DNA of 64,000 nt from Bacteroidia bacterium. Lineage in GTDB: Bacteria; Bacteroidota; Bacteroidia; CAILMK01; JBBDIG01. Location: assembly GCA_040880525.1 (NCBI GenBank), contig JBBDIG010000050.1:1-64000 (forward strand). Reading direction: 5' to 3'. Of the stretch, positions 1 to 64,000 are shown in pieces. The position numbers and the translations under genes are program-made. The notes under the pieces are model-generated. The model worked only from the letters and a program-made list of their open reading frames with translations. It searched no databases and was not told where the DNA came from. Position 1 is the first letter of the stretch; every line of letters starts with the position of its first letter.

Positions 1-150
1 AGCAGACCTAAATTAAAATGTGATTTTACTCCAGCTTATTAGGGGGCTAAGACACGGGATATGTCAACCAATGACGTGAATGAATATTTGTTGGAACCGG
101 GCTGGAATTTACAAAGTGCTGAAAAAGCGTTAAACTGACAGTACTGTAAT

Positions 151-264
151 GGTACGAGTTACGCTATCGCTAAACTCGCACCAACGGGTGCCGCATCTTG
201 GGATGCGAGGTATTTATTGAGTACCGATGTTTGATATAAACTCATGGATAAGTGCTATCACTTA
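151..264. repeat. Cluster of nested and tandem hairpins (possible structured RNA or MITE)
   Basis: Perfect short stems follow one another: CGAGTT 155-160 with AACTCG 173-178; GCACC 178-182 with GGTGC 187-191 (loop AACG); CGCATC 192-197 with GATGCG 202-207 (loop TTGG); TGAGT 218-222 with ACTCA 240-244; TAAGTG 249-254 with CACTTA 259-264 (loop CTAT). GGTAC 151-155 and GTACC 221-225 could close the first three into a cloverleaf. A 15-base piece (169-183) recurs inverted at 1203-1217. Identity is unknown; a structured RNA or a hairpin-type mobile element end are both possible. Confidence 0.4.
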
Positions 265-404
265 GGGTTTTGACACAAAGGCGAGCCAACGCCCCATTAA
301 GAGTTGGCCCGGTTTCAATCCCGAAAGTAGCACTTCCTTCCTCATCCGCCAATATATTGTCAATCACGAGCCCGGCCCGAGGCCTACCACCATAACCGTC
401 ACCC

Positions 405-429
405 GACAGGAGCCGGGCGACTGGAAACG
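405..429. repeat. Dispersed repeat piece, copy 1
   Basis: A 25-base segment beginning GACAGGAGCC matches 5897-5921 (beginning GGCAGGAGCC) at most positions, including the shared core CAGGAGCC-GGCGAC and the end AAACG. Both copies lie in gene-free sequence near other dispersed repeats. Confidence 0.45.
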
Positions 430-510
430 TTATGGCCTTTCAAATGATGAATAATATTACTTTTACAATAGGTAATTAATCAGCTTGAGCCAGATGTATA
501 TGATGGCAGG

Positions 511-906
511 CTATTCAGCTTCATCCTTTAACCGCAGGTATCTTTTACTTGAAGTAGTGCTTTGGAAACTACCATCTACTTTTTTAAAATCCTCTTCTAT
601 TAATCCAGAATTACCCTGAATGGATGTTGCGATAATATTGGAATCTGCTTTCCAAGTACCTGATTTCACCTGATTGTCGGGTGTCCAGGTCCAGCTGGCT
701 GAACCATCAGGTTTGAGATCAAACAATTCAGTTTTTTCTGAATCGCCCTTCACCATTATCCAATAAGACCCTGCATATTCTTGAAGAAATTTCTCCTGAA
801 ATTCATCAAGGGCTTCTATATTGGCACTGGTAGAAGCATCATTATTCCCATTATTACATGAGAATAATAAAAGAAGAGTGAAGATTAGGGACATGATTCT
901 TAGCAT
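511..906 (-). CDS. Small lipoprotein, function unknown
   Basis: The 131-residue product begins with a hydrophobic signal segment ending in a lipobox (LLFSC, Cys about residue 17), followed by an Asn/Gly-rich linker. It should therefore be a lipid-anchored envelope protein. The mature part has a Trp-rich segment (SASWTWTPDN, SGTWKAD) that reads like a small beta-sheet lipocalin-type domain, but no family can be named with confidence. Translation may start at Met1 or Met5. The gene stands alone between two repeat-rich intergenic stretches, with no operon partner. It looks intact. Confidence 0.6.
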   Translation of the reverse strand: MLRIMSLIFTLLLLFSCNNGNNDASTSANIEALDEFQEKFLQEYAGSYWIMVKGDSEKTELFDLKPDGSASWTWTPDNQVKSGTWKADSNIIATSIQGNSGLIEEDFKKVDGSFQSTTSSKRYLRLKDEAE

Positions 907-1041
907 AGAAAATTTTATCAGTACATTATATGTTAGCGCTAATCATCAACCAAACAAGTCATTTGGCTGGGTTTCAATTTCAAAAGTAGCAAATCTTTAC
1001 TTATAAGATCAGGCACTCCATTATGAACCGTCACGGCCGTA

Positions 1042-1096
1042 CGTCATTCAGATCGTAGCGAAGCGGAGAGAAGAATCTGGTACACGGATAACCGGG
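1042..1096. repeat. 55-bp dispersed intergenic repeat, copy 1
   Basis: The segment from CGTCATTCAGATCG to GATAACCGGG matches 5934-5988 at 52 of 55 positions by eye. The core AGCGAAGCGGAGAGAAGAAT is identical. Repeats of the general form 'cgtcattcngancgnagcga...gaatct' are common between genes in Bacteroidota genomes. Confidence 0.7.
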
Positions 1097-1132
1097 CGTG
1101 CAGCACCCTTCCGGATCCTTCGTTATCGCTCA

Positions 1133-1174
1133 GGATGGCGATGTTTGCTGAGGGGCTTGCTGTAGTGCATTGGC
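1133..1174. repeat. Dispersed repeat piece with partner at 5391-5432
   Basis: The segment GATGGCGATGTTTGC-GAGGGGCTT-GCATTGGCG is a diverged copy of 5391-5432 (GATGACGATGTTTGCC-AAGGGGCTT-GTATTGGCG). Both lie in gene-free DNA beside other repeat pieces. Confidence 0.4.
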
Positions 1175-1235
1175 GCTGCCAAGCGTAACAGAAGTTCATT
1201 GCTGGTGCGAGTTTAGCCCTTCAGCCCCCAAACGC

Positions 1236-1271
1236 AAAAAAGCCTTGCAAAGTCAGTCTTTGCAAGGCTTT
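1236..1271 (-). terminator. Intrinsic terminator of tRNA-Arg
   Basis: A 14-bp perfect stem (AAAGCCTTGCAAAG 1239-1252, CTTTGCAAGGCTTT 1258-1271) with a 5-base loop is followed on the minus strand by a T run (1236-1241). It lies 14 bases past the 3' end of the tRNA. Confidence 0.75.
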
Positions 1272-1285
1272 ATAAAATTGGTTTG

Positions 1286-1359
1286 TGAACCCGAAGGGAT
1301 TCGAACCCCAAACCTCCTGATCCGTAGTCAGGTGCTCTATCCAGTTGAGCTACGGGTCC
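1286..1359 (-). tRNA. tRNA-Arg (anticodon ACG)
   Basis: On the minus strand the 7-bp acceptor stem GGACCCG pairs with CGGGTTC (one G-T pair). The D arm GCTC...GAGC, the anticodon stem CCTGA/TCAGG with loop CTACGGA (anticodon ACG), and the T loop TTCGAAT are all present. Length is 74 nt with discriminator A; the CCA end is not encoded. ACG is the usual bacterial arginine anticodon, read as inosine at the wobble position after TadA deamination. A strong terminator follows. Confidence 0.93.
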
Positions 1360-1415
1360 ATGCGGGTGCAAAGGTAAAAAAAATCATAGTTGCAGGATAT
1401 ATTTCCGGCAGCAAA

Positions 1416-2225
1416 TCAGGAAATATGGCAGAGCCAGCTATGCTCCTGAGCGCTAAACTGTCCGGGGTCTGGTCGTTCTCTGAAGATACCGTAAACTGCG
1501 CTTCCGCTGCCTGTCATGGCTGCGTATGTTGCACCGGCTGCGTATAGCTGGTCTTTTGCCCGTGCAATTTCCGGATGCTGTGAAAAAAGGTGTTTCTCAA
1601 AATCATTGAATATATGATGGCGCCATTCCCCAACTGGCAGCGTTGGCAATTGGCGGAGATCATACGGTGCTGGCGTGGGAGAAACGCCTGCATAAGCCTC
1701 TCCGCTGGAAACGAATACCGGAGGCTTAACCACCAATAGGTACAGCCCCTGAAGTGATATGTCTACCGCTTCCAGCAGTTCTCCCCGGCCGGTTACGCAC
1801 TGCGGACGGTTCTGGATAAAGAAGGGGCAGTCACTTCCAAGTCTTTCGGCATAAGCCAGGAGCCGGCTTTGATCCAGTTTCAGCCGGAAAAGGTCGTTCA
1901 GCATTTTCAGCGTAAAAGCGCCATCTGCCGAACCTCCGCCCAGGCCGGCACCGGTGGGAATGTTTTTTCTGAGGCGAATCTCCACGGGCGGCAGGGAATG
2001 TTCCGCCTGCAATAACCGGAAGGCCTGTAAACACAGGTTTTCCCTTGCACCTTCCGGGATTTCAAGTCCGGAGCTTTGAAACGACAATTGAGAAGCCTCA
2101 TGAATCTGAAGTTCATCGCACAATGGCAGCGGATAAAATATGCTTTCTATATTATGAAAGCCGTCAGGCCGCTTGCCCGTAATGAACAAGCCAATATTGA
2201 TCTTAGCGTTGGGAAAAGTGAGCAT
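1416..2225 (-). CDS. ispE: 4-diphosphocytidyl-2-C-methyl-D-erythritol kinase
   Basis: This GHMP-family kinase phosphorylates CDP-methylerythritol at the 2-hydroxyl in the cytosolic MEP pathway of isoprenoid synthesis. The 269-residue product has the usual length. The N-terminal substrate motif NAKINIGL (Lys8), the glycine-rich ATP loop PTGAGLGGGSADGA at 90-103, and the catalytic Asp in GSDCPFF (about 132) are all present, as is the late GSGSAVYG motif. It lies 40 bp downstream of the DUF58 gene on the same strand and may be co-transcribed. The 3' end is 57 bp from tRNA-Arg. Confidence 0.93.
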   Translation of the reverse strand: MLTFPNAKINIGLFITGKRPDGFHNIESIFYPLPLCDELQIHEASQLSFQSSGLEIPEGARENLCLQAFRLLQAEHSLPPVEIRLRKNIPTGAGLGGGSADGAFTLKMLNDLFRLKLDQSRLLAYAERLGSDCPFFIQNRPQCVTGRGELLEAVDISLQGLYLLVVKPPVFVSSGEAYAGVSPTPAPYDLRQLPTLPVGEWRHHIFNDFEKHLFSQHPEIARAKDQLYAAGATYAAMTGSGSAVYGIFRERPDPGQFSAQEHSWLCHIS

Positions 2226-2265
2226 AAAAAGATTTACGAGCTAAATATCGGAATGGAGAAAAGCA

Positions 2266-3189
2266 TTAATATAAGCGGGTTCGTTTTAGCAGGAATGGGA
2301 GCAATACCTGCCGGAAGCCCTTGTTGATGTCAGCTTCTACATATTCTATCTGGTACTGGGTACATTTCATTTGCAGCTTTTGCCTGTATTTGTTTACCTG
2401 GTCAAGGTATTTCTCCTTCACCTCGCTGGGAAATACCTTTACCTCCTGGCCGGTTTCAATGTCTACAAACCTGTATGGCCGGTTTTCAAATTCAAATCCA
2501 AATTCCATTTTTTTGTCCATTACATGGAAAAGGATAACCTCGTGCTTATTGTATTTCAAGTGTTGCAGTGCATTGAAGAGCTGATCTTCTGTGGAGGAAT
2601 TATCCATCATATCACTGAATATCACGATCAGTGAGCGCTTGTGAATGCTTTCAGCGATAAGGTGCAGCACATCCGTGGTTGATGAAGTTTTATTATGCGC
2701 ATGCTCTTTCAGCAATCCTCCAAGCGCTGAATAGAGGAGTTTGAGATGGACCGGATTTGACCTCGCCCCGAATGATTCTTCGATCCTATCGGAAAAGATG
2801 GTCATTCCGGTGGCATCACGCTGCTTCTTTAAAAGCTGTATGAGGGCAGCCGCTGCATAGACGGAAAATTGCAATTTATTGATTCCGCCCTCTGGATAAT
2901 ACATGGAACTGCTGTTGTCAATCAGCAACTGGCAGCGCAGATTGGTTTCCTCCTCGTAGCGTTTTACAAACAGTTTTTCGGTACGGCCATACAGTTTCCA
3001 GTCAATATGGCGCGTGCTTTCTCCGGTATTATACAGCCGGTGCTCAGCAAACTCTACAGAAAAGCCGTGGTATGGACTCTTATGCAAACCGGTGATAAAT
3101 CCTTCCACTACCTGCTTTGCCAGGAGTTCAAGATTCTCAAATTCCTGGACTGCTGCAAGATCAAGATGATCGGTATCTAATTCTGCCAT
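2266..3189 (-). CDS. DUF58 domain protein (von Willebrand A-like)
   Basis: The 307-residue product is a soluble DUF58 protein. The typical N-terminal block is present (GEYHGFSV-type segment, here SPYHGFSVEFAEHR, then STRHIDWKLYGR, about residues 38-70). It is followed by a vWA-like fold whose metal-site motif is DNSSSM (about 92-97). Family members are usually encoded with MoxR AAA+ ATPases and are thought to act in chaperone-like metal-dependent assembly of envelope proteins. No moxR gene lies beside this one in the window, so any partner is encoded elsewhere. It is upstream of ispE with 40 bp between them. Confidence 0.85.
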   Translation of the reverse strand: MAELDTDHLDLAAVQEFENLELLAKQVVEGFITGLHKSPYHGFSVEFAEHRLYNTGESTRHIDWKLYGRTEKLFVKRYEEETNLRCQLLIDNSSSMYYPEGGINKLQFSVYAAAALIQLLKKQRDATGMTIFSDRIEESFGARSNPVHLKLLYSALGGLLKEHAHNKTSSTTDVLHLIAESIHKRSLIVIFSDMMDNSSTEDQLFNALQHLKYNKHEVILFHVMDKKMEFGFEFENRPYRFVDIETGQEVKVFPSEVKEKYLDQVNKYRQKLQMKCTQYQIEYVEADINKGFRQVLLPFLLKRTRLY

Positions 3190-3449
3190 TTCTTTTTGGA
3201 TATGAATATTCAGCTAAATAACGAAGCGCTCCGCTCGCATGGCAAAAGTCCTTCCTTATCCGGTCATATCCCAAAGGAATGATACGATGTATCGAACAGG
3301 TTGAATCCCAGCCTTCCGGAGAGGCACTGCATCCGAGGTAGAAAAATTTTCGGGTTTGCGTGTAACATTTTGCTGCCCCTTCCAGTCAATCTAACCAACA
3401 ACGGAAATGGATTAAAAATTTGAAACTTCAATATTAAAATTAAAACATC

Positions 3450-3920
3450 ATGAAATCTTTTAGTATCGCACTCGCAATCGTTTTGTTGACTTTTTCATTT
3501 ACCCATGCTGCCGGATTACGACCCGGTGACGGACCTGCCGGTGAGGCTACTATCCTTGAGTCTGAATATGACCTGGCTGTCCAGGATCTGGAGGAAATAC
3601 TCAGTTTGAAATTTGAAGCCGATGGTGCGTTTATCCTTGAGCGGGAATATGATTTAGCAGTGGCAAAACTAGAAGGGATCCTTAATATGGGAAACACGGA
3701 AAAGCCGGACAAAACTCTTGAGGCACGTCAAAAACTGGAAAAAACACGTGAAGATCTCAGGGCACAAATCACCTGGATAAATGCCACTATGGAAGACCTG
3801 AAATCCTGGGAGCCGGTGGTGGCAGGCCTCACGAAGGCGCTGATTGAAACTGAGAGATCTTTGGCAGAATTGAAAAAGCTGGATCAATCAAAAGAAGATC
3901 AACCTGCCCGAAGTAAATAG
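3450..3920 (+). CDS. Small secreted coiled-coil protein with an internal repeat
   Basis: The 156-residue product has a cleavable signal peptide (residues 1-20, ending THAA). The mature part begins with two copies of a roughly 22-residue unit (ILESEYDLAVQDLEEIL at about 36-52 and ILEREYDLAVAKLEGIL at about 62-78). The rest is strongly helical and charged (KTLEARQKLEKTREDLRAQI), suggesting a coiled coil. No family is recognised; a periplasmic role is inferred from the signal only. It stands alone, with a terminator hairpin 35 bp downstream. Confidence 0.65.
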   Translation: MKSFSIALAIVLLTFSFTHAAGLRPGDGPAGEATILESEYDLAVQDLEEILSLKFEADGAFILEREYDLAVAKLEGILNMGNTEKPDKTLEARQKLEKTREDLRAQITWINATMEDLKSWEPVVAGLTKALIETERSLAELKKLDQSKEDQPARSK

Positions 3921-3955
3921 ATTAGGTTTGCTTTCTGAATTGTAATGTGTGAAGG

Positions 3956-3985
3956 AACGGCTTGCTGCGTAGCGGGCCGTTTTTT
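3956..3985 (+). terminator. Intrinsic terminator after the coiled-coil gene
   Basis: AACGGC (3956-3961) pairs with GCCGTT (3976-3981) and is followed by a run of eight T residues. Confidence 0.65.
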
Positions 3986-4007
3986 TTATGTATTGAACCA
4001 TAGTAAA

Positions 4008-4115
4008 AATATCCAACAAGAACACCCGGCAACCAATGTTGGCAAAATGGGCTGCAATCCGGCTGCCCATCACGCCTGACCTAAGTACGGCTACTTTTCT
4101 GATTATTCGGTTCAT
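4008..4115 (-). pseudogene. 5' remnant of a 3-hydroxyacyl-CoA dehydrogenase gene
   Basis: The first 36 codons on the minus strand read as the start of a FadB-type NAD-binding domain: MNRIIRKVAVLRSGVMGSR, then AAHFANIGCRVFLLDI. In Bacteroidota 3-hydroxyacyl-CoA dehydrogenases this segment is the first beta strand, the GxGxxG loop and helix A. Here the first glycine of the loop is Arg, and homology stops abruptly at LLDI, next to the terminator of the neighbouring gene. Roughly 95% of the expected 750-800 residues are missing. I infer a deletion remnant rather than a functional small protein. Confidence 0.7.
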
Positions 4116-4226
4116 GAATGGATTGGTTTTCTGATAAATAAATTTTCTTCTTGATAAAGGTGGGAGGGGTGGAAAGGTTTGGGGGAGTTCGAGAAGGTAC
4201 GAGCGAGGTGAATGGCCATTTTATGC

Positions 4227-4234
4227 TAACTTTG
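4227..4234 (+). promoter_or_regulatory. Bacteroidota -7 promoter box (TAACTTTG)
   Basis: It matches TAnnTTTG exactly, 29 bp before the ATG of the downstream lipoprotein gene. No clear TTG -33 element is present. Confidence 0.45.
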
Positions 4235-4262
4235 AACTCAGGCAACAGAAATTAAAAAAATC

Positions 4263-5075
4263 ATGAAATTTTCACTTCAAACTTTGTGGATAATGCTCAT
4301 AGGACTATGTTTCATCTCGTGCAATAAGAGCGATATTGACAGAAATAAATTGTTGAAGTCCGGAAGCTTTTTCTTAGAAAGTATTTTTGACTACAATCAA
4401 ACTCGTACAGAGGGAATCATGTATGTTTCAGCATTCACTGGGTCTGATTCAGATGTTACAGTCTATGGTTTGGGGGCAAACCTTTACGGAGATACAGCCG
4501 ATTGGAGTACCCCTAAGAATGGTGGAACGTTAACACTTGGGAATAAACAAATAAATACTGATTCAACTCAAAACTATGCCTACTATTATAGCGCGTATCA
4601 CAGTAATGATCCTTCTTTAGCATCTAATTTTGGGAATACTATAAGTTTTGACATAAGCGGAAATAGCACCGCTGGAATCCCAAATATTTCAGGAAGTATT
4701 TATAGTCCTGATCTCATATTCATGACTCAGCCTACGGGAAGTTTGTTGGATATATCATCAGACTTCGATATAGATTGGAATTCGGATGCCGCCAATCCGA
4801 ACAATATATTCATAATTATTGAATATTTAGGATCTGCCTCTCAACGACAAGATCCTTCTTTGCCAGGTAGTAATTTCTATTTGATTTACGAAACAGCCGA
4901 TGATGGCAGCCACACTGTCAATTCATTAGATCTGGCGGATTTCCCGGTTGATGGTATAACACAAATACATATTGTAAGGGGCAATACCGCAATTGAAGAA
5001 GATGCTTCGGGAGAACATAAATATGAATTCCTTACCTACAGTAAATATCGAGCGGAGTTCATTATAACTGAATAG
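4263..5075 (+). CDS. Lipoprotein, function unknown
   Basis: The 270-residue product has a signal segment and lipobox (CFISC, Cys about residue 20), so it should be lipid-anchored in the envelope. The mature sequence is rich in Asp, Ser, Asn, Tyr and Thr with alternating polar and hydrophobic residues, consistent with an all-beta fold. No named domain is recognised. A TAACTTTG promoter box is just upstream. The stop codon abuts the stop of the convergent small gene at 5076, leaving no intergenic space. The gene appears intact. Confidence 0.7.
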   Translation: MKFSLQTLWIMLIGLCFISCNKSDIDRNKLLKSGSFFLESIFDYNQTRTEGIMYVSAFTGSDSDVTVYGLGANLYGDTADWSTPKNGGTLTLGNKQINTDSTQNYAYYYSAYHSNDPSLASNFGNTISFDISGNSTAGIPNISGSIYSPDLIFMTQPTGSLLDISSDFDIDWNSDAANPNNIFIIIEYLGSASQRQDPSLPGSNFYLIYETADDGSHTVNSLDLADFPVDGITQIHIVRGNTAIEEDASGEHKYEFLTYSKYRAEFIITE

Positions 5076-5243
5076 TTACTTGTTGTTTTCTTCCTTTCTT
5101 TTACGGAAGTATTCCAGAATTTCCTGAGGTGTCTTTCCTTCGGTATCCTTGGCAATTTGCTCTCTCACTTTCCTCACCTCCTTAACGCAATCGTAGTCTT
5201 TCTTAATTGTCGTCTTCATAATCTCAACGTAGATCGTTTTCAT
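5076..5243 (-). CDS. 55-residue basic/acidic small protein (orphan antitoxin-like)
   Basis: ATG at 5243 to TAA at 5076 on the minus strand encodes 55 residues starting MKTIYVEIMKTTIKKDYDCV and ending in a charged helix (ILEYFRKRKEENNK). The pattern 'short strand, then D-V-K-x-V-R-x-x-R-x-x-I, then T-x-x-x-I-x-x-Y-F' resembles small proteins often annotated as antitoxins or hypothetical proteins paired with a PIN or RelE toxin. No toxin gene adjoins it: the neighbour is a convergent lipoprotein on one side and repeats on the other. Too short to prove by length; support is the reading frame and the helix pattern. Met9 is an alternative start. Confidence 0.5.
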   Translation of the reverse strand: MKTIYVEIMKTTIKKDYDCVKEVRKVREQIAKDTEGKTPQEILEYFRKRKEENNK

Positions 5244-5390
5244 CTAATCAGTATCGAAATTAACCGTTTCTTAATGATGTATCCCCTGACTCAGCCCATT
5301 GACGAAATACGATGGTAGGGCTCTGCCCGGATTCTCTCGCGAAAGTAGCCCTTTCTTGCCTAACCAGTGAGGCACCAACCCAAACGTCAA

Positions 5391-5432
5391 GATGACGATG
5401 TTTGCCAAGGGGCTTTGGCAAATGTATTGGCG
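5391..5432. repeat. Dispersed repeat piece with partner at 1133-1174
   Basis: A diverged copy of the segment at 1133-1174; TTTGCCAA and TTGGCAAA within it could also form a small stem (about 5401-5412). The surrounding 5244-5509 holds no supported gene, only an implausible open frame through the repeat. Confidence 0.4.
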
Positions 5433-5509
5433 GGGAGCCGAGTACTTCTAATGGATAAAACCTCACCGACTATATTAGTTTTATCAAAGTTCTATAATGA
5501 TGGACACTA

Positions 5510-5884
5510 ATGTGCGCAATGAAATTCAAATTAAGCTCTGTTAGAAAACAAAGAACAGCCCTTGTGATTGCCCTACTGCCAGTGTTGCTTGCGTTGCTGA
5601 TATTCTGTACCTTCTTGGTGGGCGAAATCCTTACTGGAAATCTGAAAGATTTTGGGTTTGAGAGAAAACTCCTACTGCCTAAAATATTCATCGGATTGAT
5701 CTCTATAAATCCCCTGTTCACAATTGCTGGTCTCTATATAAGCGGCCTTACCAACTATGAGAAAAATTTGGCCTCATCTACCATCCATCTCTTGATCGCC
5801 CTCATGTGCATTATCTCGATTATCTTGCTTTTTCTTGGTTGGTTTTTGTATCTGTTTTGGGTTATGCCCTTTTTGAGTGGGTGA
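5510..5884 (+). CDS. Small integral membrane protein, function unknown
   Basis: The 124-residue product has three hydrophobic segments: about residues 17-38, 55-78 and 90-118. The N terminus is basic (KFKLSSVRKQR), suggesting it faces the cytoplasm. No family is recognised. Translation may begin at Met1 (5510) or Met4 (5519). It sits isolated among repeats in the degraded left part of the window, and its stop codon is followed within 12 bp by dispersed repeats. Confidence 0.5.
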   Translation: MCAMKFKLSSVRKQRTALVIALLPVLLALLIFCTFLVGEILTGNLKDFGFERKLLLPKIFIGLISINPLFTIAGLYISGLTNYEKNLASSTIHLLIALMCIISIILLFLGWFLYLFWVMPFLSG

Positions 5885-5896
5885 GGGGAAATCCAC

Positions 5897-5921
5897 GGCA
5901 GGAGCCAGGCGACAGCAAACG
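5897..5921. repeat. Dispersed repeat piece, copy 2
   Basis: A diverged copy of 405-429, lying directly before the 55-bp repeat at 5934-5988. Confidence 0.45.
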
Positions 5922-5933
5922 AGCCACCTCTTC

Positions 5934-5988
5934 CGTCATTCAGATCGCAGCGAAGCGGAGAGAAGAATCTGGTGCATGGATAACCGGG
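5934..5988. repeat. 55-bp dispersed intergenic repeat, copy 2
   Basis: It differs from 1042-1096 at three positions by eye. Its right end abuts the truncated outer-membrane-protein remnant at 5990, so the repeat marks a rearrangement junction. Confidence 0.7.
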
Positions 5989-5989
5989 A

Positions 5990-6187
5990 ATATTTATTAA
6001 TGCAGGAGTTGAAAATTACATCACCAATAGGCTAACGCGTGTTTATTTAGGGTATTATTATGGAGAAATTTTTCAGTTGGAAGATGAAAATGGCCCGGTT
6101 GAAATATTTTCGCAAGCAAATAGACATCTGGATTTAGACTTTAGCGGATTCAATGTTTCGTTTGGTTTGAATCTGTATTTATTTTAA
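5990..6187 (+). pseudogene. 3' remnant of an outer-membrane beta-barrel gene
   Basis: An open frame without a usable start runs from the end of the repeat to TAA at 6185-6187. The translation contains alternating aromatic/polar strands (RVYLGYYYGE, then FSGFNVSFGLNLYLF at the end). A C-terminal strand finishing in an aromatic residue is the hallmark of barrel proteins recognised by the BAM complex. The N-terminal part is missing; the frame is preceded by a stop codon (5981) inside the repeat. I infer the 3' end of a lost barrel or PorT/OmpW-like gene, not a functional product. Confidence 0.6.
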
Positions 6188-6324
6188 TAATTCTATTCAC
6201 ACCCGTGTCATTTGCATCACGGTCAGTTCGAATTGTGGTATTTGAAATATTTGCAAAAGAACCAAGAAGAAGTCGCATCTGTCCTTCCTCCGGATTTCCG
6301 AAAACCTTCCCCCATTTGATACCT

Positions 6325-6332
6325 TAACTTTG
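6325..6332 (+). promoter_or_regulatory. Bacteroidota -7 promoter box (TAACTTTG) for lptB
   Basis: Exact match to TAnnTTTG, 24 bp before the lptB ATG. Confidence 0.5.
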
Positions 6333-6355
6333 CAGCGCAATAAATGTATTGAAAA

Positions 6356-7111
6356 ATGTTGCTGCAGGCAAAATCGCTGGTGAAGACATACCGGCAAAGA
6401 CGGGTGGTTGATGATGTGAGCATTGAAGTGAACCAGGGTGAAATCGTGGGCCTTCTTGGACCCAACGGTGCCGGGAAAACCACCACCTTCTACATGATCG
6501 TGGGCTTCATAAAGCCTGGGAGAGGTGACATTTATTTGGATGATAAGCGTATTACCGGTCTGCCAATGTACAAGCGCGCTAAAATGGGAATTGGATACCT
6601 GCCTCAGGAAGCTTCCGTTTTTCGCAAGCTGACGGTAGAAGAAAACATCAAGGCCGTGCTGGAAATGACAAACCTCAAGAAGGCGGAACAAAAAGACCGG
6701 CTGGAGCAGCTCATTGTTGAATTTGGGCTGGAACGCGTAAGGAAAAACCGTGGCGATCTGCTCTCTGGTGGTGAACGCAGGCGGACGGAAATTGCCCGCG
6801 CCCTCGCGGTAGACCCCAAATTTATTTTGCTTGATGAGCCTTTTGCAGGCGTGGACCCAATTGCGGTGGAAGATATTCAATCCATTGTTTCTCAATTGCG
6901 CTTCAAAAATATCGGCATCCTTATTACCGACCACAACGTGCAGGAAACGCTCTCCATCACCGACCGCGCCTATCTGCTCTTCGAAGGCAACATCCTCAAA
7001 TCCGGAACAGCCGAAGAATTGGCCGCAGACGAGCAAGTCAGAAAAGTGTACCTGGGTCAAAACTTCGAATTAAGAAGAAAAACCTTTAATTCAGATTTGA
7101 ATTTAAAATAA
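6356..7111 (+). CDS. lptB: LPS export ABC transporter ATPase LptB
   Basis: Cytoplasmic ATPase that, with LptF and LptG, extracts lipopolysaccharide from the inner membrane and drives it along the Lpt bridge. The 251-residue product has Walker [10 protein letters not shown] (35-43), Q-loop (YLPQEASVF, 81-89), signature LSGGERRR (136-143), Walker B FILLDEP (156-162) and switch His193. The TTTFYMIVG and [16 protein letters not shown] segments are typical of LptB rather than other ABC ATPases. The long open frame on the opposite strand (6197-7060) is a shadow. It stands alone behind its own promoter, as is common in this phylum. Confidence 0.93.
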
Positions 7112-7166
7112 ACCCCTTCTTGCCGCTACCGCTCTCATTGCGTGGATTGCGTTCACTCCCGGCCAC

Positions 7167-8219
7167 TTATCTCTGAGCTGCCATTTTTTCCAATTCAATT
7201 TTGGCTACTTCAAAGGAAGGGTCAATGGCCAGGGCCATCCTGAAATCCTGCTCTGCGCGGTCGTTTTGGTTCATTTCAATGTGGGTGCGGCCACGGGAAT
7301 ACCAGGCCCAGGTATATGTGCTGTCCGCAGCGATCGCATTGCTGAAGTGTTCAAGCGAATTTTCAAAATCGCCCTGCAGGTAATTCAGATAACCAATATT
7401 ATAACTGGCATTGCGATTACGCGGCTGAAGGGATAATACCATCTGGTAATCCGTAATTGCTTTTTCGAGGCTATCCATTTGCTGATACGCCCATCCACGA
7501 TTGTGCAGGGCCTCTACGCTTTCGGGGCGAAGTTCCACGGCATTCGAAAAATAGCTGACTGCATGTGAGGTGTTGCGGTTCAGGAAAAGCAGGCCCAGTT
7601 GAATATAGCCATCATAGAATTCCGGGTTCACTTCCACGGCCGTTTGAAAGTTGCTGATCGCACGTTGCGTATCACCCATTTCTTTATAATTCATTCCTTT
7701 CAGAAAATATGCACGGGCATTATAACGATCCTGTCGTAATGCATCATTGAGATTTCTGAAGGACTGCTCGCGGTCCGGCAGGTAAAGGTACAACTCCCCC
7801 AGCCGCAGATAGGTGCTGACATCATTGGTATCCAGCAGCTTTTTTTTCTCGTAGGCATCTATTGCGCCCCGGCTTGATTTCAGGTTCCAGGATATTCTGC
7901 CCAGGCGCTCGTAGTATTCGGGGTTCAGCGAATCGAGTTCAACGGCTCGCTCCATGTCCAGCAGCGCCATCTGGTCCCTCTGCCGCTTCATGTACAGCCC
8001 CGCCCGCTCGTAATATAGTGCTGGAGAGAGGGAATCTTCCTTGATTTTGTCTGTAAGCTTGCTAATCTCCATCATCCAGGAATCTTCCGTCATTGGAATG
8101 GAATCCGAGGTTTCAACATATTCCTCAGAATTGCCGCCATCGCATGAAACCAGAAGAACGAAAAAACCAATTATTAAAAACGGTAATAATTTTCTTTTAA
8201 ATATTAATTTATTTTTCAT
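7167..8219 (-). CDS. Tetratricopeptide-repeat lipoprotein
   Basis: After a signal segment with lipobox LLVSC (Cys about 26 from the chosen start), the product has a continuous array of about eight TPR units with typical W-L-G-Y-A-F-P spacing (for example YYERLGRISWNL, AYFLKGMNYKEMGDTQ, ALHNRGWAYQQMD). It is a predicted periplasmic or surface scaffold for protein-protein contact. An upstream Met at 8243 would overlap the preceding gene; the ATG at 8219 follows that gene's stop by one base and leads straight into a proper signal peptide, so I chose it. It is likely co-transcribed with the GNAT-type gene. Confidence 0.85.
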   Translation of the reverse strand: MKNKLIFKRKLLPFLIIGFFVLLVSCDGGNSEEYVETSDSIPMTEDSWMMEISKLTDKIKEDSLSPALYYERAGLYMKRQRDQMALLDMERAVELDSLNPEYYERLGRISWNLKSSRGAIDAYEKKKLLDTNDVSTYLRLGELYLYLPDREQSFRNLNDALRQDRYNARAYFLKGMNYKEMGDTQRAISNFQTAVEVNPEFYDGYIQLGLLFLNRNTSHAVSYFSNAVELRPESVEALHNRGWAYQQMDSLEKAITDYQMVLSLQPRNRNASYNIGYLNYLQGDFENSLEHFSNAIAADSTYTWAWYSRGRTHIEMNQNDRAEQDFRMALAIDPSFEVAKIELEKMAAQR

Positions 8220-8220
8220 T

Positions 8221-9396
8221 TTAATTTTTCTGATTTGATCCATTTAAAATTGGCGCTCTTTTAAAAGGAATAGAAGGATCAAAATATTTTCGGTAAGTAT
8301 GATAGATCTTTTTTCGCTTTGCATCAAGCTTTTCAACCATGCCTATCATCTTTGGGTTAAAGTCACCGATCCAGATCATTTCCAGTTCATCGTATTTTCT
8401 CATTGGTTTAATTACCTTTTCTGCGGCATTGATTATCGCACCTTCCACTCCTTTGCCCTGATGAGCGGGCACAATACCAAACAAGATACCGAACATTTTG
8501 CGGTTTACCCCCCGCCAGCGGTAATACAGAAATTTTAGTTTTTCCCATAAACCAAATTTCCCGTTCATATATTTAAATATCTGGTTCAGTTCCGGAAGCA
8601 TCAGAAAAAAGGCAATAGGCTTCTCATCATAATACCCAAACCACATCAGTTCCTCTTCCATTATTGGCTTGATGCTATTGAGAATGGCCATTGCCTGGCG
8701 CCTGTCCATTTTTTTAAATCCATAATGGCCACCCCATGCATCATTATAAATTTCAAGAAAATCCTCACCGTATTTTTCCAACTCACTTTTTTTGGCGTAG
8801 CGGAAGCTGTAGCGATCATCCCCTGCGATTTTTTCAGCCGCCTCTTTGAATCGTTGCGGAACTGGCTGCCCCACCTCATAGCTGTAGCAATATTGCCGGA
8901 AGTAAAGCTGGAATCCATAGTTCTCGAACAACTCACGATAATACGGGCGATGATAATTCATGCAGTAGGTGGGCTCTTCAAATCCTTCCACCAGCAGCCC
9001 CCACCAACGGTCGCGCTCTCCGAAGTTGATGGGGCCGTCCATTCCTTTCATTCCGCGTTCCTCCAGCCATTCTTCGCACTTATTGAAAAGCGCATCGGCC
9101 GTGGACTGGTCGTTTACGCACTCAAAAAATCCCATGCCTCCCACCGGTAAATCCTTATCCAGCTTTTTACGGTTGATATAGGCTGCCACCCGGCCTACGG
9201 GTTTTCCCTCATCATTTTGCAGCACCCAGCGTACCGCCTCCCCATGCCGGAAAAACTTGTTTTGTTCCTGATCAAATACCAACTCAATATCCTTGTCCAG
9301 CGGCCTGATCCACTTCGGATCATTTTTATAGATATCCACTGGCATTTCTAAAAACATCCGGGCTGTGGCCTTATTATTTACTTCAATGAATTTCAT
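8221..9396 (-). CDS. GNAT-fold acetyltransferase-like protein
   Basis: The 391-residue cytosolic protein belongs to a Bacteroidota family annotated as GNAT-type or YghO-like. It contains GPINFGERDRWWGLL (about 121-135) and a C-terminal acyl-CoA-binding stretch FGIVPAHQGKGVEGA (about residue 320) that fits the Q/RxxGxG/A motif. Substrate is unknown. It lies directly upstream of the TPR lipoprotein, with one base between stop and the next ATG, so the two form an operon. Divergent to the TlpA-like gene; the 214-bp gap between them holds both promoters. Confidence 0.75.
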   Translation of the reverse strand: MKFIEVNNKATARMFLEMPVDIYKNDPKWIRPLDKDIELVFDQEQNKFFRHGEAVRWVLQNDEGKPVGRVAAYINRKKLDKDLPVGGMGFFECVNDQSTADALFNKCEEWLEERGMKGMDGPINFGERDRWWGLLVEGFEEPTYCMNYHRPYYRELFENYGFQLYFRQYCYSYEVGQPVPQRFKEAAEKIAGDDRYSFRYAKKSELEKYGEDFLEIYNDAWGGHYGFKKMDRRQAMAILNSIKPIMEEELMWFGYYDEKPIAFFLMLPELNQIFKYMNGKFGLWEKLKFLYYRWRGVNRKMFGILFGIVPAHQGKGVEGAIINAAEKVIKPMRKYDELEMIWIGDFNPKMIGMVEKLDAKRKKIYHTYRKYFDPSIPFKRAPILNGSNQKN

Positions 9397-9575
9397 TTAT
9401 TCCTTCTACTTTAAGTTGCAAAAATCCCTATTTATTTATCATTATGACAATTTCCCGTTTTCATGGCTAAAGCTAATTACCGCTAGCGGTTTTATTGAAA
9501 GATTACGTTGTTGGCAGACATTTCAGTTTGCGCCAGCGGGCACTTCTCCTCAAAAATTTAAATCTCAATTGGCGT

Positions 9576-9583
9576 TATCTTTG
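9576..9583 (+). promoter_or_regulatory. Bacteroidota -7 promoter box (TATCTTTG)
   Basis: Exact TAnnTTTG match 27 bp before the ATG at 9611. It lies inside the longer open frame starting at 9365, which argues that the shorter start is correct. Confidence 0.5.
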
Positions 9584-9610
9584 AGCATTCGCGGCAAAAT
9601 CAATTCACTT

Positions 9611-10117
9611 ATGAAAAATCTACTGTTTACGCTTGTTGCAGTCTTGCTATTCTCGAATCTGCAGGGACAGGAGGCTGAAAAGGAAGAAGGAAAACCTTTA
9701 CCTTCTGTAATATTGACCACCCTGGATGGAGAGGAAGTAGACCTTCAGGAATATCTTAATGATGGCAAACCCCTGATCATTTCATTGTGGGCTACCTGGT
9801 GTACGCCATGCAAAAAAGAGCTTGATAATGTGAGCGGCCTGCTGGACGAATGGGAGAACAAGTATGGTGTTCGCCTTCTCGCCATTTCTGTAGACGATTC
9901 CCGGAACAGCATGAAGGTCCGTCCCTACATTGATGGCAAGGGATGGGAATTTCATGTATTGCTGGATGAAAACAGCGATACGAAACGGGCACTTAACTGG
10001 GCCACAATACCCTACACCATCCTCGTAGACAAAAACCGGAATATTGTGTACAAACATACCGGCTACACAGAAGGCGATGAATACGAACTGGAGGATCAGC
10101 TAAAAGCTCTGAAATAA
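9611..10117 (+). CDS. TlpA-like periplasmic thioredoxin
   Basis: The 168-residue product has an N-terminal signal peptide (about 1-20, SNLQGQ) and a thioredoxin-fold AhpC-TSA/redoxin domain. The redox motif is WCTPCKK (about 61-67), preceded by SLWAT. The cis-proline loop reads ATIPYTILVD (about 134-143). It probably reduces or exchanges disulfides in the periplasm. The open frame extends upstream to 9365, but the ATG at 9611 gives a proper signal peptide and follows a promoter box, so I chose it. It is a single-gene unit. Confidence 0.87.
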   Translation: MKNLLFTLVAVLLFSNLQGQEAEKEEGKPLPSVILTTLDGEEVDLQEYLNDGKPLIISLWATWCTPCKKELDNVSGLLDEWENKYGVRLLAISVDDSRNSMKVRPYIDGKGWEFHVLLDENSDTKRALNWATIPYTILVDKNRNIVYKHTGYTEGDEYELEDQLKALK

Positions 10118-10159
10118 TTCGGCATCGGTAATAGGTTATGAGAAGAAATTATTTCTCTC

Positions 10160-10167
10160 TACTTTTG
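10160..10167 (+). promoter_or_regulatory. Bacteroidota -7 promoter box (TACTTTTG) for rpsT
   Basis: Exact TAnnTTTG match 22 bp before the rpsT ATG, giving a very short leader. Confidence 0.5.
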
Positions 10168-10189
10168 CACCTCCAAAAATTAATTTTAC

Positions 10190-10444
10190 ATGGCACATCA
10201 CGCTTCAGCAATTAAAAGAATTCGGCAAAACGCAGTAAAACGGCTAAGAAACCGCTACTATAAAAAGACATTGCGAAATGCCATTAAGAAGCTGAGAAAT
10301 ACACACGACAAGGCAGAAGCTCAAAAGCAGCTTGTGGAAGTTTCTTCAATGCTGGACAAGCTTGCAAAGAAAAAAATGATCCACCGGAACAAGGCGGCAA
10401 ACAACAAGTCCAAGCTATCGCGGCTTGTGAACAGCCTGTCTTAA
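10190..10444 (+). CDS. rpsT: 30S ribosomal protein S20
   Basis: The 84-residue, highly basic, all-helical product has the S20 start MAHHASAIKRIRQNAVKR and the later block KKKMIHRNKAANNKSKLSRLV that binds 16S rRNA. Length matches the family. It has its own promoter box and a hairpin terminator 25 bp downstream, so it is a single-gene unit as in many bacteria. Confidence 0.96.
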   Translation: MAHHASAIKRIRQNAVKRLRNRYYKKTLRNAIKKLRNTHDKAEAQKQLVEVSSMLDKLAKKKMIHRNKAANNKSKLSRLVNSLS

Positions 10445-10469
10445 TCGCCAGGCTTTTTCGGAAAGATAT

Positions 10470-10495
10470 AAAAGGATGCTCACGGGCATCCTTTT
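10470..10495 (+). terminator. Intrinsic terminator of rpsT
   Basis: AAAAGGATGC (10470-10479) pairs with GCATCCTTTT (10486-10495) around a 6-base loop and ends in a T run. Confidence 0.75.
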
Positions 10496-10525
10496 CAGTT
10501 TCTGCACCTTCGTAAATTCGCGGCC

Positions 10526-11227
10526 ATGCCACAAGAACCAAAAGTGCCAAAGGGCATCCTTTCATGGAGCGAAGAGGATCGTCCCCGCGAAAAGCTGCTG
10601 CTGAAGGGAAAGCAAGCCCTGAGCGATGCAGAATTAATTGCCATCCTACTGGGTAGCGGCACCCCTGACCGCAGCGCAGTTGAAGTAGCCAAGGACCTTC
10701 TCAAGCAGGTGGAACACGATCTGGAAAAGCTCGGACAACTCACCATCAAACAGCTTTGTAAGCCAAAAGGCATTGGCCCGGCAAAGGCCATCACCATTGC
10801 AGCTTCTATGGAACTTGGGCGCAGGAGAAAAACCTCTGAAAAGAGGAAACGGCTTAAAATCACTTCCAGCAAGGATGCCTACGACTATATGTATCCATTG
10901 CTGGCCGACCTGGAGATGGAGCAGTTCTATGTGCTGTTGCTAAGGCGCAGCAATGAGGTCATTCGTCATCATCATGTGAGCACGGGCGGAGTTTCAGGAA
11001 CTGTGGTAGATCCGAAAATCATTTTCCGTCCGGCACTGGAAGAGCTGGCCTGCTCTATCGTTCTTTGCCATAATCATCCTTCCGGCAACATAAAGCCAAG
11101 CCAGGCCGATATTTCTCTTACCAATAAACTGAAGCAGGCGGGTGATGTGCTCGATATCCGGCTGATTGACCACATCATTTTTACCAATAACGACTACACA
11201 AGTTTTGCGGATGAAGGCATGTTGTAA
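10526..11227 (+). CDS. radC: RadC family JAB-domain protein
   Basis: The 233-residue product has the N-terminal helix-hairpin-helix-like UPF0758 region (LSDAELIAILLGSG, then KGIGPAKAITIAASMELGRR). The C-terminal JAMM metalloprotease-type domain has the metal motif HNHPSG with the downstream Asp of SQAD (about 189-202). RadC was named for radiation sensitivity but its biochemical function is not settled. The length is typical. The start follows the rpsT terminator by about 30 bp; there is no obvious partner. Confidence 0.93.
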   Translation: MPQEPKVPKGILSWSEEDRPREKLLLKGKQALSDAELIAILLGSGTPDRSAVEVAKDLLKQVEHDLEKLGQLTIKQLCKPKGIGPAKAITIAASMELGRRRKTSEKRKRLKITSSKDAYDYMYPLLADLEMEQFYVLLLRRSNEVIRHHHVSTGGVSGTVVDPKIIFRPALEELACSIVLCHNHPSGNIKPSQADISLTNKLKQAGDVLDIRLIDHIIFTNNDYTSFADEGML

Positions 11228-11231
11228 GAGC

Positions 11232-11239
11232 TACCTTTG
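11232..11239 (+). promoter_or_regulatory. Bacteroidota -7 promoter box (TACCTTTG)
   Basis: Exact TAnnTTTG match just after the radC stop. It overlaps the TTG that would begin the longest frame of the next gene, so that start is doubtful. Confidence 0.45.
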
Positions 11240-12505
11240 CAGCCGCTAAAATTTAATCTTATTTCTACTTCTTCATCCATAGAGAAGCAAATAGTGATTG
11301 CCGGTGCCGGACCATCAGGAGTAAGCACTTCACTTTTCCTTTCCAAACAAAAGATCCCACACCTCATCATTGATAAGGCAAAGTTTCCGCGCGATAAAAT
11401 ATGCGGGGATGCCATCAGCGGCAAAGTGCTGGATACCCTTACAAAGTATGACCCGGCATTTGTGAAGGAGCATTTCGAGGGCCGGGAAAATCTGCTTCCG
11501 GCTTTTGGTATCACTTTTTATGCTCCAAACGGGAAAAATGTGGATATCGGCTTCCCATCTTCTGCCACAGATAGCCCCGGCTACATTTCCAGACGCCTGC
11601 ATTTTGATCAACTGATCTTTGATCACCTGGATACTGAATTCGCGGAAATATGGCAAAAAGCTGAACTGCTGGATGCGGTACAGAAAACGGAAGGAATAAC
11701 GCTTACCGTGCGCCACAACGGTATTCAAAAACAGGTTAACACTTCTTTAGCCATTGCGGCAGAAGGTTCACGATCAGTGATTGCAAAGCAGGTAGGCGGA
11801 ACCACAGTAGAAGAAAAACATTATTGTGCCGGCATCCGGGCGTATTATTCAGGTGTGGAAGGAATGCATCCGCAGAATTATCTCGAACTCCATTTTATCA
11901 ATGAACTGCTGCCCGGCTATTTCTGGATCTTTCCGCTGCCGGGCGGTAGTTGCAATGTGGGGATGGGAATGCTGAGCAGTAAGGTGAGCCAGAAAAAAGT
12001 AAACCTTCGCAAGGAACTGTTGCGCTTGGTGACTGAACATCCGGTATTAAAGCAGAGATTCAAAAATGCCAGACCGGAAGGCAAAATACAGGGATGGGGC
12101 CTTCCGCTGGGATCGAAGAAGCGCTCGTTGTCAGGCAGCAACTATTTGCTAACAGGCGATTCCGGCTATCTGATTGATCCATTCACAGGCGAGGGCATAG
12201 GCAATGCTTTCGTAAGCGGAATGCTCGCGGCAAAGGTTGCTGCCGAAGCGATTGCCGCAAATGATTTTTCTGCCAGACATCTTTTCGGATATGATACAAT
12301 GGTTTATACCAAGCTTTGGGATGAACTGAAGTTGAGCCGTACGCTTCAACAATTGTCTGCTGTTCCACCTCTCTTTAATTTTGTAGTAAATAAAATTTCT
12401 GGCAGCGAATCTTTGCAGGAGGTTTTTACTACGATGTACAACGATGTGGAAGTAAGGGCGCAGATGAAAAACCCGCTTTTCTATTTCCGGCTTTTATTCA
12501 ACTAA
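11237..12505 (+). CDS. Geranylgeranyl-reductase-family FAD oxidoreductase
   Basis: The roughly 400-420-residue product opens with an FAD-binding Rossmann motif VIAGAGPSGVST (about 20-31), then KFPRDKICGDAISG (about 49-62), which is typical of the geranylgeranyl reductase/BchP-like flavoproteins. A late GDSGYLIDPFTGEGIG segment contacts FAD. It probably reduces isoprenoid double bonds or a related lipid substrate; the exact substrate is unknown. Start is unclear: the TTG at 11237 lies within a promoter box, the only later standard start is GTG at 11294, which trims the first beta strand, and no ATG is available. The coordinates give the outer bound. Confidence 0.82.
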   Translation: MQPLKFNLISTSSSIEKQIVIAGAGPSGVSTSLFLSKQKIPHLIIDKAKFPRDKICGDAISGKVLDTLTKYDPAFVKEHFEGRENLLPAFGITFYAPNGKNVDIGFPSSATDSPGYISRRLHFDQLIFDHLDTEFAEIWQKAELLDAVQKTEGITLTVRHNGIQKQVNTSLAIAAEGSRSVIAKQVGGTTVEEKHYCAGIRAYYSGVEGMHPQNYLELHFINELLPGYFWIFPLPGGSCNVGMGMLSSKVSQKKVNLRKELLRLVTEHPVLKQRFKNARPEGKIQGWGLPLGSKKRSLSGSNYLLTGDSGYLIDPFTGEGIGNAFVSGMLAAKVAAEAIAANDFSARHLFGYDTMVYTKLWDELKLSRTLQQLSAVPPLFNFVVNKISGSESLQEVFTTMYNDVEVRAQMKNPLFYFRLLFN

Positions 12506-12539
12506 TTTGCTCCTTGAAAGTCGTTAATAATTTCTTTAG

Positions 12540-14192
12540 ATGAAATATTTAATCATATTCTTCAGCCTGCTATTGGTGTTTCTGAATTCCACCCTGCTAG
12601 CGCAGGAGAAAGGACAGTTGTCAGGCGATTTTACGCTCAATGCCAGCTTCTATGATCTGGACAGCAACATTGGTACGACTACGACCCAATACCTCCGCGA
12701 GCTCTCTTCAGCCGACTCATGGTTATACCTTGACTATCGCTACGAAGGTTGGCAGTTCAATATGCGCTATGATCTTTTTCACAATTCTCCGCTGCTAAAC
12801 CCTATTGAGGCCTATTCTGCGCAGGGAATCGGCTTTTTCTCGGTGAGGAAAGACATTGACAATGTGAACATTACTGCCGGCCATTTTTATGATCAGATCG
12901 GAGCGGGGCTTATTTACAGGGCGTTTGAGGAACGGCAGATCGGGCTCGATTATGCAACCCGCGGTGTGCGCGTGGAGTACAGGCCCTTCAAGGATTTTAT
13001 GATCAAAGGTTTTACAGGCCAGCAGAAAAATCGTCTGGGTGTATTTGATCCTATTATAAAAGGTGCAAGCGCGGAGTATTATAAAAAGCTGGGAAAAAGA
13101 TTGAGCATCGTGCCAGGCGCAGGAATAGTGAACCGTACGATAGACCAAAGCACAATGCAAATAGTTGCCGACCAGATCAACTCCTATCCTCTGGAAGATC
13201 GTTTCATCCCGAAATACAATGTTTACGCCTATAGCTTTTTTAACCGGCTCAGCTATAAAAGCATTGGCTGGTACGTAGAATATGCCGGCAAAACAGATGA
13301 TGTAATAAGAGACCAGGGAGGGAGGTTACGGCTTCGCGATGGAAATGCCATTTATACCGCCCTGAATTACTCTCGCAAAGGTTTTGGTATTAGCGGCCAG
13401 TACCGCAGGATTGATAATTTTGAGATCAGAACCTCACCTGAACAAATCCTGCTGGAGGGATTGGTAAACTATCTCCCTTCCCTCAACCGGCAGAATGCCT
13501 ACACCCTGCCTGCCCGCTACAATGGTGCGGCCATCGCTGAGGGAGAAGAAGGCGTGCAGTTTGAGGTGACCTGGACTCCGAAAAAAGACAACACTATTAT
13601 GCTTAATTTCAGCGATATTCACCGGCTGAACGGAGAAAAACTTTTCCGTGAATATTTGATTGATTATTACAGAAAGCATAGTATTAATACCAAAACCCGC
13701 TTTGGTTTGCAGGCAGTAGATTACAATCAGGAAGTATATGAGTTTAAGCCTACGGCACCTATGGTACAAACCCTCACACCTTATGTGGAACTGTCGCAAA
13801 AACTGGATCGTAAAAAGTCGCTGCGGGTTGAACTCCAGTACATGATTACGCAACGGAATACACGTATCAATGCTTTGCTCAATAACGTGTTCAAAACCAA
13901 CCACAATGAAACCGGTGCTGAGCAGGATCTGGGTGACTTTGCATTGGCGCTGGCCGAACTTAATATCGCTCCCAAATATTCTATCTCTGTTTCGGACATG
14001 GTCAATACCAAACCAACAGAATCAGAGAAAATGGTACATTATTACTCCTTCTTTGGCGCGTTTACCCAAAAGCAAACCCGCTTCAGCCTGGGATACGTGA
14101 AGCAGGTGGAGGGCGTTGTATGCACGGGTGGTGTTTGCCGGGTAGAACCTGCCTTCAGCGGCATGAGGTTTGGGCTGACTACTAATTTTTAA
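12540..14192 (+). CDS. DUF6029 outer-membrane protein
   Basis: The 550-residue product has a signal peptide (1-21, ending LLAQ) and is rich in amphipathic beta strands throughout (YEGWQFNMRYDLF, NVNITAGHFYDQIGAGLIYR, RVEYRPFKDFMIKGF). It ends MRFGLTTNF, with a C-terminal aromatic residue, as in BAM-dependent barrels. The sequence matches the Bacteroidota family DUF6029. Function is unknown. It begins a three-gene set with the Omp28-like lipoprotein (11 bp later) and the DUF1684 gene. Confidence 0.8.
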   Translation: MKYLIIFFSLLLVFLNSTLLAQEKGQLSGDFTLNASFYDLDSNIGTTTTQYLRELSSADSWLYLDYRYEGWQFNMRYDLFHNSPLLNPIEAYSAQGIGFFSVRKDIDNVNITAGHFYDQIGAGLIYRAFEERQIGLDYATRGVRVEYRPFKDFMIKGFTGQQKNRLGVFDPIIKGASAEYYKKLGKRLSIVPGAGIVNRTIDQSTMQIVADQINSYPLEDRFIPKYNVYAYSFFNRLSYKSIGWYVEYAGKTDDVIRDQGGRLRLRDGNAIYTALNYSRKGFGISGQYRRIDNFEIRTSPEQILLEGLVNYLPSLNRQNAYTLPARYNGAAIAEGEEGVQFEVTWTPKKDNTIMLNFSDIHRLNGEKLFREYLIDYYRKHSINTKTRFGLQAVDYNQEVYEFKPTAPMVQTLTPYVELSQKLDRKKSLRVELQYMITQRNTRINALLNNVFKTNHNETGAEQDLGDFALALAELNIAPKYSISVSDMVNTKPTESEKMVHYYSFFGAFTQKQTRFSLGYVKQVEGVVCTGGVCRVEPAFSGMRFGLTTNF

Positions 14193-14203
14193 ATATTAAA
14201 ATT

Positions 14204-15085
14204 ATGAAAAGAAATACGCCACTTCTGATCCTTGCAATTTTGGCTGTGGGCCTGATAACCGGATGCAAGGAAATGCCTCCATTTATAGACATGACCCCGG
14301 AGGTAGTTGATACCACTTTAACGGATACCACGTATGTCGCGAGTACCACTCAGGCTTCGCAGCAGAAGAATGTGCTCATTGAGGATTTTACTGGCGTTCG
14401 CTGTCCAAATTGTCCTGCTGCACAAGTAGTAGCATCCACTATTGCTGATGAAAATCCGGGACGCGTGGTAGTCGTGAGCCTCCATCCATCGGGATCAGGC
14501 GTTGGGGCTTTGGTAACTCCTCTGGATGAAAGCAAGTATGATTTCAGACGGGATGCGGCAGCCGATATATTGAGTCTCCTTGGTCTATTTAACGGGCTGC
14601 CCATAGGAGCTGTAGACCGGATCAAATTTGAGCAGAACATTCTGATAACGGATGCGAAATGGAAAGGTTATACGCAGCAGCGTCTGCAGGTTGAGACACC
14701 CGTAAATCTTATTCTCGAAACAGAATATGATGCGGCTTTGAATGAAGTGGTAATTACTACAGAGCTTCATTACACGCAGGATGTTTCTGAAGAAAATTAC
14801 ATTTCCATTGGTATTCTTGAAAGCCACATGATTGATTGGCAAAAGGATGACCAGGTCTACGTTGAAGATTACGAACACAACCACGTGTTGCGGGAAATGA
14901 TCACAATATCCGCAGGCAAAAAGCTGACGCCACAGCTTGAAAAAGGTCGCGTAATTATTAAACAATACCGTGTAAAGTTAAATCCGGAGTACGTGGCAGA
15001 AAACCTGGATATTGTAGCCTTTGTGCATCAAAAAGGAAGCGGTCTGGATGTTCTTCAGGTTCAGCAAAAAGCCGTTGTACAATGA
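14204..15085 (+). CDS. Omp28-related lipoprotein with thioredoxin-like motif
   Basis: The 293-residue product has a lipobox (GLITGC, Cys about 21). The mature domain starts NVLIEDFTGVRCPNCPAAQ (about 55-74), an Omp28-type thioredoxin-like fold with a CPNC pair. The rest, about 150-290, is a beta-rich C-terminal domain. Omp28 proteins are envelope lipoproteins of Bacteroidota; a role in redox or adhesion has been proposed but is unproven. It overlaps the next gene by 4 bp (ATGA), which implies translational coupling. Confidence 0.82.
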   Translation: MKRNTPLLILAILAVGLITGCKEMPPFIDMTPEVVDTTLTDTTYVASTTQASQQKNVLIEDFTGVRCPNCPAAQVVASTIADENPGRVVVVSLHPSGSGVGALVTPLDESKYDFRRDAAADILSLLGLFNGLPIGAVDRIKFEQNILITDAKWKGYTQQRLQVETPVNLILETEYDAALNEVVITTELHYTQDVSEENYISIGILESHMIDWQKDDQVYVEDYEHNHVLREMITISAGKKLTPQLEKGRVIIKQYRVKLNPEYVAENLDIVAFVHQKGSGLDVLQVQQKAVVQ

Positions 15086-15711
15086 TGCGGTTGATGTTTA
15101 TTTCTGTATTTGGTTTACTGCTCTTCTCGGCTAATACCTGTAAAAAGGAGTCGGAAGAGAATCACCGGGAAGAGATAGCCGGTTTGCGTGTGGAAAAGGA
15201 TTCGCTGTTTAAAGACCCCGCAACAACCCCCATTCCGGAGGCAGAACGCAGCAGCTTCAAAAGGCTGAATTATTTTCCGCTGGATTCTGCTTTTTTTGTC
15301 AAGGCAAAATTTGAAATTCTCCCCCAGCCAGAAGTGGTTAATATAGCTTATACAAATGGCGGCACAGAAGCCTATACCCGTTATGCCCGCCTGGATTTTA
15401 AACTGAAAGGTGAAAAGCAGTCCCTGTTCGCTTATCGCAGCAATGATTTTCTCAGTTCAAAAGAATACAGGAATGCCGTCTTCATTCCCTTTATGGATCC
15501 GAGCAATGGCCGTGAAACCTATGGCGGGGGCCGCTTCCTGGATGTGGAAATACCCGAAGATGAGGAGATGATGCTGGATTTCAATCTGGCTTATAATCCC
15601 TATTGCGCCTACAATGCAGAATATACCTGTCCTATTCCGCCACGTGAAAACCTCCTTGGGGTACCAGTTTTGGCCGGAGAGAAAAATTATAATTCCGATA
15701 AAGCGAATTAA
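15082..15711 (+). CDS. DUF1684 domain envelope protein
   Basis: The 209-residue product has an N-terminal hydrophobic export segment with Cys20 (SANTCKK), a possible but imperfect lipobox. The DUF1684 hallmarks follow: KDSLF near the start, ETYGGGRFLDVEIP (about 148-161), DFNLAYNPYCAYN (about 170-182), and a CPIPPRENLLGVPVLAGEK ending. The function of the family is unknown. Its start codon overlaps the stop of the Omp28-like gene, and the kinase gene follows after 6 bp. Confidence 0.82.
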   Translation: MMRLMFISVFGLLLFSANTCKKESEENHREEIAGLRVEKDSLFKDPATTPIPEAERSSFKRLNYFPLDSAFFVKAKFEILPQPEVVNIAYTNGGTEAYTRYARLDFKLKGEKQSLFAYRSNDFLSSKEYRNAVFIPFMDPSNGRETYGGGRFLDVEIPEDEEMMLDFNLAYNPYCAYNAEYTCPIPPRENLLGVPVLAGEKNYNSDKAN

Positions 15712-15717
15712 CCTTTT

Positions 15718-16578
15718 ATGTACGAAATACGACCCGGTGCCGTAACCCTTGTGGCAGATAGTGGAAGCACTAAAACCCATTGGGCCGTTTGCTCAGAAAA
15801 TGATCTGCAATACATAAAAGGGACGGGCATCAATCCTATGCTTCATGACCTTGCTGCTATTTCAAAGGCGCTGCGTGAAGATTTAGATTCAATAGATTCC
15901 GGACAGGTATCACATATTTATTTTTATGGGGCAGGTTGTTCATCACCGGGACGAAATCAGGTGGTGGAGAAAGCATTGCTGCAACAATTTCCAAAAGCGA
16001 AAACAGAGGTGGAGCACGATCTGCTTGCGGCAGCCCGCGTTCTCTGCGAAGATAAACCCGGCATTGTCTGCATTCTTGGTACGGGCTCAAATTCATGCCA
16101 CTATGATGGCCATGAAATAGTGGAACAACACGGAGGTCTTGGTTACATCCTGGGCGATGAAGGAAGCGGACAGCACATTGGAAATAAATTTCTGCGCAGG
16201 CTCTTGAACAAAGATTTGCCTGCAACCATCATTTCAAAATTTAATACTGAATTCCAAATGAGCAAAGATGAAATCCTTCAGCGTGTGTATGGTCATTCCC
16301 ACCCCAACCGCTTCATTGCCTCTTTTGCGCCTTTCATTCATCATCACAGGAATGAATCCATGGTGAAGGATTTAATTAAAGAAGCGTTTACCGAGTTTAT
16401 AGATGTACATCTGAATAAGCTGAATTCAACCCGTCATTTGAGCGTACATGCACTAGGTTCAGTGGCCTATTATTTCAGGGAGCTTTGGGAGCATTTATTG
16501 GCCGAAGCCGGATATTCTCCCGGAAACGTTATCCAGGAGCCTATCCATAGATTGGTAGCCTATCATCAACATCGCTAA
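15718..16578 (+). CDS. BadF/BadG-type ATPase, likely N-acetylglucosamine kinase
   Basis: The 286-residue product has the sugar-kinase/hsp70-like fold. The phosphate-1 motif is VADSGSTKTHWAV (about 11-23), phosphate-2 is ILGTGSNS (about 119-126), and the GGLGYILGDEGSGQHIG block (about 139-155) matches eukaryotic-type N-acetylglucosamine kinases and BadF ATPases. It probably phosphorylates an amino sugar, perhaps from peptidoglycan recycling; the substrate is inferred. It follows the DUF1684 gene by 6 bp and may end that operon. Confidence 0.82.
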   Translation: MYEIRPGAVTLVADSGSTKTHWAVCSENDLQYIKGTGINPMLHDLAAISKALREDLDSIDSGQVSHIYFYGAGCSSPGRNQVVEKALLQQFPKAKTEVEHDLLAAARVLCEDKPGIVCILGTGSNSCHYDGHEIVEQHGGLGYILGDEGSGQHIGNKFLRRLLNKDLPATIISKFNTEFQMSKDEILQRVYGHSHPNRFIASFAPFIHHHRNESMVKDLIKEAFTEFIDVHLNKLNSTRHLSVHALGSVAYYFRELWEHLLAEAGYSPGNVIQEPIHRLVAYHQHR

Positions 16579-16625
16579 TGTGCTCTGTTCCCAGCCTGCC
16601 CTATAATTGAATGGCTTGCCTGAAC

Positions 16626-16656
16626 TTGGCACTTGGCTGTAAAAGGAATACTTTTG
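16626..16656 (+). promoter_or_regulatory. Bacteroidota promoter TTG-N20-TACTTTTG for sucC
   Basis: TTG at 16626-16628 and TACTTTTG at 16649-16656 are separated by 20 bases, within the 17-23 range expected for this phylum. The start codon is 30 bp further on. Confidence 0.55.
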
Positions 16657-16686
16657 AGCTTTCGCAATTAACATATTAAAAAATAA

Positions 16687-17877
16687 ATGAACTTACACGA
16701 ATATCAAGGCAAACAGATACTAAAAAATGCCGGTGTGGCAATCCAGGAAGGTATTGTAGCTGAAACGCCTGAGCAGGCAGTAGAAGCTGCCAGGAAGCTT
16801 AGCAAAGACACCGGCACCGAATGGTGGGTGGTAAAAGCCCAGATCCACGCAGGGGGCCGCGGAAAAGGTGGCGGGGTAAAACTGGCTAAATCGCTGGATT
16901 CCGTAAAGGAAATAGCCGGCAACATTTTAGGAATGAACCTGATAACACCCCAAACAGGAGAAGAGGGCAAGCTGGTGAATAAAGTATTGATAACCCAGGA
17001 CGTTTATTACCCCGGTGAAAGCGAACCTGAAGAATACTACATGAGCCTTTTACTCGATCGCGAAGAAGGTCGGCATGTCCTGATGTATTCACCGGAAGGA
17101 GGGATGGACATCGAAGAAGTAGCGGAGAAAACCCCGGAGAAGATATTCAGAGAGCATATCCATCCTGGCCTCGGACTTCAGCCCTTCCAAGCGCGAAGAG
17201 TTGCATTTAACCTGGGCCTGAGCGGAGATGCTTTTAAACACATGACCAAATTCGTGATGGGCGTGGAGAAAGCCTATCGCGAATCTGACGCATCATTATT
17301 TGAGATCAATCCCGTTCTCAAAACCTCTGACAATAAAATACTTGCCGTTGACAGTAAAGTCCGGCTTGATGATAATGCCCTGTTCCGCCATAAAGAACTG
17401 GCCGCAATGCGTGATAAAAGCGAGGAAAACCCGCTGGAAGTAAAAGCAAAGGAGCATAATCTGAACTATATTAAATTGGATGGAAATGTAGGCTGCATGG
17501 TGAACGGAGCGGGCCTGGCAATGGCCACAATGGATATGATAAAGCTTGCAGGCGGAGAACCGGCCAACTTTCTGGATGTGGGCGGTACGGCCAATCCTGA
17601 AACCGTGGAAGCAGGGTTCCGGCTCATCATGGAAGATGAAGCGGTAGAAGCAATCCTGGTGAACATTTTCGGAGGCATCGTTCGTTGCGACCGCGTTGCG
17701 AAAGGTGTAGTTCAGGCTTACAAAAATATTGGCGACATCAACATCCCGATTATCGTGAGGCTGCAAGGAACCAATGCCGAAGAAGCAAAGCAGATAATTG
17801 ATGAAAGCGGACTGAAGGTTTTCTCAGCCGTATTGCTGAAAGAGGCAGCAGAAAAAGTGAAGGAGGTAATGAACTGA
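16687..17877 (+). CDS. sucC: Succinyl-CoA ligase [ADP-forming] beta subunit
   Basis: Citric-acid-cycle enzyme interconverting succinyl-CoA and succinate with ATP formation. The 396-residue product starts MNLHEYQGKQILKNAGV, as the family does. The ATP-grasp domain includes KAQIHAGGRGKGGGVK (about 50-65), and the C-terminal ligase domain contains NIFGGIVRCDRVAKG (about 325-339). The alpha subunit (sucD) is not adjacent; unlinked sucC and sucD are common in this phylum. It has its own promoter and terminator. Confidence 0.96.
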   Translation: MNLHEYQGKQILKNAGVAIQEGIVAETPEQAVEAARKLSKDTGTEWWVVKAQIHAGGRGKGGGVKLAKSLDSVKEIAGNILGMNLITPQTGEEGKLVNKVLITQDVYYPGESEPEEYYMSLLLDREEGRHVLMYSPEGGMDIEEVAEKTPEKIFREHIHPGLGLQPFQARRVAFNLGLSGDAFKHMTKFVMGVEKAYRESDASLFEINPVLKTSDNKILAVDSKVRLDDNALFRHKELAAMRDKSEENPLEVKAKEHNLNYIKLDGNVGCMVNGAGLAMATMDMIKLAGGEPANFLDVGGTANPETVEAGFRLIMEDEAVEAILVNIFGGIVRCDRVAKGVVQAYKNIGDINIPIIVRLQGTNAEEAKQIIDESGLKVFSAVLLKEAAEKVKEVMN

Positions 17878-17899
17878 TCGTACTGCTGAAATATGAGCG

Positions 17900-17935
17900 A
17901 AAACCCGTGGCACAATCCTTAACCACGGGTTTTTT
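17900..17935 (+). terminator. Intrinsic terminator of sucC
   Basis: AAAACCCGTGG (17900-17910) pairs with CCACGGGTTTT (17923-17933) and continues into T residues. Confidence 0.78.
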
Positions 17936-18056
17936 ATTGCAAAATCCATTTTCTGAATCTTCACAATTATTGAACCTGCAACAGGCGATTTGCCTTATGT
18001 AACGAGGTGTAAATTGACAGGGAAAAATTTTATTTTTAAATCTCAAATTAAAATCC

Positions 18057-18686
18057 ATGACAGCCACAATCCTCAGGGTATATCCTGAAAATCCTGCTCC
18101 CCGCCATATCCGGCATATCGTTGATCTGCTTCGGGATGGCGGAATCATCATTTATCCAACTGACACGGTTTACGCCTTGGGGTGCGACATGGCCAACCAA
18201 AGCAGCATTGACAGGCTTTGCCGCATTGTAGGTAAAAAGCCGGAGCAAGCCAACCTTGCCCTTATTTGTGAAGATCTGAGCAACATCAGTTTCTATACCA
18301 AACAATTTGAGAATCCCATTTTTAAAATGATGAAAAAAGCGCTGCCCGGCCCCTATACTTTTATTCTTAATGCCAACAGCAACGTGCCCAAATTATTCAA
18401 GAATAAAAAACGGGAAATAGGCATCCGGGTTCCGGACAATAACATTCCCCGCGCGCTGGTTAAGGAACTTGGCCATCCTATTATTACTACCTCGCTTTCG
18501 TCAGAGGATGAGATTACCCGCTACTTTATTGATCCCGAAGAAATGCTGCTGGAATACAAGAACCTGGTGGATCTGGTAATTGATGGCGGTCCGGGTGGTA
18601 CCGAAGCCAGTACCGTGATTGATTGCACAGGAAACGAAGTAGCGGTGGTACGCGAAGGAAAAGGCCCCATTGATATTCTTCCGTAG
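18057..18686 (+). CDS. YciO/YrdC/Sua5-family protein
   Basis: The 209-residue single-domain product has the YrdC fold: GGIIIYPTDTVYALGCD (about 28-44), then the core PGPYTFIL (about 97-104) and EIGIRVPDN (about 119-127). This family makes threonylcarbamoyl-AMP for the tRNA t6A modification (TsaC/Sua5), or in YciO a related activity that is less clear. In TsaC the KxR motif after the first strand binds substrate; here the segment reads CRIVGKKPEQANLALIC, closer to YciO. I therefore do not name it tsaC. Confidence 0.82.
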   Translation: MTATILRVYPENPAPRHIRHIVDLLRDGGIIIYPTDTVYALGCDMANQSSIDRLCRIVGKKPEQANLALICEDLSNISFYTKQFENPIFKMMKKALPGPYTFILNANSNVPKLFKNKKREIGIRVPDNNIPRALVKELGHPIITTSLSSEDEITRYFIDPEEMLLEYKNLVDLVIDGGPGGTEASTVIDCTGNEVAVVREGKGPIDILP

Positions 18687-18729
18687 CCCGGAACCATTAT
18701 ATCGCTGCCGTCCATTAGGCGCTCCTTCC

Positions 18730-18737
18730 TACTTTTG
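18730..18737 (+). promoter_or_regulatory. Bacteroidota -7 promoter box (TACTTTTG)
   Basis: Exact TAnnTTTG match, 29 bp before the enoyl-CoA hydratase-family start at 18766. Confidence 0.45.
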
Positions 18738-18765
18738 CCCGTTCAAGAAATAAAAATTGTCAATT

Positions 18766-19545
18766 ATGTCTGATGCCATAAAACTCGAAAAGCAAAACGG
18801 GATTGCCACAATAACCCTCAACAGGCCCGATGTCTTTAACGCCTTCAATGATGAGCAGAGCTTTGCGCTCCAGGATGCGCTGAAACAAGTGAAGAGGGAT
18901 AATGAAGTCAGGGTCGTGATCCTGACAGGCGCAGGAAAAGCTTTTTGTTCCGGCCAGGATCTGAAAGACATTGCACAATCTAAGAACCGTTCGCTAAGTG
19001 ATTCGCTGCACAAGCGCTATAATCCCATTATCCGCGCGATGCGCAACCTGCCTAAACCCATCATCTGCCGGCTCAATGGCGTGGCTGCCGGTGCGGGATG
19101 TTCGCTGGTGCTGGCCTGCGACTATGTGGTGGCCGTGGATTCCGCTTCGCTGATTGAAGTATTTGTGAATGTGGGATTGGTGCTGGATTCAGGCTCTTCT
19201 TATTTCCTACCGCGTGCCCTGGGCAGCCTCAAGGCATTTGAACTGGCTACCACAGGAAGAAAAGTGAAGGCAGATGAAGCCCTGCAATTGGGATTGATAA
19301 ATGAAATGGTTCCTGCTGAGAAACTTGATGAAGCCGTGCAGAAAATTGCTTCTTACTACGCTGCTGCTCCTACCAAAGCTATTGGACTTATGAAAGCCAT
19401 GCTCAATAAATCAACCTATTCTGACTTGGAAACGATGCTGGAATACGAAGCTTACTGCCAGGAAATAGCCGGACGAAGCAACGACTATGCTGAAGGTGTG
19501 GCGGCATTCAATGAAAAACGCAAAGCCACCTTTAAAGGCAACTGA
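18766..19545 (+). CDS. Enoyl-CoA hydratase/isomerase family protein (PaaG-like)
   Basis: The 259-residue crotonase-fold protein has the CoA/oxyanion motif AFCSGQDLKDI (about 63-73) and GVAAGAGCSLVLACD (about 104-118). Sequence features such as FVNVGLVLDSGSSYFLPR (about 131-148) are typical of PaaG, the 1,2-epoxyphenylacetyl-CoA isomerase, in which Asp replaces the second catalytic Glu of hydratases. No other phenylacetate genes lie nearby, so a general acyl-CoA isomerase role is equally possible. An in-frame TTG at 18757 extends the frame by three codons; the ATG is preferred. Confidence 0.85.
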   Translation: MSDAIKLEKQNGIATITLNRPDVFNAFNDEQSFALQDALKQVKRDNEVRVVILTGAGKAFCSGQDLKDIAQSKNRSLSDSLHKRYNPIIRAMRNLPKPIICRLNGVAAGAGCSLVLACDYVVAVDSASLIEVFVNVGLVLDSGSSYFLPRALGSLKAFELATTGRKVKADEALQLGLINEMVPAEKLDEAVQKIASYYAAAPTKAIGLMKAMLNKSTYSDLETMLEYEAYCQEIAGRSNDYAEGVAAFNEKRKATFKGN

Positions 19546-19554
19546 CGCTATTCC

Positions 19555-20169
19555 ATGTCCAGACGTATCAGATCCGGGTTTATCTCCGAAAAACGAACTG
19601 AGAAGATAAAACGCATTCTCAGGTTCCGGCAACCCGGACTCACCATTGTACTGGAAGAGGTACACGATATTCACAATATTTCAGCGATGCTGCGCACCAG
19701 CGATGCCGTGGGTGTAATGCAGGTACACGGAATATTTGAGAAGATGCAGACCGGTAAAAAATCGCGCATGGGCAAGCGTAGTTCTGCCGGTACACGAAAG
19801 TGGGTAAAGGTGGAAAAATATTCCAGTCCTGCCGAATGCTTTGATGTGCTTCGACAACAAAACTTCAAAATATTTACAACCAAAATAACTGCGGATTCGA
19901 AACCGCTATACGCGCTTGACCTTACACAGCCAGTAGCCCTCGTATTTGGAAATGAACATGATGGCGTTTCTGAAGAAGCCGCAGCCCTTGCTGACGGAAA
20001 TTTTATGATCCCTCAAATCGGAATGGCCGAGAGCCTGAATGTATCCGTGGCCTGTGCCGTATCGCTTTATGAAGCATTCCGGCAGCGACAGTTGAAGGGG
20101 ATGTATAATTCGCCTCAACTCCCAGACGCACAACTGGCAGAATTATTTGAAGAATGGCGAAAAAAATAG
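19555..20169 (+). CDS. TrmH-family tRNA/rRNA ribose methyltransferase
   Basis: The 204-residue SPOUT protein should 2'-O-methylate an RNA, probably G18 of tRNA, with S-adenosylmethionine. Motif 1 reads HDIHNISAMLRTSDAVGV (about 37-54), motif 2 VALVFGNEHDGVSEEA (about 127-142), and motif 3 IPQIGMAESLNVSVACAV (about 152-169). These form the trefoil knot. It begins 9 bp after the PaaG-like gene, so the two are probably co-transcribed. Its 3' end overlaps a non-genic upstream extension of the next reading frame. Confidence 0.87.
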   Translation: MSRRIRSGFISEKRTEKIKRILRFRQPGLTIVLEEVHDIHNISAMLRTSDAVGVMQVHGIFEKMQTGKKSRMGKRSSAGTRKWVKVEKYSSPAECFDVLRQQNFKIFTTKITADSKPLYALDLTQPVALVFGNEHDGVSEEAAALADGNFMIPQIGMAESLNVSVACAVSLYEAFRQRQLKGMYNSPQLPDAQLAELFEEWRKK

Positions 20170-20236
20170 CCGGGTGTTGGTCATTTTTGCGCCAAATTTC
20201 AGCAAGGAATTTCCTGAATATTTACAGATTATCCAC

Positions 20237-20803
20237 ATGAGCGAACGATTTAAGTTTTTCTTCCGCAACCTGATCAAAGGATTGCTTTATCTCGGTCTGT
20301 TGATCCTCCTCTTTATCCTTGCCCGCAACTCCATGGATGCAGAGCAGATCGCGTGGTTGGCGCCTGTTTACACCAATCCTACGTTGGTTTATATCATCTT
20401 TATTGTATCGGAAGTCGTATTTGGGATCATCCCGCCCGAGGTGTTTTTCATCTGGGCGCTGCGAGAAGAAAGCGTTTCATACTACATTACGCAGGTAGCC
20501 ATCCTTGCAGCGATTTCCTATGCGGCAGGAATCATTGGTTTTTTCTTTGGGCGCTACCTGAATAAAACCATTCTTTACAGGTGGCTTCGCAGGCGTTTTC
20601 TTGGCAAATACCAGGAAAAGCTGAGGGACTATGGATTCTTTCTCGTACTTGTTGCTGCGCTCACGCCAGTGCCATTCTCTGCCATTGCCATCCTCACCGG
20701 TGCAGTTGGCATGTCGCCACTCAAATATATGCTTTGGTCGCTTGCTCGTTTTCTGCGATTTGGCGTTTATGCGTGGTTCATCTGGCAAGCCAATATGGTG
20801 TAG
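20237..20803 (+). CDS. VTT/DedA-like membrane protein
   Basis: The 188-residue inner-membrane protein has about five hydrophobic segments. The VTT (SNARE-associated/DedA-like) hallmarks are visible: GIIPPEVFFIWAL (about 55-67), YAAGIIGFFFGRYLNK (about 95-110), and LVAALTPVPFSAIAILTGAVGMSPLKY (about 137-163), shown here in two parts as LVAALTPVPFS and AILTGAVGMS. Such proteins are linked to lipid scrambling or envelope homeostasis. The frame is open to 20147, but ATG 20237 gives a standard short basic N terminus. Confidence 0.75.
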   Translation: MSERFKFFFRNLIKGLLYLGLLILLFILARNSMDAEQIAWLAPVYTNPTLVYIIFIVSEVVFGIIPPEVFFIWALREESVSYYITQVAILAAISYAAGIIGFFFGRYLNKTILYRWLRRRFLGKYQEKLRDYGFFLVLVAALTPVPFSAIAILTGAVGMSPLKYMLWSLARFLRFGVYAWFIWQANMV

Positions 20804-20891
20804 GAAGGAGGGTGGTTGTATGGTACATCACGTTTCCTGAAAAATGAAAGTGCCATGACTTTTGTGAACGGATATCCGGGCAGAAAGGCTA

Positions 20892-22133
20892 TTAATGAGC
20901 TACTCTTGTGCCTTGCAGCACCACATCATTCTGATCCGGTTCTATGTCGCCTGCTTTCACTACATACTTTCGCCAGAATCTTTTGTAGCGCAAGTCTGAA
21001 AGCTGCTTTTCTACCATATAAGTTTCTCCATTTTTCGCTAAGGTGATCATCACCTTAGAATCAGGTTGGCGAAAGCAATCGCGGAAGCCTACTTTTCTGA
21101 AGGTAAGTTTACGTCCTTTGTCCATTGTATTTCCGCTGGTATTGGTGAGGTATGCCATCGATATACGATACTTGCGCGTTTTCACCACCAACCCATCGTT
21201 CTTCAGATTCTCAATAATATTGGCAACGAATGCAACCGGAGCGCTAACAAGGGCCACGGGACTTAAAACTTTATCTGCATTGAAACCCCCACCTCCTGTG
21301 ATATTGAACTCGTAGTACGACCGCCCATTTTCAACTGTAAAGTCCAGTTTCTGGCTTTCGCTGCTCCAGCCTGTTAAGCCGCCCATCTTGCGGGTTTGGT
21401 AGAGGCGCATTTCAGGATCAATGGTGGGTGCGGGAATTCGCACTTTCATGCAAGTATCATTACTTGCCTTTACAGGTTGTCCCTTGTGCAGGATCTCTAC
21501 GAAAATCATCCCACCGGTTTCCAGACAATTTCCAAGGGCATCTACAGTGATAATGTCTTCTTCAATCATTTCGGCCGGAGTGTTTACTTCCGTTATCTTG
21601 ACCTCTATCTCGTTCACATCAATACCATCGAAGCAGTCGCAGGAAGCAATTATTTGCGATCCCTTTGCACCCTCAATTACCCGTGGGGGACATTCTTCTT
21701 CGGGACTTACCTCCACCTCAGCAGTTTGGGGAATCACAGGGACTTTATAAGCCAGTTCCACCCTACGGTTCTTCTGCCTGTTTTCGTTTGTACTGTTGGC
21801 CACCAGGGGTTTCGTTTCTCCGAAACTGCTGAAATCAATTTCTCCAGATGGGATATTTTGTTTTTCGAGATATTGCTGTACAACGCTGGTTCTACGCAGG
21901 CTGAGGATGAGATTATAGCCATCTGTACCGAAGCTGTCGGTATGTCCGTGGATGATCAGCTTTTCTGCACCTGAAGCCTGGTACTGCTCAATAAACTGAT
22001 CGAGCGCTTCCACTTCCTGTGTCTTGAGGGAATGTTTGTCGAATTCAAAGTAGACGTGATGTATAACTTCGCCTTGGGCATAAATGAGTGAAGGCGCTAA
22101 AACTACTACAGCAAGCAATAAGAGCATTTTCAT
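20892..22133 (-). CDS. OmpA-domain protein with a long unassigned C-terminal half
   Basis: The 413-residue product has a signal peptide (1-20) and then, immediately, an OmpA/MotB peptidoglycan-binding domain (about 26-132): VYFEFDKHSLK, IIHGHTDSFGTDGYN, LSLRRTSVV and NRRVEL. About 270 further residues follow, beta-rich with conserved Cys pairs (CPPRV, CDCFDGID), and are not assignable. Usually the OmpA domain is at the C terminus, so this order is unusual. It likely anchors an envelope module to the cell wall. Convergent to the VTT gene. Confidence 0.78.
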   Translation of the reverse strand: MKMLLLLAVVVLAPSLIYAQGEVIHHVYFEFDKHSLKTQEVEALDQFIEQYQASGAEKLIIHGHTDSFGTDGYNLILSLRRTSVVQQYLEKQNIPSGEIDFSSFGETKPLVANSTNENRQKNRRVELAYKVPVIPQTAEVEVSPEEECPPRVIEGAKGSQIIASCDCFDGIDVNEIEVKITEVNTPAEMIEEDIITVDALGNCLETGGMIFVEILHKGQPVKASNDTCMKVRIPAPTIDPEMRLYQTRKMGGLTGWSSESQKLDFTVENGRSYYEFNITGGGGFNADKVLSPVALVSAPVAFVANIIENLKNDGLVVKTRKYRISMAYLTNTSGNTMDKGRKLTFRKVGFRDCFRQPDSKVMITLAKNGETYMVEKQLSDLRYKRFWRKYVVKAGDIEPDQNDVVLQGTRVAH

Positions 22134-22344
22134 GGGATTGGAATTTTTTTAATGATAAAAAATAACGGTAGAATATGCGCGATTAGTTTGAGTGGAATCA
22201 GGGTAATACGAATCCAGCAGTGAGGTGCTCAGAGCGGCCTTGAGTTTTTCTACACGAAAAGCCAAAACAAAGATCTTCAATAATTGCCAAGGGCTACAGC
22301 TTTTTTGCAAATATTCGCAGAATAACCCAATGAAACAGCAGGGG

Positions 22345-22370
22345 AACACATTGCATGCATGCAATGTGTT
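22345..22370. repeat. Perfect 26-bp palindrome beside the transposase remnant
   Basis: The half-site AACACATTGCATG is followed directly by its exact reverse complement, without spacer. It ends 14 bp before the start codon of the broken REP-associated transposase. Such transposases act on hairpin DNA, so this may be the hairpin they recognise. No second copy is seen at the other end (22980-23010). Confidence 0.6.
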
Positions 22371-22384
22371 TTAAATGATGCAAC

Positions 22385-22979
22385 ATGGAAAAATTCAAAA
22401 ACAAATATCGCATCGCATCGGCCCGTGCCCAATGGTGGGATTACAGTTGGAACGGGGCGTATTTTATTACGATTTGTACCAAAGACTTGGAAACATTATT
22501 TCGGGGAAATTGTGGATGGTAAAATGGGGTTGTCCAACACCGGGGTGATTGCCGATATTTTATGGTACGAAATCTAATCATGCATCATTTGTGGAATTAG
22601 GTGATTTTGTGGTGATGCCCAATCATGTTCACGGCATATTGATTTTGAATAAACCGGATACGCACGTTGGCATTGGTGACGTGGACGATGACAACGCCAA
22701 CAACCACCAATGACCAACGAAACGATAGATGAAATGTCAAATCGTCAATCTATTGGACACAACCGTTTTCAAAACATCGGCAAAAACACGGTTTCATCAA
22801 TTATCGGTTCCTACAAATCGGCCGTGACCAAACACGCCAACCGATTGAAATTGCCCAATGCCTGGCAATCCCGTTTCCACGACCACATTATCCGCAATGA
22901 TGAAGAATATCAGCACATTTCTGATTACATTGTAACCAACCCGGCCTATTGGCAGGACGACAAATTTTATTCAAAATAA
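22385..22979 (+). pseudogene. REP-associated tyrosine transposase (Y1 family), frameshifted
   Basis: Homology runs through three frames. ATG at 22385 reads MEKFKNKYRIASARAQWWDY, then WNGAYFITICTKDLE, where a base insertion near 22487 moves the frame to HYFGEIVDGKMGLSNTGVI up to LWYEI (22577). A second shift restores HASFVELGDFVVMPNHVHGI, which carries the HUH metal motif. After about 22710 a third frame carries the C-terminal part (GSYKSAVTKHANRLK, FHDHIIRNDEEYQ, NPAYWQDDKFYSK). With three disruptions the gene cannot give an active enzyme. The intact protein would be a single-strand HUH endonuclease of the IS200-like/RAYT type. Confidence 0.87.
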
Positions 22980-23023
22980 ATATCACATATCAGAAATAAT
23001 TATGAACGCACAGGCTATTTGGC

Positions 23024-23569
23024 CTACTCATGCTCCCACTGCACTTCCTCCCCACCGGCATCATGCACCATTTTGCGGGCCAGCACGAAGAGGTAATCGG
23101 ATAAACGATTGAGGAAGGGGATTACGAGCGGGATCAGAGGCTCGTGTGTATTTAGTTCAACTACGAGGCGTTCGGCCCTGCGGCATACGCAGCGGGCTAT
23201 GTGGCAGTAGGAGCCGGTGGGGTGGCCACCAGGAAGGATAAAGGCTGTCAGTTCCGGCAGTGCCTCATTCATTTTGTCCATCGCCTGCTCCATCATATCT
23301 ATGCTGGATTGCTTTAGCTCCGGCAATTTCATTTTGCTTTTGCCAGGTTCAGAGGCCAGCAGTGAGCCTATGGTAAACAGTTGATTCTGGATATGATATA
23401 ATTCTGCCCGCTCCTGCTCTCCAGTGGTATGGTCGCGCACCAGGCCGAGAAATGAATTGAGTTCGTCAATTGTGCCATAAGCATTAATGCGTATGTGCGA
23501 CTTCTGAACCTTGGAACCACCGATCAATGAGGTAAATCCCTGGTCTCCTTTTTTTGTATAAATTTTCAT
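23024..23569 (-). CDS. Cob(I)yrinic acid a,c-diamide/cobalamin adenosyltransferase, PduO type
   Basis: The 181-residue product transfers the adenosyl group of ATP to cob(I)alamin, making adenosylcobalamin, in the cytosol. The PduO-type N terminus MKIYTKKGDQGFTSLIGG binds the ATP phosphates. The later RCVCRRAERLVV (about 132-143) and FLNRLSDYLFVLAR (about 159-172) complete the active site. An upstream Met at 23614 extends the frame by 15 unrelated residues and is rejected. No cobalamin gene is adjacent. The region upstream is AT-rich and gene-free (23570-23761). Confidence 0.9.
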   Translation of the reverse strand: MKIYTKKGDQGFTSLIGGSKVQKSHIRINAYGTIDELNSFLGLVRDHTTGEQERAELYHIQNQLFTIGSLLASEPGKSKMKLPELKQSSIDMMEQAMDKMNEALPELTAFILPGGHPTGSYCHIARCVCRRAERLVVELNTHEPLIPLVIPFLNRLSDYLFVLARKMVHDAGGEEVQWEHE

Positions 23570-23582
23570 GGTTGCTGTTTTT

Positions 23583-23614
23583 TGCCACGAAGGCTCAAGG
23601 CCACTAGGTTTCAC
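23583..23614. repeat. Degenerate 'cacgaaggc' intergenic repeat
   Basis: The segment GCCACGAAGGCTCAAGGCC and the following ACTAGGTTTCACA resemble the 'gccacgaaggcacnaaggcac...tttcac' element seen between genes of many Bacteroidota and other genomes. Only one copy is present in the window. Confidence 0.3.
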
Positions 23615-23761
23615 AAATAATTATATTAATTATTTTTATTTAAATTAAAACTTAATTGAGATTCTGTAATGGCATAAAATCAATTGTTTTCGCAATTTTA
23701 TTGGACCATAAAGCTTGGGAAAAAAAGCTTTTGCGAATTAAAATCTTTAGTTTTTAAATAA

Positions 23762-24508
23762 TCACAGTTCGAAGCTTTCATTTTTCCCCAGGGAAGAATC
23801 CCCGGAATCAAATGTTTCTTCACGGTTCAGTTTGTCGCTTTCCACATTGCCATCGCGCAAACGGATTACGCGTCTGGCCCTTTCGGCAATGTCGTGCTCG
23901 TGCGTTACGACAATGATGGTATTGCCGCGGGAATGCAGTTCCTCAAACAGGTCCATGATCTCTACGCTGGTCTTGGTATCCAGGTTTCCTGTCGGCTCGT
24001 CAGCGAGGATAATTGAAGGATTGTTGACCAGCGCCCGCGCCACTGCCACACGCTGCCGCTGTCCGCCCGAAAGTTCATTCGGTTTATGATCCATGCGATC
24101 GCCCAGGCCCACATCGGTCAACACTTCCTTTGCCCGTGCTGTCCGCTCTTTGCGTCCGGTTCCGGCATAAACCAGCGGCAGTGCCACATTGTCAAGTGCC
24201 GACATGCGGGGGATCAGATTAAATGTCTGGAAAACGAAACCTATTTCCTTGTTCCTGATCCTGGCCAGTTCATCGTCATTCATGGAGCTTACATCCTGCC
24301 TGTTGAGGAAATATTTTCCATAGGTGGGTGTATCAAGGCAGCCCAGCATATTCATAAGGGTAGACTTACCTGAACCAGAAGCACCTACCAATGCCACGTA
24401 CTCATTTTGCCGGATGGAAACGGAGACTTTATCAAGTGCCTTTATTTGCACCTTTCCAATAATGTAGATCTTGCCGATTCCTTCGGTTTGTATGAGTTCA
24501 TCCCTCAT
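23762..24508 (-). CDS. MacB/LolD-type ABC transporter ATPase
   Basis: The 248-residue product carries Walker [10 protein letters not shown] (about 42-50), Q-loop FVFQTFNLI (about 91-99), signature LSGGQRQR (about 145-152), Walker [11 protein letters not shown] (about 165-174) and switch His (VVTHEHD). The [18 protein letters not shown] block and ADEPTGNLD are typical of the MacB/LolD/FtsE class, which uses a separate permease. No permease gene adjoins, so the partner is elsewhere. An acidic C-terminal tail ([16 protein letters not shown]) is atypical. It overlaps gatC by 4 bp (ATGA). Confidence 0.88.
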
Positions 24509-24798
24509 TTGTTGCCCAAAAATTTCGGAACCTTAATGTAATCTGAATCCTTGGTCGGGGCATTTTTCAGCGCCTCTTCATGGGTGATGTTTTTTTCTTC
24601 CACATCTTCCCTGAAGGCGTTCACCTCTTCCGTCATAAAGATGAGCGGCTCCACGCCCTCGGTGTCTACCTCTTTCAGCTTCTCAATAAGGTCCATAATC
24701 CGGTTCAAATCCTTCAGCAGGATCTCCTTCTCTTCAGGTGTAAATTCGAGTTTTGCCAGGCTTGCCACCCGGTCTACGGTTGCGATGTCGAGTTTCAT
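24505..24798 (-). CDS. gatC: Asp-tRNA(Asn)/Glu-tRNA(Gln) amidotransferase subunit C
   Basis: Small subunit of the GatCAB amidotransferase, which amidates mischarged Glu-tRNA(Gln) or Asp-tRNA(Asn). The 97-residue product starts [20 protein letters not shown] and contains [22 protein letters not shown], given in two parts as [11 protein letters not shown] and VDTEGVEPL, and a late DYIKVPKFL, all family hallmarks. An upstream Met at 24831 adds 11 unrelated residues. A TATTTTTG promoter box ends four bases before ATG 24798, implying a nearly leaderless mRNA. It overlaps the ABC ATPase gene, so they are co-expressed. Confidence 0.92.
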
Positions 24799-24802
24799 AG
24801 CG

Positions 24803-24810
24803 CAAAAATA
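24803..24810 (-). promoter_or_regulatory. Bacteroidota -7 promoter box (TATTTTTG) for gatC
   Basis: Exact TAnnTTTG match on the minus strand, ending only four bases before the gatC ATG. If used as the -7 box, transcription would start at about the start codon. Confidence 0.4.
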
Positions 24811-24881
24811 GCCATCATGCCGGCAATCCATTATTATTCAAAATTAAGTACGGATTTTTGCGGCCATATTTAAATCAACCT

Positions 24882-26576
24882 ATGAAGTATATTTTAGCAA
24901 TTGGATTTCTGATCGTGCTTGCACAACCATCGCTGAGAGGGCAGGATGCTAATCTTCCGCACAATACCCTTTCATATCAATACCTTGACAGGCTGGAAAT
25001 AAAAAGCGGCAAGCTGAACGACTCCATGTATTTGGATCTTCGGGAAGTGCCGAGGCAGGCTGCCGCTGCATTCCTTCGTAAGCTCGATAGTTCTTCACTT
25101 GGCGCGAAGGACAGCTTTCAGCTTCAATATCTCCACAATGAGCTTCTGTTTGAATTTCCACAGTTACCAAAGGAAAGCAAGCGACCGGTGCTGAATACTT
25201 TTTACCGGGACCCTGCTAACTTTTTTCAGATAAATATTCCTGAATTTCAATTGACCATTAATCCTGTAGCTTATTTTCATTATGGAATGCCGGTCACTGA
25301 ATCCCCAACGGCAACTGATGATGAAGGACCGATTTATCAAAATACCAGAGGACTTGAACTTCGGGGCAGTGTAGATAGGAAGGTTGGCTTTTATGCAATG
25401 GTCCAGGAAAACCAGGCAGGTTTGCCAGATTATGTTGACCGGTTCGTGAGAGATCACAGGGCCATTCCCGGAGCTGGATTCTACAAAGGCTTTGGCACTG
25501 ACAGAACCGGCTATGATTATTTTGTAGCGCGCGGATACATTACAGCATCACCTACGCGGCACATCCGGGTTCAGTTCGGGCACGACCGCAACTTCATTGG
25601 AAATGGCTACCGTTCTTTGCTTATGTCTGATTTTTCTGATGATTATCTTTTTCTGAAAATCAACACCAACGTATGGAAGCTGAATTACCAGAATTTATTC
25701 ACAGAAATGACAGACCGGATTGGCTCCGTGGATGAGCCTTACAATAAAAAGTACGGAGCTTTTCATTACCTGAGTCTTAATATATCAGATAAACTGAATG
25801 TAGGACTTTTTGAAGGAATCATTTTTCATGACAGGCTGGGCACCGGCAGAGGCTACGATCTCAATTATCTGAACCCGGTAATTTTTTACCGGTCGGTAGA
25901 ACATGATCTTGGCAGCCCGGATAATGCGATGGTAGGATTGAATTTTAATATATTTCCCATTGGAAATGTAGCCGTTTATGGACAATTGGTTTTTGACGAA
26001 TTTCTCCTGGATAATTTTATGAACAGAGGCGACAGCTCGCAATGGTGGGGCAATAAGCACGGTTTGCAAGTGGGGCTGAAATATGTGGATGCGCTTACTA
26101 TTCCAAATCTTGATTACCAGGTGGAATTTAACACAGTTCGACCTTTTACTTATTCCGGGATAACGTCCGCTACTTCTTACACTCACTTTAATCAACCGCT
26201 GGCACATCCGCTCGGGGCATCCTTCAGGGAGGTGGTGAATATATTGATTTACAGACCCTGGCCCTTTTTGCAGTTCAGGATGCAGCACGTTTGGGCAACC
26301 TATGGGGAAGATTTAGACGGCCGGAACTATGGAGGAAATATTCTGCGCGGAAATCAGGATCACACTGGAGAATTCGGTTACAAAATAGCCGGAGGAGATA
26401 CCCGAAAACTTCATCTCGTGAATTTTACCACGACATGGCAGCCACGACACAATCTGTTCCTTGATCTGAACATATTGTTCCGCGAAGAAAGTGGAGAAAC
26501 TTCTTCTTTCACCGAGCCGGTTTTTACGACCCTGTCCATGCGTCTCAATATTCCTGAAAGAAGATTTGACTGGTAA
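24882..26576 (+). CDS. Wzi-like outer-membrane beta-barrel protein
   Basis: The 564-residue product has a signal peptide (about 1-22, ending LRG) and long stretches of alternating residues consistent with an outer-membrane barrel. FGHDRNFIGNGYRSLLMSDF (about 227-246) is a Bacteroidota hallmark of proteins related to the capsule assembly protein Wzi. The last strand (TLSMRLNIPERRFDW) ends in an aromatic residue. Function is inferred only from the family; a role in polysaccharide anchoring is possible. The frame opens at 24858, but ATG 24882 gives a normal signal peptide. Confidence 0.72.
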   Translation: MKYILAIGFLIVLAQPSLRGQDANLPHNTLSYQYLDRLEIKSGKLNDSMYLDLREVPRQAAAAFLRKLDSSSLGAKDSFQLQYLHNELLFEFPQLPKESKRPVLNTFYRDPANFFQINIPEFQLTINPVAYFHYGMPVTESPTATDDEGPIYQNTRGLELRGSVDRKVGFYAMVQENQAGLPDYVDRFVRDHRAIPGAGFYKGFGTDRTGYDYFVARGYITASPTRHIRVQFGHDRNFIGNGYRSLLMSDFSDDYLFLKINTNVWKLNYQNLFTEMTDRIGSVDEPYNKKYGAFHYLSLNISDKLNVGLFEGIIFHDRLGTGRGYDLNYLNPVIFYRSVEHDLGSPDNAMVGLNFNIFPIGNVAVYGQLVFDEFLLDNFMNRGDSSQWWGNKHGLQVGLKYVDALTIPNLDYQVEFNTVRPFTYSGITSATSYTHFNQPLAHPLGASFREVVNILIYRPWPFLQFRMQHVWATYGEDLDGRNYGGNILRGNQDHTGEFGYKIAGGDTRKLHLVNFTTTWQPRHNLFLDLNILFREESGETSSFTEPVFTTLSMRLNIPERRFDW

Positions 26577-26683
26577 TGAGGGGTTTCTTTACCCGAAAAG
26601 TATTTAGGCGTGGAGAACCTTTTCCTGTATTGGGTTTTATATGAGAAAATACCAGGATTTTTTTAAATATAAATAATTACAAA

Positions 26684-27151
26684 ATGAGCAACGACAAAAA
26701 GAACGAGATCATTGAAAATCTGAAGAAAAGCTATTGGATGGAAATAGAGACGGTGATGAACTACCTGGCCAATTCTGTTCATCTGGATGGAATAAGGGCT
26801 GAGGAAGTGAAGGAAAAGCTATCCGTGGAAGTGGCTGATGAACTGGGCCATGCCACGCGGCTTGCCAAAAGGCTGAAGGAACTGGGCGCTGCTGTGCCGG
26901 GCTCTCTGGAGTTCAATGCGGAGCAGAAAACCATGCAACCCCCGGAAGACACCACTGACATGTATGCCATCGTAAAAGGTGTGGTGGATGCTGAAACAGG
27001 TGCCATTGAGCAATACAAAAAAATTATCCGGCTCTGCGATGGAGTGGATTACGTTACGCAGGATCTGTGTATTGGTTTACAGGCGGATGAGGAAGAACAT
27101 TTGGTAATCTTTCAGGGCTATCTGAAGGCGCTTGATAAAGATAGAAAGTGA
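26684..27151 (+). CDS. Ferritin-like di-iron domain protein
   Basis: The 155-residue, all-helical product has the paired metal-ligand pattern of ferritin-like proteins: MEIETVMNYL (about 19-28), ADELGHATRL with ExxH (about 51-60), DAETGAIEQYKK (about 105-116) and ADEEEHLVIF with ExxH (about 136-145). It resembles bacterioferritin or DUF-type ferritin-like proteins, but heme-binding features are not apparent. It may store or oxidise iron in the cytosol. A strong terminator follows. Confidence 0.8.
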   Translation: MSNDKKNEIIENLKKSYWMEIETVMNYLANSVHLDGIRAEEVKEKLSVEVADELGHATRLAKRLKELGAAVPGSLEFNAEQKTMQPPEDTTDMYAIVKGVVDAETGAIEQYKKIIRLCDGVDYVTQDLCIGLQADEEEHLVIFQGYLKALDKDRK

Positions 27152-27178
27152 ATAAACCATCACTTCCTGATTTATGAG

Positions 27179-27210
27179 AAAAAACCCGGTGTAGCAGCCG
27201 GGTTTTTTTT
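27179..27210 (+). terminator. Intrinsic terminator of the ferritin-like gene
   Basis: AAAACCCGG (27181-27189) pairs with CCGGGTTTT (27198-27206), followed by T residues. It lies just before the opposing groEL terminator. Confidence 0.78.
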
Positions 27211-27218
27211 TGCATAAA

Positions 27219-27249
27219 AAAAGGCGGAAGTTCTGCACTTCCGCCTTTT
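27219..27249 (-). terminator. Intrinsic terminator of groES-groEL
   Basis: AAAAGGCGGAAG (27219-27230) pairs with CTTCCGCCTTTT (27238-27249). On the minus strand the hairpin is followed by a T run (27214-27220 read in reverse). Confidence 0.78.
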
Positions 27250-27284
27250 CACTAATAGCAGGTAATTAAATTTTCAGGTGCTGA

Positions 27285-28946
<1,662 letters not shown>

Positions 28947-28954
28947 TTAATATA

Positions 28955-29236
28955 TTACTTGTTAAGAACTGCGAGAATGTCAGATTCTCTCATAATGAGA
29001 TAGTCGTCACCCTCAATTGTGATCTCTGATCCGGAATATTTTCCGTACAGCACCTGGTCACCTTCTTTTACAGTTGTTGGCTCATCTTTTTTACCCGGAC
29101 CTACAGATACCACTTTTCCTTTTTGTGGTTTTTCCTTGGCCGTGTCAGGAATGATGATACCTGATGCAGTCTTTTCTTCTGCAGCGGCTGGCTGTACCAG
29201 CACTCTGTCTGCTAAAGGCTTAATGTTCAATCCCAT
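28955..29236 (-). CDS. groES: 10 kDa co-chaperonin GroES
   Basis: Heptameric lid of GroEL. The 93-residue product has the N-terminal [16 protein letters not shown] strand and the mobile loop [18 protein letters not shown] (about 20-37), then [11 protein letters not shown]. The length is standard. No CIRCE inverted repeat is present upstream; instead four TGRCA boxes with 12-13 bp spacing lie at 29286-29327. Confidence 0.97.
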
Positions 29237-29285
29237 ATTGAATAAAATTTTAAAGTTTGAATTGATTTGTTACGTGAATGGCCGT

Positions 29286-29327
29286 TGTCATAATATATGC
29301 CAATGAATTTGTCAGGAAATTTTGCCA
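29286..29327 (-). promoter_or_regulatory. Four phased TGRCA boxes upstream of groES
   Basis: On the plus strand TGTCA at 29286, TGCCA at 29298, TGTCA at 29310 and TGCCA at 29323 recur every 12-13 bases (TGRCA on the coding strand). They lie 50-91 bp before the groES start. Their regularity suggests a heat-shock control element or promoter; this is inferred from spacing only. Confidence 0.45.
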
Positions 29328-29470
29328 TTTGCGCACTGACAAAGCGGCAGGACGGAATGGAAGCCGCATAAGACTTGGCAAAGAGGATGGATAATCGTTT
29401 CCTTGCGCCCGGGAAAAATGTCTGAAAGGAGAGGGGCGAATGTTCGTCCCTGCGAAAACCTCTGTTCAAT

Positions 29471-29491
29471 TATATTTGACGCCTAAATTTG
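29471..29491 (+). promoter_or_regulatory. Two overlapping-range -7 promoter boxes for the M28 peptidase
   Basis: TATATTTG (29471-29478) and TAAATTTG (29484-29491) both match TAnnTTTG, 6 to 26 bp before ATG 29497. The longer frame from 29440 runs through them and is unlikely to be translated. Confidence 0.45.
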
Positions 29492-29496
29492 ACGAC

Positions 29497-30897
29497 ATGA
29501 ATAAACATTTTACTGCATTCTTAATAATTCTTTATGCTGGCTGTTTTCAAATCCTGCCGGCTCAGACGACCAAAGACTCGGTTCAAATCAGGGAAATTTA
29601 TGATTTTGCCTTAACGCGTGGTGAATGCTACGGCTGGCTTCGCTATTTGTCCAAAGAGATTGGAGGCAGGCTGAGCGGATCGCCTGAAGCTGAAGAGGCT
29701 GTGCAGTGGAGCCACCGGTTAATGGATAGCCTCGGATTTGACACCGTTTACCTGCAACCTGTCATGGTGCCGCACTGGGTTCGTGGAGAGAAGGAATATG
29801 CTGCCATTCTCGGTGAACAGGAATCTGGTAACTCGGAAGTGCCTGTGACAGCTTTAGGAGGAAGCATCAGGACGGAAAAGGATGGACTCACGGCACAGGT
29901 AGTGGAGGTTATGAATTTTGAAGAACTGGAGCAGTTGGGTGAGGCCAACGTCAAAGGCAAGATCGTTTTCTACAACCGGCCTATGGATCCGAAGAACATC
30001 ACTACTTTTTCATCGTATGGCGGAACTGTGGACCAGCGGTGGGCCGGTGCAGCGAAAGCGGCTAAATATGGTGCAGCCGGTGTTGTGGTGCGCTCGGTAG
30101 GATTGCGGCTTGATGATTTTCCGCATACCGGCACAATGCGGTATGACGAAGGTGTATCAAAAATACCGGCTGTAGCCATAAGTACAAACGGAGCGGAACT
30201 TCTCAGCAGCCGGCTCAAGAACGAACCGGAGCTAAAGTTTCATTTCAGGACTTCCTGTGAAACGTTGCCGGATGCACTGAGCTACAACGTGATTGGGGAA
30301 TTGCGGGGAGCAGAATTCCCGGATGAGATCATTGTGGTGAGCGGACACCTGGATGCATGGGACAATGGCGAAGGTGCCCATGATGACGGAGCCGGGTGCG
30401 TCCAGTCGATAGAAGTGCTGCGCATTTTTCAGGAATTGGACATAAAGCCTAAACGTACGCTGCGCGCGGTGATGTTCATGAATGAAGAAAACGGTTTGCG
30501 TGGCGGACTTCGCTATGCTGCCATTGCTGATTCCCTTGAAGAGAATCATATCGCGGCAATGGAATCGGACCGCGGCGGATTTACGCCCCGTGGTTTCAGT
30601 ATTGATGCAGGCGATGCCAACTTCAGAAAAATACTAAGCTGGAAGGCACTGCTGGCGCCCTACGGTTTGCACGACCTGGTAAAGGGTGGGAGCGGGGCTG
30701 ACATTGGTCCGCTCAAGCCGCAAGGGCCGGTTCTTATTGGATACTTACCAGATTCGCAACGCTACTTCGATATTCACCATGCACCCTCTGATGTATTTGA
30801 GGAGGTGAATAAACGCGAACTGGAACTTGGTGCTGCCGCTATGGCAGCGATTACTTATCTTATTGATCAATATGGTTTTGAAAAGGAATCGCGATAA
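29497..30897 (+). CDS. M28 family metallopeptidase (carboxypeptidase Q-like)
   Basis: The 466-residue product has a signal peptide (about 1-23, ending LPAQ) and should be exported. The protease-associated insertion is followed by a two-zinc catalytic domain: SGHLDAWDNGEGAHDDGAGC (about 285-304; His, Asp and Asp ligands), MNEENGLRGG with the general-base Glu-Glu pair (about 329), ESDRGGF (Asp) and FDIHHAPSDVFEEV (His). The order and spacing fit carboxypeptidase Q-type exopeptidases that release amino acids from peptides. Convergent with the next lipoprotein gene across a shared terminator. Confidence 0.88.
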   Translation: MNKHFTAFLIILYAGCFQILPAQTTKDSVQIREIYDFALTRGECYGWLRYLSKEIGGRLSGSPEAEEAVQWSHRLMDSLGFDTVYLQPVMVPHWVRGEKEYAAILGEQESGNSEVPVTALGGSIRTEKDGLTAQVVEVMNFEELEQLGEANVKGKIVFYNRPMDPKNITTFSSYGGTVDQRWAGAAKAAKYGAAGVVVRSVGLRLDDFPHTGTMRYDEGVSKIPAVAISTNGAELLSSRLKNEPELKFHFRTSCETLPDALSYNVIGELRGAEFPDEIIVVSGHLDAWDNGEGAHDDGAGCVQSIEVLRIFQELDIKPKRTLRAVMFMNEENGLRGGLRYAAIADSLEENHIAAMESDRGGFTPRGFSIDAGDANFRKILSWKALLAPYGLHDLVKGGSGADIGPLKPQGPVLIGYLPDSQRYFDIHHAPSDVFEEVNKRELELGAAAMAAITYLIDQYGFEKESR

Positions 30898-30927
30898 CCG
30901 TTCTGGCAACCAGAATAATCTGACAAC

Positions 30928-30965
30928 AAAAAAAGCCGGCCTGTATCCCAGGCCGGCTTTTTTAT
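30928..30965. terminator. Bidirectional terminator between convergent genes
   Basis: AAAAAAGCCGGCCTG pairs with CAGGCCGGCTTTTTT around a 4-6 base loop; T runs flank it on both strands, serving the M28 gene (+) and the Ig-like lipoprotein gene (-). Confidence 0.78.
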
Positions 30966-30978
30966 AAAAAGTAAAATT

Positions 30979-31365
30979 TTACTGTACGACATCCAAAGTA
31001 CGGGACTGTTCGCCTTTATTACCGGCTTTGTCAGTTGCCCTGACGATTACCTCTAATTCGGTATTGGCAGGCACGTTCGCCCGGTAAATTGTGTCCATCT
31101 GCGCAGAGGTGCCACTGTAAAGCCTGTTCGAGGAAAATACCTCCGAATTGTCGTTGAGTATAATTATTTCAACCGTCAGAAGTTCAATGTCATCGGTTGC
31201 CGTAGCGCGGATATCCAGCGTATCACCTCTGGAAACTACATCGCCTGTTTCAGGAGTACTGATGCTGACCGATGGTGGCTGCGTATCCTCTTCGTCCTCA
31301 TCTTTTTTACAGGAAGAGGTAACGATGGCCAAAGCCAGGAATGGAAGTAGTAATTTTTTTATCAT
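30979..31365 (-). CDS. Ig-like-domain lipoprotein
   Basis: The 128-residue product starts with a signal segment and lipobox (TSSC, Cys about 20) and an acidic KKDEDEEDTQPP linker. The rest is one bacterial Ig-like domain: PSVSISTPETGDVVSRGD (about 31-48), TDDIELLTVEIIILND, and VRATDKAGNKGEQS (about 109-122), as in Big/cadherin-like surface domains. It may bind protein or carbohydrate at the surface. The frame opens 36 codons earlier, but ATG 31365 leads directly into the signal peptide. Confidence 0.75.
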   Translation of the reverse strand: MIKKLLLPFLALAIVTSSCKKDEDEEDTQPPSVSISTPETGDVVSRGDTLDIRATATDDIELLTVEIIILNDNSEVFSSNRLYSGTSAQMDTIYRANVPANTELEVIVRATDKAGNKGEQSRTLDVVQ

Positions 31366-31452
31366 TGTGCTTGCATTTAAATGTTGGGTGAAAGATAAAC
31401 GTCTTTGTTCAAATTGAAATTTCTTCTGGGAAAAATTATTTGATTTATATAA

Positions 31453-31485
31453 AAAAAGCTGCTCGATTTTCATGAGCAGCTTTTT
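31453..31485 (-). terminator. Intrinsic terminator of pckA
   Basis: AAAAAGCTGCTC (31453-31464) pairs with GAGCAGCTTTTT (31474-31485) around a 9-base loop. On the minus strand it ends in a T run, 26 bp past the pckA stop. Confidence 0.72.
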
Positions 31486-31510
31486 AGTTATTAATATTTA
31501 AAATTCAGTA

Positions 31511-33115
31511 TCAGTTTCCTTTGGGAGCAGCCTCCAAAATTTCCTTGCTGGCATTTTCTGCATATTTTGCAAAGTTTTTATTGAAAGCATCTGCCAGGTA
31601 CTTAGCCTTCTCATCATAAGCTTCTTTATCGCTCCAGGTATTGCGAGGGCTTAAAATTTCGGATGGCACGCCAGGACAAGAAGCCGGGATGCTGAGTCCG
31701 AAAAAGCGGGTCTCGCTATATTTCACATTGTCCAGGTCTCCATTCAAAGCAGCATTGATGAGAGCCCGTGTGTAAGGCAGATTAATTCGGTTACCAACTC
31801 CATAGGGTCCTCCTGTCCAGCCTGTGTTTATAAGCCATACTTTAACGTTGCTCTTGTTAATTTTTTCGCCCAGCATCTCGGCATAGCGGGTGGGATGCAA
31901 TGGGAGGAATGGGGCTCCGAAACAAGCGGAAAAGGCCATCTGTGGTTCGGTGACGCCAGCTTCTGTTCCCGCTACTTTCGCTGTATATCCAGAGATAAAA
32001 TGATACATTGCCTGGCCTTTTGTGAGGCGCGAAATGGGGGGTAAAACCCCAAAAGCATCAGCCGTAAGCAGGAAAATGTTTTGAGGAGCTTCTCCCGCTG
32101 AAGGTATTACTGCATTTTCAATATGATCAATAGGATAGGCGGCTCTGGTATTTTCTGTTACCTCCGTATTGCTATAGTCAGGCTTCCGTGTATCAGGGAT
32201 GAAGCGGATGTTTTCCAGCAATGCTCCGAATTTTATCGCATCATAAATTTCAGGTTCCTTTTGGGCGGAAAGATTCACTACTTTGGCGTAGCAACCGCCT
32301 TCAAAGTTGAATACGCTGTTTTCCGTCCATCCGTGCTCGTCATCTCCAATGAGATTTCTGGCAGGATCAGCTGAAAGCGTGGTTTTGCCCGTGCCTGAAA
32401 GACCGAAGAAAACAGCCGTATCGCCTTCGCGGCCTATGTTGGCCGAGCAGTGCATGCTCAGCACATTTCGTTCGTGAGGCAGAATATAGTTGAGTACAGA
32501 GAAAATCCCTTTTTTAATTTCACCGGTGTAGGCGGTTCCTCCGATGAGGATTACCTGGCGGGTAAAGTTGATGATCGCGAAATTGGACTGGCGAGTTCCA
32601 TCTATTTCGGGATTGGCCTCAAATCCTGGTGCAGCGATCACCGTCCAGTCCGGAGAAAAATCCGCTACTTCATCCTTATTGGGGCGTAAAAAGAGATTGT
32701 AGGCAAATAAATTCTGAAAAGCGGATTCTGTAACGACACGTACGCTGAGCCGGTATTCCGGCAAGGCACAGGCATAGGCGTCTCTCACAAAAACCTCTTT
32801 TTCACTCAGGTAATTAATTACCTTTTCATATAGATCGTCAAATTTTTGGGAATCGAATTTAATATTGACGTCTCCCCACCATACGCTGTCCAGGGTTCTA
32901 TCATCGGCTACAATAAAGCGGTCTTTTGGAGAGCGTCCGGTAAACTTCCCGGTGTCAGCGGCCAATGCGCCATTGTCAGCAAGTTTTCCTTCGCCTCTTG
33001 CCAAAGCCTGTTCCACGAGTTCTGCCGGGGAAAGATTCCAGTATGCCTTGCGTATCTTTTCGAGCCCCATCTGGGTCAATGTTGAATTTTGACCTTTATA
33101 TCCGACTTCAATCAT
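31511..33115 (-). CDS. pckA: Phosphoenolpyruvate carboxykinase (ATP)
   Basis: It converts oxaloacetate and ATP to phosphoenolpyruvate and CO2, the first committed step of gluconeogenesis, or in some anaerobes the reverse. The 534-residue product matches the ATP-dependent family. TGRSPKDRF (about 58-66), the kinase P-loop GLSGTGKTTLSADP (about 237-250), the metal motif DDEHGWTENSVFNFEGGCYAK in two parts (DDEHGW, EGGCYAK), and the adenine-binding LINTGWTGGPYGVG (about 434-447) are visible. A TAAATTTG box (33154-33161) lies upstream. A good terminator follows. Confidence 0.96.
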   Translation of the reverse strand: MIEVGYKGQNSTLTQMGLEKIRKAYWNLSPAELVEQALARGEGKLADNGALAADTGKFTGRSPKDRFIVADDRTLDSVWWGDVNIKFDSQKFDDLYEKVINYLSEKEVFVRDAYACALPEYRLSVRVVTESAFQNLFAYNLFLRPNKDEVADFSPDWTVIAAPGFEANPEIDGTRQSNFAIINFTRQVILIGGTAYTGEIKKGIFSVLNYILPHERNVLSMHCSANIGREGDTAVFFGLSGTGKTTLSADPARNLIGDDEHGWTENSVFNFEGGCYAKVVNLSAQKEPEIYDAIKFGALLENIRFIPDTRKPDYSNTEVTENTRAAYPIDHIENAVIPSAGEAPQNIFLLTADAFGVLPPISRLTKGQAMYHFISGYTAKVAGTEAGVTEPQMAFSACFGAPFLPLHPTRYAEMLGEKINKSNVKVWLINTGWTGGPYGVGNRINLPYTRALINAALNGDLDNVKYSETRFFGLSIPASCPGVPSEILSPRNTWSDKEAYDEKAKYLADAFNKNFAKYAENASKEILEAAPKGN

Positions 33116-33153
33116 ACTCTGCTTTTAATAGAATTATTCAAATTTTTAAAGGG

Positions 33154-33161
33154 CAAATTTA
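33154..33161 (-). promoter_or_regulatory. Bacteroidota -7 promoter box (TAAATTTG) for pckA
   Basis: Exact TAnnTTTG on the minus strand, 38 bp before the pckA start codon. Confidence 0.45.
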
Positions 33162-33241
33162 GTTAAAATCCAAACGCCCTTTTTTGCGTGAAATACATAA
33201 GAAGGTTTGAATTCGAGGGATACTATAAGCTGATTTAAACT

Positions 33242-33266
33242 AAAAAAGGAGTGATTGTGTCACTCC
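33242..33266 (-). terminator. Intrinsic terminator of the small lipoprotein gene
   Basis: On the minus strand GGAGTGA pairs with TCACTCC around a 5-base loop and is followed by six T residues (33242-33247 read in reverse), 25-50 bp past the stop. Confidence 0.72.
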
Positions 33267-33291
33267 TCTGATTTTTTTGGCCTCTCCCCAA

Positions 33292-33537
33292 CTATCGGCT
33301 CATGCCAGTATCTGTTTCAGTTGGCAGCAGAGATGTGTCTATCACGGCCGTGTCCTGAGCAGCATTGTCCATTTCCATAGACTGGTCGCTTTCCAGGTCA
33401 TGGAGCATGCTGTCTCGCATTTCTTCATATTCCCGGTCCGCCTGCTCATCTTCAGAGTTTGAAGCATTATCACAAGCTGCAAATGAAAAGATCCCCGCGA
33501 TCATAAGTAACCAAGCCGTCCTTTTAATAATCATCAT
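33292..33537 (-). CDS. Small acidic lipoprotein
   Basis: The 81-residue product has a signal segment with lipobox (FSFAAC, Cys about 22). The mature part is short, acidic and Met/Ser-rich (EDEQADREYEEMRDSMLHD), without recognisable fold. Its promoter lies between it and der, and a good terminator follows, so it is a discrete transcription unit. Function is unknown. Confidence 0.62.
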   Translation of the reverse strand: MMIIKRTAWLLMIAGIFSFAACDNASNSEDEQADREYEEMRDSMLHDLESDQSMEMDNAAQDTAVIDTSLLPTETDTGMSR

Positions 33538-33599
33538 GTTCGCTATTAGTGGTGATTGAAAATAAGCGGCAAAAATAGAAGATTTGGGATGAACACCAA

Positions 33600-34913
33600 T
33601 TATTTTTTCTTAAAGTAGAATGATAAAGGAACCCCTGTGAAATCGAATTTTTCACGCATCTTATTTTCAAGAAATCGTTTATAAGATTCCTTCACGGCCT
33701 GGGGATAATTACAAAATAATGCAAAAGCCGGATTCTTTGATGGAACCTGCGTGGTATACTTTATTTTGATGTATTTACCCCGGTGAGATGGGGGAGGAAA
33801 AGCCTGTATCAATTCCAGCAGAAACTCATTGAGTTTTGGTGTGCTGATCCTTTGTTTCCTGTTTTCAAACACTTGAATGCCCACCTCAAGCGCTTTATGA
33901 ATACGGGTTTTATCCAGGGCTGAAATGAACAATACAGGGACATCAGAGAAGGGAGACAGCTTATCGCGGATCACTTCCGTATAGTGTTTCGTGGTTACGC
34001 CTTCTTCTTGCTTTGCCAGGTCCCATTTATTCACGAGGATGACCACGCCTTTCCTGCGCTTAACTGCAAGGCTGAATATATTTATGTCCTGTGCCTCTAT
34101 TCCCTCTCTTGCATCAATCATTACAAAGCATACATCCGCATCTTCCACGGCCTTTATTGTCCGCATTACAGAATAAAATTCGATGTCTTCCGTAACGTTT
34201 TTCTTCTTGCGTAAACCGGCCGTGTCAATGAGGTAGAATTCTTTATTATACTTATTATATAAGGTATGAATTGAATCGCGGGTGGTTCCCGGAATCTCTG
34301 ACACGATGGTTCTTTCCTCCCCGATAAGGACATTGATAAAGGTGGATTTACCCACATTCGGGCGGCCCACAATGGCAAATCTCGGGATGTCAGGATTTTC
34401 TTCCGGGGTGTTGTCTTCCACCGGAAGCTTTTCCATCACGGCATCAAGCAGATCCCCGGTTCCGGAGCCGCTCATGGATGAAATGGGAATTACATCATCG
34501 AACCCGAACTTGTAGAACGGGGATACCTCCTGATAGCGCTGGAAATTATCAGCTTTATTTGCTACTACCAATACAGGTTTGCCTGCTTTTCTCATCAGTT
34601 TGGCAAACTCCTCATCCTCTCCGGTGATTCCCACAGCCACATCCACCATGAAGAGCAGTAAATCTGCCTCGCGAATAGCGATCTCAACCTGCTTTCTGGT
34701 TTCGGTCTCGAATATGTCGTTGGGGCGGGGCACGTATCCGCCCGTATCAATGATAGTGAATGCGGTGCCATTCCACTCTCCGCGCCCGTAATGGCGGTCG
34801 CGGGTAACGCCACTGGTATCATGTACAATGGCATTCCTCGCTTCGGTGATGCGATTGAACAAAGTGGATTTCCCTACGTTCGGCCGCCCGACAATGGCTA
34901 CGATCCGGCTCAT
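33600..34913 (-). CDS. der: GTPase Der (EngA)
   Basis: Essential GTPase for maturation of the 50S ribosomal subunit. The 437-residue product has two consecutive G domains. The first shows GRPNVGKST (9-17), DTSGVTRD, DTGGY and NKAD. The second, about residue 178 on, shows GRPNVGKST again, TTRDS, DTAGLRKK and NKWD. The C-terminal KH-like domain starts near PPPSHRGKYIKIKYTTQ. The length is normal. It is transcribed away from the satD-like gene. Confidence 0.96.
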   Translation of the reverse strand: MSRIVAIVGRPNVGKSTLFNRITEARNAIVHDTSGVTRDRHYGRGEWNGTAFTIIDTGGYVPRPNDIFETETRKQVEIAIREADLLLFMVDVAVGITGEDEEFAKLMRKAGKPVLVVANKADNFQRYQEVSPFYKFGFDDVIPISSMSGSGTGDLLDAVMEKLPVEDNTPEENPDIPRFAIVGRPNVGKSTFINVLIGEERTIVSEIPGTTRDSIHTLYNKYNKEFYLIDTAGLRKKKNVTEDIEFYSVMRTIKAVEDADVCFVMIDAREGIEAQDINIFSLAVKRRKGVVILVNKWDLAKQEEGVTTKHYTEVIRDKLSPFSDVPVLFISALDKTRIHKALEVGIQVFENRKQRISTPKLNEFLLELIQAFPPPSHRGKYIKIKYTTQVPSKNPAFALFCNYPQAVKESYKRFLENKMREKFDFTGVPLSFYFKKK

Positions 34914-35235
34914 TTTTTTTGGATTTTAATAATAGTAAATAGAATCATAATGCGCTTTGCCGGCATCATGATCCTTTGCAGTAAATGCAGGTTCAAAGGT
35001 AAGTCCGGGTGCTTTCTAAAGCCTTATAGAGTTTCGTTTACCCATAGTCTTTTCTTTATGCTTGCCGGTCCGACTTTTTGAAACTTGCGTTATTTTTCAT
35101 TCCGATTATCCAGATATACGGTAAATGACTAGTTCAGATATATAACTTTCGGCCTCACCAACAGGGTCACGATTTTGGAAACAGAACGGGGTTTTCAAGG
35201 AGTTTGTGGGAATTAATCTAACATCATCGGTTTTG
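34914..35235. other. Gene-free divergent region between der and the satD-like gene
   Basis: No open frame with recognisable content is present. It must contain the der promoter. Its right end merges into the repeated operator at 35236-35311. Confidence 0.4.
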
Positions 35236-35311
35236 ACGATAAATGAAAATATCGTCTTAATAAACGATAATACTAAATATCATTGAATTTAACGATATTT
35301 GCTTTCATGAT
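35236..35311 (+). promoter_or_regulatory. Phased 28-bp operator repeats before the satD-like gene
   Basis: ACGATA half-sites start at 35236, 35264 and 35292, exactly 28 bp apart. Each of the first two is followed, after 8 bases, by TATCGT (35250-35255) or TATCAT (35278-35283), forming 20-bp inverted repeats ACGATA-N8-TATCRT. Further diverged right halves CATCAT (35222-35227) and CATGAT (35306-35311) keep the same phase; the last overlaps the ATG at 35307. The layout fits binding sites for a dimeric repressor, possibly the product of the gene itself. Confidence 0.6.
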
Positions 35312-35951
35312 AGCTGTAATAAAAGGTGATATAATCGCTTCACGTAAGCTGACCAATCCTGAGAAATGGCTGAATCCCTTAAAAAAATTGCTGGGTGCCT
35401 GGGGCAAAACTCCCGGACAATGGGAACTGGTTTGGGGAGATTTCTTTCAACTGGAAATTGCCAGTGCTGCGGATGCCTTAAATAAAGCGCTGGAAATAAA
35501 AGCATTGGTAAAAAGTATTGATCCGGTGGACGCAAACAAAAAAATCAGCACGATAGACGTACGGATGGCCATTGGGATTGGTGAAAAGACTTACACTGCC
35601 CCGCGCATATCCGAAAGCAACGGACCTGCTTTTATAAATTCAGGTGAAAAATTTGAAAAACTTAAGCAGGCAAAAAGCACCCTGGCGATACAAACTCCCT
35701 GGGAGGATTTTGACGAGGAAATAAACCTCTACCTGAAACTGGCGGGTACATTTATGGACAGTTGGTCAATTTCTTCGGCAGAACTGATGAAAATAGTATT
35801 GGAGCACCCTGATGCCACCCAGGAGGAAATAGGAGCTGTTTTGGGAATAAAGCAGAATTCCGTAAGTGGAAGATGGAAAAGAGCTAAGGCAGATGAAGTT
35901 CTGGAGATAGAAAACGTATTTCGCAAAAAGCTTAAAGATCGAATACAATGA
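35307..35951 (+). CDS. SatD-family protein with a C-terminal helix-turn-helix
   Basis: The 214-residue cytosolic protein has the SatD N terminus MIAVIKGDIIASR, then ELVWGDFFQLEI (about 40-51), DVRMAIGIGEK (about 88-98) and ISESNGPAFINSGE (about 105-118). The C-terminal part, about 170-194, reads as a helix-turn-helix (ATQEEIGAVLGIKQNSVSGR), so the protein may bind DNA. SatD was named in a Streptococcus acid-tolerance operon, but its activity is unknown. It overlaps the DUF3307 gene by 4 bp (ATGA), and phased operators precede it. The frame extends upstream to a TTG at 35283, within the operator; ATG 35307 is preferred. Confidence 0.78.
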   Translation: MIAVIKGDIIASRKLTNPEKWLNPLKKLLGAWGKTPGQWELVWGDFFQLEIASAADALNKALEIKALVKSIDPVDANKKISTIDVRMAIGIGEKTYTAPRISESNGPAFINSGEKFEKLKQAKSTLAIQTPWEDFDEEINLYLKLAGTFMDSWSISSAELMKIVLEHPDATQEEIGAVLGIKQNSVSGRWKRAKADEVLEIENVFRKKLKDRIQ

Positions 35952-36664
35952 TAGTTTTACTCAAACTATTATTAGCCCACCTTATCGCGGATTTTTTACT
36001 GCAACCCCGCAATTGGGTATTGGATAAAGAACAGAAAAAAGCAGGATCCGGAAAGCTGTATTTGCATGTTCTTCTTCATGGAATATTAACCCTGTTGCTT
36101 TTATGGGACTGGAGTTTTTGGTGGATGGCATTGCTGATTATGGTAATGCATGGCCTCGTAGATATTATAAAACTCTATGCTCAAACTGAAGCTACCCGTG
36201 TGGGATGGTTTATAGCCGACCAGCTATTGCACGGGTTCACTTTGATAGCAGTATGGTATGCTTGGTTTCAGCCGGAATTTCATCCGATTGAAGAGAGCCT
36301 GCATTCTTTGGTTTGGGTCTATGCCACGGCTGTTCTGTTTTTGACAGCCGCCACCGGCATTATCATTCAAATATTATTGACAAATTTCTCAAAACAAATT
36401 TCTGATGGTCCTGATGAATCTTTAGCCAGTGCCGGTAAATATATTGGAATATTAGAACGTCTGTTGATCTTCGTATTTATAGTGACCGGCCATTGGGAAG
36501 GCGTTGGTTTTTTATTGGCAGCCAAATCTATTTTCCGCTTCGGAGATTTGAAAGAATCTAAAGACAGAAAATTAACAGAGTATATTTTAATAGGGACTTT
36601 GCTGAGTTTTGGAATAGCCATCATCACAGGAATTACGGTAGTGGGAATAACGGCTGTTTTGTAA
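35948..36664 (+). CDS. DUF3307 integral membrane protein
   Basis: The 238-residue inner-membrane protein has the DUF3307 start: LLLAHLIADFLLQPRNWVLD (about 6-25), LYLHVLLHGILTLLL (about 38-52), and MHGLVDIIKLY (about 71-81). It then has further membrane segments to about residue 237, around six in all. Conserved His/Asp residues (AHLIADF, HGLVD, DQLLHG) lie near the membrane face and could bind a metal, but nothing is established. It is translationally coupled to the SatD-like gene. DUF3307 and SatD genes are often neighbours, implying a joint function. Confidence 0.82.
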   Translation: MIVLLKLLLAHLIADFLLQPRNWVLDKEQKKAGSGKLYLHVLLHGILTLLLLWDWSFWWMALLIMVMHGLVDIIKLYAQTEATRVGWFIADQLLHGFTLIAVWYAWFQPEFHPIEESLHSLVWVYATAVLFLTAATGIIIQILLTNFSKQISDGPDESLASAGKYIGILERLLIFVFIVTGHWEGVGFLLAAKSIFRFGDLKESKDRKLTEYILIGTLLSFGIAIITGITVVGITAVL

Positions 36665-36727
36665 CGGGCAAATGCTGAAATGGGGTAGAGTTATTTAACT
36701 AGCGTCTTTCATAAGTTCAAAAATAAA

Positions 36728-36760
36728 AAGGCGCTGCAAGTACGAAACTTACAGCGCCTT
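36728..36760 (-). terminator. Intrinsic terminator of tRNA-Lys
   Basis: AAGGCGCTG (36728-36736) pairs with CAGCGCCTT (36752-36760); on the minus strand a T run follows. It starts 19 bases past the tRNA 3' end and also could stop transcription from the DUF3307 side. Confidence 0.7.
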
Positions 36761-36778
36761 TTGTTGGATTCAGGTGGG

Positions 36779-36851
36779 TGATCCCGCTGGGGCTCGAACC
36801 CAGGACCCACGCCTTAAAAGGGCGTTGCTCTACCAACTGAGCTACGGAATC
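36779..36851 (-). tRNA. tRNA-Lys (anticodon TTT)
   Basis: On the minus strand the acceptor stem GATTCCG pairs with CGGGATC (one T-G pair). The D arm GCTC...GAGC, the anticodon stem ACGCC/GGCGT with loop CTTTTAA (anticodon TTT), and T loop TTCGAGC are intact. Length is 73 nt with discriminator A; following bases CC do not complete an obvious encoded CCA. Confidence 0.93.
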
Positions 36852-37002
36852 AAAATGATGCGCTTTTGAAAAAAGCAGTGCAAAGATAGCAGGATAAAAA
36901 TTTCACCCAAGTTTTCTGAATGCTTTTGCCGGCCAGGTCGCTCTGCCGCTCTTGGTAGCGGAATATTTTATAAACTTTGCTCCGCCTAAAATTAAACCTA
37001 AA

Positions 37003-37533
37003 ATGGAAATTGGTGAAAAGCTAAAAGATTTTGAACTGCCTGATTATGAAGGCAACCAGGTTTCGTCTTATGACCTGATAAATGAGTACGCATTGCTCGT
37101 ACTTTTCATTGCCTCGGATTGTGAGCTAAGCCGGGCGTATGTGGCCCGTGTTTGCAAACTTATAAACCGCTATGAGGAGGACGATCTTGGAATATTGCTC
37201 ATAGACCTGAAACCGGATAAAGAGGGATTTGTGGAAATGCAACGGTGCCTTCAGGAGTATAATCTCAATCTGAAACATCCTGATATACGCTTCCTGTTTG
37301 ATTCCGGTCATAGTCTTTCCGAGCAGTTTCCAATAGAAGTTACACCCACCGCCTTTCTTTTTAACCAGCACCGGGAGTTGGTATATCGAGGCCCGATTGA
37401 CGATGCCGGAGAAAATCCAACCATCATTACGCGCGTATACCTGGAGGATGCCATTGAAAATGTACTTGATGGACTCGAAGTGGATTTCCCTGAAGTGGAA
37501 CCGTACGGCACTCCTGTCAAGAAGCTTAAGTAG
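37003..37533 (+). CDS. Redoxin/AhpC-TSA-type thioredoxin-fold protein
   Basis: The 176-residue cytosolic product starts MEIGEKLKDFELPDYEGNQV, the entry to a peroxiredoxin-like domain. It has a single likely reactive Cys (IASDCELSRAYV, about residue 40) in the place of the usual CxxC, and the cis-proline segment EVTPTAFLFN (about 112-121). It may act as a peroxiredoxin or as a redox sensor. The frame opens at 36952, but ATG 37003 matches the domain start. It abuts the SDR gene (TAG then ATG) and is surely co-transcribed. Confidence 0.8.
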   Translation: MEIGEKLKDFELPDYEGNQVSSYDLINEYALLVLFIASDCELSRAYVARVCKLINRYEEDDLGILLIDLKPDKEGFVEMQRCLQEYNLNLKHPDIRFLFDSGHSLSEQFPIEVTPTAFLFNQHRELVYRGPIDDAGENPTIITRVYLEDAIENVLDGLEVDFPEVEPYGTPVKKLK

Positions 37534-38352
37534 ATGAAATTTCCTGGAAAAGTGGCTGTGGTCACCGGGGCCTCTTCCGGGATTGGCCGTGCTATTTCAA
37601 TTGCACTTGCCGCTGAAGGTTGTAAGCTGGTACTGGCGGCACGCAATGCAGAAAAATTACAGGAAACAGCCAGGCTATGCAGAGAACGGGGAATTGAAGC
37701 TATAGTGGCAGAGACCGATGTTTCCGTGGAGGATGATTGCCGTAGACTGATCTCCACAGCCGTTCAGCATTTTCAGAAAATTGATATTCTTGTAAATAAT
37801 GCCGGCATATCCATGCGAGCCTTATTTGAGGATACCGAACTTTCCGTGATCAAACGAGTGATGGATATTAATTTCTGGGGAGCTGTTTATTGTACCAAGT
37901 ATGCCTTGCCTCACCTGCTACAGGCCAGAGGTTCATTGGTTGGCGTTTCTTCCATTGCAGGGTATGTGGGCCTTCCGGCCCGTTCAGGATATTCATCATC
38001 CAAATTTGCACTGAATGGTTTTCTCGAATGTATCAGGACAGAAAATCTGCACAAAGGACTTCATGTGCTCATCCTTGCTCCGGGTTTTACCGCATCCGGC
38101 ATTCGTGAGCAGGCACTGAATGCCTCCGGAAAATCACAGCAGGAATCTCCACGAAAGGAAGAGAAGATGATGCAGCCGGAAGAGGTAGCCCGCCAGATGA
38201 TAATTTCCCTTGTGAAGCGTGAAGACACCAGATTACTGACCGTGCAGGGAAAGCTGACCGTGTTGCTGAAGAAATTTTTTCCGGGATTCATCAAACGCAA
38301 GTCGTATGACGTAATGGCCGGAGAACCGGATTCTCCGCTCAGGAAGGCATAA
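37534..38352 (+). CDS. Short-chain dehydrogenase/reductase
   Basis: The 272-residue NAD(P)-dependent oxidoreductase has TGASSGIGRA (about 11-20) for cofactor binding, NNAGISM (about 88-94), and catalytic Ser (VSSIAGYVG), Tyr and Lys (SGYSSSKFA, about 150-158). AARN at the end of the second strand favours NADP. A basic C-terminal tail (KKFFPGFIKRKSYD) may bind the membrane. Substrate is unknown; it is coupled to the redoxin gene. Confidence 0.85.
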   Translation: MKFPGKVAVVTGASSGIGRAISIALAAEGCKLVLAARNAEKLQETARLCRERGIEAIVAETDVSVEDDCRRLISTAVQHFQKIDILVNNAGISMRALFEDTELSVIKRVMDINFWGAVYCTKYALPHLLQARGSLVGVSSIAGYVGLPARSGYSSSKFALNGFLECIRTENLHKGLHVLILAPGFTASGIREQALNASGKSQQESPRKEEKMMQPEEVARQMIISLVKREDTRLLTVQGKLTVLLKKFFPGFIKRKSYDVMAGEPDSPLRKA

Positions 38353-38473
38353 CACGAATTTCATCCCCAGGCTGTTCGTTCAAATAACTCTACTATCTAA
38401 TCGCCACATCCGGGTGAGTCCTGTCAATCATCCATCATTGCCGCAGAAAACGGGCATTATCTGCGCATAGACA

Positions 38474-38481
38474 TATCTTTG
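38474..38481 (+). promoter_or_regulatory. Bacteroidota -7 promoter box (TATCTTTG) for the maeB unit
   Basis: Exact TAnnTTTG match, 25 bp before the maeB ATG. It may serve maeB-ruvA-sprA as one transcript. Confidence 0.5.
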
Positions 38482-38506
38482 AAACCTTCATAACAGCTGA
38501 TAATTT

Positions 38507-40777
38507 ATGCCCAAGAAAATCCGTCCTCAGGAAGCTTTAGACTATCACAGCCAGGGAAGAGCGGGCAAGATCGAAGTCATTTCCAGCAAACCCACCAACA
38601 GTCAGCGCGACCTTGCGCTGACCTATTCTCCGGGAGTGGCTGAGCCATGCAAAGCCATAGATGAGGATAAAAGTAATGTTTTTAAATATACGGCAAAGGG
38701 AAATCTTGTCGGCATTATTACCAATGGCACTGCAGTCCTTGGCCTGGGAGATATTGGTCCTGAAGCGGCAAAACCTGTAATGGAAGGAAAGGCTGTACTC
38801 TTTAAGGTATTCGCAGATATTGATTGTTTTGACCTTGAAATTTCTGAGAAAAAGGCAGAGGATTTCATTAAGGTGGTGAAAGCCCTGGAGCCGACTTTTG
38901 GCGGGATCAATCTTGAAGATATTGCATCACCCGAATGTTTTGAGATAGAGAGAAGGTTGAAGCAGGAAATGAATATTCCTGTGATGCATGATGATCAGCA
39001 TGGAACTTCCATTATAGTAGGAGCAGCTCTGCTCAACGCCCTTCAACTTGTAAAAAAGAAAATTGAAAAAGTCCGCGTAGTCGTAAGCGGTGCCGGAGCT
39101 TCGGCTATTTCCTGCTCCAGACTCATCACTAGCCTGGGCATTAAAAAGGAGAATCTTTTAATGACGGATAGCACCGGAGTTTTGAGCACGGCCAGGAATG
39201 ATATTGCCGAGATTAAAACGGAATTTGCCAGGGACACGACAAAGGAATCATTGGCAGATGCGATGGAAGGTGCGGATGTATTTATCGGGCTTTCCGTTGG
39301 GGGGATCGTTTCTGCACAAATGCTGAAGTCAATGGCTAAAAATCCGGTGGTATTTGCGCTGGCCAATCCAGATCCGGAAATTGATTATCCTGAAGCTGTG
39401 AAGGTGCGGAAGGATCTGCTGATGGCTACTGGCAGATCAGATTATCCTAATCAGGTGAATAATGTCCTGGGTTTCCCGTTTATTTTCCGGGGAGCGCTTG
39501 ATGTACGCGCTACTGCGATAAATGAAGAAATGAAGCTGGCAGCCGTTCATGCGCTGGCCGACCTTGCAAAAAAGCCTGTACCGGAACTGGTGACCTTAGC
39601 CTATAACGAAAAGGTGATCAACTTTGGGAAAGACTATATCATTCCAAAGCCGTTGGATCCCCGGCTGCTGACCACGGTGGCTCCTGCCGTAGCCAAAGCT
39701 GCGGTAGATTCAGGCGTGGCCAGGATCAAGATCCAGGATTGGGACCAATACGAAATGGTACTGAGTTCCCGCCTGGGTATTGACAGCCAGATAGCGCAGG
39801 TAATTATGAGCAAAGCGCGAAAGAATCCAAAGAGGGTATTGTTTGCAGAAGCCGATAGCCGTAAGATATTAAAGGCAGCACAGATGGTGCGGGAGGATGG
39901 TATTGCCGAGCCTCTTCTGATGGGCAATATTGCCAGGATACGTGAATTGATCAAAGAGCATAAACTAGGATTGGAAGATTGTAAGATGATTGATCCGCTG
40001 GAAGAGAGCAGGAAAAGGCAGGAGTTTGGCGATCATCTTTTCAGGAAACGGCCGCGGAAAGGACTCACGCAATTTGAAGCGGTCAGCCTCATGCGCAACC
40101 GGAATTATTTCGCCAGCATGATGGTGGAACTGGGAGAAGCAGATGCCCTTATCAGTGGTATGACACGGAAATACCCTGACACCATTCGCCCGGCTTTGCA
40201 GATCATTGGCCATGAAGATGGGCTGGATAAGGTGGCCGGGATGTATATTATGATCACGAAACGAGGGCCGCTGTTTTTTGCAGATACAACGGTAAATGTG
40301 GATCCCAGTGCAGAAACGATCATGAAAATTACGGAGCTGGTGGCAAGGCAGGTCAGGCAGTTTAATATAAAACCACGGATCGCATTGTTGAGCTATGGCA
40401 ACTTTGGATCATCAGAAGGAGAGAGCCCGCAGAAAGTAGCAAGGGCCTATAAAATGCTGAAAGAAAAATATCCTGATATGGTGGTGGATGGAGAACTACA
40501 AGCGAATTTTGCACTTAATGATAACTTGTTGAAGGAATATTTTCCTTTCAGCCATTTGGTGGATAAGAGTGTAAATACATTGATCTTTCCCAATTTGTCT
40601 TCAGGAAATATTGCGTATAAATTATTGCAGGAACTGGCCGGGGCTGAGGCCATTGGCCCGGTTCTGCTGGGTTTGAAGAAGCCGGTCCATATTCTTCAAC
40701 TTGGCAGTTCAATCCGCGAAATCGTAAATATGGTGGCGATAGCCGTAGTGGATGCACAAAATAAAAACAGAAAATAG
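38507..40777 (+). CDS. maeB: NADP-dependent malic enzyme with phosphotransacetylase-like domain
   Basis: Converts malate to pyruvate and CO2 with NADP. The 756-residue product has the large bacterial MaeB layout. The malic enzyme half, about 1-430, includes [11 protein letters not shown] (about 37-47), [19 protein letters not shown] (about 163-181) and NAD(P)-binding [11 protein letters not shown] (about 195-205). A phosphate acetyl/butyryltransferase-like half follows ([14 protein letters not shown], then [12 protein letters not shown]), which is regulatory in MaeB enzymes. Its stop abuts the ruvA ATG directly, so translation is coupled. Confidence 0.93.
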
Positions 40778-41359
40778 ATGTATGCATATATAGAAGGTAA
40801 AGTAACCTTCAGAAATCCTGCTTATGTGGTAATAGATGCAGGGGGGGTAGGATACCAGTTGAATATTTCCCTGTACACTTATGAAAAACTGAATGGCCTT
40901 GAGAGAGCACGCTTATATACTCACCTTGCGGTGCGGGAAGATGCGCATGTACTTTTCGGCTTTTTTTCCGAAGCAGAAAGATCGCTGTTTCTACGATTAA
41001 CCAGCGTTTCCGGCATAGGCCCGAATACTGCCAGAATGCTTCTTTCCTCACTTTCTCCGACTGAAGTAACTACAGCAATAATGGATGGAAATGTTTCGTT
41101 GTTAACCACCGTTAAGGGAATTGGAGCTAAATCTGCGCAAAGAATCGTAGTAGATTTGCGGGACGCCTTACAAAAAGATACGCCTGAATTTATTCAGGAT
41201 GTAGCAGAAGGCGGTAGCGCCAAGCAGGAAGCTCTTTCGGCCCTTGCGGCCCTGGGTTTTGCTCCCGGTCCTTCTGAAAAAGCAATTTCCAAAGCACTGA
41301 AGGTGAATCAGGATTTAAATGTGGAAGCACTCATTAAGCAGGCTTTAAAATCGCTGTAG
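40778..41359 (+). CDS. ruvA: Holliday junction branch migration protein RuvA
   Basis: With RuvB, it drives branch migration at recombination junctions. The 193-residue product has the OB-fold domain I (MYAYIEGKVTFRNPAYVVID), two helix-hairpin-helix motifs (VSGIGPNTAR at about 76-85 and VKGIGAKSAQRIVVDL at about 110-125), and the C-terminal domain III that contacts RuvB (EALSALAALGFAPG). The length is typical. It starts immediately after maeB and is 25 bp upstream of sprA. Confidence 0.95.
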   Translation: MYAYIEGKVTFRNPAYVVIDAGGVGYQLNISLYTYEKLNGLERARLYTHLAVREDAHVLFGFFSEAERSLFLRLTSVSGIGPNTARMLLSSLSPTEVTTAIMDGNVSLLTTVKGIGAKSAQRIVVDLRDALQKDTPEFIQDVAEGGSAKQEALSALAALGFAPGPSEKAISKALKVNQDLNVEALIKQALKSL

Positions 41360-41384
41360 TCAATATATTTCTAGGATTAGCTAT

Positions 41385-44300
41385 ATGCTCAATAATTTGA
41401 AACGCGTTACTCTAACCGTTCTTGCGGGTTCTGTTATTTTAATTTTCATTCTTGGATCTGAGGCAAAAACGCCTGACAATTCATATTTTAACCCGGAAAC
41501 GCTGAAAATGTTAGCGCCTCCGGATACATTGGATGATACCTCAAGGCTTCACTTTCCTCTGAAACCGGGAATGGGGGGCAGTCATAGCATGGACCTGAAA
41601 ACTCCGGAAGGTTATGAGAAACATGTGGAGCTTGACTCCACTCTGGAGAACTACAGAGTTTATTATACCTATAATGGAATGCCAGTAGGTGAGGAAGAAC
41701 TGATTCCGGTTGAGGAATACTTAGAGCAAAACACCCGCGAATACCAAAAGGATTATTTTAAAACCCGCTCAAGCGCACAAAACTTTGTGCAGGGCGACAG
41801 GCTTATTCCAAAAATAGATTTAGGGCCACCTCTACTTGATGATATATTCGGTGGCAGCTTCGTGGATATTCGTCCGCAGGGTTCTGCTGAGCTGATATTT
41901 TCAGGAGATATTAACCGAGTTGAAAATCCTGCCTGGTCTGTACGGCAGCAGCGTACTACGCAATTTAAATTCGACCAGAAGATCCGGATGAGCGTGGTGG
42001 GAACCATTGGTGATCGCATAAAAATAGGAGTGAATTACGATTCAGAAGCCAGTTTCGATTTTGATAATGAATACAAGATAGCGTATGAAGGCGATGAAGA
42101 TAAGATCGTCAGAAAAGTAGAAGCCGGGAACGTTTCATTGCCCATTCCGGGCAGCCTCATCACTGGAAGCCAGGAACTCTTTGGTGTTAAAACCGAACTT
42201 CAATTTGGAAAGCTAAGGGTGGCAACGCTCTTTTCTCAACAGAAAAGTGAGAAGAAAGAGATCGTCTTAGAAGACGGGGCGCAACGCCAGGAGTTTGATA
42301 TCTCAGCACTGGATTATGACGCGAACCGCCATTACTTCCTGAATAACTTTTTCCGGAGCGGCTATGACCGCTATATGCAAAGTTTACCGGTCATTAATTC
42401 GCCAATTATTGTAACGCGGGTTGAAGCTTGGGTCACAAACCGTTCAGGTGCTTATAATAACACAAGGAATATTGTTGGCTTCATGGATCTGGGTGCGGTG
42501 GATCCTTATAATGACAATATCAGCAGTAATGGAGGATATCCGCGGAATGGCGCAAATAGCCTGTACAATACCCTGGTTAGCAATCCTCAATTTCGCCAGT
42601 TGTCCACTTCAAGCCAGGCACTGACGGGCTTGTTCGGAGCCGCTGGAGGCGAAGATTATTCGAGGATTTCCAATGCCCGCCAGCTTACACAAAATGAATT
42701 TCAGTTCAACGCAAAACTTGGATTCATCTCTTTGAACCAGCCGCTGAATAATGACGAAGTCCTGGCAGTTGCCTATGAGTATACTTACAATGGCGCAACC
42801 TATCAGGTGGGGGAATTTGCCCGCGACTATGCACCCAGCCAGGCCAATGATCAGGTTCTTTTCCTTCAATTGCTGAAAAGCGAAAACAGGAGAGTGGATT
42901 TACCTACCTGGGACCTGATGATGAAGAATATTTACTTTCTGGGAAGCTATCAGGTGCAGCCTGAAGATTTTCGTCTGGAAGTAATTTACCACGATGACCG
43001 CTCTGGTTCTGACCTTAATTATATTCCTGAATCTTCGCAGCCCCAGCTTTCCGCAAAGCCACTCATCAGGGTGTTTAATCTTGACCAACTCAATACGCAG
43101 GAAGAAGCATCGCCTGACGGACGTTTCGACTATATTGAAGGAGTGACGGTAAACTCCGCAACAGGCCGGATCATCTTCCCCGTGCTGGAACCATTCGGAT
43201 CTTTCTTGCGATCAAAATTTGATGATCCTGCCCTCGCTAATAAGTATGTATACAGTGAATTGTATGACTCCACACAATTCCAGGCAGAGCAGTTTGCGCG
43301 GCTCAATAAATTTTTCCTGAAAGGATATTTTCAATCAGCGGCAGGAAATGAGATCAGCCTGAATGCGATCAATGTTCCTGAAGGTTCGGTGAGGGTTACG
43401 GCCGGGGGAGCTCCTTTAACTGAGGGCCAGGATTATACGGTGGATTACAATCTCGGAAGGGTTACGATCATTAATCCCAGCATACTTAATTCCGGTTCTG
43501 TAATTAAGGTAACAACGGAAAGCACAACACTTTTCAGCGTGCAACAAAAAACGCTGATGGGAACTAGGCTGGATTATCAGTTCAATGAAGATTTTTACGT
43601 GGGCGGCACATTGCTTCATCTTCGCGAGCGGCCAATTACCCAGAAAGTAAATATTGGTGATGAACCGATCAGTAATGTTATCTACGGACTGGATGCTTCT
43701 TACCGGACTGATTCCAGACTCCTTACGTCTCTTGTGGATAAAATTCCATTTATTGATACAAAGGAAAGATCTGAACTTCTCCTCTCCGGGGAATTTGCCC
43801 ATCTGATTCCCGGACATCCTAAACTGCTGGGCTCAGGCGGTACTGCATATATTGATGATTTTGAAGGGAGCGAAGTGCCTTACGACATGAGGGTCGGCAA
43901 CTATTGGGTTCACGCATCTACCCCTACCGGCCAGCCTGACAAGTTTCCCAATGCTGATCTGGTGAATGATTTACGGTACAATTACAACCGGGCGCTTATC
44001 TCCTGGTATAGCATTGACCAGATGTTTTACCGGGACGGGAGCAACCTGATGCCTGAGTACATGCGAAATGATGCAGAAATGCGCAGTAATCACTATGTGC
44101 GTGAAGTGAAAGAACAGGAGGTATTTACCAACAGAGAAATCGGAAGCGGACAACCCGGTACGCTCCCTACTTTCGATATCGCTTTTTTCCCCAGAGAACG
44201 TGGTCCATATAATTACAATGTGGATAATATGGATCCCAATACCGGTGAACTCATGAATCCTGAAGACAACTGGGGTGGCATTATGCGCAGAATAGAAACC

Positions 44301-47300
44301 AGTGATTTTGAAGCAGCAAATATTGAATATATGGAATTCTGGATGATGGATCCATTCATTTATGACTCAGCCACGAGCGGAGGTGAAATTTATTTGCAGC
44401 TAGGAAATGTATCAGAGGATATCCTTAAAGATGGAAGGAAGCTCTATGAAAACGGTTTACCTGAAACGGAGGCATTAGTAAACGTAGATACCACTACCTG
44501 GGGTCTTGTGCCCACCCTGCCGGAAATTAATGATGCCTTTAATAATGAGCAAAGTGCCCGGCAATACCAGGATGTAGGGTATGATGGTCTCACGAATGAA
44601 AATGAGCGTAGCTTTTTCAGTACCATCCATGATTTTATTCAGGAGGTAGAGACAAAATATGGGGCAGGTTCGGATGTAGCGAATTCCATTCAGCAGGATC
44701 CTTCAGGAGATGACTACCGGTTTTTCAGGGGCTCGGAGCAGGACGAGCAGAGACTCAACGTCATTGAGCGCTATAAATATTACAACAACCCTGACGGCAA
44801 TTCACCCACACCGGAACAATGGCCGGATGACTTCAGCAACAGCGGACAACTTCAGCCAAATGATGAAGACATTAACGGAGACTTTACCCTGAGCGAATTC
44901 GAGGATTATTTTCAGTACAGAATAGAACTGCGGCCCGATAGAATGAGGGTCGGGGAGAATTACATTGCTGACAGAAACGTGGTGCCTGTAACTCTGCCTG
45001 ACGGTACATCTGAAAATGTAACCTGGTATCAATTTAAAATACCTGTCCAAAGCTATACCGGCCAGATCGGCCAGATCCGCGATTTTAAATCTATCCGCTT
45101 TATGAGGATGATCTATACCGGTTTTCAGGACAGCATAATTACACGATTCGGGACGTTTCAGCTCATTCGGGGCGAATGGAGGCGCTATCTCTTCGACCTG
45201 AAAACTCCCGGTGAGGAAACGCCTGTGGACGATCAGGCATTGACAACCTTCGATATCAGCACAGTAAATATTGAGGAGAACGGTCGCAGAAACCCTATTC
45301 CTTATGTGTTGCCTCCGGGCATTGAGCGAGAAGTAAACGTGAACACCACGGAACTGCTGGAGCAAAATGAGCAATCTTTGGCACTGTCAGTTTGCGAACT
45401 GCAGGATGGAGATTCGAGAGCTGCATACAAAACCATCACCTTTGATGTAAGGCGGTATAAGAACCTGAAAATGTTTGTTCATGCAGAAGGCAATAATCTT
45501 AATGACGATGAATTATGGCTCTTCATCAGGCTAGGAACAGATTTTAACAACAACTATTACGAGTATGCTTATCCGCTGACGATAACCCAGGGACAAACCA
45601 GAGAACCCACTGAAATTTGGCCAAGGGAAAATGAACTGCTGATTCCGCTGGATGAACTTTATACCACCAAAATACAACGGAACAATTCCGGCACCGGATT
45701 GCTGGTTCCCTATACCCGCGAGTTCACTAATGAAAATGGAAAGGCCGGTATTATTACGGTAGTAGGTAGTCCGGATCTGAGCAATATGCGAACGATCATG
45801 ATGGGGCTCAGGAACCCGGCTACCGATGATCCTCTCAATCCTTTTCCTGATAACGGGCAGTCATTATGCGGGCAGGTGTGGGTGAATGAACTGAGGGTAA
45901 CCGATTTTGATGAGGAGGGAGGCTGGGCAGCTATTCTAAGAGCAACAGCAACTCTGGCCGATTTCGGAAAAGTAACTGCCACGGTAAACCGCCAAACCAT
46001 CGGATTTGGTGGAATTGAGCAGAACCTCCAGGAGCGTAGTCTCTACGACCAAACAGGAGCTGACATTCAGGCCAGTTTCGAACTCGGAAAATTTCTACCG
46101 GCCAAAGCCAATGTCAGGATCCCAATGTTACTGACCTACTCGGTACAATCTGAAAAACCGAAGTATAATCCGCTGAATCCGGATCTTCTGCTGGAGCAGT
46201 CGCTGGCCGAAATGGGAGGAGGAGCCCGTGATTCTTTGCTGGAACTCTCGGAGACTTTTATCCAGCGAAAGGGTGTGACGTTTACTAACGTTCAGAAAAC
46301 CAGAGGAGCTCCGGCCCCCGGGGAGACAGCGGCAAAACCGCGATTTTATGATATAGAAAACTGGTCGCTCACCTATATTTATAACCAAACCTACAGACGA
46401 AATCCAACTACGCTCTACGACAGTGTAACAACCCATAAAGGCATTCTTGCTTATAATTTTGGATTTAATCCCAAACCGGTAGAGCCACTCAAGAAACTGA
46501 GCAATAGCAAGTTTCTGAAGCCAATTACAGATTTTAACTTCTTTTATCTTCCCCAAAGCATAAGTTTCCGGACGGAGCTGGACAGGCGATATGGCGTCCT
46601 GAAATATCGTGACCTTGGTGAAGTAAAAAGCATCCTGACGGCCAACTACGATAAGAGCTTCCGCAACAGGCGGATCTACGATATGCGATGGGATTTGACC
46701 CGCTCCCTGAAACTGTCTTATTCCGCAACCGCTGATGCACGTTTTGTGGAGCCGCCCGGCCCGCTGGATACAAGAGAGAAAAAAGACAGCCTCTGGGAAA
46801 GTATTTCCCGCCTCGGACAACTCATGAATTTTGCCCAGAATGCTACGTTAAGTTATGACCTTCCTCTGCGCAAACTCCCTATCACAGACTGGATAACCTC
46901 CCGTACAACCTATAGCGCTACTTACAACTGGATAGCAGCACCTCCGGCCGCTGACAGTCTCGGAAACATTGCTCAGAACAACCGGGATATCCAGATAAAT
47001 ACCCAATTCAATCTCGTTAATCTTTATAATAAAATAACATTCCTGAGAAATATAAACCAGGGAAAGAGCAATGCTGAAGAAATAAGAAAGAGAAGAGAGC
47101 AGCAGCAGCCGAAGGAGGATACAGAAGGAGAGGAAGAAGAGGATGAGGAAGAAGAAGAAACAGGGCTTGCCGGCATTAAAATAGTGGAAGGGGCTGCCAG
47201 GTTACTGATGAGTGCGCGCAATTTCTCCATCAACTACCAGTTTGGACGAGGGACTATCCTGCCAGGATTTTTACCCAGGCCGAATATAATTGGTCAGGAT

Positions 47301-48458
47301 TTTTCCAGAAATGCACCCGGGTTGCCGTTTATCTTCGGCTCGCAACGTGATCTACGTGCAAGAGCAGCTACAGAAGGGTGGATCACCACGGACACCAACC
47401 TTACAGCGTTGTACGTGAGAAACAGAACTAAGAATCTTACCGCGCAGGGAACATTGGAACCCGTGAAGGATCTGCGAATAACACTGAATTTTTCCCAACG
47501 CGAAACTGAGAACTTCACCTCCAACTTCAGAACGATGGATGGATCCTCGTTTGAAAATCTTTCTCCGGTAACCAATGGCAGCTATTCATCCACCGTTATT
47601 ATTCTGCCAACTGCGTTTCAGAAATTAGGTGATCAGAATGAAAGCCAGACATTTGACAATTTTGAGAACTATCGCACAACGGTTGCAACTCGGCTAACTG
47701 AAGCAGGACAGCAGGTGGACAGCCTTTCTTCTCAGGAAGTGCTTATCCCGGCATTCCTTGCTGCCTACAAAGGTTCTGACCCTTCAGAAATTGGATTGAG
47801 CGCATTTCCCAAACTGCCGCTTCCGAACTGGAGGGTCAATTATAATGGCCTCTCCAAGATCAGTTTTTTCAAGCGTTTTGCCAATAATATTGTACTGAAT
47901 CATGGCTATAATGCCACTTATAGCGTGAACAACTATCTTTCATCGCTTCAGACCAACCGAATTGAAATTCAGCAGATAACTATACAGGAACAGTTCGCTC
48001 CATTGATCGGAGTAGATATTACATTTATAAATAATGTAACAGCACGTACTGAGTACAAAAAGAGAAGGATGCTTTCATTCACTTTTTCCAACTACCAACT
48101 CACGGAAGTGCGCGAAGACGGGATCACTATAGGATTGGGTTATCGCACCAAAGATTTTGTAGTGCCATTTAAATTCAGCGGGAAAAAACTTGTATTGCCG
48201 AACGACCTCTTATTTCGGCTGGATTTCTCCTGGCGAAATGACAAGACCCTTATTCGCAGGCTGGATCAGGAAATCACCGAGGCCACAGCCGGAATTGCTT
48301 CCTACTCCATTGATCCTGTGATTGAATACACGGTTAACGACAATTTGAATGTCAGGATATTCTTTAAGCGGGAGGCCACCATCCCTGCCGTGGCTACCAG
48401 CTATCCCAGGAGTTACACTCAGTTTGGGTTTAGCCTGAGATATACCCTGACGCAATAA
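41385..48458 (+). CDS. sprA: T9SS outer-membrane translocon / gliding protein SprA
   Basis: SprA forms the giant outer-membrane channel (a 36-strand barrel) through which the type IX secretion system exports proteins. The 2357-residue product has an N-terminal signal-like segment (about 7-28) and family hallmarks near the start of the mature protein: LLDDIFGGSFVDIRPQGSAE in part (about 155-172). Barrel strands run to the end (YTQFGFSLRYTLTQ). An acidic low-complexity insert (KEDTEGEEEEDEEEEET) lies near residues 1907-1923. SprA is essential for T9SS and gliding where studied, so this organism should have the system; its other components lie outside the window. The gene follows ruvA by 25 bp and is likely in the maeB-ruvA transcript. 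Confidence 0.96.
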   Translation: MLNNLKRVTLTVLAGSVILIFILGSEAKTPDNSYFNPETLKMLAPPDTLDDTSRLHFPLKPGMGGSHSMDLKTPEGYEKHVELDSTLENYRVYYTYNGMPVGEEELIPVEEYLEQNTREYQKDYFKTRSSAQNFVQGDRLIPKIDLGPPLLDDIFGGSFVDIRPQGSAELIFSGDINRVENPAWSVRQQRTTQFKFDQKIRMSVVGTIGDRIKIGVNYDSEASFDFDNEYKIAYEGDEDKIVRKVEAGNVSLPIPGSLITGSQELFGVKTELQFGKLRVATLFSQQKSEKKEIVLEDGAQRQEFDISALDYDANRHYFLNNFFRSGYDRYMQSLPVINSPIIVTRVEAWVTNRSGAYNNTRNIVGFMDLGAVDPYNDNISSNGGYPRNGANSLYNTLVSNPQFRQLSTSSQALTGLFGAAGGEDYSRISNARQLTQNEFQFNAKLGFISLNQPLNNDEVLAVAYEYTYNGATYQVGEFARDYAPSQANDQVLFLQLLKSENRRVDLPTWDLMMKNIYFLGSYQVQPEDFRLEVIYHDDRSGSDLNYIPESSQPQLSAKPLIRVFNLDQLNTQEEASPDGRFDYIEGVTVNSATGRIIFPVLEPFGSFLRSKFDDPALANKYVYSELYDSTQFQAEQFARLNKFFLKGYFQSAAGNEISLNAINVPEGSVRVTAGGAPLTEGQDYTVDYNLGRVTIINPSILNSGSVIKVTTESTTLFSVQQKTLMGTRLDYQFNEDFYVGGTLLHLRERPITQKVNIGDEPISNVIYGLDASYRTDSRLLTSLVDKIPFIDTKERSELLLSGEFAHLIPGHPKLLGSGGTAYIDDFEGSEVPYDMRVGNYWVHASTPTGQPDKFPNADLVNDLRYNYNRALISWYSIDQMFYRDGSNLMPEYMRNDAEMRSNHYVREVKEQEVFTNREIGSGQPGTLPTFDIAFFPRERGPYNYNVDNMDPNTGELMNPEDNWGGIMRRIETSDFEAANIEYMEFWMMDPFIYDSATSGGEIYLQLGNVSEDILKDGRKLYENGLPETEALVNVDTTTWGLVPTLPEINDAFNNEQSARQYQDVGYDGLTNENERSFFSTIHDFIQEVETKYGAGSDVANSIQQDPSGDDYRFFRGSEQDEQRLNVIERYKYYNNPDGNSPTPEQWPDDFSNSGQLQPNDEDINGDFTLSEFEDYFQYRIELRPDRMRVGENYIADRNVVPVTLPDGTSENVTWYQFKIPVQSYTGQIGQIRDFKSIRFMRMIYTGFQDSIITRFGTFQLIRGEWRRYLFDLKTPGEETPVDDQALTTFDISTVNIEENGRRNPIPYVLPPGIEREVNVNTTELLEQNEQSLALSVCELQDGDSRAAYKTITFDVRRYKNLKMFVHAEGNNLNDDELWLFIRLGTDFNNNYYEYAYPLTITQGQTREPTEIWPRENELLIPLDELYTTKIQRNNSGTGLLVPYTREFTNENGKAGIITVVGSPDLSNMRTIMMGLRNPATDDPLNPFPDNGQSLCGQVWVNELRVTDFDEEGGWAAILRATATLADFGKVTATVNRQTIGFGGIEQNLQERSLYDQTGADIQASFELGKFLPAKANVRIPMLLTYSVQSEKPKYNPLNPDLLLEQSLAEMGGGARDSLLELSETFIQRKGVTFTNVQKTRGAPAPGETAAKPRFYDIENWSLTYIYNQTYRRNPTTLYDSVTTHKGILAYNFGFNPKPVEPLKKLSNSKFLKPITDFNFFYLPQSISFRTELDRRYGVLKYRDLGEVKSILTANYDKSFRNRRIYDMRWDLTRSLKLSYSATADARFVEPPGPLDTREKKDSLWESISRLGQLMNFAQNATLSYDLPLRKLPITDWITSRTTYSATYNWIAAPPAADSLGNIAQNNRDIQINTQFNLVNLYNKITFLRNINQGKSNAEEIRKRREQQQPKEDTEGEEEEDEEEEETGLAGIKIVEGAARLLMSARNFSINYQFGRGTILPGFLPRPNIIGQDFSRNAPGLPFIFGSQRDLRARAATEGWITTDTNLTALYVRNRTKNLTAQGTLEPVKDLRITLNFSQRETENFTSNFRTMDGSSFENLSPVTNGSYSSTVIILPTAFQKLGDQNESQTFDNFENYRTTVATRLTEAGQQVDSLSSQEVLIPAFLAAYKGSDPSEIGLSAFPKLPLPNWRVNYNGLSKISFFKRFANNIVLNHGYNATYSVNNYLSSLQTNRIEIQQITIQEQFAPLIGVDITFINNVTARTEYKKRRMLSFTFSNYQLTEVREDGITIGLGYRTKDFVVPFKFSGKKLVLPNDLLFRLDFSWRNDKTLIRRLDQEITEATAGIASYSIDPVIEYTVNDNLNVRIFFKREATIPAVATSYPRSYTQFGFSLRYTLTQ

Positions 48459-48576
48459 AGATTGAATTGAGAATACCACAGCCCTAAGGGATAAAAGAGC
48501 CGGCTCTCTCTGGCATTTTCTCCTGACGAAATAAAAATAACTGTAATTTCGGCACCCAAAAAAATAAAGATTGAAG

Positions 48577-48960
48577 ATGAATTTTCCAGAGGAATTGAAG
48601 TACACCAAAGACCATGAATGGGTGAGAATCGAAGGCGACAATGCCATTATTGGAATAACTGATTTTGCCCAGAGCGAACTGGGAGACATTGTATACGTGG
48701 AAGTGGATACAGTGGGTGACGAATTGGAAAAAGATGAAGTATTCGGAACCGTGGAGGCAGTAAAAACAGTATCAGACCTCTTTATGCCACTTTCCGGAGA
48801 AGTATTGGAACTGAACGAAAAACTGGAAGAAAACCCGGAGGTGGTAAATGATGATCCATACAAGGATGGCTGGATGATCAAGATCAGGATGAAGGATTCT
48901 TCAGAAGCAGATCAACTGCTTTCAGCCGCAGAATATAAAGAACTTGTCGGCCAGTCTTAA
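48577..48960 (+). CDS. gcvH: Glycine cleavage system H protein
   Basis: Lipoylated carrier that shuttles the aminomethyl group in glycine cleavage; some H proteins also feed lipoyl transfer. The 127-residue product has [14 protein letters not shown] (8-21), [18 protein letters not shown] (26-43), and the lipoyl Lys63 in [12 protein letters not shown]. The tail [10 protein letters not shown] is also typical. A TTG six bases upstream is in frame but the ATG is preferred. It overlaps the VanZ-like gene. Confidence 0.95.
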
Positions 48961-49369
48961 TATATCCCGGGCCTGGAATTTCTTGCGGTGGCTGATCCCG
49001 GCAATTTTATGGGGTGGCTTCATTACTATAATGAGTGGCGTACCCGGTGGAACTATTAAAGTAAAAAATTTCTGGGATCTCATCACATTTGATAAGTTTG
49101 GCCATGTGGCCTTTTATGCGGTTTTCAGCTATCTGCTCGCAGTAGGAATCTATAAGCAACATACGTTTAAGGCTATTCGTTATCATGGAAGGATTTATGT
49201 TTTATGCATTTCAGTGCTTTTTGGCATCTTACAAGAGATCTTTCAGTTGCTTCAAAATGATGGAAGATCAGCCGAATTTGCTGACGTGATCGCGAATACG
49301 GCCGGGGCATTGGCAGGAGTGGCAATATTCAATTTAATCTTTGGCAAAGTGCTGAAGGAAACAAAATAA
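48944..49369 (+). CDS. VanZ-like membrane protein
   Basis: The 141-residue inner-membrane product has four hydrophobic segments and the VanZ pattern: [14 protein letters not shown] (about 23-36), [16 protein letters not shown] (about 50-65), [11 protein letters not shown] (about 91-101) and [14 protein letters not shown] (about 113-126). Function is unknown; VanZ homologues affect envelope or teicoplanin resistance. No ATG is available before the first membrane segment: the frame begins at TTG 48944, overlapping the gcvH end by 17 bp. Confidence 0.82.
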
Positions 49370-49378
49370 ATTAATTGT

Positions 49379-50053
49379 ATGGAACCTAAAAAAACGGAAA
49401 GAGCAGACGTAGATAAACGAAGAGGCATGTTCTTCATGGGCGGCCTTATCTTTAGCTTACTCGTTGTAATCGTGGCATTCACTATTGAAGAACAGGATCC
49501 GGAACCCATGGAACTCACCAGCAACCTGATGCTTGACGAGGATGAAGAAATTATCCTCAATACACAGCAGGAGGAGAAACCGCCTCCACCGCCCCCCCCT
49601 CCGGAGCTCGAAGTGGTGGACGATGAGGAAGAGATTGAGGAGGATCAACCTGAACTGGAAGATGTGGACGTGGATGAAGATGTAGCGATGGATATGCCAG
49701 ACATTGAGGCCCCTACAGAAGAAGTTAAGGATGATAAGATTTTTGTAACCGTTGAGCAGGCTCCTTCTTTTCCGGGTGGAGAAGCGAAATTGTATGAATA
49801 CATTAATAAGAATCTGAAGTATCCTACGATGGAAAAAGAGAATAACATCCAGGGTACAGCGGTGCTTACTTTCGTAGTCGAAAGAGATGGTTCTATTTCC
49901 AATATTAAAGTGCTGAAAGGCGTAAGCCAGGGTATTGATGAAGAGGCAAAGCGCGTGGTGAGGAATATGCCGCGCTGGACTCCCGGTGAACAGCGCAACC
50001 GGCCGGTAAGGGTTCAGTTCGTGCTTCCCATTCGGTTTGTGCTTTCTTATTAA
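49379..50053 (+). CDS. TonB family energy transducer (copy 1)
   Basis: Inner-membrane protein that carries proton-motive force to outer-membrane receptors. The 224-residue product has one N-terminal membrane segment (about 15-37, after RRGMFFMGG). Its periplasmic linker has a run of prolines (PPPPPPPPELE) and then a very acidic stretch. The C-terminal TonB domain starts QAPSFPGGEAKLYEYINKNL (about 126-145) and has TAVLTFVVERDGSISN. It lies 9 bp after the VanZ-like gene and is likely in the same transcript. Confidence 0.87.
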   Translation: MEPKKTERADVDKRRGMFFMGGLIFSLLVVIVAFTIEEQDPEPMELTSNLMLDEDEEIILNTQQEEKPPPPPPPPELEVVDDEEEIEEDQPELEDVDVDEDVAMDMPDIEAPTEEVKDDKIFVTVEQAPSFPGGEAKLYEYINKNLKYPTMEKENNIQGTAVLTFVVERDGSISNIKVLKGVSQGIDEEAKRVVRNMPRWTPGEQRNRPVRVQFVLPIRFVLSY

Positions 50054-50072
50054 GCAATTCCCCAAGATGTTT

Positions 50073-50104
50073 AAAAGCCTGTTTCTATCCGAAGCAGGCT
50101 TTTT
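50073..50104 (+). terminator. Intrinsic terminator between the two TonB genes
   Basis: AAAAGCCTG (50073-50081) pairs with CAGGCTTTT (50095-50103) around a 13-base loop, followed by T residues. Confidence 0.62.
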
Positions 50105-50228
50105 CATTTTCAAGAACTCCTGATCCCTTTTCAGAAAAGGTTCGTCCGGGTTCATAAATGGCGGAAGTTTTCATGGCTTGTTGCGTTTAAATTCAAAACG
50201 TTTCCGTTCATTTTAAAAATTTAAAACC

Positions 50229-50912
50229 ATGAATTCTCCACATTCCAAAAATGACAGGATTGATAGCCAGCGGGGCATTTTTTTTCAATTGGGGCTTGTA
50301 ATCTCCATTCTTTCCGTCATCATTTTTATGAATTTCACTTACTCTGTCAAAAAGCCTGAAGCAGCCGAAGAACCTGTTGATCCTCCAACTGATTTTAATG
50401 CTAAAGTCACAATAATTGAAAAGGAGGAAAGGAAGCCGGAAGAACCGGAACCAACGAAGGAGCAACAAAAAATTTACGATCCGGATAAAATTAAGATTGT
50501 CGAAAAGAAGGCAAAACCCTCCCCGGATTCCATAGTTCCGCTGATTGATACTTCAATGTTTTCGATTTATAAGGAGCCAAAGCCAGATGATGAGCCGGTA
50601 CCTTTTGACTTGATGGAAGATAAACCTGCATTTCCGGATGGAGAAGAGGGATTGTATAAATTTATGGGAAAGAATATCAAGTATCCGCCAAGAGCAAAAA
50701 GGGAATCAGAACAGGGGACGGTGGTCGTTTATTTTATAATAGAGAAAGATGGCTCGGTGGGCAATATCAAAATATTGAAAAGTGTGTCGCCCGAAATTTA
50801 TGCCGAGGCCATTCGGGTTCTGAAGCTCATGCCCAACTGGTCTCCGGGTAGGCAGCGTGGAGAATACGTTCGGGTGAGCTTTATCTTTCCTCTGAAATTC
50901 TCGCTGCAATAA
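50229..50912 (+). CDS. TonB family energy transducer (copy 2)
   Basis: The 227-residue paralogue of the preceding gene shares the RGIFFQLGLVISIL membrane start (about 14-38) and the TonB domain (about 133-227: PAFPDGEEGLYKFMGKNIKY, VVYFIIEKDGSVGNIK). Its linker is Glu/Pro/Lys-rich and differs from copy 1, so the two may reach different receptors or partners. A terminator separates it from copy 1, so it has its own promoter. Its stop codon immediately adjoins the shared 3' segment of the PKD gene. Confidence 0.87.
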   Translation: MNSPHSKNDRIDSQRGIFFQLGLVISILSVIIFMNFTYSVKKPEAAEEPVDPPTDFNAKVTIIEKEERKPEEPEPTKEQQKIYDPDKIKIVEKKAKPSPDSIVPLIDTSMFSIYKEPKPDDEPVPFDLMEDKPAFPDGEEGLYKFMGKNIKYPPRAKRESEQGTVVVYFIIEKDGSVGNIKILKSVSPEIYAEAIRVLKLMPNWSPGRQRGEYVRVSFIFPLKFSLQ

Positions 50913-53639
50913 GCCGCATCTCTTCTACCTGAGCAGCGTAACGGTCCCTCTGAGGATGTGATCTTGGGCGTCATATCCCACTCCTTTTACCACGTAGATG
51001 TAAACGCCCTGGTTTGCGGGTATACCGTTATAGCTACCATCCCAGCCTTCTTTCCAGTCATTGGTTTCGAATACCTTTTGGCCCCATCGGTCGTAGATCG
51101 TCATGCGGTATTCTTTGAGTTTTTGGGGAGTGAGGCGGTGAATGGAGATGGGATGAACGTAGAATACATCATTGATCCGGTCCTCGTTGGGGCTGAATGC
51201 TGAAGGAACAAAAAGGCTGGAGGGATAAATGGTGCAGGCCAGGTTGGAGACGGAGGTATCGGCATTGGCTGAATTTTCCACGGCTTTCACGCGATAGCAC
51301 CAGTCCGCCTCAATATGGCGATGAAGGCCAGTATCGATGAAGGTGGTGGTAGCACCGTCCACCGTTCCGATGGATTGGAAGCTGCCGTTGGGCTGCATGA
51401 GTTGCACGATATATTGATCTATCCCTGCTGCCCATTCCTGGTAAGGATTCCACTTAAGTTCCACCTGGTACACCTCGTTGTTAATGATCCCGGCCTGAAG
51501 GTAAATGGTGGTGGCTTCATTGCTCAATGGAGAAACGTATCCGCAGGCATCTTCCACCGAGATCCGGTACCGGTACGGTTCGAGGTTCACCTTTGCTTTG
51601 TAGTCAGAAAACGATGTGTTGGGGGTTTCATCGAAATCATTTTCCCATCCGTATCGGCTGGTGTAGCGGTCAATAATGTATCGCTGAATATTTTTTTGAG
51701 TTCCGGCTTCCCAGGAGATGAAGGAGGAAAAGCTGTCGGCTACGGTAGCCACAAAGAGTTCAAGGGGCTCTTCCTGGTATAGATAGGGCGCGCGGTTGCA
51801 GGCATAGTTGCTGCCGGAGGCCAGTCCGCTGGGGCTTATGGCCTGCACAAAGTAGCAATAGGTGGTGTCGCACAAGTTCTCGTCCAGGTAAGATCTTTCC
51901 GTACCGGGAACGGTATCAATAAGCTGGTAGGGTTCATTCCCGATGGTCCTGAAAATTTCATATCGCACTACGTTGCTCCAGCCTTTGTAAGGGCTCCAGC
52001 TCAGCAGATTTTGAGAAGGTCCCTGTGAGTAGGCGTTGAGTACTACTGTGCAATGATCTCCTGAGATCTCAGAAAGATTACCACAATCATCGGCTACCTG
52101 CATAGCATAACAATATGATTTGGTATGTGGGTTTGTGTTTGAGGAATCAGTAAAGCGTGTTTCGTTAATGTCATCAGTTAAATGATGGGGATTTGTGGCA
52201 TCAATGGAGCGCATGATGCGGTACTGGCCGAAGTCATCAAGGGAAGATTGATCCCACACCACTTCCACATGATTACTGCTTCCGTCTGTGGTGGAATTTT
52301 TTTGCACAGATACGTAGAGGAGGTCATTCACGGGAGGTGCGGCAGTATCTTTCACGCGCACCAAGCCGGGCATAATGATAGTGTCGGGGCATCCGTATTC
52401 GTCCATTACCGCCAGGGTTACGTCATAAGATCCGGGGTTGAAGTAATGATAAGGATCAGGATTTCGTACGGAAGCGGTATCATCACCGGTATCAGGATCG
52501 CCAAAATTCCAGGCAAAGCTGGTGAGGCGGTATGGGCTGTAGCTTTGGTCCTGGAAACTCACGCTGTCGCCAGAGCAAATGAGGGTATCAGAATAAAGGA
52601 AGTTGGCAACGGGGCTTTCGCGAACGTCCATCAGCCTGGGGTGGGCCACGCGGTGAGTGCAGCCATAGGCGTTTTCCACTTCGAGGGCTACGGTATAGAG
52701 TCCGTGGCTAAAGGGGTGGAGCGGGTTGGCCACGGTGGCATCTACCGAGCCGTCATTATCAAAATCCCAGCGGTAGGTCAAATTTCCGGGAGGTCCGGTA
52801 AACTTCACCCTGAGCGGTTCGCAGCCAGCCGTGGTATCCCATGAAAAGGAAGCATCAGGATTGGGAAAAATAATAATGGTATCGCGGAAAGGCACCGAAC
52901 AACCGGCAGCATTTTTTACCGTCAGGGTAGGGAAAAAGATCATGGAATCGAGTCCGCTGCTGTAGTTAAAGCGGTAAGTATGCGGAGGGAGTTGATTTTC
53001 CACGGGCACGGAGCCATCACCATAATCCAGAGTGAAATCAATAAATCCCTGGCTTTCATTGGTAAAATGTACGAGAAGGGAATCGCAACCCTTGTTCTGG
53101 TTCACAGAAAACCGGGGTTCGGGAGCGGGTAAAATGGTAATAAAATCCTTTATGGTAATGCTGTCTTCACATCCTCCTTTGCCTGTAATATAAAGCGTTA
53201 CATCTACATTCCCAGTGTCAGAATAAGTAAAAACCGGATCCGGGCCGGAAGAATCAATCACACCGTCTCCGTCCAAATCCCATTGCCAGTCAATAGCCGC
53301 AATGCTGCGGTCATGGAACTGAACCGTAAAGGGCGGACATCCGCTGGAAGAATCAGCCGTAAAATCAGGGATCGGGCGGGGATAGAGGAGAACGGTATCC
53401 GTGAAGGAAGCCGCACAGTTATTCGCATCCCTGGCAATGAGGGTAGGGAGAAAAATAGCAGAATCGGCCACACCCAGCGGCAGTTGATAGAGGTGTTTGT
53501 TGATGGTACCTGAATCCGGGAAAGAGCCATCCCCATAATCAAAAATAAAACTGGTGGTATTGATGCTCTGGTTTGTAAATGTTACCTCCAGTCGTTCGCA
53601 GGCAGAATCCTTATCCAGCGTAAAGTGGGGTTCGGGGCC
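50912..53639. repeat. 2.7-kb near-identical segment, copy 1 (PKD gene 3' half)
   Basis: Positions 50912-53639 match 56334-59061 with a constant offset of 5422 and no indels. Differences are few and cluster near 50955-50990 and at one base near 53596. Identity ends sharply at GGGGCC. It covers the last roughly 900 codons of each PKD gene and 13 bases after the stop. Confidence 0.92.
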
Positions 53640-56120
53640 TAATATTACTATATGCTGTGTTTTCATAACAGAATCGCGGCAGGTGTTGTCTTTGATTGCT
53701 ACCAGACTGACGTCAAATCCGGATACATTATTAACCTCATAGGTGTGATGCGGATTTTCATTGGTGGTTTCCAGGAAAGTACCATCGCCAAAATCCCAAA
53801 GATATTTATCGGCATTTTCAGATTCAGAATTAAATTGTATGGATACGGGTGCGCAGTATTTTAAAGTATCTGATGTTGTAAATGCGGCCGTAGGTGCTGC
53901 CACGCATATATTTTCATACGATATAGTATCATAGCACATCACTCCATCAATTAATTTTCCCGTTACCAGAATAATCTCATAACAGGTGTCTTCATAAAAG
54001 ATTACCTGGGGATTGGTATCGCTATCTGAAGGAAAAAAATCAGCGGAAGGAGGGTTAGTGGACCATTTCCAATGAGTTGGGCCGAGCGAAGAACTATCGG
54101 TAAGCTGAATAGGTGTATTCGCACAAAAAACCAGCTCCATCCGGAAGTTGGGTTTGGTACCAACGCATATACCTCCGGGTGGTGTAATGTTTTGCCCGCA
54201 GCCCATTTTATCCACTATCGCCAAAGTAGGACTATAGCACCCCGAAGCCTTTAAAAACATAGTAGCTTCAGTGCTGTCCGTCCGGTCGAAAGTGACATCC
54301 TCTTCAGGTGAAGCTGACCATTTAAAGCTGAGTGAATCGGCTGATGACGGGGGATATACCGCCCAAATCTCAGAACTTAACTCAATAGAGTCTCCTTTGC
54401 AGGCAAGCGTGCTGCTGACTGACACCTCAGCAGACACCCCATTGACAGTCAGGTAATTGAATCTTATGAATGTGTCAACACAGGTGGGGCTGTTTTTTAC
54501 AATAAGCGTTACATGGTACTTTCCCGGCATTCTGGGAATGAAAACAGGATTGCGTTGCGAAAGGGTGCTTTTGGTACTACTGCTGTCGGCATGTTGTATG
54601 ATCCATATATAATCATATTGATTCGAGGACGGTGCTTCAGGTATCGTAGAGTCTTGTAAATTAATTACGTCTTGCACACACACTACTGTATCCTGTGTCG
54701 CAAAATTTGCTTTGGGTTTTCCAATCCGGATAAATTCTTCATATAGTCTGGTATGACTGCAACCGTTAGTACTGGTAGCCGTGATCCGAACATCATACAC
54801 GCCATTGTTGGTAAAAGTAAATGCCGTGTCCATTTTGTTAATCGGACCGATGGTGGAATTGGGGAGTAACGTTCCCGCAGAATCATAAAATTCCCACTTA
54901 TAAAAGGTGATACCTGAAGGTTCAACAGATTCATTTTTGAAATGAACTGTAGCGGGGACCTCGCAGGGGAACCTGTCAGCAGAACTCAGTTGCGCCATTG
55001 GTGGCCGTATGTCAAGTACATTATCATACCTGACCCGGTTCAGGCAACCTTCTTCACTATATTTAAAGCTTACCGTCATTCTTTTACTGCCTGCTGTTGG
55101 GTGGCGGATTGTAAAAGAACTGGAAGTTTGATCTACCAATTCTGCATTCTGAAAATCCCAGCTAAAGTATCCGCGCCCGCCATTATTTGAGTTGCTGGTT
55201 ACAATCACCTCTTCGCCCACGCAAACCGTATTTTTTGATACTACGAAGTAATCTTTAATGAAGTCCTGATACTCAATGGTATATTGGCATCCGGAGGTGG
55301 TGGTTACCGTAAGTTTTACTTTTTCTGAAAGCGTAGAAGAGAAGGGGTAATTAATGGTTGGGTTTGAAAGGGAAGAAGAACTAGGATTGCCTCCTGGAAA
55401 TTCCCATTGATAGCTCTGAACGGTCTGGCCGTATGTGTTCAGGTCAGGCGTAAATGTCGCAGAAATGGTATTTCCATTTTTAACAGCATTCACACAAAAA
55501 TCCACATCGAAGGTTTGGAATATTTTAACATAATCGGATTTTGAGAAAATACCGGTGCAGCCATTGGAATTGGTCACCTTAAGTGTCAGGGATTTATTTC
55601 CCAAAGAGTTGAAAAGGTGGGGGATTGTCTGCGACCCGTTGGGATGATAAAAGCCATCTATCGTCCATTCTCTGGAAACTACATTGGGTGTGGAATCGGT
55701 GAACATTACATTTCCCGGTCCGTCACAAAGAACCCTGGATGATGCGTGAACCTGTGGGCTGGGAGAGGGAAGGACAGTAATATATCCTGCTTTGATAACG
55801 GTATCGCAAAATGTGCCGTTGGGAAGTTTGACAAGCAATTTTATGGTATAGTTGCCGGGAGAGCTAAAGCTCCTGAATACAGAATCATTTCCGCTCAGGA
55901 ATCCGTTACCAAAATCCCAGTAAAATTCGCTGCCTAACGGTGCGCCTGTAGCGATTATATTGATCAGGCCAGGAGTACATGCTATCCGGAGATCAGCATT
56001 AAAATCAATTGATGAACAATTGCTTTGACCGAAAGAAGAGTGAGAAACCAGTTGAAAAAGAAGGAAGGCCAATATCAAAGGCCATTTCATACCTGTCTTT
56101 TTCAATAAATTGAGATGCAT
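50925..56120 (-). CDS. Giant PKD-repeat secreted protein with type B T9SS sorting domain (copy 1)
   Basis: The 1731-residue product has a signal peptide (about 10-32, SSFGQ) and an array of about ten to twelve PKD-type beta domains, many with the W-D/Y-G-D-G signature (YLWDFGDGTFLE, FIFDYGDGSFPD, WQWDLDGDGVID, YRWDFDNDGSVD). Three or four fibronectin III-like repeats follow. The C terminus is a gliding-motility-associated domain (FVPSAFSPNEDRINDVF, YDRWGQKVFETNDW, NQGVYIYVVKG), the CHU_C/type B signal for T9SS export and surface attachment. It is a likely adhesin or surface fibre. The last roughly 900 residues are nearly identical to copy 2. Confidence 0.92.
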   Translation of the reverse strand: MHLNLLKKTGMKWPLILAFLLFQLVSHSSFGQSNCSSIDFNADLRIACTPGLINIIATGAPLGSEFYWDFGNGFLSGNDSVFRSFSSPGNYTIKLLVKLPNGTFCDTVIKAGYITVLPSPSPQVHASSRVLCDGPGNVMFTDSTPNVVSREWTIDGFYHPNGSQTIPHLFNSLGNKSLTLKVTNSNGCTGIFSKSDYVKIFQTFDVDFCVNAVKNGNTISATFTPDLNTYGQTVQSYQWEFPGGNPSSSSLSNPTINYPFSSTLSEKVKLTVTTTSGCQYTIEYQDFIKDYFVVSKNTVCVGEEVIVTSNSNNGGRGYFSWDFQNAELVDQTSSSFTIRHPTAGSKRMTVSFKYSEEGCLNRVRYDNVLDIRPPMAQLSSADRFPCEVPATVHFKNESVEPSGITFYKWEFYDSAGTLLPNSTIGPINKMDTAFTFTNNGVYDVRITATSTNGCSHTRLYEEFIRIGKPKANFATQDTVVCVQDVINLQDSTIPEAPSSNQYDYIWIIQHADSSSTKSTLSQRNPVFIPRMPGKYHVTLIVKNSPTCVDTFIRFNYLTVNGVSAEVSVSSTLACKGDSIELSSEIWAVYPPSSADSLSFKWSASPEEDVTFDRTDSTEATMFLKASGCYSPTLAIVDKMGCGQNITPPGGICVGTKPNFRMELVFCANTPIQLTDSSSLGPTHWKWSTNPPSADFFPSDSDTNPQVIFYEDTCYEIILVTGKLIDGVMCYDTISYENICVAAPTAAFTTSDTLKYCAPVSIQFNSESENADKYLWDFGDGTFLETTNENPHHTYEVNNVSGFDVSLVAIKDNTCRDSVMKTQHIVILGPEPHFTLDKDSACERLEVTFTNQSINTTSFIFDYGDGSFPDSGTINKHLYQLPLGVADSAIFLPTLIARDANNCAASFTDTVLLYPRPIPDFTADSSSGCPPFTVQFHDRSIAAIDWQWDLDGDGVIDSSGPDPVFTYSDTGNVDVTLYITGKGGCEDSITIKDFITILPAPEPRFSVNQNKGCDSLLVHFTNESQGFIDFTLDYGDGSVPVENQLPPHTYRFNYSSGLDSMIFFPTLTVKNAAGCSVPFRDTIIIFPNPDASFSWDTTAGCEPLRVKFTGPPGNLTYRWDFDNDGSVDATVANPLHPFSHGLYTVALEVENAYGCTHRVAHPRLMDVRESPVANFLYSDTLICSGDSVSFQDQSYSPYRLTSFAWNFGDPDTGDDTASVRNPDPYHYFNPGSYDVTLAVMDEYGCPDTIIMPGLVRVKDTAAPPVNDLLYVSVQKNSTTDGSSNHVEVVWDQSSLDDFGQYRIMRSIDATNPHHLTDDINETRFTDSSNTNPHTKSYCYAMQVADDCGNLSEISGDHCTVVLNAYSQGPSQNLLSWSPYKGWSNVVRYEIFRTIGNEPYQLIDTVPGTERSYLDENLCDTTYCYFVQAISPSGLASGSNYACNRAPYLYQEEPLELFVATVADSFSSFISWEAGTQKNIQRYIIDRYTSRYGWENDFDETPNTSFSDYKAKVNLEPYRYRISVEDACGYVSPLSNEATTIYLQAGIINNEVYQVELKWNPYQEWAAGIDQYIVQLMQPNGSFQSIGTVDGATTTFIDTGLHRHIEADWCYRVKAVENSANADTSVSNLACTIYPSSLFVPSAFSPNEDRINDVFYVHPISIHRLTPQKLKEYRMTIYDRWGQKVFETNDWKEGWDGSYNGIPANQGVYIYVVKGVGYDAQDHILRGTVTLLR

Positions 56121-56333
56121 TAATTTTTGTAATTATTGTTTCGATATATTTCTGCTTTTTGATCTTCCTTACAAATATCCTTATTTAAGCCAGGTTTTCC
56201 ATAAGAACGGAAAATTAAGAGTATAACGTAATGTATCAGTTTACAGTTTCAGCAGGCTGTTTCCGGCATAAGTTTATCGCTGCTTTGCTTAATTCCTGAG
56301 CAGGCAGGTTTCCAATTATTTCCATTGGATCAT
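56121..56333. other. Intergenic region between the two PKD genes
   Basis: 213 bp with no gene. It holds the promoter of copy 1; TTTCGATAT at 56139-56147 has a counterpart at 61551-61559 before copy 2, at about the same distance from the start codon. Confidence 0.4.
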
Positions 56334-59061
56334 AGCCGCATCTCTTCTACCTGAGCAGCGTAACGGTCCCTCTGAGGATGTGGTCTTGGGAGTCATATCC
56401 TACGCCTTTTACCACGTAGATGTAAACGCCCTGGTTTGCGGGTATACCGTTATAGCTACCATCCCAGCCTTCTTTCCAGTCATTGGTTTCGAATACCTTT
56501 TGGCCCCATCGGTCGTAGATCGTCATGCGGTATTCTTTGAGTTTTTGGGGAGTGAGGCGGTGAATGGAGATGGGATGAACGTAGAATACATCATTGATCC
56601 GGTCCTCGTTGGGGCTGAATGCTGAAGGAACAAAAAGGCTGGAGGGATAAATGGTGCAGGCCAGGTTGGAGACGGAGGTATCGGCATTGGCTGAATTTTC
56701 CACGGCTTTCACGCGATAGCACCAGTCCGCCTCAATATGGCGATGAAGGCCAGTATCGATGAAGGTGGTGGTAGCACCGTCCACCGTTCCGATGGATTGG
56801 AAGCTGCCGTTGGGCTGCATGAGTTGCACGATATATTGATCTATCCCTGCTGCCCATTCCTGGTAAGGATTCCACTTAAGTTCCACCTGGTACACCTCGT
56901 TGTTAATGATCCCGGCCTGAAGGTAAATGGTGGTGGCTTCATTGCTCAATGGAGAAACGTATCCGCAGGCATCTTCCACCGAGATCCGGTACCGGTACGG
57001 TTCGAGGTTCACCTTTGCTTTGTAGTCAGAAAACGATGTGTTGGGGGTTTCATCGAAATCATTTTCCCATCCGTATCGGCTGGTGTAGCGGTCAATAATG
57101 TATCGCTGAATATTTTTTTGAGTTCCGGCTTCCCAGGAGATGAAGGAGGAAAAGCTGTCGGCTACGGTAGCCACAAAGAGTTCAAGGGGCTCTTCCTGGT
57201 ATAGATAGGGCGCGCGGTTGCAGGCATAGTTGCTGCCGGAGGCCAGTCCGCTGGGGCTTATGGCCTGCACAAAGTAGCAATAGGTGGTGTCGCACAAGTT
57301 CTCGTCCAGGTAAGATCTTTCCGTACCGGGAACGGTATCAATAAGCTGGTAGGGTTCATTCCCGATGGTCCTGAAAATTTCATATCGCACTACGTTGCTC
57401 CAGCCTTTGTAAGGGCTCCAGCTCAGCAGATTTTGAGAAGGTCCCTGTGAGTAGGCGTTGAGTACTACTGTGCAATGATCTCCTGAGATCTCAGAAAGAT
57501 TACCACAATCATCGGCTACCTGCATAGCATAACAATATGATTTGGTATGTGGGTTTGTGTTTGAGGAATCAGTAAAGCGTGTTTCGTTAATGTCATCAGT
57601 TAAATGATGGGGATTTGTGGCATCAATGGAGCGCATGATGCGGTACTGGCCGAAGTCATCAAGGGAAGATTGATCCCACACCACTTCCACATGATTACTG
57701 CTTCCGTCTGTGGTGGAATTTTTTTGCACAGATACGTAGAGGAGGTCATTCACGGGAGGTGCGGCAGTATCTTTCACGCGCACCAAGCCGGGCATAATGA
57801 TAGTGTCGGGGCATCCGTATTCGTCCATTACCGCCAGGGTTACGTCATAAGATCCGGGGTTGAAGTAATGATAAGGATCAGGATTTCGTACGGAAGCGGT
57901 ATCATCACCGGTATCAGGATCGCCAAAATTCCAGGCAAAGCTGGTGAGGCGGTATGGGCTGTAGCTTTGGTCCTGGAAACTCACGCTGTCGCCAGAGCAA
58001 ATGAGGGTATCAGAATAAAGGAAGTTGGCAACGGGGCTTTCGCGAACGTCCATCAGCCTGGGGTGGGCCACGCGGTGAGTGCAGCCATAGGCGTTTTCCA
58101 CTTCGAGGGCTACGGTATAGAGTCCGTGGCTAAAGGGGTGGAGCGGGTTGGCCACGGTGGCATCTACCGAGCCGTCATTATCAAAATCCCAGCGGTAGGT
58201 CAAATTTCCGGGAGGTCCGGTAAACTTCACCCTGAGCGGTTCGCAGCCAGCCGTGGTATCCCATGAAAAGGAAGCATCAGGATTGGGAAAAATAATAATG
58301 GTATCGCGGAAAGGCACCGAACAACCGGCAGCATTTTTTACCGTCAGGGTAGGGAAAAAGATCATGGAATCGAGTCCGCTGCTGTAGTTAAAGCGGTAAG
58401 TATGCGGAGGGAGTTGATTTTCCACGGGCACGGAGCCATCACCATAATCCAGAGTGAAATCAATAAATCCCTGGCTTTCATTGGTAAAATGTACGAGAAG
58501 GGAATCGCAACCCTTGTTCTGGTTCACAGAAAACCGGGGTTCGGGAGCGGGTAAAATGGTAATAAAATCCTTTATGGTAATGCTGTCTTCACATCCTCCT
58601 TTGCCTGTAATATAAAGCGTTACATCTACATTCCCAGTGTCAGAATAAGTAAAAACCGGATCCGGGCCGGAAGAATCAATCACACCGTCTCCGTCCAAAT
58701 CCCATTGCCAGTCAATAGCCGCAATGCTGCGGTCATGGAACTGAACCGTAAAGGGCGGACATCCGCTGGAAGAATCAGCCGTAAAATCAGGGATCGGGCG
58801 GGGATAGAGGAGAACGGTATCCGTGAAGGAAGCCGCACAGTTATTCGCATCCCTGGCAATGAGGGTAGGGAGAAAAATAGCAGAATCGGCCACACCCAGC
58901 GGCAGTTGATAGAGGTGTTTGTTGATGGTACCTGAATCCGGGAAAGAGCCATCCCCATAATCAAAAATAAAACTGGTGGTATTGATGCTCTGGTTTGTAA
59001 ATGTTACCTCCAGTCGCTCGCAGGCAGAATCCTTATCCAGCGTAAAGTGGGGTTCGGGGCC
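56334..59061. repeat. 2.7-kb near-identical segment, copy 2 (PKD gene 3' half)
   Basis: Direct repeat of 50912-53639, offset 5422, in the same orientation. Recombination between the two copies would delete or duplicate a 5.4-kb unit and join one N-terminal half to the common C-terminal half. Confidence 0.92.
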
Positions 59062-61533
59062 AAGGATTACGATATGATCGGTCTTTATCATGGTGTCTTC
59101 ACAACCAACATCATTGATCGCAATCATTTTAACGTCAAAGCCGGATACACTATTGAGCTCATAGGTGTGATGTGGATTTTCATTTGTCGTCTCCAGATAG
59201 GTACCATCGCCAAAATCCCAGAAATATTTATCAGCATTCTGAGCCTTTGAAATAAACTGGACCGACACGGGAGCACAGTATTTTAAGGTATCGGGAGTGA
59301 CAAAATCAGCTTTGGGGGCGGAAACACAGATTTCCCTGATCAGCGTATCATAGCACATTACGCCATCTATTGGCTTGCCCGTAATCAGCCGGAATTTATA
59401 GCAGGTATCTTCATAAAAAACTACGATCGGATTGGTATCAGTAGCTGAAGGATAGAAATCTGCTGAGGGTGGGTCAGCAGACCAGTGCCATTCCGTGGGG
59501 TTCAATGTCGTAAGGTCGGTGATCTGGGCAGGTTCATTCGCGCAGGGGAAAGAGTCTATTTCAAAACCCGGAACTGTTCCTACGCAAACTCCACCAAGTT
59601 TGCGTATCTCAACTTCACATTCATTGTTATCGGTAATTGTCAGAGTAGTCGTATAGCAGGTAGGAAGCAGGTAGGACATGCTGGTAGCTGAACTGTCAGG
59701 GTGGCTGAATACCACTCCGGAATCAGGCAGTACAGACCAGTTGAACTTGAGCGAATCGCGGGAAGATAGCGGATAGACGCTCTTGATAGCAGCACTCAAT
59801 TGCACATCCTCGTCCTTGCACACCATCGTCTTACTGTAGTTGATGTCCGCATCCACTCCTTTTATTTCCAGGTAATTATATTTCATCATGGTATCCACGC
59901 AACTCGTCCCGTTTTTCGTGATGAGCATTACATGATATTTCCCCGGTACCTGGGGCAGAAACTGGATGTTTCGGGCAGTAAATGTTTTTTTTATGCTGGA
60001 ACTATCGGCATGTTGTACCACCCATTCAAACAGGTAAGGACTGGAAGCCGGGGCTTCTGGCTGCGTGGAATCAGTAAGGGTAATTCCTTCTTTGGTACAA
60101 GCCACCCTTTTATCAGCATAGAAATCGGCTTTCGGTTTACCGATTCGAATAAAATCCTCAAATCTTTTGGTATGGACACAACCATTGGAGCCTGTCACTT
60201 TAAGCTCAACATGATACACTCCTTTTTCAGGGATGGTAAATGCCGTGTCCATTTTGGGAATAGGGCCAATGGTTGTATTCGGAACCAACACCCCGGCAGA
60301 ATCAAAAATTTTCCACTCATAAAAATTTATACCCGGTGCTTCAATAGATTCATTTTTAATACGCACCCGAGCGGGAATGTTGCATTGATGGCGATCAAGC
60401 GAGCTGATCTTTGCCATAGGCGGCAACACCTCGAACACATCCTCATACCGCACCTGGCTTCCGCAACATGTGCTACAATAGGAATAGTTGAGATCAATTC
60501 TTTTCTTGCCGGGCGATGAAGGTGCAATGGTATAGCTGGCAGGAGCAACATCTACCAATTCAGAATTATAAAAATTCCATCCTACTGAACGGTCTCCGCT
60601 CGCAAAGTCAAAAACGGTGAGCGTATCGCCCATGCATAGCACATTTTTCGAAACACCTAGAAAATTTTTGACATAATCTCCTTTTTCATGTGTGTACTCA
60701 CAGCCACTTTGAGTGGTAATAGTAAGTTTAGCCTTTTCGGAAAGTGTGGAAGAGAAAGGATAAGTAATAGTGGGCCTTGCGGCAGAGGAGGATGACGGAT
60801 TTCCGCCTGGAAATTCCCAAGAGTAACTGCTTACAGCCTGGCCTTTCAGGTCCGTATAGGGCGTAAAAGTGCCGGTCATGGTATTGCCGCTTTTTACCGC
60901 ATTTAGGCAGAATTCCATACTAATCCCCTTAAATACTTTTATATAATCCGATTGAGAAAATATCCCTACGCAGTTATGAATATTCTTTACCTGTAGGGTT
61001 AAAGACTTATTACCCAACGAATTGAATGGGTGATTTATCATAGTTGCTCCATTGGGCATGTAGTATCCATCTATGGTCCATTCCCGTGAGATAACGTTTT
61101 CGGTTGAGTCCGTAAATGTTATAGTACCACCACCGTAGCAGAGCACTCTTTGCGAGGCATGTACTTTCGGGGAAGGGGAGGGAAGGATTGTGATGAAATT
61201 AGGTTTGATAATCGTGTCGCAGAAAGAACCGTCAGGGAGCTTCACGAGGAGCATGATAGTGTAGCTGCCAACACCATTAAAACTTTTGAACACGGTATCA
61301 TTGCCATTCTGAAATCCGCTGCCATAGTTCCAGTAAAACTCGCTGCCGGAGGGAGCACCGGTAGTTGAGAAATTTATGAGGCCTGGCGCACAGGAAGTCT
61401 GAATATCAGAAGTGAAGTTGATGGAAGCACAACCTGTCTGCCCCAGGGAAAGGGACGTATGAAGTAGAAAAAGAGAAAATGCTGCAAAAAACAACCAGGT
61501 TTTCCCCTGAATTTGTGAAGTAAGAATGTACAT
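56347..61533 (-). CDS. Giant PKD-repeat secreted protein with type B T9SS sorting domain (copy 2)
   Basis: The 1728-residue paralogue of the preceding gene starts with a signal peptide (about 10-32, SLSLGQ). The same PKD/FnIII/type B sorting-domain layout follows. Residues from about 825 to the end differ from copy 1 at a single position seen by eye (GYDSQDH versus GYDAQDH), while the first roughly 825 residues are clearly diverged, with Cys-rich parts of their own (YCSTCCGSQ). It is a likely surface adhesin exported by T9SS. The mosaic suggests gene conversion of the shared half, leaving variable N-terminal halves. Confidence 0.92.
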   Translation of the reverse strand: MYILTSQIQGKTWLFFAAFSLFLLHTSLSLGQTGCASINFTSDIQTSCAPGLINFSTTGAPSGSEFYWNYGSGFQNGNDTVFKSFNGVGSYTIMLLVKLPDGSFCDTIIKPNFITILPSPSPKVHASQRVLCYGGGTITFTDSTENVISREWTIDGYYMPNGATMINHPFNSLGNKSLTLQVKNIHNCVGIFSQSDYIKVFKGISMEFCLNAVKSGNTMTGTFTPYTDLKGQAVSSYSWEFPGGNPSSSSAARPTITYPFSSTLSEKAKLTITTQSGCEYTHEKGDYVKNFLGVSKNVLCMGDTLTVFDFASGDRSVGWNFYNSELVDVAPASYTIAPSSPGKKRIDLNYSYCSTCCGSQVRYEDVFEVLPPMAKISSLDRHQCNIPARVRIKNESIEAPGINFYEWKIFDSAGVLVPNTTIGPIPKMDTAFTIPEKGVYHVELKVTGSNGCVHTKRFEDFIRIGKPKADFYADKRVACTKEGITLTDSTQPEAPASSPYLFEWVVQHADSSSIKKTFTARNIQFLPQVPGKYHVMLITKNGTSCVDTMMKYNYLEIKGVDADINYSKTMVCKDEDVQLSAAIKSVYPLSSRDSLKFNWSVLPDSGVVFSHPDSSATSMSYLLPTCYTTTLTITDNNECEVEIRKLGGVCVGTVPGFEIDSFPCANEPAQITDLTTLNPTEWHWSADPPSADFYPSATDTNPIVVFYEDTCYKFRLITGKPIDGVMCYDTLIREICVSAPKADFVTPDTLKYCAPVSVQFISKAQNADKYFWDFGDGTYLETTNENPHHTYELNSVSGFDVKMIAINDVGCEDTMIKTDHIVILGPEPHFTLDKDSACERLEVTFTNQSINTTSFIFDYGDGSFPDSGTINKHLYQLPLGVADSAIFLPTLIARDANNCAASFTDTVLLYPRPIPDFTADSSSGCPPFTVQFHDRSIAAIDWQWDLDGDGVIDSSGPDPVFTYSDTGNVDVTLYITGKGGCEDSITIKDFITILPAPEPRFSVNQNKGCDSLLVHFTNESQGFIDFTLDYGDGSVPVENQLPPHTYRFNYSSGLDSMIFFPTLTVKNAAGCSVPFRDTIIIFPNPDASFSWDTTAGCEPLRVKFTGPPGNLTYRWDFDNDGSVDATVANPLHPFSHGLYTVALEVENAYGCTHRVAHPRLMDVRESPVANFLYSDTLICSGDSVSFQDQSYSPYRLTSFAWNFGDPDTGDDTASVRNPDPYHYFNPGSYDVTLAVMDEYGCPDTIIMPGLVRVKDTAAPPVNDLLYVSVQKNSTTDGSSNHVEVVWDQSSLDDFGQYRIMRSIDATNPHHLTDDINETRFTDSSNTNPHTKSYCYAMQVADDCGNLSEISGDHCTVVLNAYSQGPSQNLLSWSPYKGWSNVVRYEIFRTIGNEPYQLIDTVPGTERSYLDENLCDTTYCYFVQAISPSGLASGSNYACNRAPYLYQEEPLELFVATVADSFSSFISWEAGTQKNIQRYIIDRYTSRYGWENDFDETPNTSFSDYKAKVNLEPYRYRISVEDACGYVSPLSNEATTIYLQAGIINNEVYQVELKWNPYQEWAAGIDQYIVQLMQPNGSFQSIGTVDGATTTFIDTGLHRHIEADWCYRVKAVENSANADTSVSNLACTIYPSSLFVPSAFSPNEDRINDVFYVHPISIHRLTPQKLKEYRMTIYDRWGQKVFETNDWKEGWDGSYNGIPANQGVYIYVVKGVGYDSQDHILRGTVTLLR

Positions 61534-61682
61534 AGAATTGGGTAAACCTATTTCGATATTTATTTTTTTGTTTCGAAGAATGCAGTACTAAAACACCGGA
61601 TTGTAAGATCCGGTTTCATTTACGATCAAATATGAGGCTAAAATAACATAAAAGAAAGTGATAAATTGCGCCTAATTTTTAA

Positions 61683-61691
61683 TTAGTCTAA
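61683..61691 (+). promoter_or_regulatory. Possible metal-regulator half-palindrome before feoA
   Basis: TTAGTCTAA is a 9-base near-palindrome (TTAG-T-CTAA) about 20 bp before the feoA ATG, in an AT-rich divergent region. DtxR/MntR- or Fur-type boxes are expected before feo genes, but this match is too short to assign. Confidence 0.25.
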
Positions 61692-61711
61692 ATAAAGATA
61701 ATATTTTCCTG

Positions 61712-61936
61712 ATGCTATTGAACGAATTGAAGACGGGGCAGCGTGGGATTATTGAGGACGTGATTCATGAAGATGATGCACTGAAGCTACTCGAAATGGG
61801 ATGCCTGCCCGGCCAGGAAGTAGTCGTTAAACTTGCTGCACCATTTGGTGGCCCGATGGCAATTTCTGTTGGGGAATATACTCTTTCTCTCAGGATTTCT
61901 GAGGCCCGTAAGGTAATGATTAAACTTATTGGTTAG
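61712..61936 (+). CDS. feoA: Ferrous iron transport protein A
   Basis: The 74-residue SH3-like cytosolic product, which is thought to modulate FeoB, has LNELKTGQRGIIEDV (3-17), EMGCLPGQEVVVKLAAPFGG (about 28-47) and SVGEYTLSLRISEA (about 52-65). Its stop codon overlaps or nearly touches the feoB start, so the two are co-translated. Confidence 0.92.
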   Translation: MLLNELKTGQRGIIEDVIHEDDALKLLEMGCLPGQEVVVKLAAPFGGPMAISVGEYTLSLRISEARKVMIKLIG

Positions 61937-61944
61937 TGGGAAAA

Positions 61945-64000
61945 ATGTTGCGCGTGGTACTTGCCGGAAATCCCAATTCTGGTAAGACTTCGCTTTTTAA
62001 TGCGCTTACCGGCCTGCGCCAAAAGGTCGCCAACTTTCCCGGAATTACGGTTGACAAAAAGATCGGGTTTACCACCCTTGAGGGATCTCAAAAGGCTCAG
62101 ATCATTGATCTGCCCGGGGCCTACAGCCTGTTTCCTAAATCGCTCGATGAGGCGGTGCCTTTCGAGATTATTACCAATCCTGAGCACAAGGATTATCCTG
62201 ACCAAATCGTATACATTGCCGATGCGTCTAACCTGAAGCGCAACATGATGTTTCTGACGCAAATTCTTGATCTGGGAATACCAACCATCCTTGTGCTGAA
62301 CATGACGGACCAGGCGGAGAAACAGGGAATCCACATCAACGTGGAGAAGCTGGAAATGGAGCTTGGCGTAGAGATCGTTACGACAAACGCAAGAAAGCGT
62401 ACAGGCATAGATAAGGTAAAAGAGGCCCTCACCCGCAATTCCGGTATTAACAGCAGGAAATTCTACTCTTTTGACGAGATCACTGCAAAGATGCTGGACG
62501 AAGTTGGTTCAAAGATCAATGTCAATGAGCCCTATCTCGCTTTTGTCCATTCTCATATTCCTGGCAATGAATCCATTATGCCGGTGCAGCTTAAAGCAGA
62601 GGTGGAGGATATCCTGGCCAAGTATAAAGTGGACAAAGGCAAGAACCGGAGAGAGGATGTGCTTTATCGCTACAAGCATATTGATCGCATTCTTTCCGAA
62701 AGCGTGAAGCGCAATGGCCGTGAGGAAGTGGAGAAGTTTTCATCAGGCCTTGATAAAGTGCTCACACACAAAATATTCGGTTATGTAATTTTCTTCATCA
62801 TCCTTCTGCTCATATTCCAGGCGATTTTTTCATGGGCAACGTATCCGATGGACTGGATTGATGCCGGCTTTGGCTGGCTGGGTTCGGTTATTACCGCAGC
62901 ATTGCCGGCAGGTTTCATCAGCGATCTGCTGGTGAACGGAATTTTAAGCGGTCTGAGCGGAGTCGTCATTTTCATTCCGCAGATAGCCATTCTCTATTTT
63001 TTCATAGCCATTATGGAAGACACCGGGTACTTGTCCCGTGTGTCTTTTTTGATGGACAATATAATGCGCAAGTTTGGGATGAGCGGCAAATCGCTGGTGC
63101 CCTTAATGAGCGGCACTGCCTGCGCTATCCCCGCCATAATGGCCACCAGAAATATCGAAAACTGGAGAGACCGGATGGTAACGCTGATGGTAACCCCCCT
63201 CATGAGTTGTTCGGCAAGGTTGCCTGTATACATTCTTCTTATCGGGCTGGTAATTCCTGAATCCAGCTTTTGGGGATTCGTCAGCATTCAGGCCATTTTC
63301 CTGATGGGCTTGTATGTTCTCGGATTCGTGGCTGCGATCTCGGCTGCCATCATTTTGAAATATACCCTGAAAACCGATCAAAAGAACTTCTTCATGTTAG
63401 AACTGCCCGTGTACCGGATGCCGAGGTGGAGCAATGTTCTTTTCACATCTTATGATCGCGCAAAATCTTTTGTGGTGGAAGCCGGTAAAATTATCATTGC
63501 CATTTCCATTGTGCTTTGGGTGCTGGCAACTTTTGGCCCTCCGGAAAAAATGGCTGACATTAACCGAAGATATTCTGAAACAACGGCCAACGGAGAGGAC
63601 GGTGATATGCTAAGGAAAATGGAAGCGGAAAAATTGGAAGCAAGCTTTGCCGGGATGCTGGGCCAGGTTATCGAGCCGGTCATCCGTCCGCTGGGATATG
63701 ACTGGAAAATTGGCATTGCTCTCATTACGTCTTTTGCGGCTCGCGAGGTATTTGTCGGCACTATGGCTACGATCTATGGTGTGGAACAGGGGGATGAAAG
63801 CGCAGGATTTTCGGGGCTGAAGGCCAAGCTACTGGCCGAAAAACATCCTGACACCGGTAAGCCGGTTTATACGCTCGCAACGGTTCTTTCGCTAATGATC
63901 TTTTACGCATTTGCCATGCAATGTATGAGTACGCTTGCAGTTACCAAAAAGGAAACGCGGAGTTGGAAATGGCCGGCCATTCAGTTTGTAGCCTTTACCG
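61945..64000 (+). CDS. feoB: Ferrous iron transporter B (truncated by the window end)
   Basis: The window holds the first 685 codons. The N-terminal G protein domain has G1 GNPNSGKTS (8-16), G2 FPGITVDKK (33-41), G3 IDLPGAYSL and G4 VLNMTD. A linker follows. The C-terminal permease begins near residue 270 and contains the typical membrane motifs PLMSGTACAIPAIMATRNI (about 383-401) and TPLMSCSARLPVYILL (about 410-425). ATG 61945 is preferred; GTG 61936 is an in-frame alternative that touches the feoA stop. It takes up Fe(II) across the inner membrane. Confidence 0.95.
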   Translation, partial: MLRVVLAGNPNSGKTSLFNALTGLRQKVANFPGITVDKKIGFTTLEGSQKAQIIDLPGAYSLFPKSLDEAVPFEIITNPEHKDYPDQIVYIADASNLKRNMMFLTQILDLGIPTILVLNMTDQAEKQGIHINVEKLEMELGVEIVTTNARKRTGIDKVKEALTRNSGINSRKFYSFDEITAKMLDEVGSKINVNEPYLAFVHSHIPGNESIMPVQLKAEVEDILAKYKVDKGKNRREDVLYRYKHIDRILSESVKRNGREEVEKFSSGLDKVLTHKIFGYVIFFIILLLIFQAIFSWATYPMDWIDAGFGWLGSVITAALPAGFISDLLVNGILSGLSGVVIFIPQIAILYFFIAIMEDTGYLSRVSFLMDNIMRKFGMSGKSLVPLMSGTACAIPAIMATRNIENWRDRMVTLMVTPLMSCSARLPVYILLIGLVIPESSFWGFVSIQAIFLMGLYVLGFVAAISAAIILKYTLKTDQKNFFMLELPVYRMPRWSNVLFTSYDRAKSFVVEAGKIIIAISIVLWVLATFGPPEKMADINRRYSETTANGEDGDMLRKMEAEKLEASFAGMLGQVIEPVIRPLGYDWKIGIALITSFAAREVFVGTMATIYGVEQGDESAGFSGLKAKLLAEKHPDTGKPVYTLATVLSLMIFYAFAMQCMSTLAVTKKETRSWKWPAIQFVAFT

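Follow-up and report, generated by a model that had tools for sequence, protein, structure and literature searches.

The operator of the HipB repressor is TATCC-N8-GGATA, it occurs in four cooperative copies, and the spacing between O1 and O2, as read from a published oligonucleotide, is 28 bp (PMC3376134). The satD locus described here resembles hipBA in having an Xre-like helix-turn-helix, TATC...GATA palindromes in several operator copies (putative for satD) and the gene of the repressor, also putative, placed before that of its partner. It differs in the length of the palindrome (20 bp for SatD, 18 bp for HipB), in the cyclase-fold domain predicted at the N-terminus of SatD, in the partner, which is a DUF3307 membrane protein and not the HipA kinase, and in the period of the SatD arrays, which stays at 28 or 29 across widely differing half-sites. 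We consider the hipBA operator pair to be the nearest known precedent for the SatD array, by an analogy in which binding and repression by SatD are inferred.

Other described systems share only some of these traits. Class III cyclases and GGDEF proteins have the fold and strand order predicted for SatD, with an Asp on strand 1 and another in the turn between strands 2 and 3; however, SatD lacks GG(D/E)EF and carries RGDSFQ or WGDFFQ, the class III Asn and Arg are not evident, and there is a fusion to a DNA-binding domain. In Pycsar, a class III cyclase accompanies a membrane or TIR effector, and SatD is likewise a predicted cyclase-fold protein encoded beside a membrane protein but, unlike Pycsar, the pair has no PADLOC match, SatD is a proposed DNA-binding autoregulator and no cyclic-nucleotide domain is recognised in the partner. 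The streptococcal sat operon (SatC/SatD/SatE, acid tolerance) includes a protein of the same named family, and in the open-licence literature that we searched we found no report of an array, a DNA-binding role or a cyclase fold for it. A published transposon meta-analysis reports satD, carried by 178 of 249 S. pyogenes genomes, to be the one accessory gene that is essential in this species, and leaves the finding unexplained (PMC11323703).

Results

The window, i.e. the whole stretch of 64,000 nucleotides analysed, bears in front of a satD-like gene the motif ACGATA at 35236, 35264 and 35292, TATCGT at 35250 and TATCAT at 35278, exactly where a preliminary description made from the sequence alone had placed them. 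That description had read them as ACGATA-N8-TATCGT sites, a register that is off by half a unit: the true repeat unit is a 20-bp palindrome, TATCGT-N8-ACGATA, present three times with a period of exactly 28, and ACGATA-N8-TATCGT is the linker between neighbouring units. Unit 1 (35222..35241, CATCATCGGTTTTGACGATA) has a degenerate left arm, CATCAT at 35222, which had been taken for a weak right half; unit 2 (35250..35269, TATCGTCTTAATAAACGATA) has arms that form a perfect palindrome, and unit 3 (TATCATTGAATTTAACGATA) extends over 35278..35297. No strand is assigned to any of them. We set the unit as TATCGT-N8-ACGATA because 8/28 was the commonest solution in the relatives when the inner spacer could range over 4-14 and the period over 26-31, and because loci with a 29-bp period (such as L011 and L016) keep an inner spacer of 8 while the linker lengthens to 9. 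The claim that the third site overlaps the satD-like start codon did not hold, since unit 3 stops at 35297, nine bases before the ATG at 35307, and what it abuts is a promoter-like element. Another weak right half proposed at 35306 (CATGAT) lacks a matching half and does not form a unit.

In a scan of the whole window for three 6+8+6 palindromes spaced 28 bp apart, position 35222 scored 33 out of 36, and no unrelated position exceeded 26. When the surrounding 330 bp were dinucleotide-shuffled 1000 times, no shuffle got to 33 (maximum, 27). A pattern search for two units with three mismatches at most had the satD array as its sole occurrence in the 3.8-Mb genome, and the reversed control pattern had no match in that genome. 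The array is real, single in its 3.8-Mb genome and well above chance. A regulon in the same genome was ruled out, the genome pattern search yielding no further array even at 3 mismatches.

Relatives of SatD were present in 15 of 100 related genomes, and 80 further loci were drawn from a species-level genome collection. The 160 bp upstream of satD matched themselves at lag 28 with a mean of 0.507 (0.318 when shuffled) and with a harmonic at 56, and the same loci displayed no lag-28 peak at -380 to -220. The best repeat lag was 28 in 86 of the 93 satD loci. A second set was chosen by DUF3307, with some genomes shared with the first; in it, 25 of the 26 loci with a satD recognised by script peaked at 28 or 29, and at least three of the other four carry arrays once satD was located by eye. 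A lack of phased sites upstream of orthologues had been named in advance as a result that would refute an operator array; the sites are conserved, also in loci picked via DUF3307 rather than SatD, and this conservation, like the array itself, is shown computationally.

In Pfam-type SatD loci that are more distant, the peak is at lag 29 (0.414 vs about 0.30 elsewhere) and the palindromes are different, for example TTCAACC...GGTTGAA and GTTTCA...TGAAAC. A plasmid locus of Vibrio lentus presents TTAGCC...GGCTAA three times with a period of 28, and plasmid loci of Sphingomonas and of haloarchaea (the latter with TTCGCC...GGCGAA at 29) are array-like; these are single loci and, individually, weaker evidence. 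Firmicutes and other phyla were sampled through plasmid records only. No clear array was seen at some SatD-DUF3307 loci (L170, L172, L174-L179, the Segatella locus L134, L169 and L190), and L170, L172 and L174-L179 correspond to a Chlorobia-like clade where RHDSW replaces RGDSF.

Instead of operators, the repeats could be a neutral tandem repeat or an array of another type (CRISPR-like, iterons, or some other element of replication or recombination), and one locus (L004) does have eight near-identical 28-bp repeats, as from a recent tandem duplication. However, the units are palindromes joined by 8-bp linkers without unique spacers, the linkers drift within a locus whose half-sites stay constant, and the array sits at the promoter of a single gene family, whose DNA-binding helix varies together with the units (see below). 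We regard this explanation as practically excluded. CRISPR and iterons in particular were rejected on anatomy: a CRISPR has unique spacers of similar length, and only 8-bp linkers are found here.

The half-sites vary by lineage (TATCGT, TATCAC, TATCAT, TATCGG, TATTGC, TATTAC, TATTCC, TATAGG and others), with at least 20 changes on the N-domain tree, and they co-vary with the SatD recognition helix, which in the window comprises residues 183-192 (QNSVSGRWKR; 35853..35882, plus strand). In the window's own clade QNSVSGRW pairs with TATCGT, and QSAVSGRW or QSGVSGRW with TATTGC; other pairings are QAAVSRR with TATTAC, QSSVSE or QSTISE with TATCGG, and QDAISK with TATTCC. Among the 192 protein columns, excess mutual information with the half-site was greatest at 184, 188 and 182, all at the recognition helix. 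In partial Mantel analyses, the correlation of site and recognition helix given the N-domain was r=0.471, a value reached by 0 of 2000 permutations, whereas that of site and N-domain given the helix was r=0.045. With training limited to an N-domain identity <55%, the nearest helix predicted 2.67 of the four variable half-site letters, compared with 1.96 when the nearest N-domain was used and 1.84 for a random choice. The supported independent pairs all agreed (3/3, none disagreeing), a number too small for a sign test.

This co-variation, shown computationally, strongly supports SatD as the array reader, and also the claim that its C-terminal helix-turn-helix binds the array. We consider it very likely that SatD itself reads the array, with the reserve that shared ancestry was controlled only in part and that binding is inferred, there being no binding data. 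The lack of direct evidence for SatD binding leaves room for a different Xre-type regulator, encoded elsewhere, that would bind the array with SatD merely as a target. Against this, the half-site follows the SatD recognition helix after the overall SatD divergence is removed, which a trans regulator would not bring about, and there is a single array in the genome, and we find this alternative very improbable. With SatD as the reader, the approximately 20 half-site changes paired with helix changes represent a natural data set for an Xre specificity code.

The satD-like gene (35307..35951, plus strand) encodes 214 aa, with a predicted cyclase-fold N-domain and a C-terminal Xre-like helix-turn-helix, and its ATG start at 35307 is backed by the alignment (conserved MIAVIKGD). 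The PF16264 (SatD) profile matched residues 2-192 with an E of 5.8e-6 and 26.5 bits, below the cut-off of 29, and several orthologues in the same set exceed that cut-off. The GD...S and GD.FQ motifs are present: G7, D8, S12, G44, D45, F47 and Q48 were invariant in 15 aligned relatives, and D8, S12, G44, D45, F47 and Q48 across 57. The AlphaFold model (pLDDT 95.8) depicted an N-domain of the order strand-helix-strand-strand-helix-strand, for which the top Foldseek matches in the PDB were GGDEF and class III/adenylyl cyclases (probability close to 1.0; the TM-score to the target was moderate, at most 0.53). The N-domain is thus predicted by the model to adopt a nucleotidyl-cyclase (palm-type) fold with two invariant Asp. 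The first presumed metal-binding Asp, Asp8, belongs to the GDI motif of strand 1 (codon 35328..35330, plus strand) and the second, Asp45, to GDFFQ between strands 2 and 3 (codon 35439..35441, plus strand); we take both to sit where cyclase-fold enzymes bind metal.

In the alignment, the GG(D/E)EF motif is absent (WGDFFQ in the window SatD and RGDSFQ in most relatives) and the SNGxAFxxSG segment has no conserved N..AR as judged by eye, leaving no evident counterpart of the transition-state Asn and Arg of class III enzymes. Therefore, catalysis is undecided, and we see no reason to prefer an enzyme over a nucleotide sensor for the SatD N-domain, nucleotide activity being in any case inferred. 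As to the other end of the protein, the SatD profile matched the HipB helix-turn-helix (E 0.002), HipB being the closest among solved structures. A natural loss case was observed at L012, where a degenerate SatD (reverse strand, around 1498-2124) has both presumed metal-binding Asp replaced (GK, GN) and retains the helix-turn-helix, with neither a DUF3307 neighbour nor an array.

The consensus of the Bacteroidota -7 promoter element is TAnnTTTG. An element one mismatch away from it, GATATTTG, lies at 35294..35301 on the plus strand and has a 4-bp overlap with unit 3. TAnnTTTG-like elements were located no more than 25 bp from the ATG in 38 of 93 loci (2.1 expected) and, accepting T or G at the first position, overlapped the array in 52 of 90 (10.3 expected). 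A sigma-70 scan disclosed promoter-like sites at no more than chance level, a result that is expected for Bacteroidota. The last unit stops 7-10 bp short of the ATG and overlaps the -7 element in the window clade and in several further clades, whereas in many Flavobacterium loci it ends about 32 bp before the ATG and a second TATATTTG is found downstream of it; there, the last unit itself often contains TATATTTG.

The overlap between array and promoter element is shown computationally and, therefore, autorepression is favoured, although activation is not excluded. SatD could bind the array as an activator or architectural assembler (e.g. a filament of cyclase domains) recruiting RNA polymerase, and the distance and downstream TATATTTG of Flavobacterium could suit upstream activation. 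However, this is at odds with the position of the last unit over the -7 element in the window clade and several others and with the frequent inclusion of TATATTTG in that of Flavobacterium, and a positive loop would leave satD essentiality unexplained, so that we judge activation unlikely. Autorepression remains our preferred reading, and the earlier proposal that SatD represses its own two-gene unit is thus supported by inference from the overlap with the -7 element, with no expression data.

The gene of the DUF3307 membrane protein (35948..36664, plus strand; 238 aa) overlaps satD by 4 bp (35948-35951), as previously indicated. This gene pairing is general in our set and shown computationally, DUF3307 being the next gene after satD in 93 of 97 loci, with the 4-bp overlap in 68. 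The PF11750 (DUF3307) match (E 1.1e-25, 90.5 bits, above the cut-off of 23) covers only residues 3-109, where H11, D15, Q19, H40, H44, H68, D72, K75, D91, Q92 and H95 are invariant. With so many invariant His and Asp, DUF3307 might be a metal enzyme, a possibility that we raise tentatively; its model (pLDDT 90.8) found no match in the PDB. Outside the Pfam match, a C-terminal ILER...AAKS...TEYILIGTLLS domain (about residues 157-220; 36416..36607, plus strand) was found in every SatD partner type examined, including minimal ones only about 106 residues long (E 6.7e-7) and those that accompany SatD families without DUF3307 (E 1.5e-22 on comparing profiles). Since partners with and without DUF3307 have it in common, the ILER membrane domain appears to be the constant output of SatD systems, and DUF3307 is likely one optional addition. 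The "membrane system" of the preliminary description is accordingly refined: SatD has a predicted cyclase-fold domain, and the constant part of the partner is the C-terminal ILER domain and not DUF3307. Rare unpaired DUF3307 genes were seen downstream of ThiF-like genes, with no SatD immediately upstream (L171 and L173).

Discussion

We believe that the satD operon likely has the array as its operator and SatD as its autorepressor, in a scheme where binding, direction of regulation, nucleotide ligand and partner toxicity are all inferred. SatD dimers would bind each 20-bp palindrome through the Xre-like helix-turn-helix, and adjacent dimers 28 bp apart would cover the promoter beside the satD start codon, thereby repressing both satD and the membrane protein translated with it. 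Sensing or signalling would fall to the predicted cyclase-fold domain at the N-terminus, which has the two conserved Asp; nucleotide binding or turnover may alter how SatD assembles on the array and so free the operon from repression. The output would be the membrane partner, probably harmful when uncontrolled, and therefore SatD would act like an antitoxin-type repressor. Two uncharacterised families would in this way gain a concrete mechanism, SatD as a putative cyclase-fold DNA-binding autoregulator and DUF3307/ILER as the membrane output that it would control. The essentiality of satD in S. pyogenes fits a repressor of a harmful partner, and this, if true, would be a simple explanation of that puzzle. 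Nevertheless, the support is indirect, toxicity is inferred and a polar effect on neighbours is not excluded, so that we regard it as no more than a possibility.

An extension of this explanation, which does not contradict autorepression, is a nucleotide-signalling defence or addiction module in which SatD would make or sense a nucleotide under phage or stress, the ILER protein would then disable the cell and the array would merely keep the module silent. The predicted cyclase fold with both Asp conserved speaks for it, as do the satD-DUF3307 pair being the main non-backbone cargo of the 3.8-kb plasmid pEC34A, its vicinity to a Pycsar effector and a cyclase in Sphingomonas insulae and to DUF4365 or HEPN genes on other plasmids, its occurrence in haloarchaeal plasmids, and the fact that satD is essential though accessory in S. 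pyogenes (PMC11323703). Against it, there is no PADLOC match, the pair is absent from the phage and viral collections searched, the evidence from neighbours is anecdotal, and Flavobacterium upstream flanks are alike across species (by eye), which suggests stable inheritance. On balance we lean slightly against a defence module; small-plasmid cargo and a Pycsar neighbour are hints of a defence or addiction role that is possible but rests on anecdote. A bolder reading is that of a widespread undescribed class formed by a nucleotide-sensing or nucleotide-making autorepressor and a membrane toxin (constant ILER and exchangeable N-terminal modules, e.g. DUF3307), kept silent by a ladder of 28/29 bp in bacteria as well as in haloarchaea, with a role in stress or phage defence; we hold it to be possible but less likely than not. 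A phage origin was rejected, nothing being found in the phages or viral contigs searched, and so was a known defence family, as no PADLOC match was obtained.

Some minor observations concern the surroundings of the pair. In E. coli pEC34A (L180, 1792-3481) and a Klebsiella plasmid (L191), both of roughly 4 kb, the non-backbone cargo consists mainly of a SatD-like protein and a DUF3307 protein of roughly 330 aa, and complete E. coli genomes matched only the pEC34A backbone, not this cargo. In a Sphingomonas insulae plasmid (L190, 1242-5192) the SatD-like/DUF3307 pair has as direct neighbours genes for a Pycsar effector, an E2-associated protein and an adenylate/guanylate cyclase. SatD-DUF3307 pairs are also found in Archaea, on haloarchaeal plasmids (L182 and L183) with TTCGCC/GGCGAA palindromes 29 bp apart upstream. 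In the window, just downstream of the DUF3307 gene and on the minus strand, there are a strong terminator-like hairpin (36726-36762) and a tRNA-Lys (ttt) gene (36775-36852).
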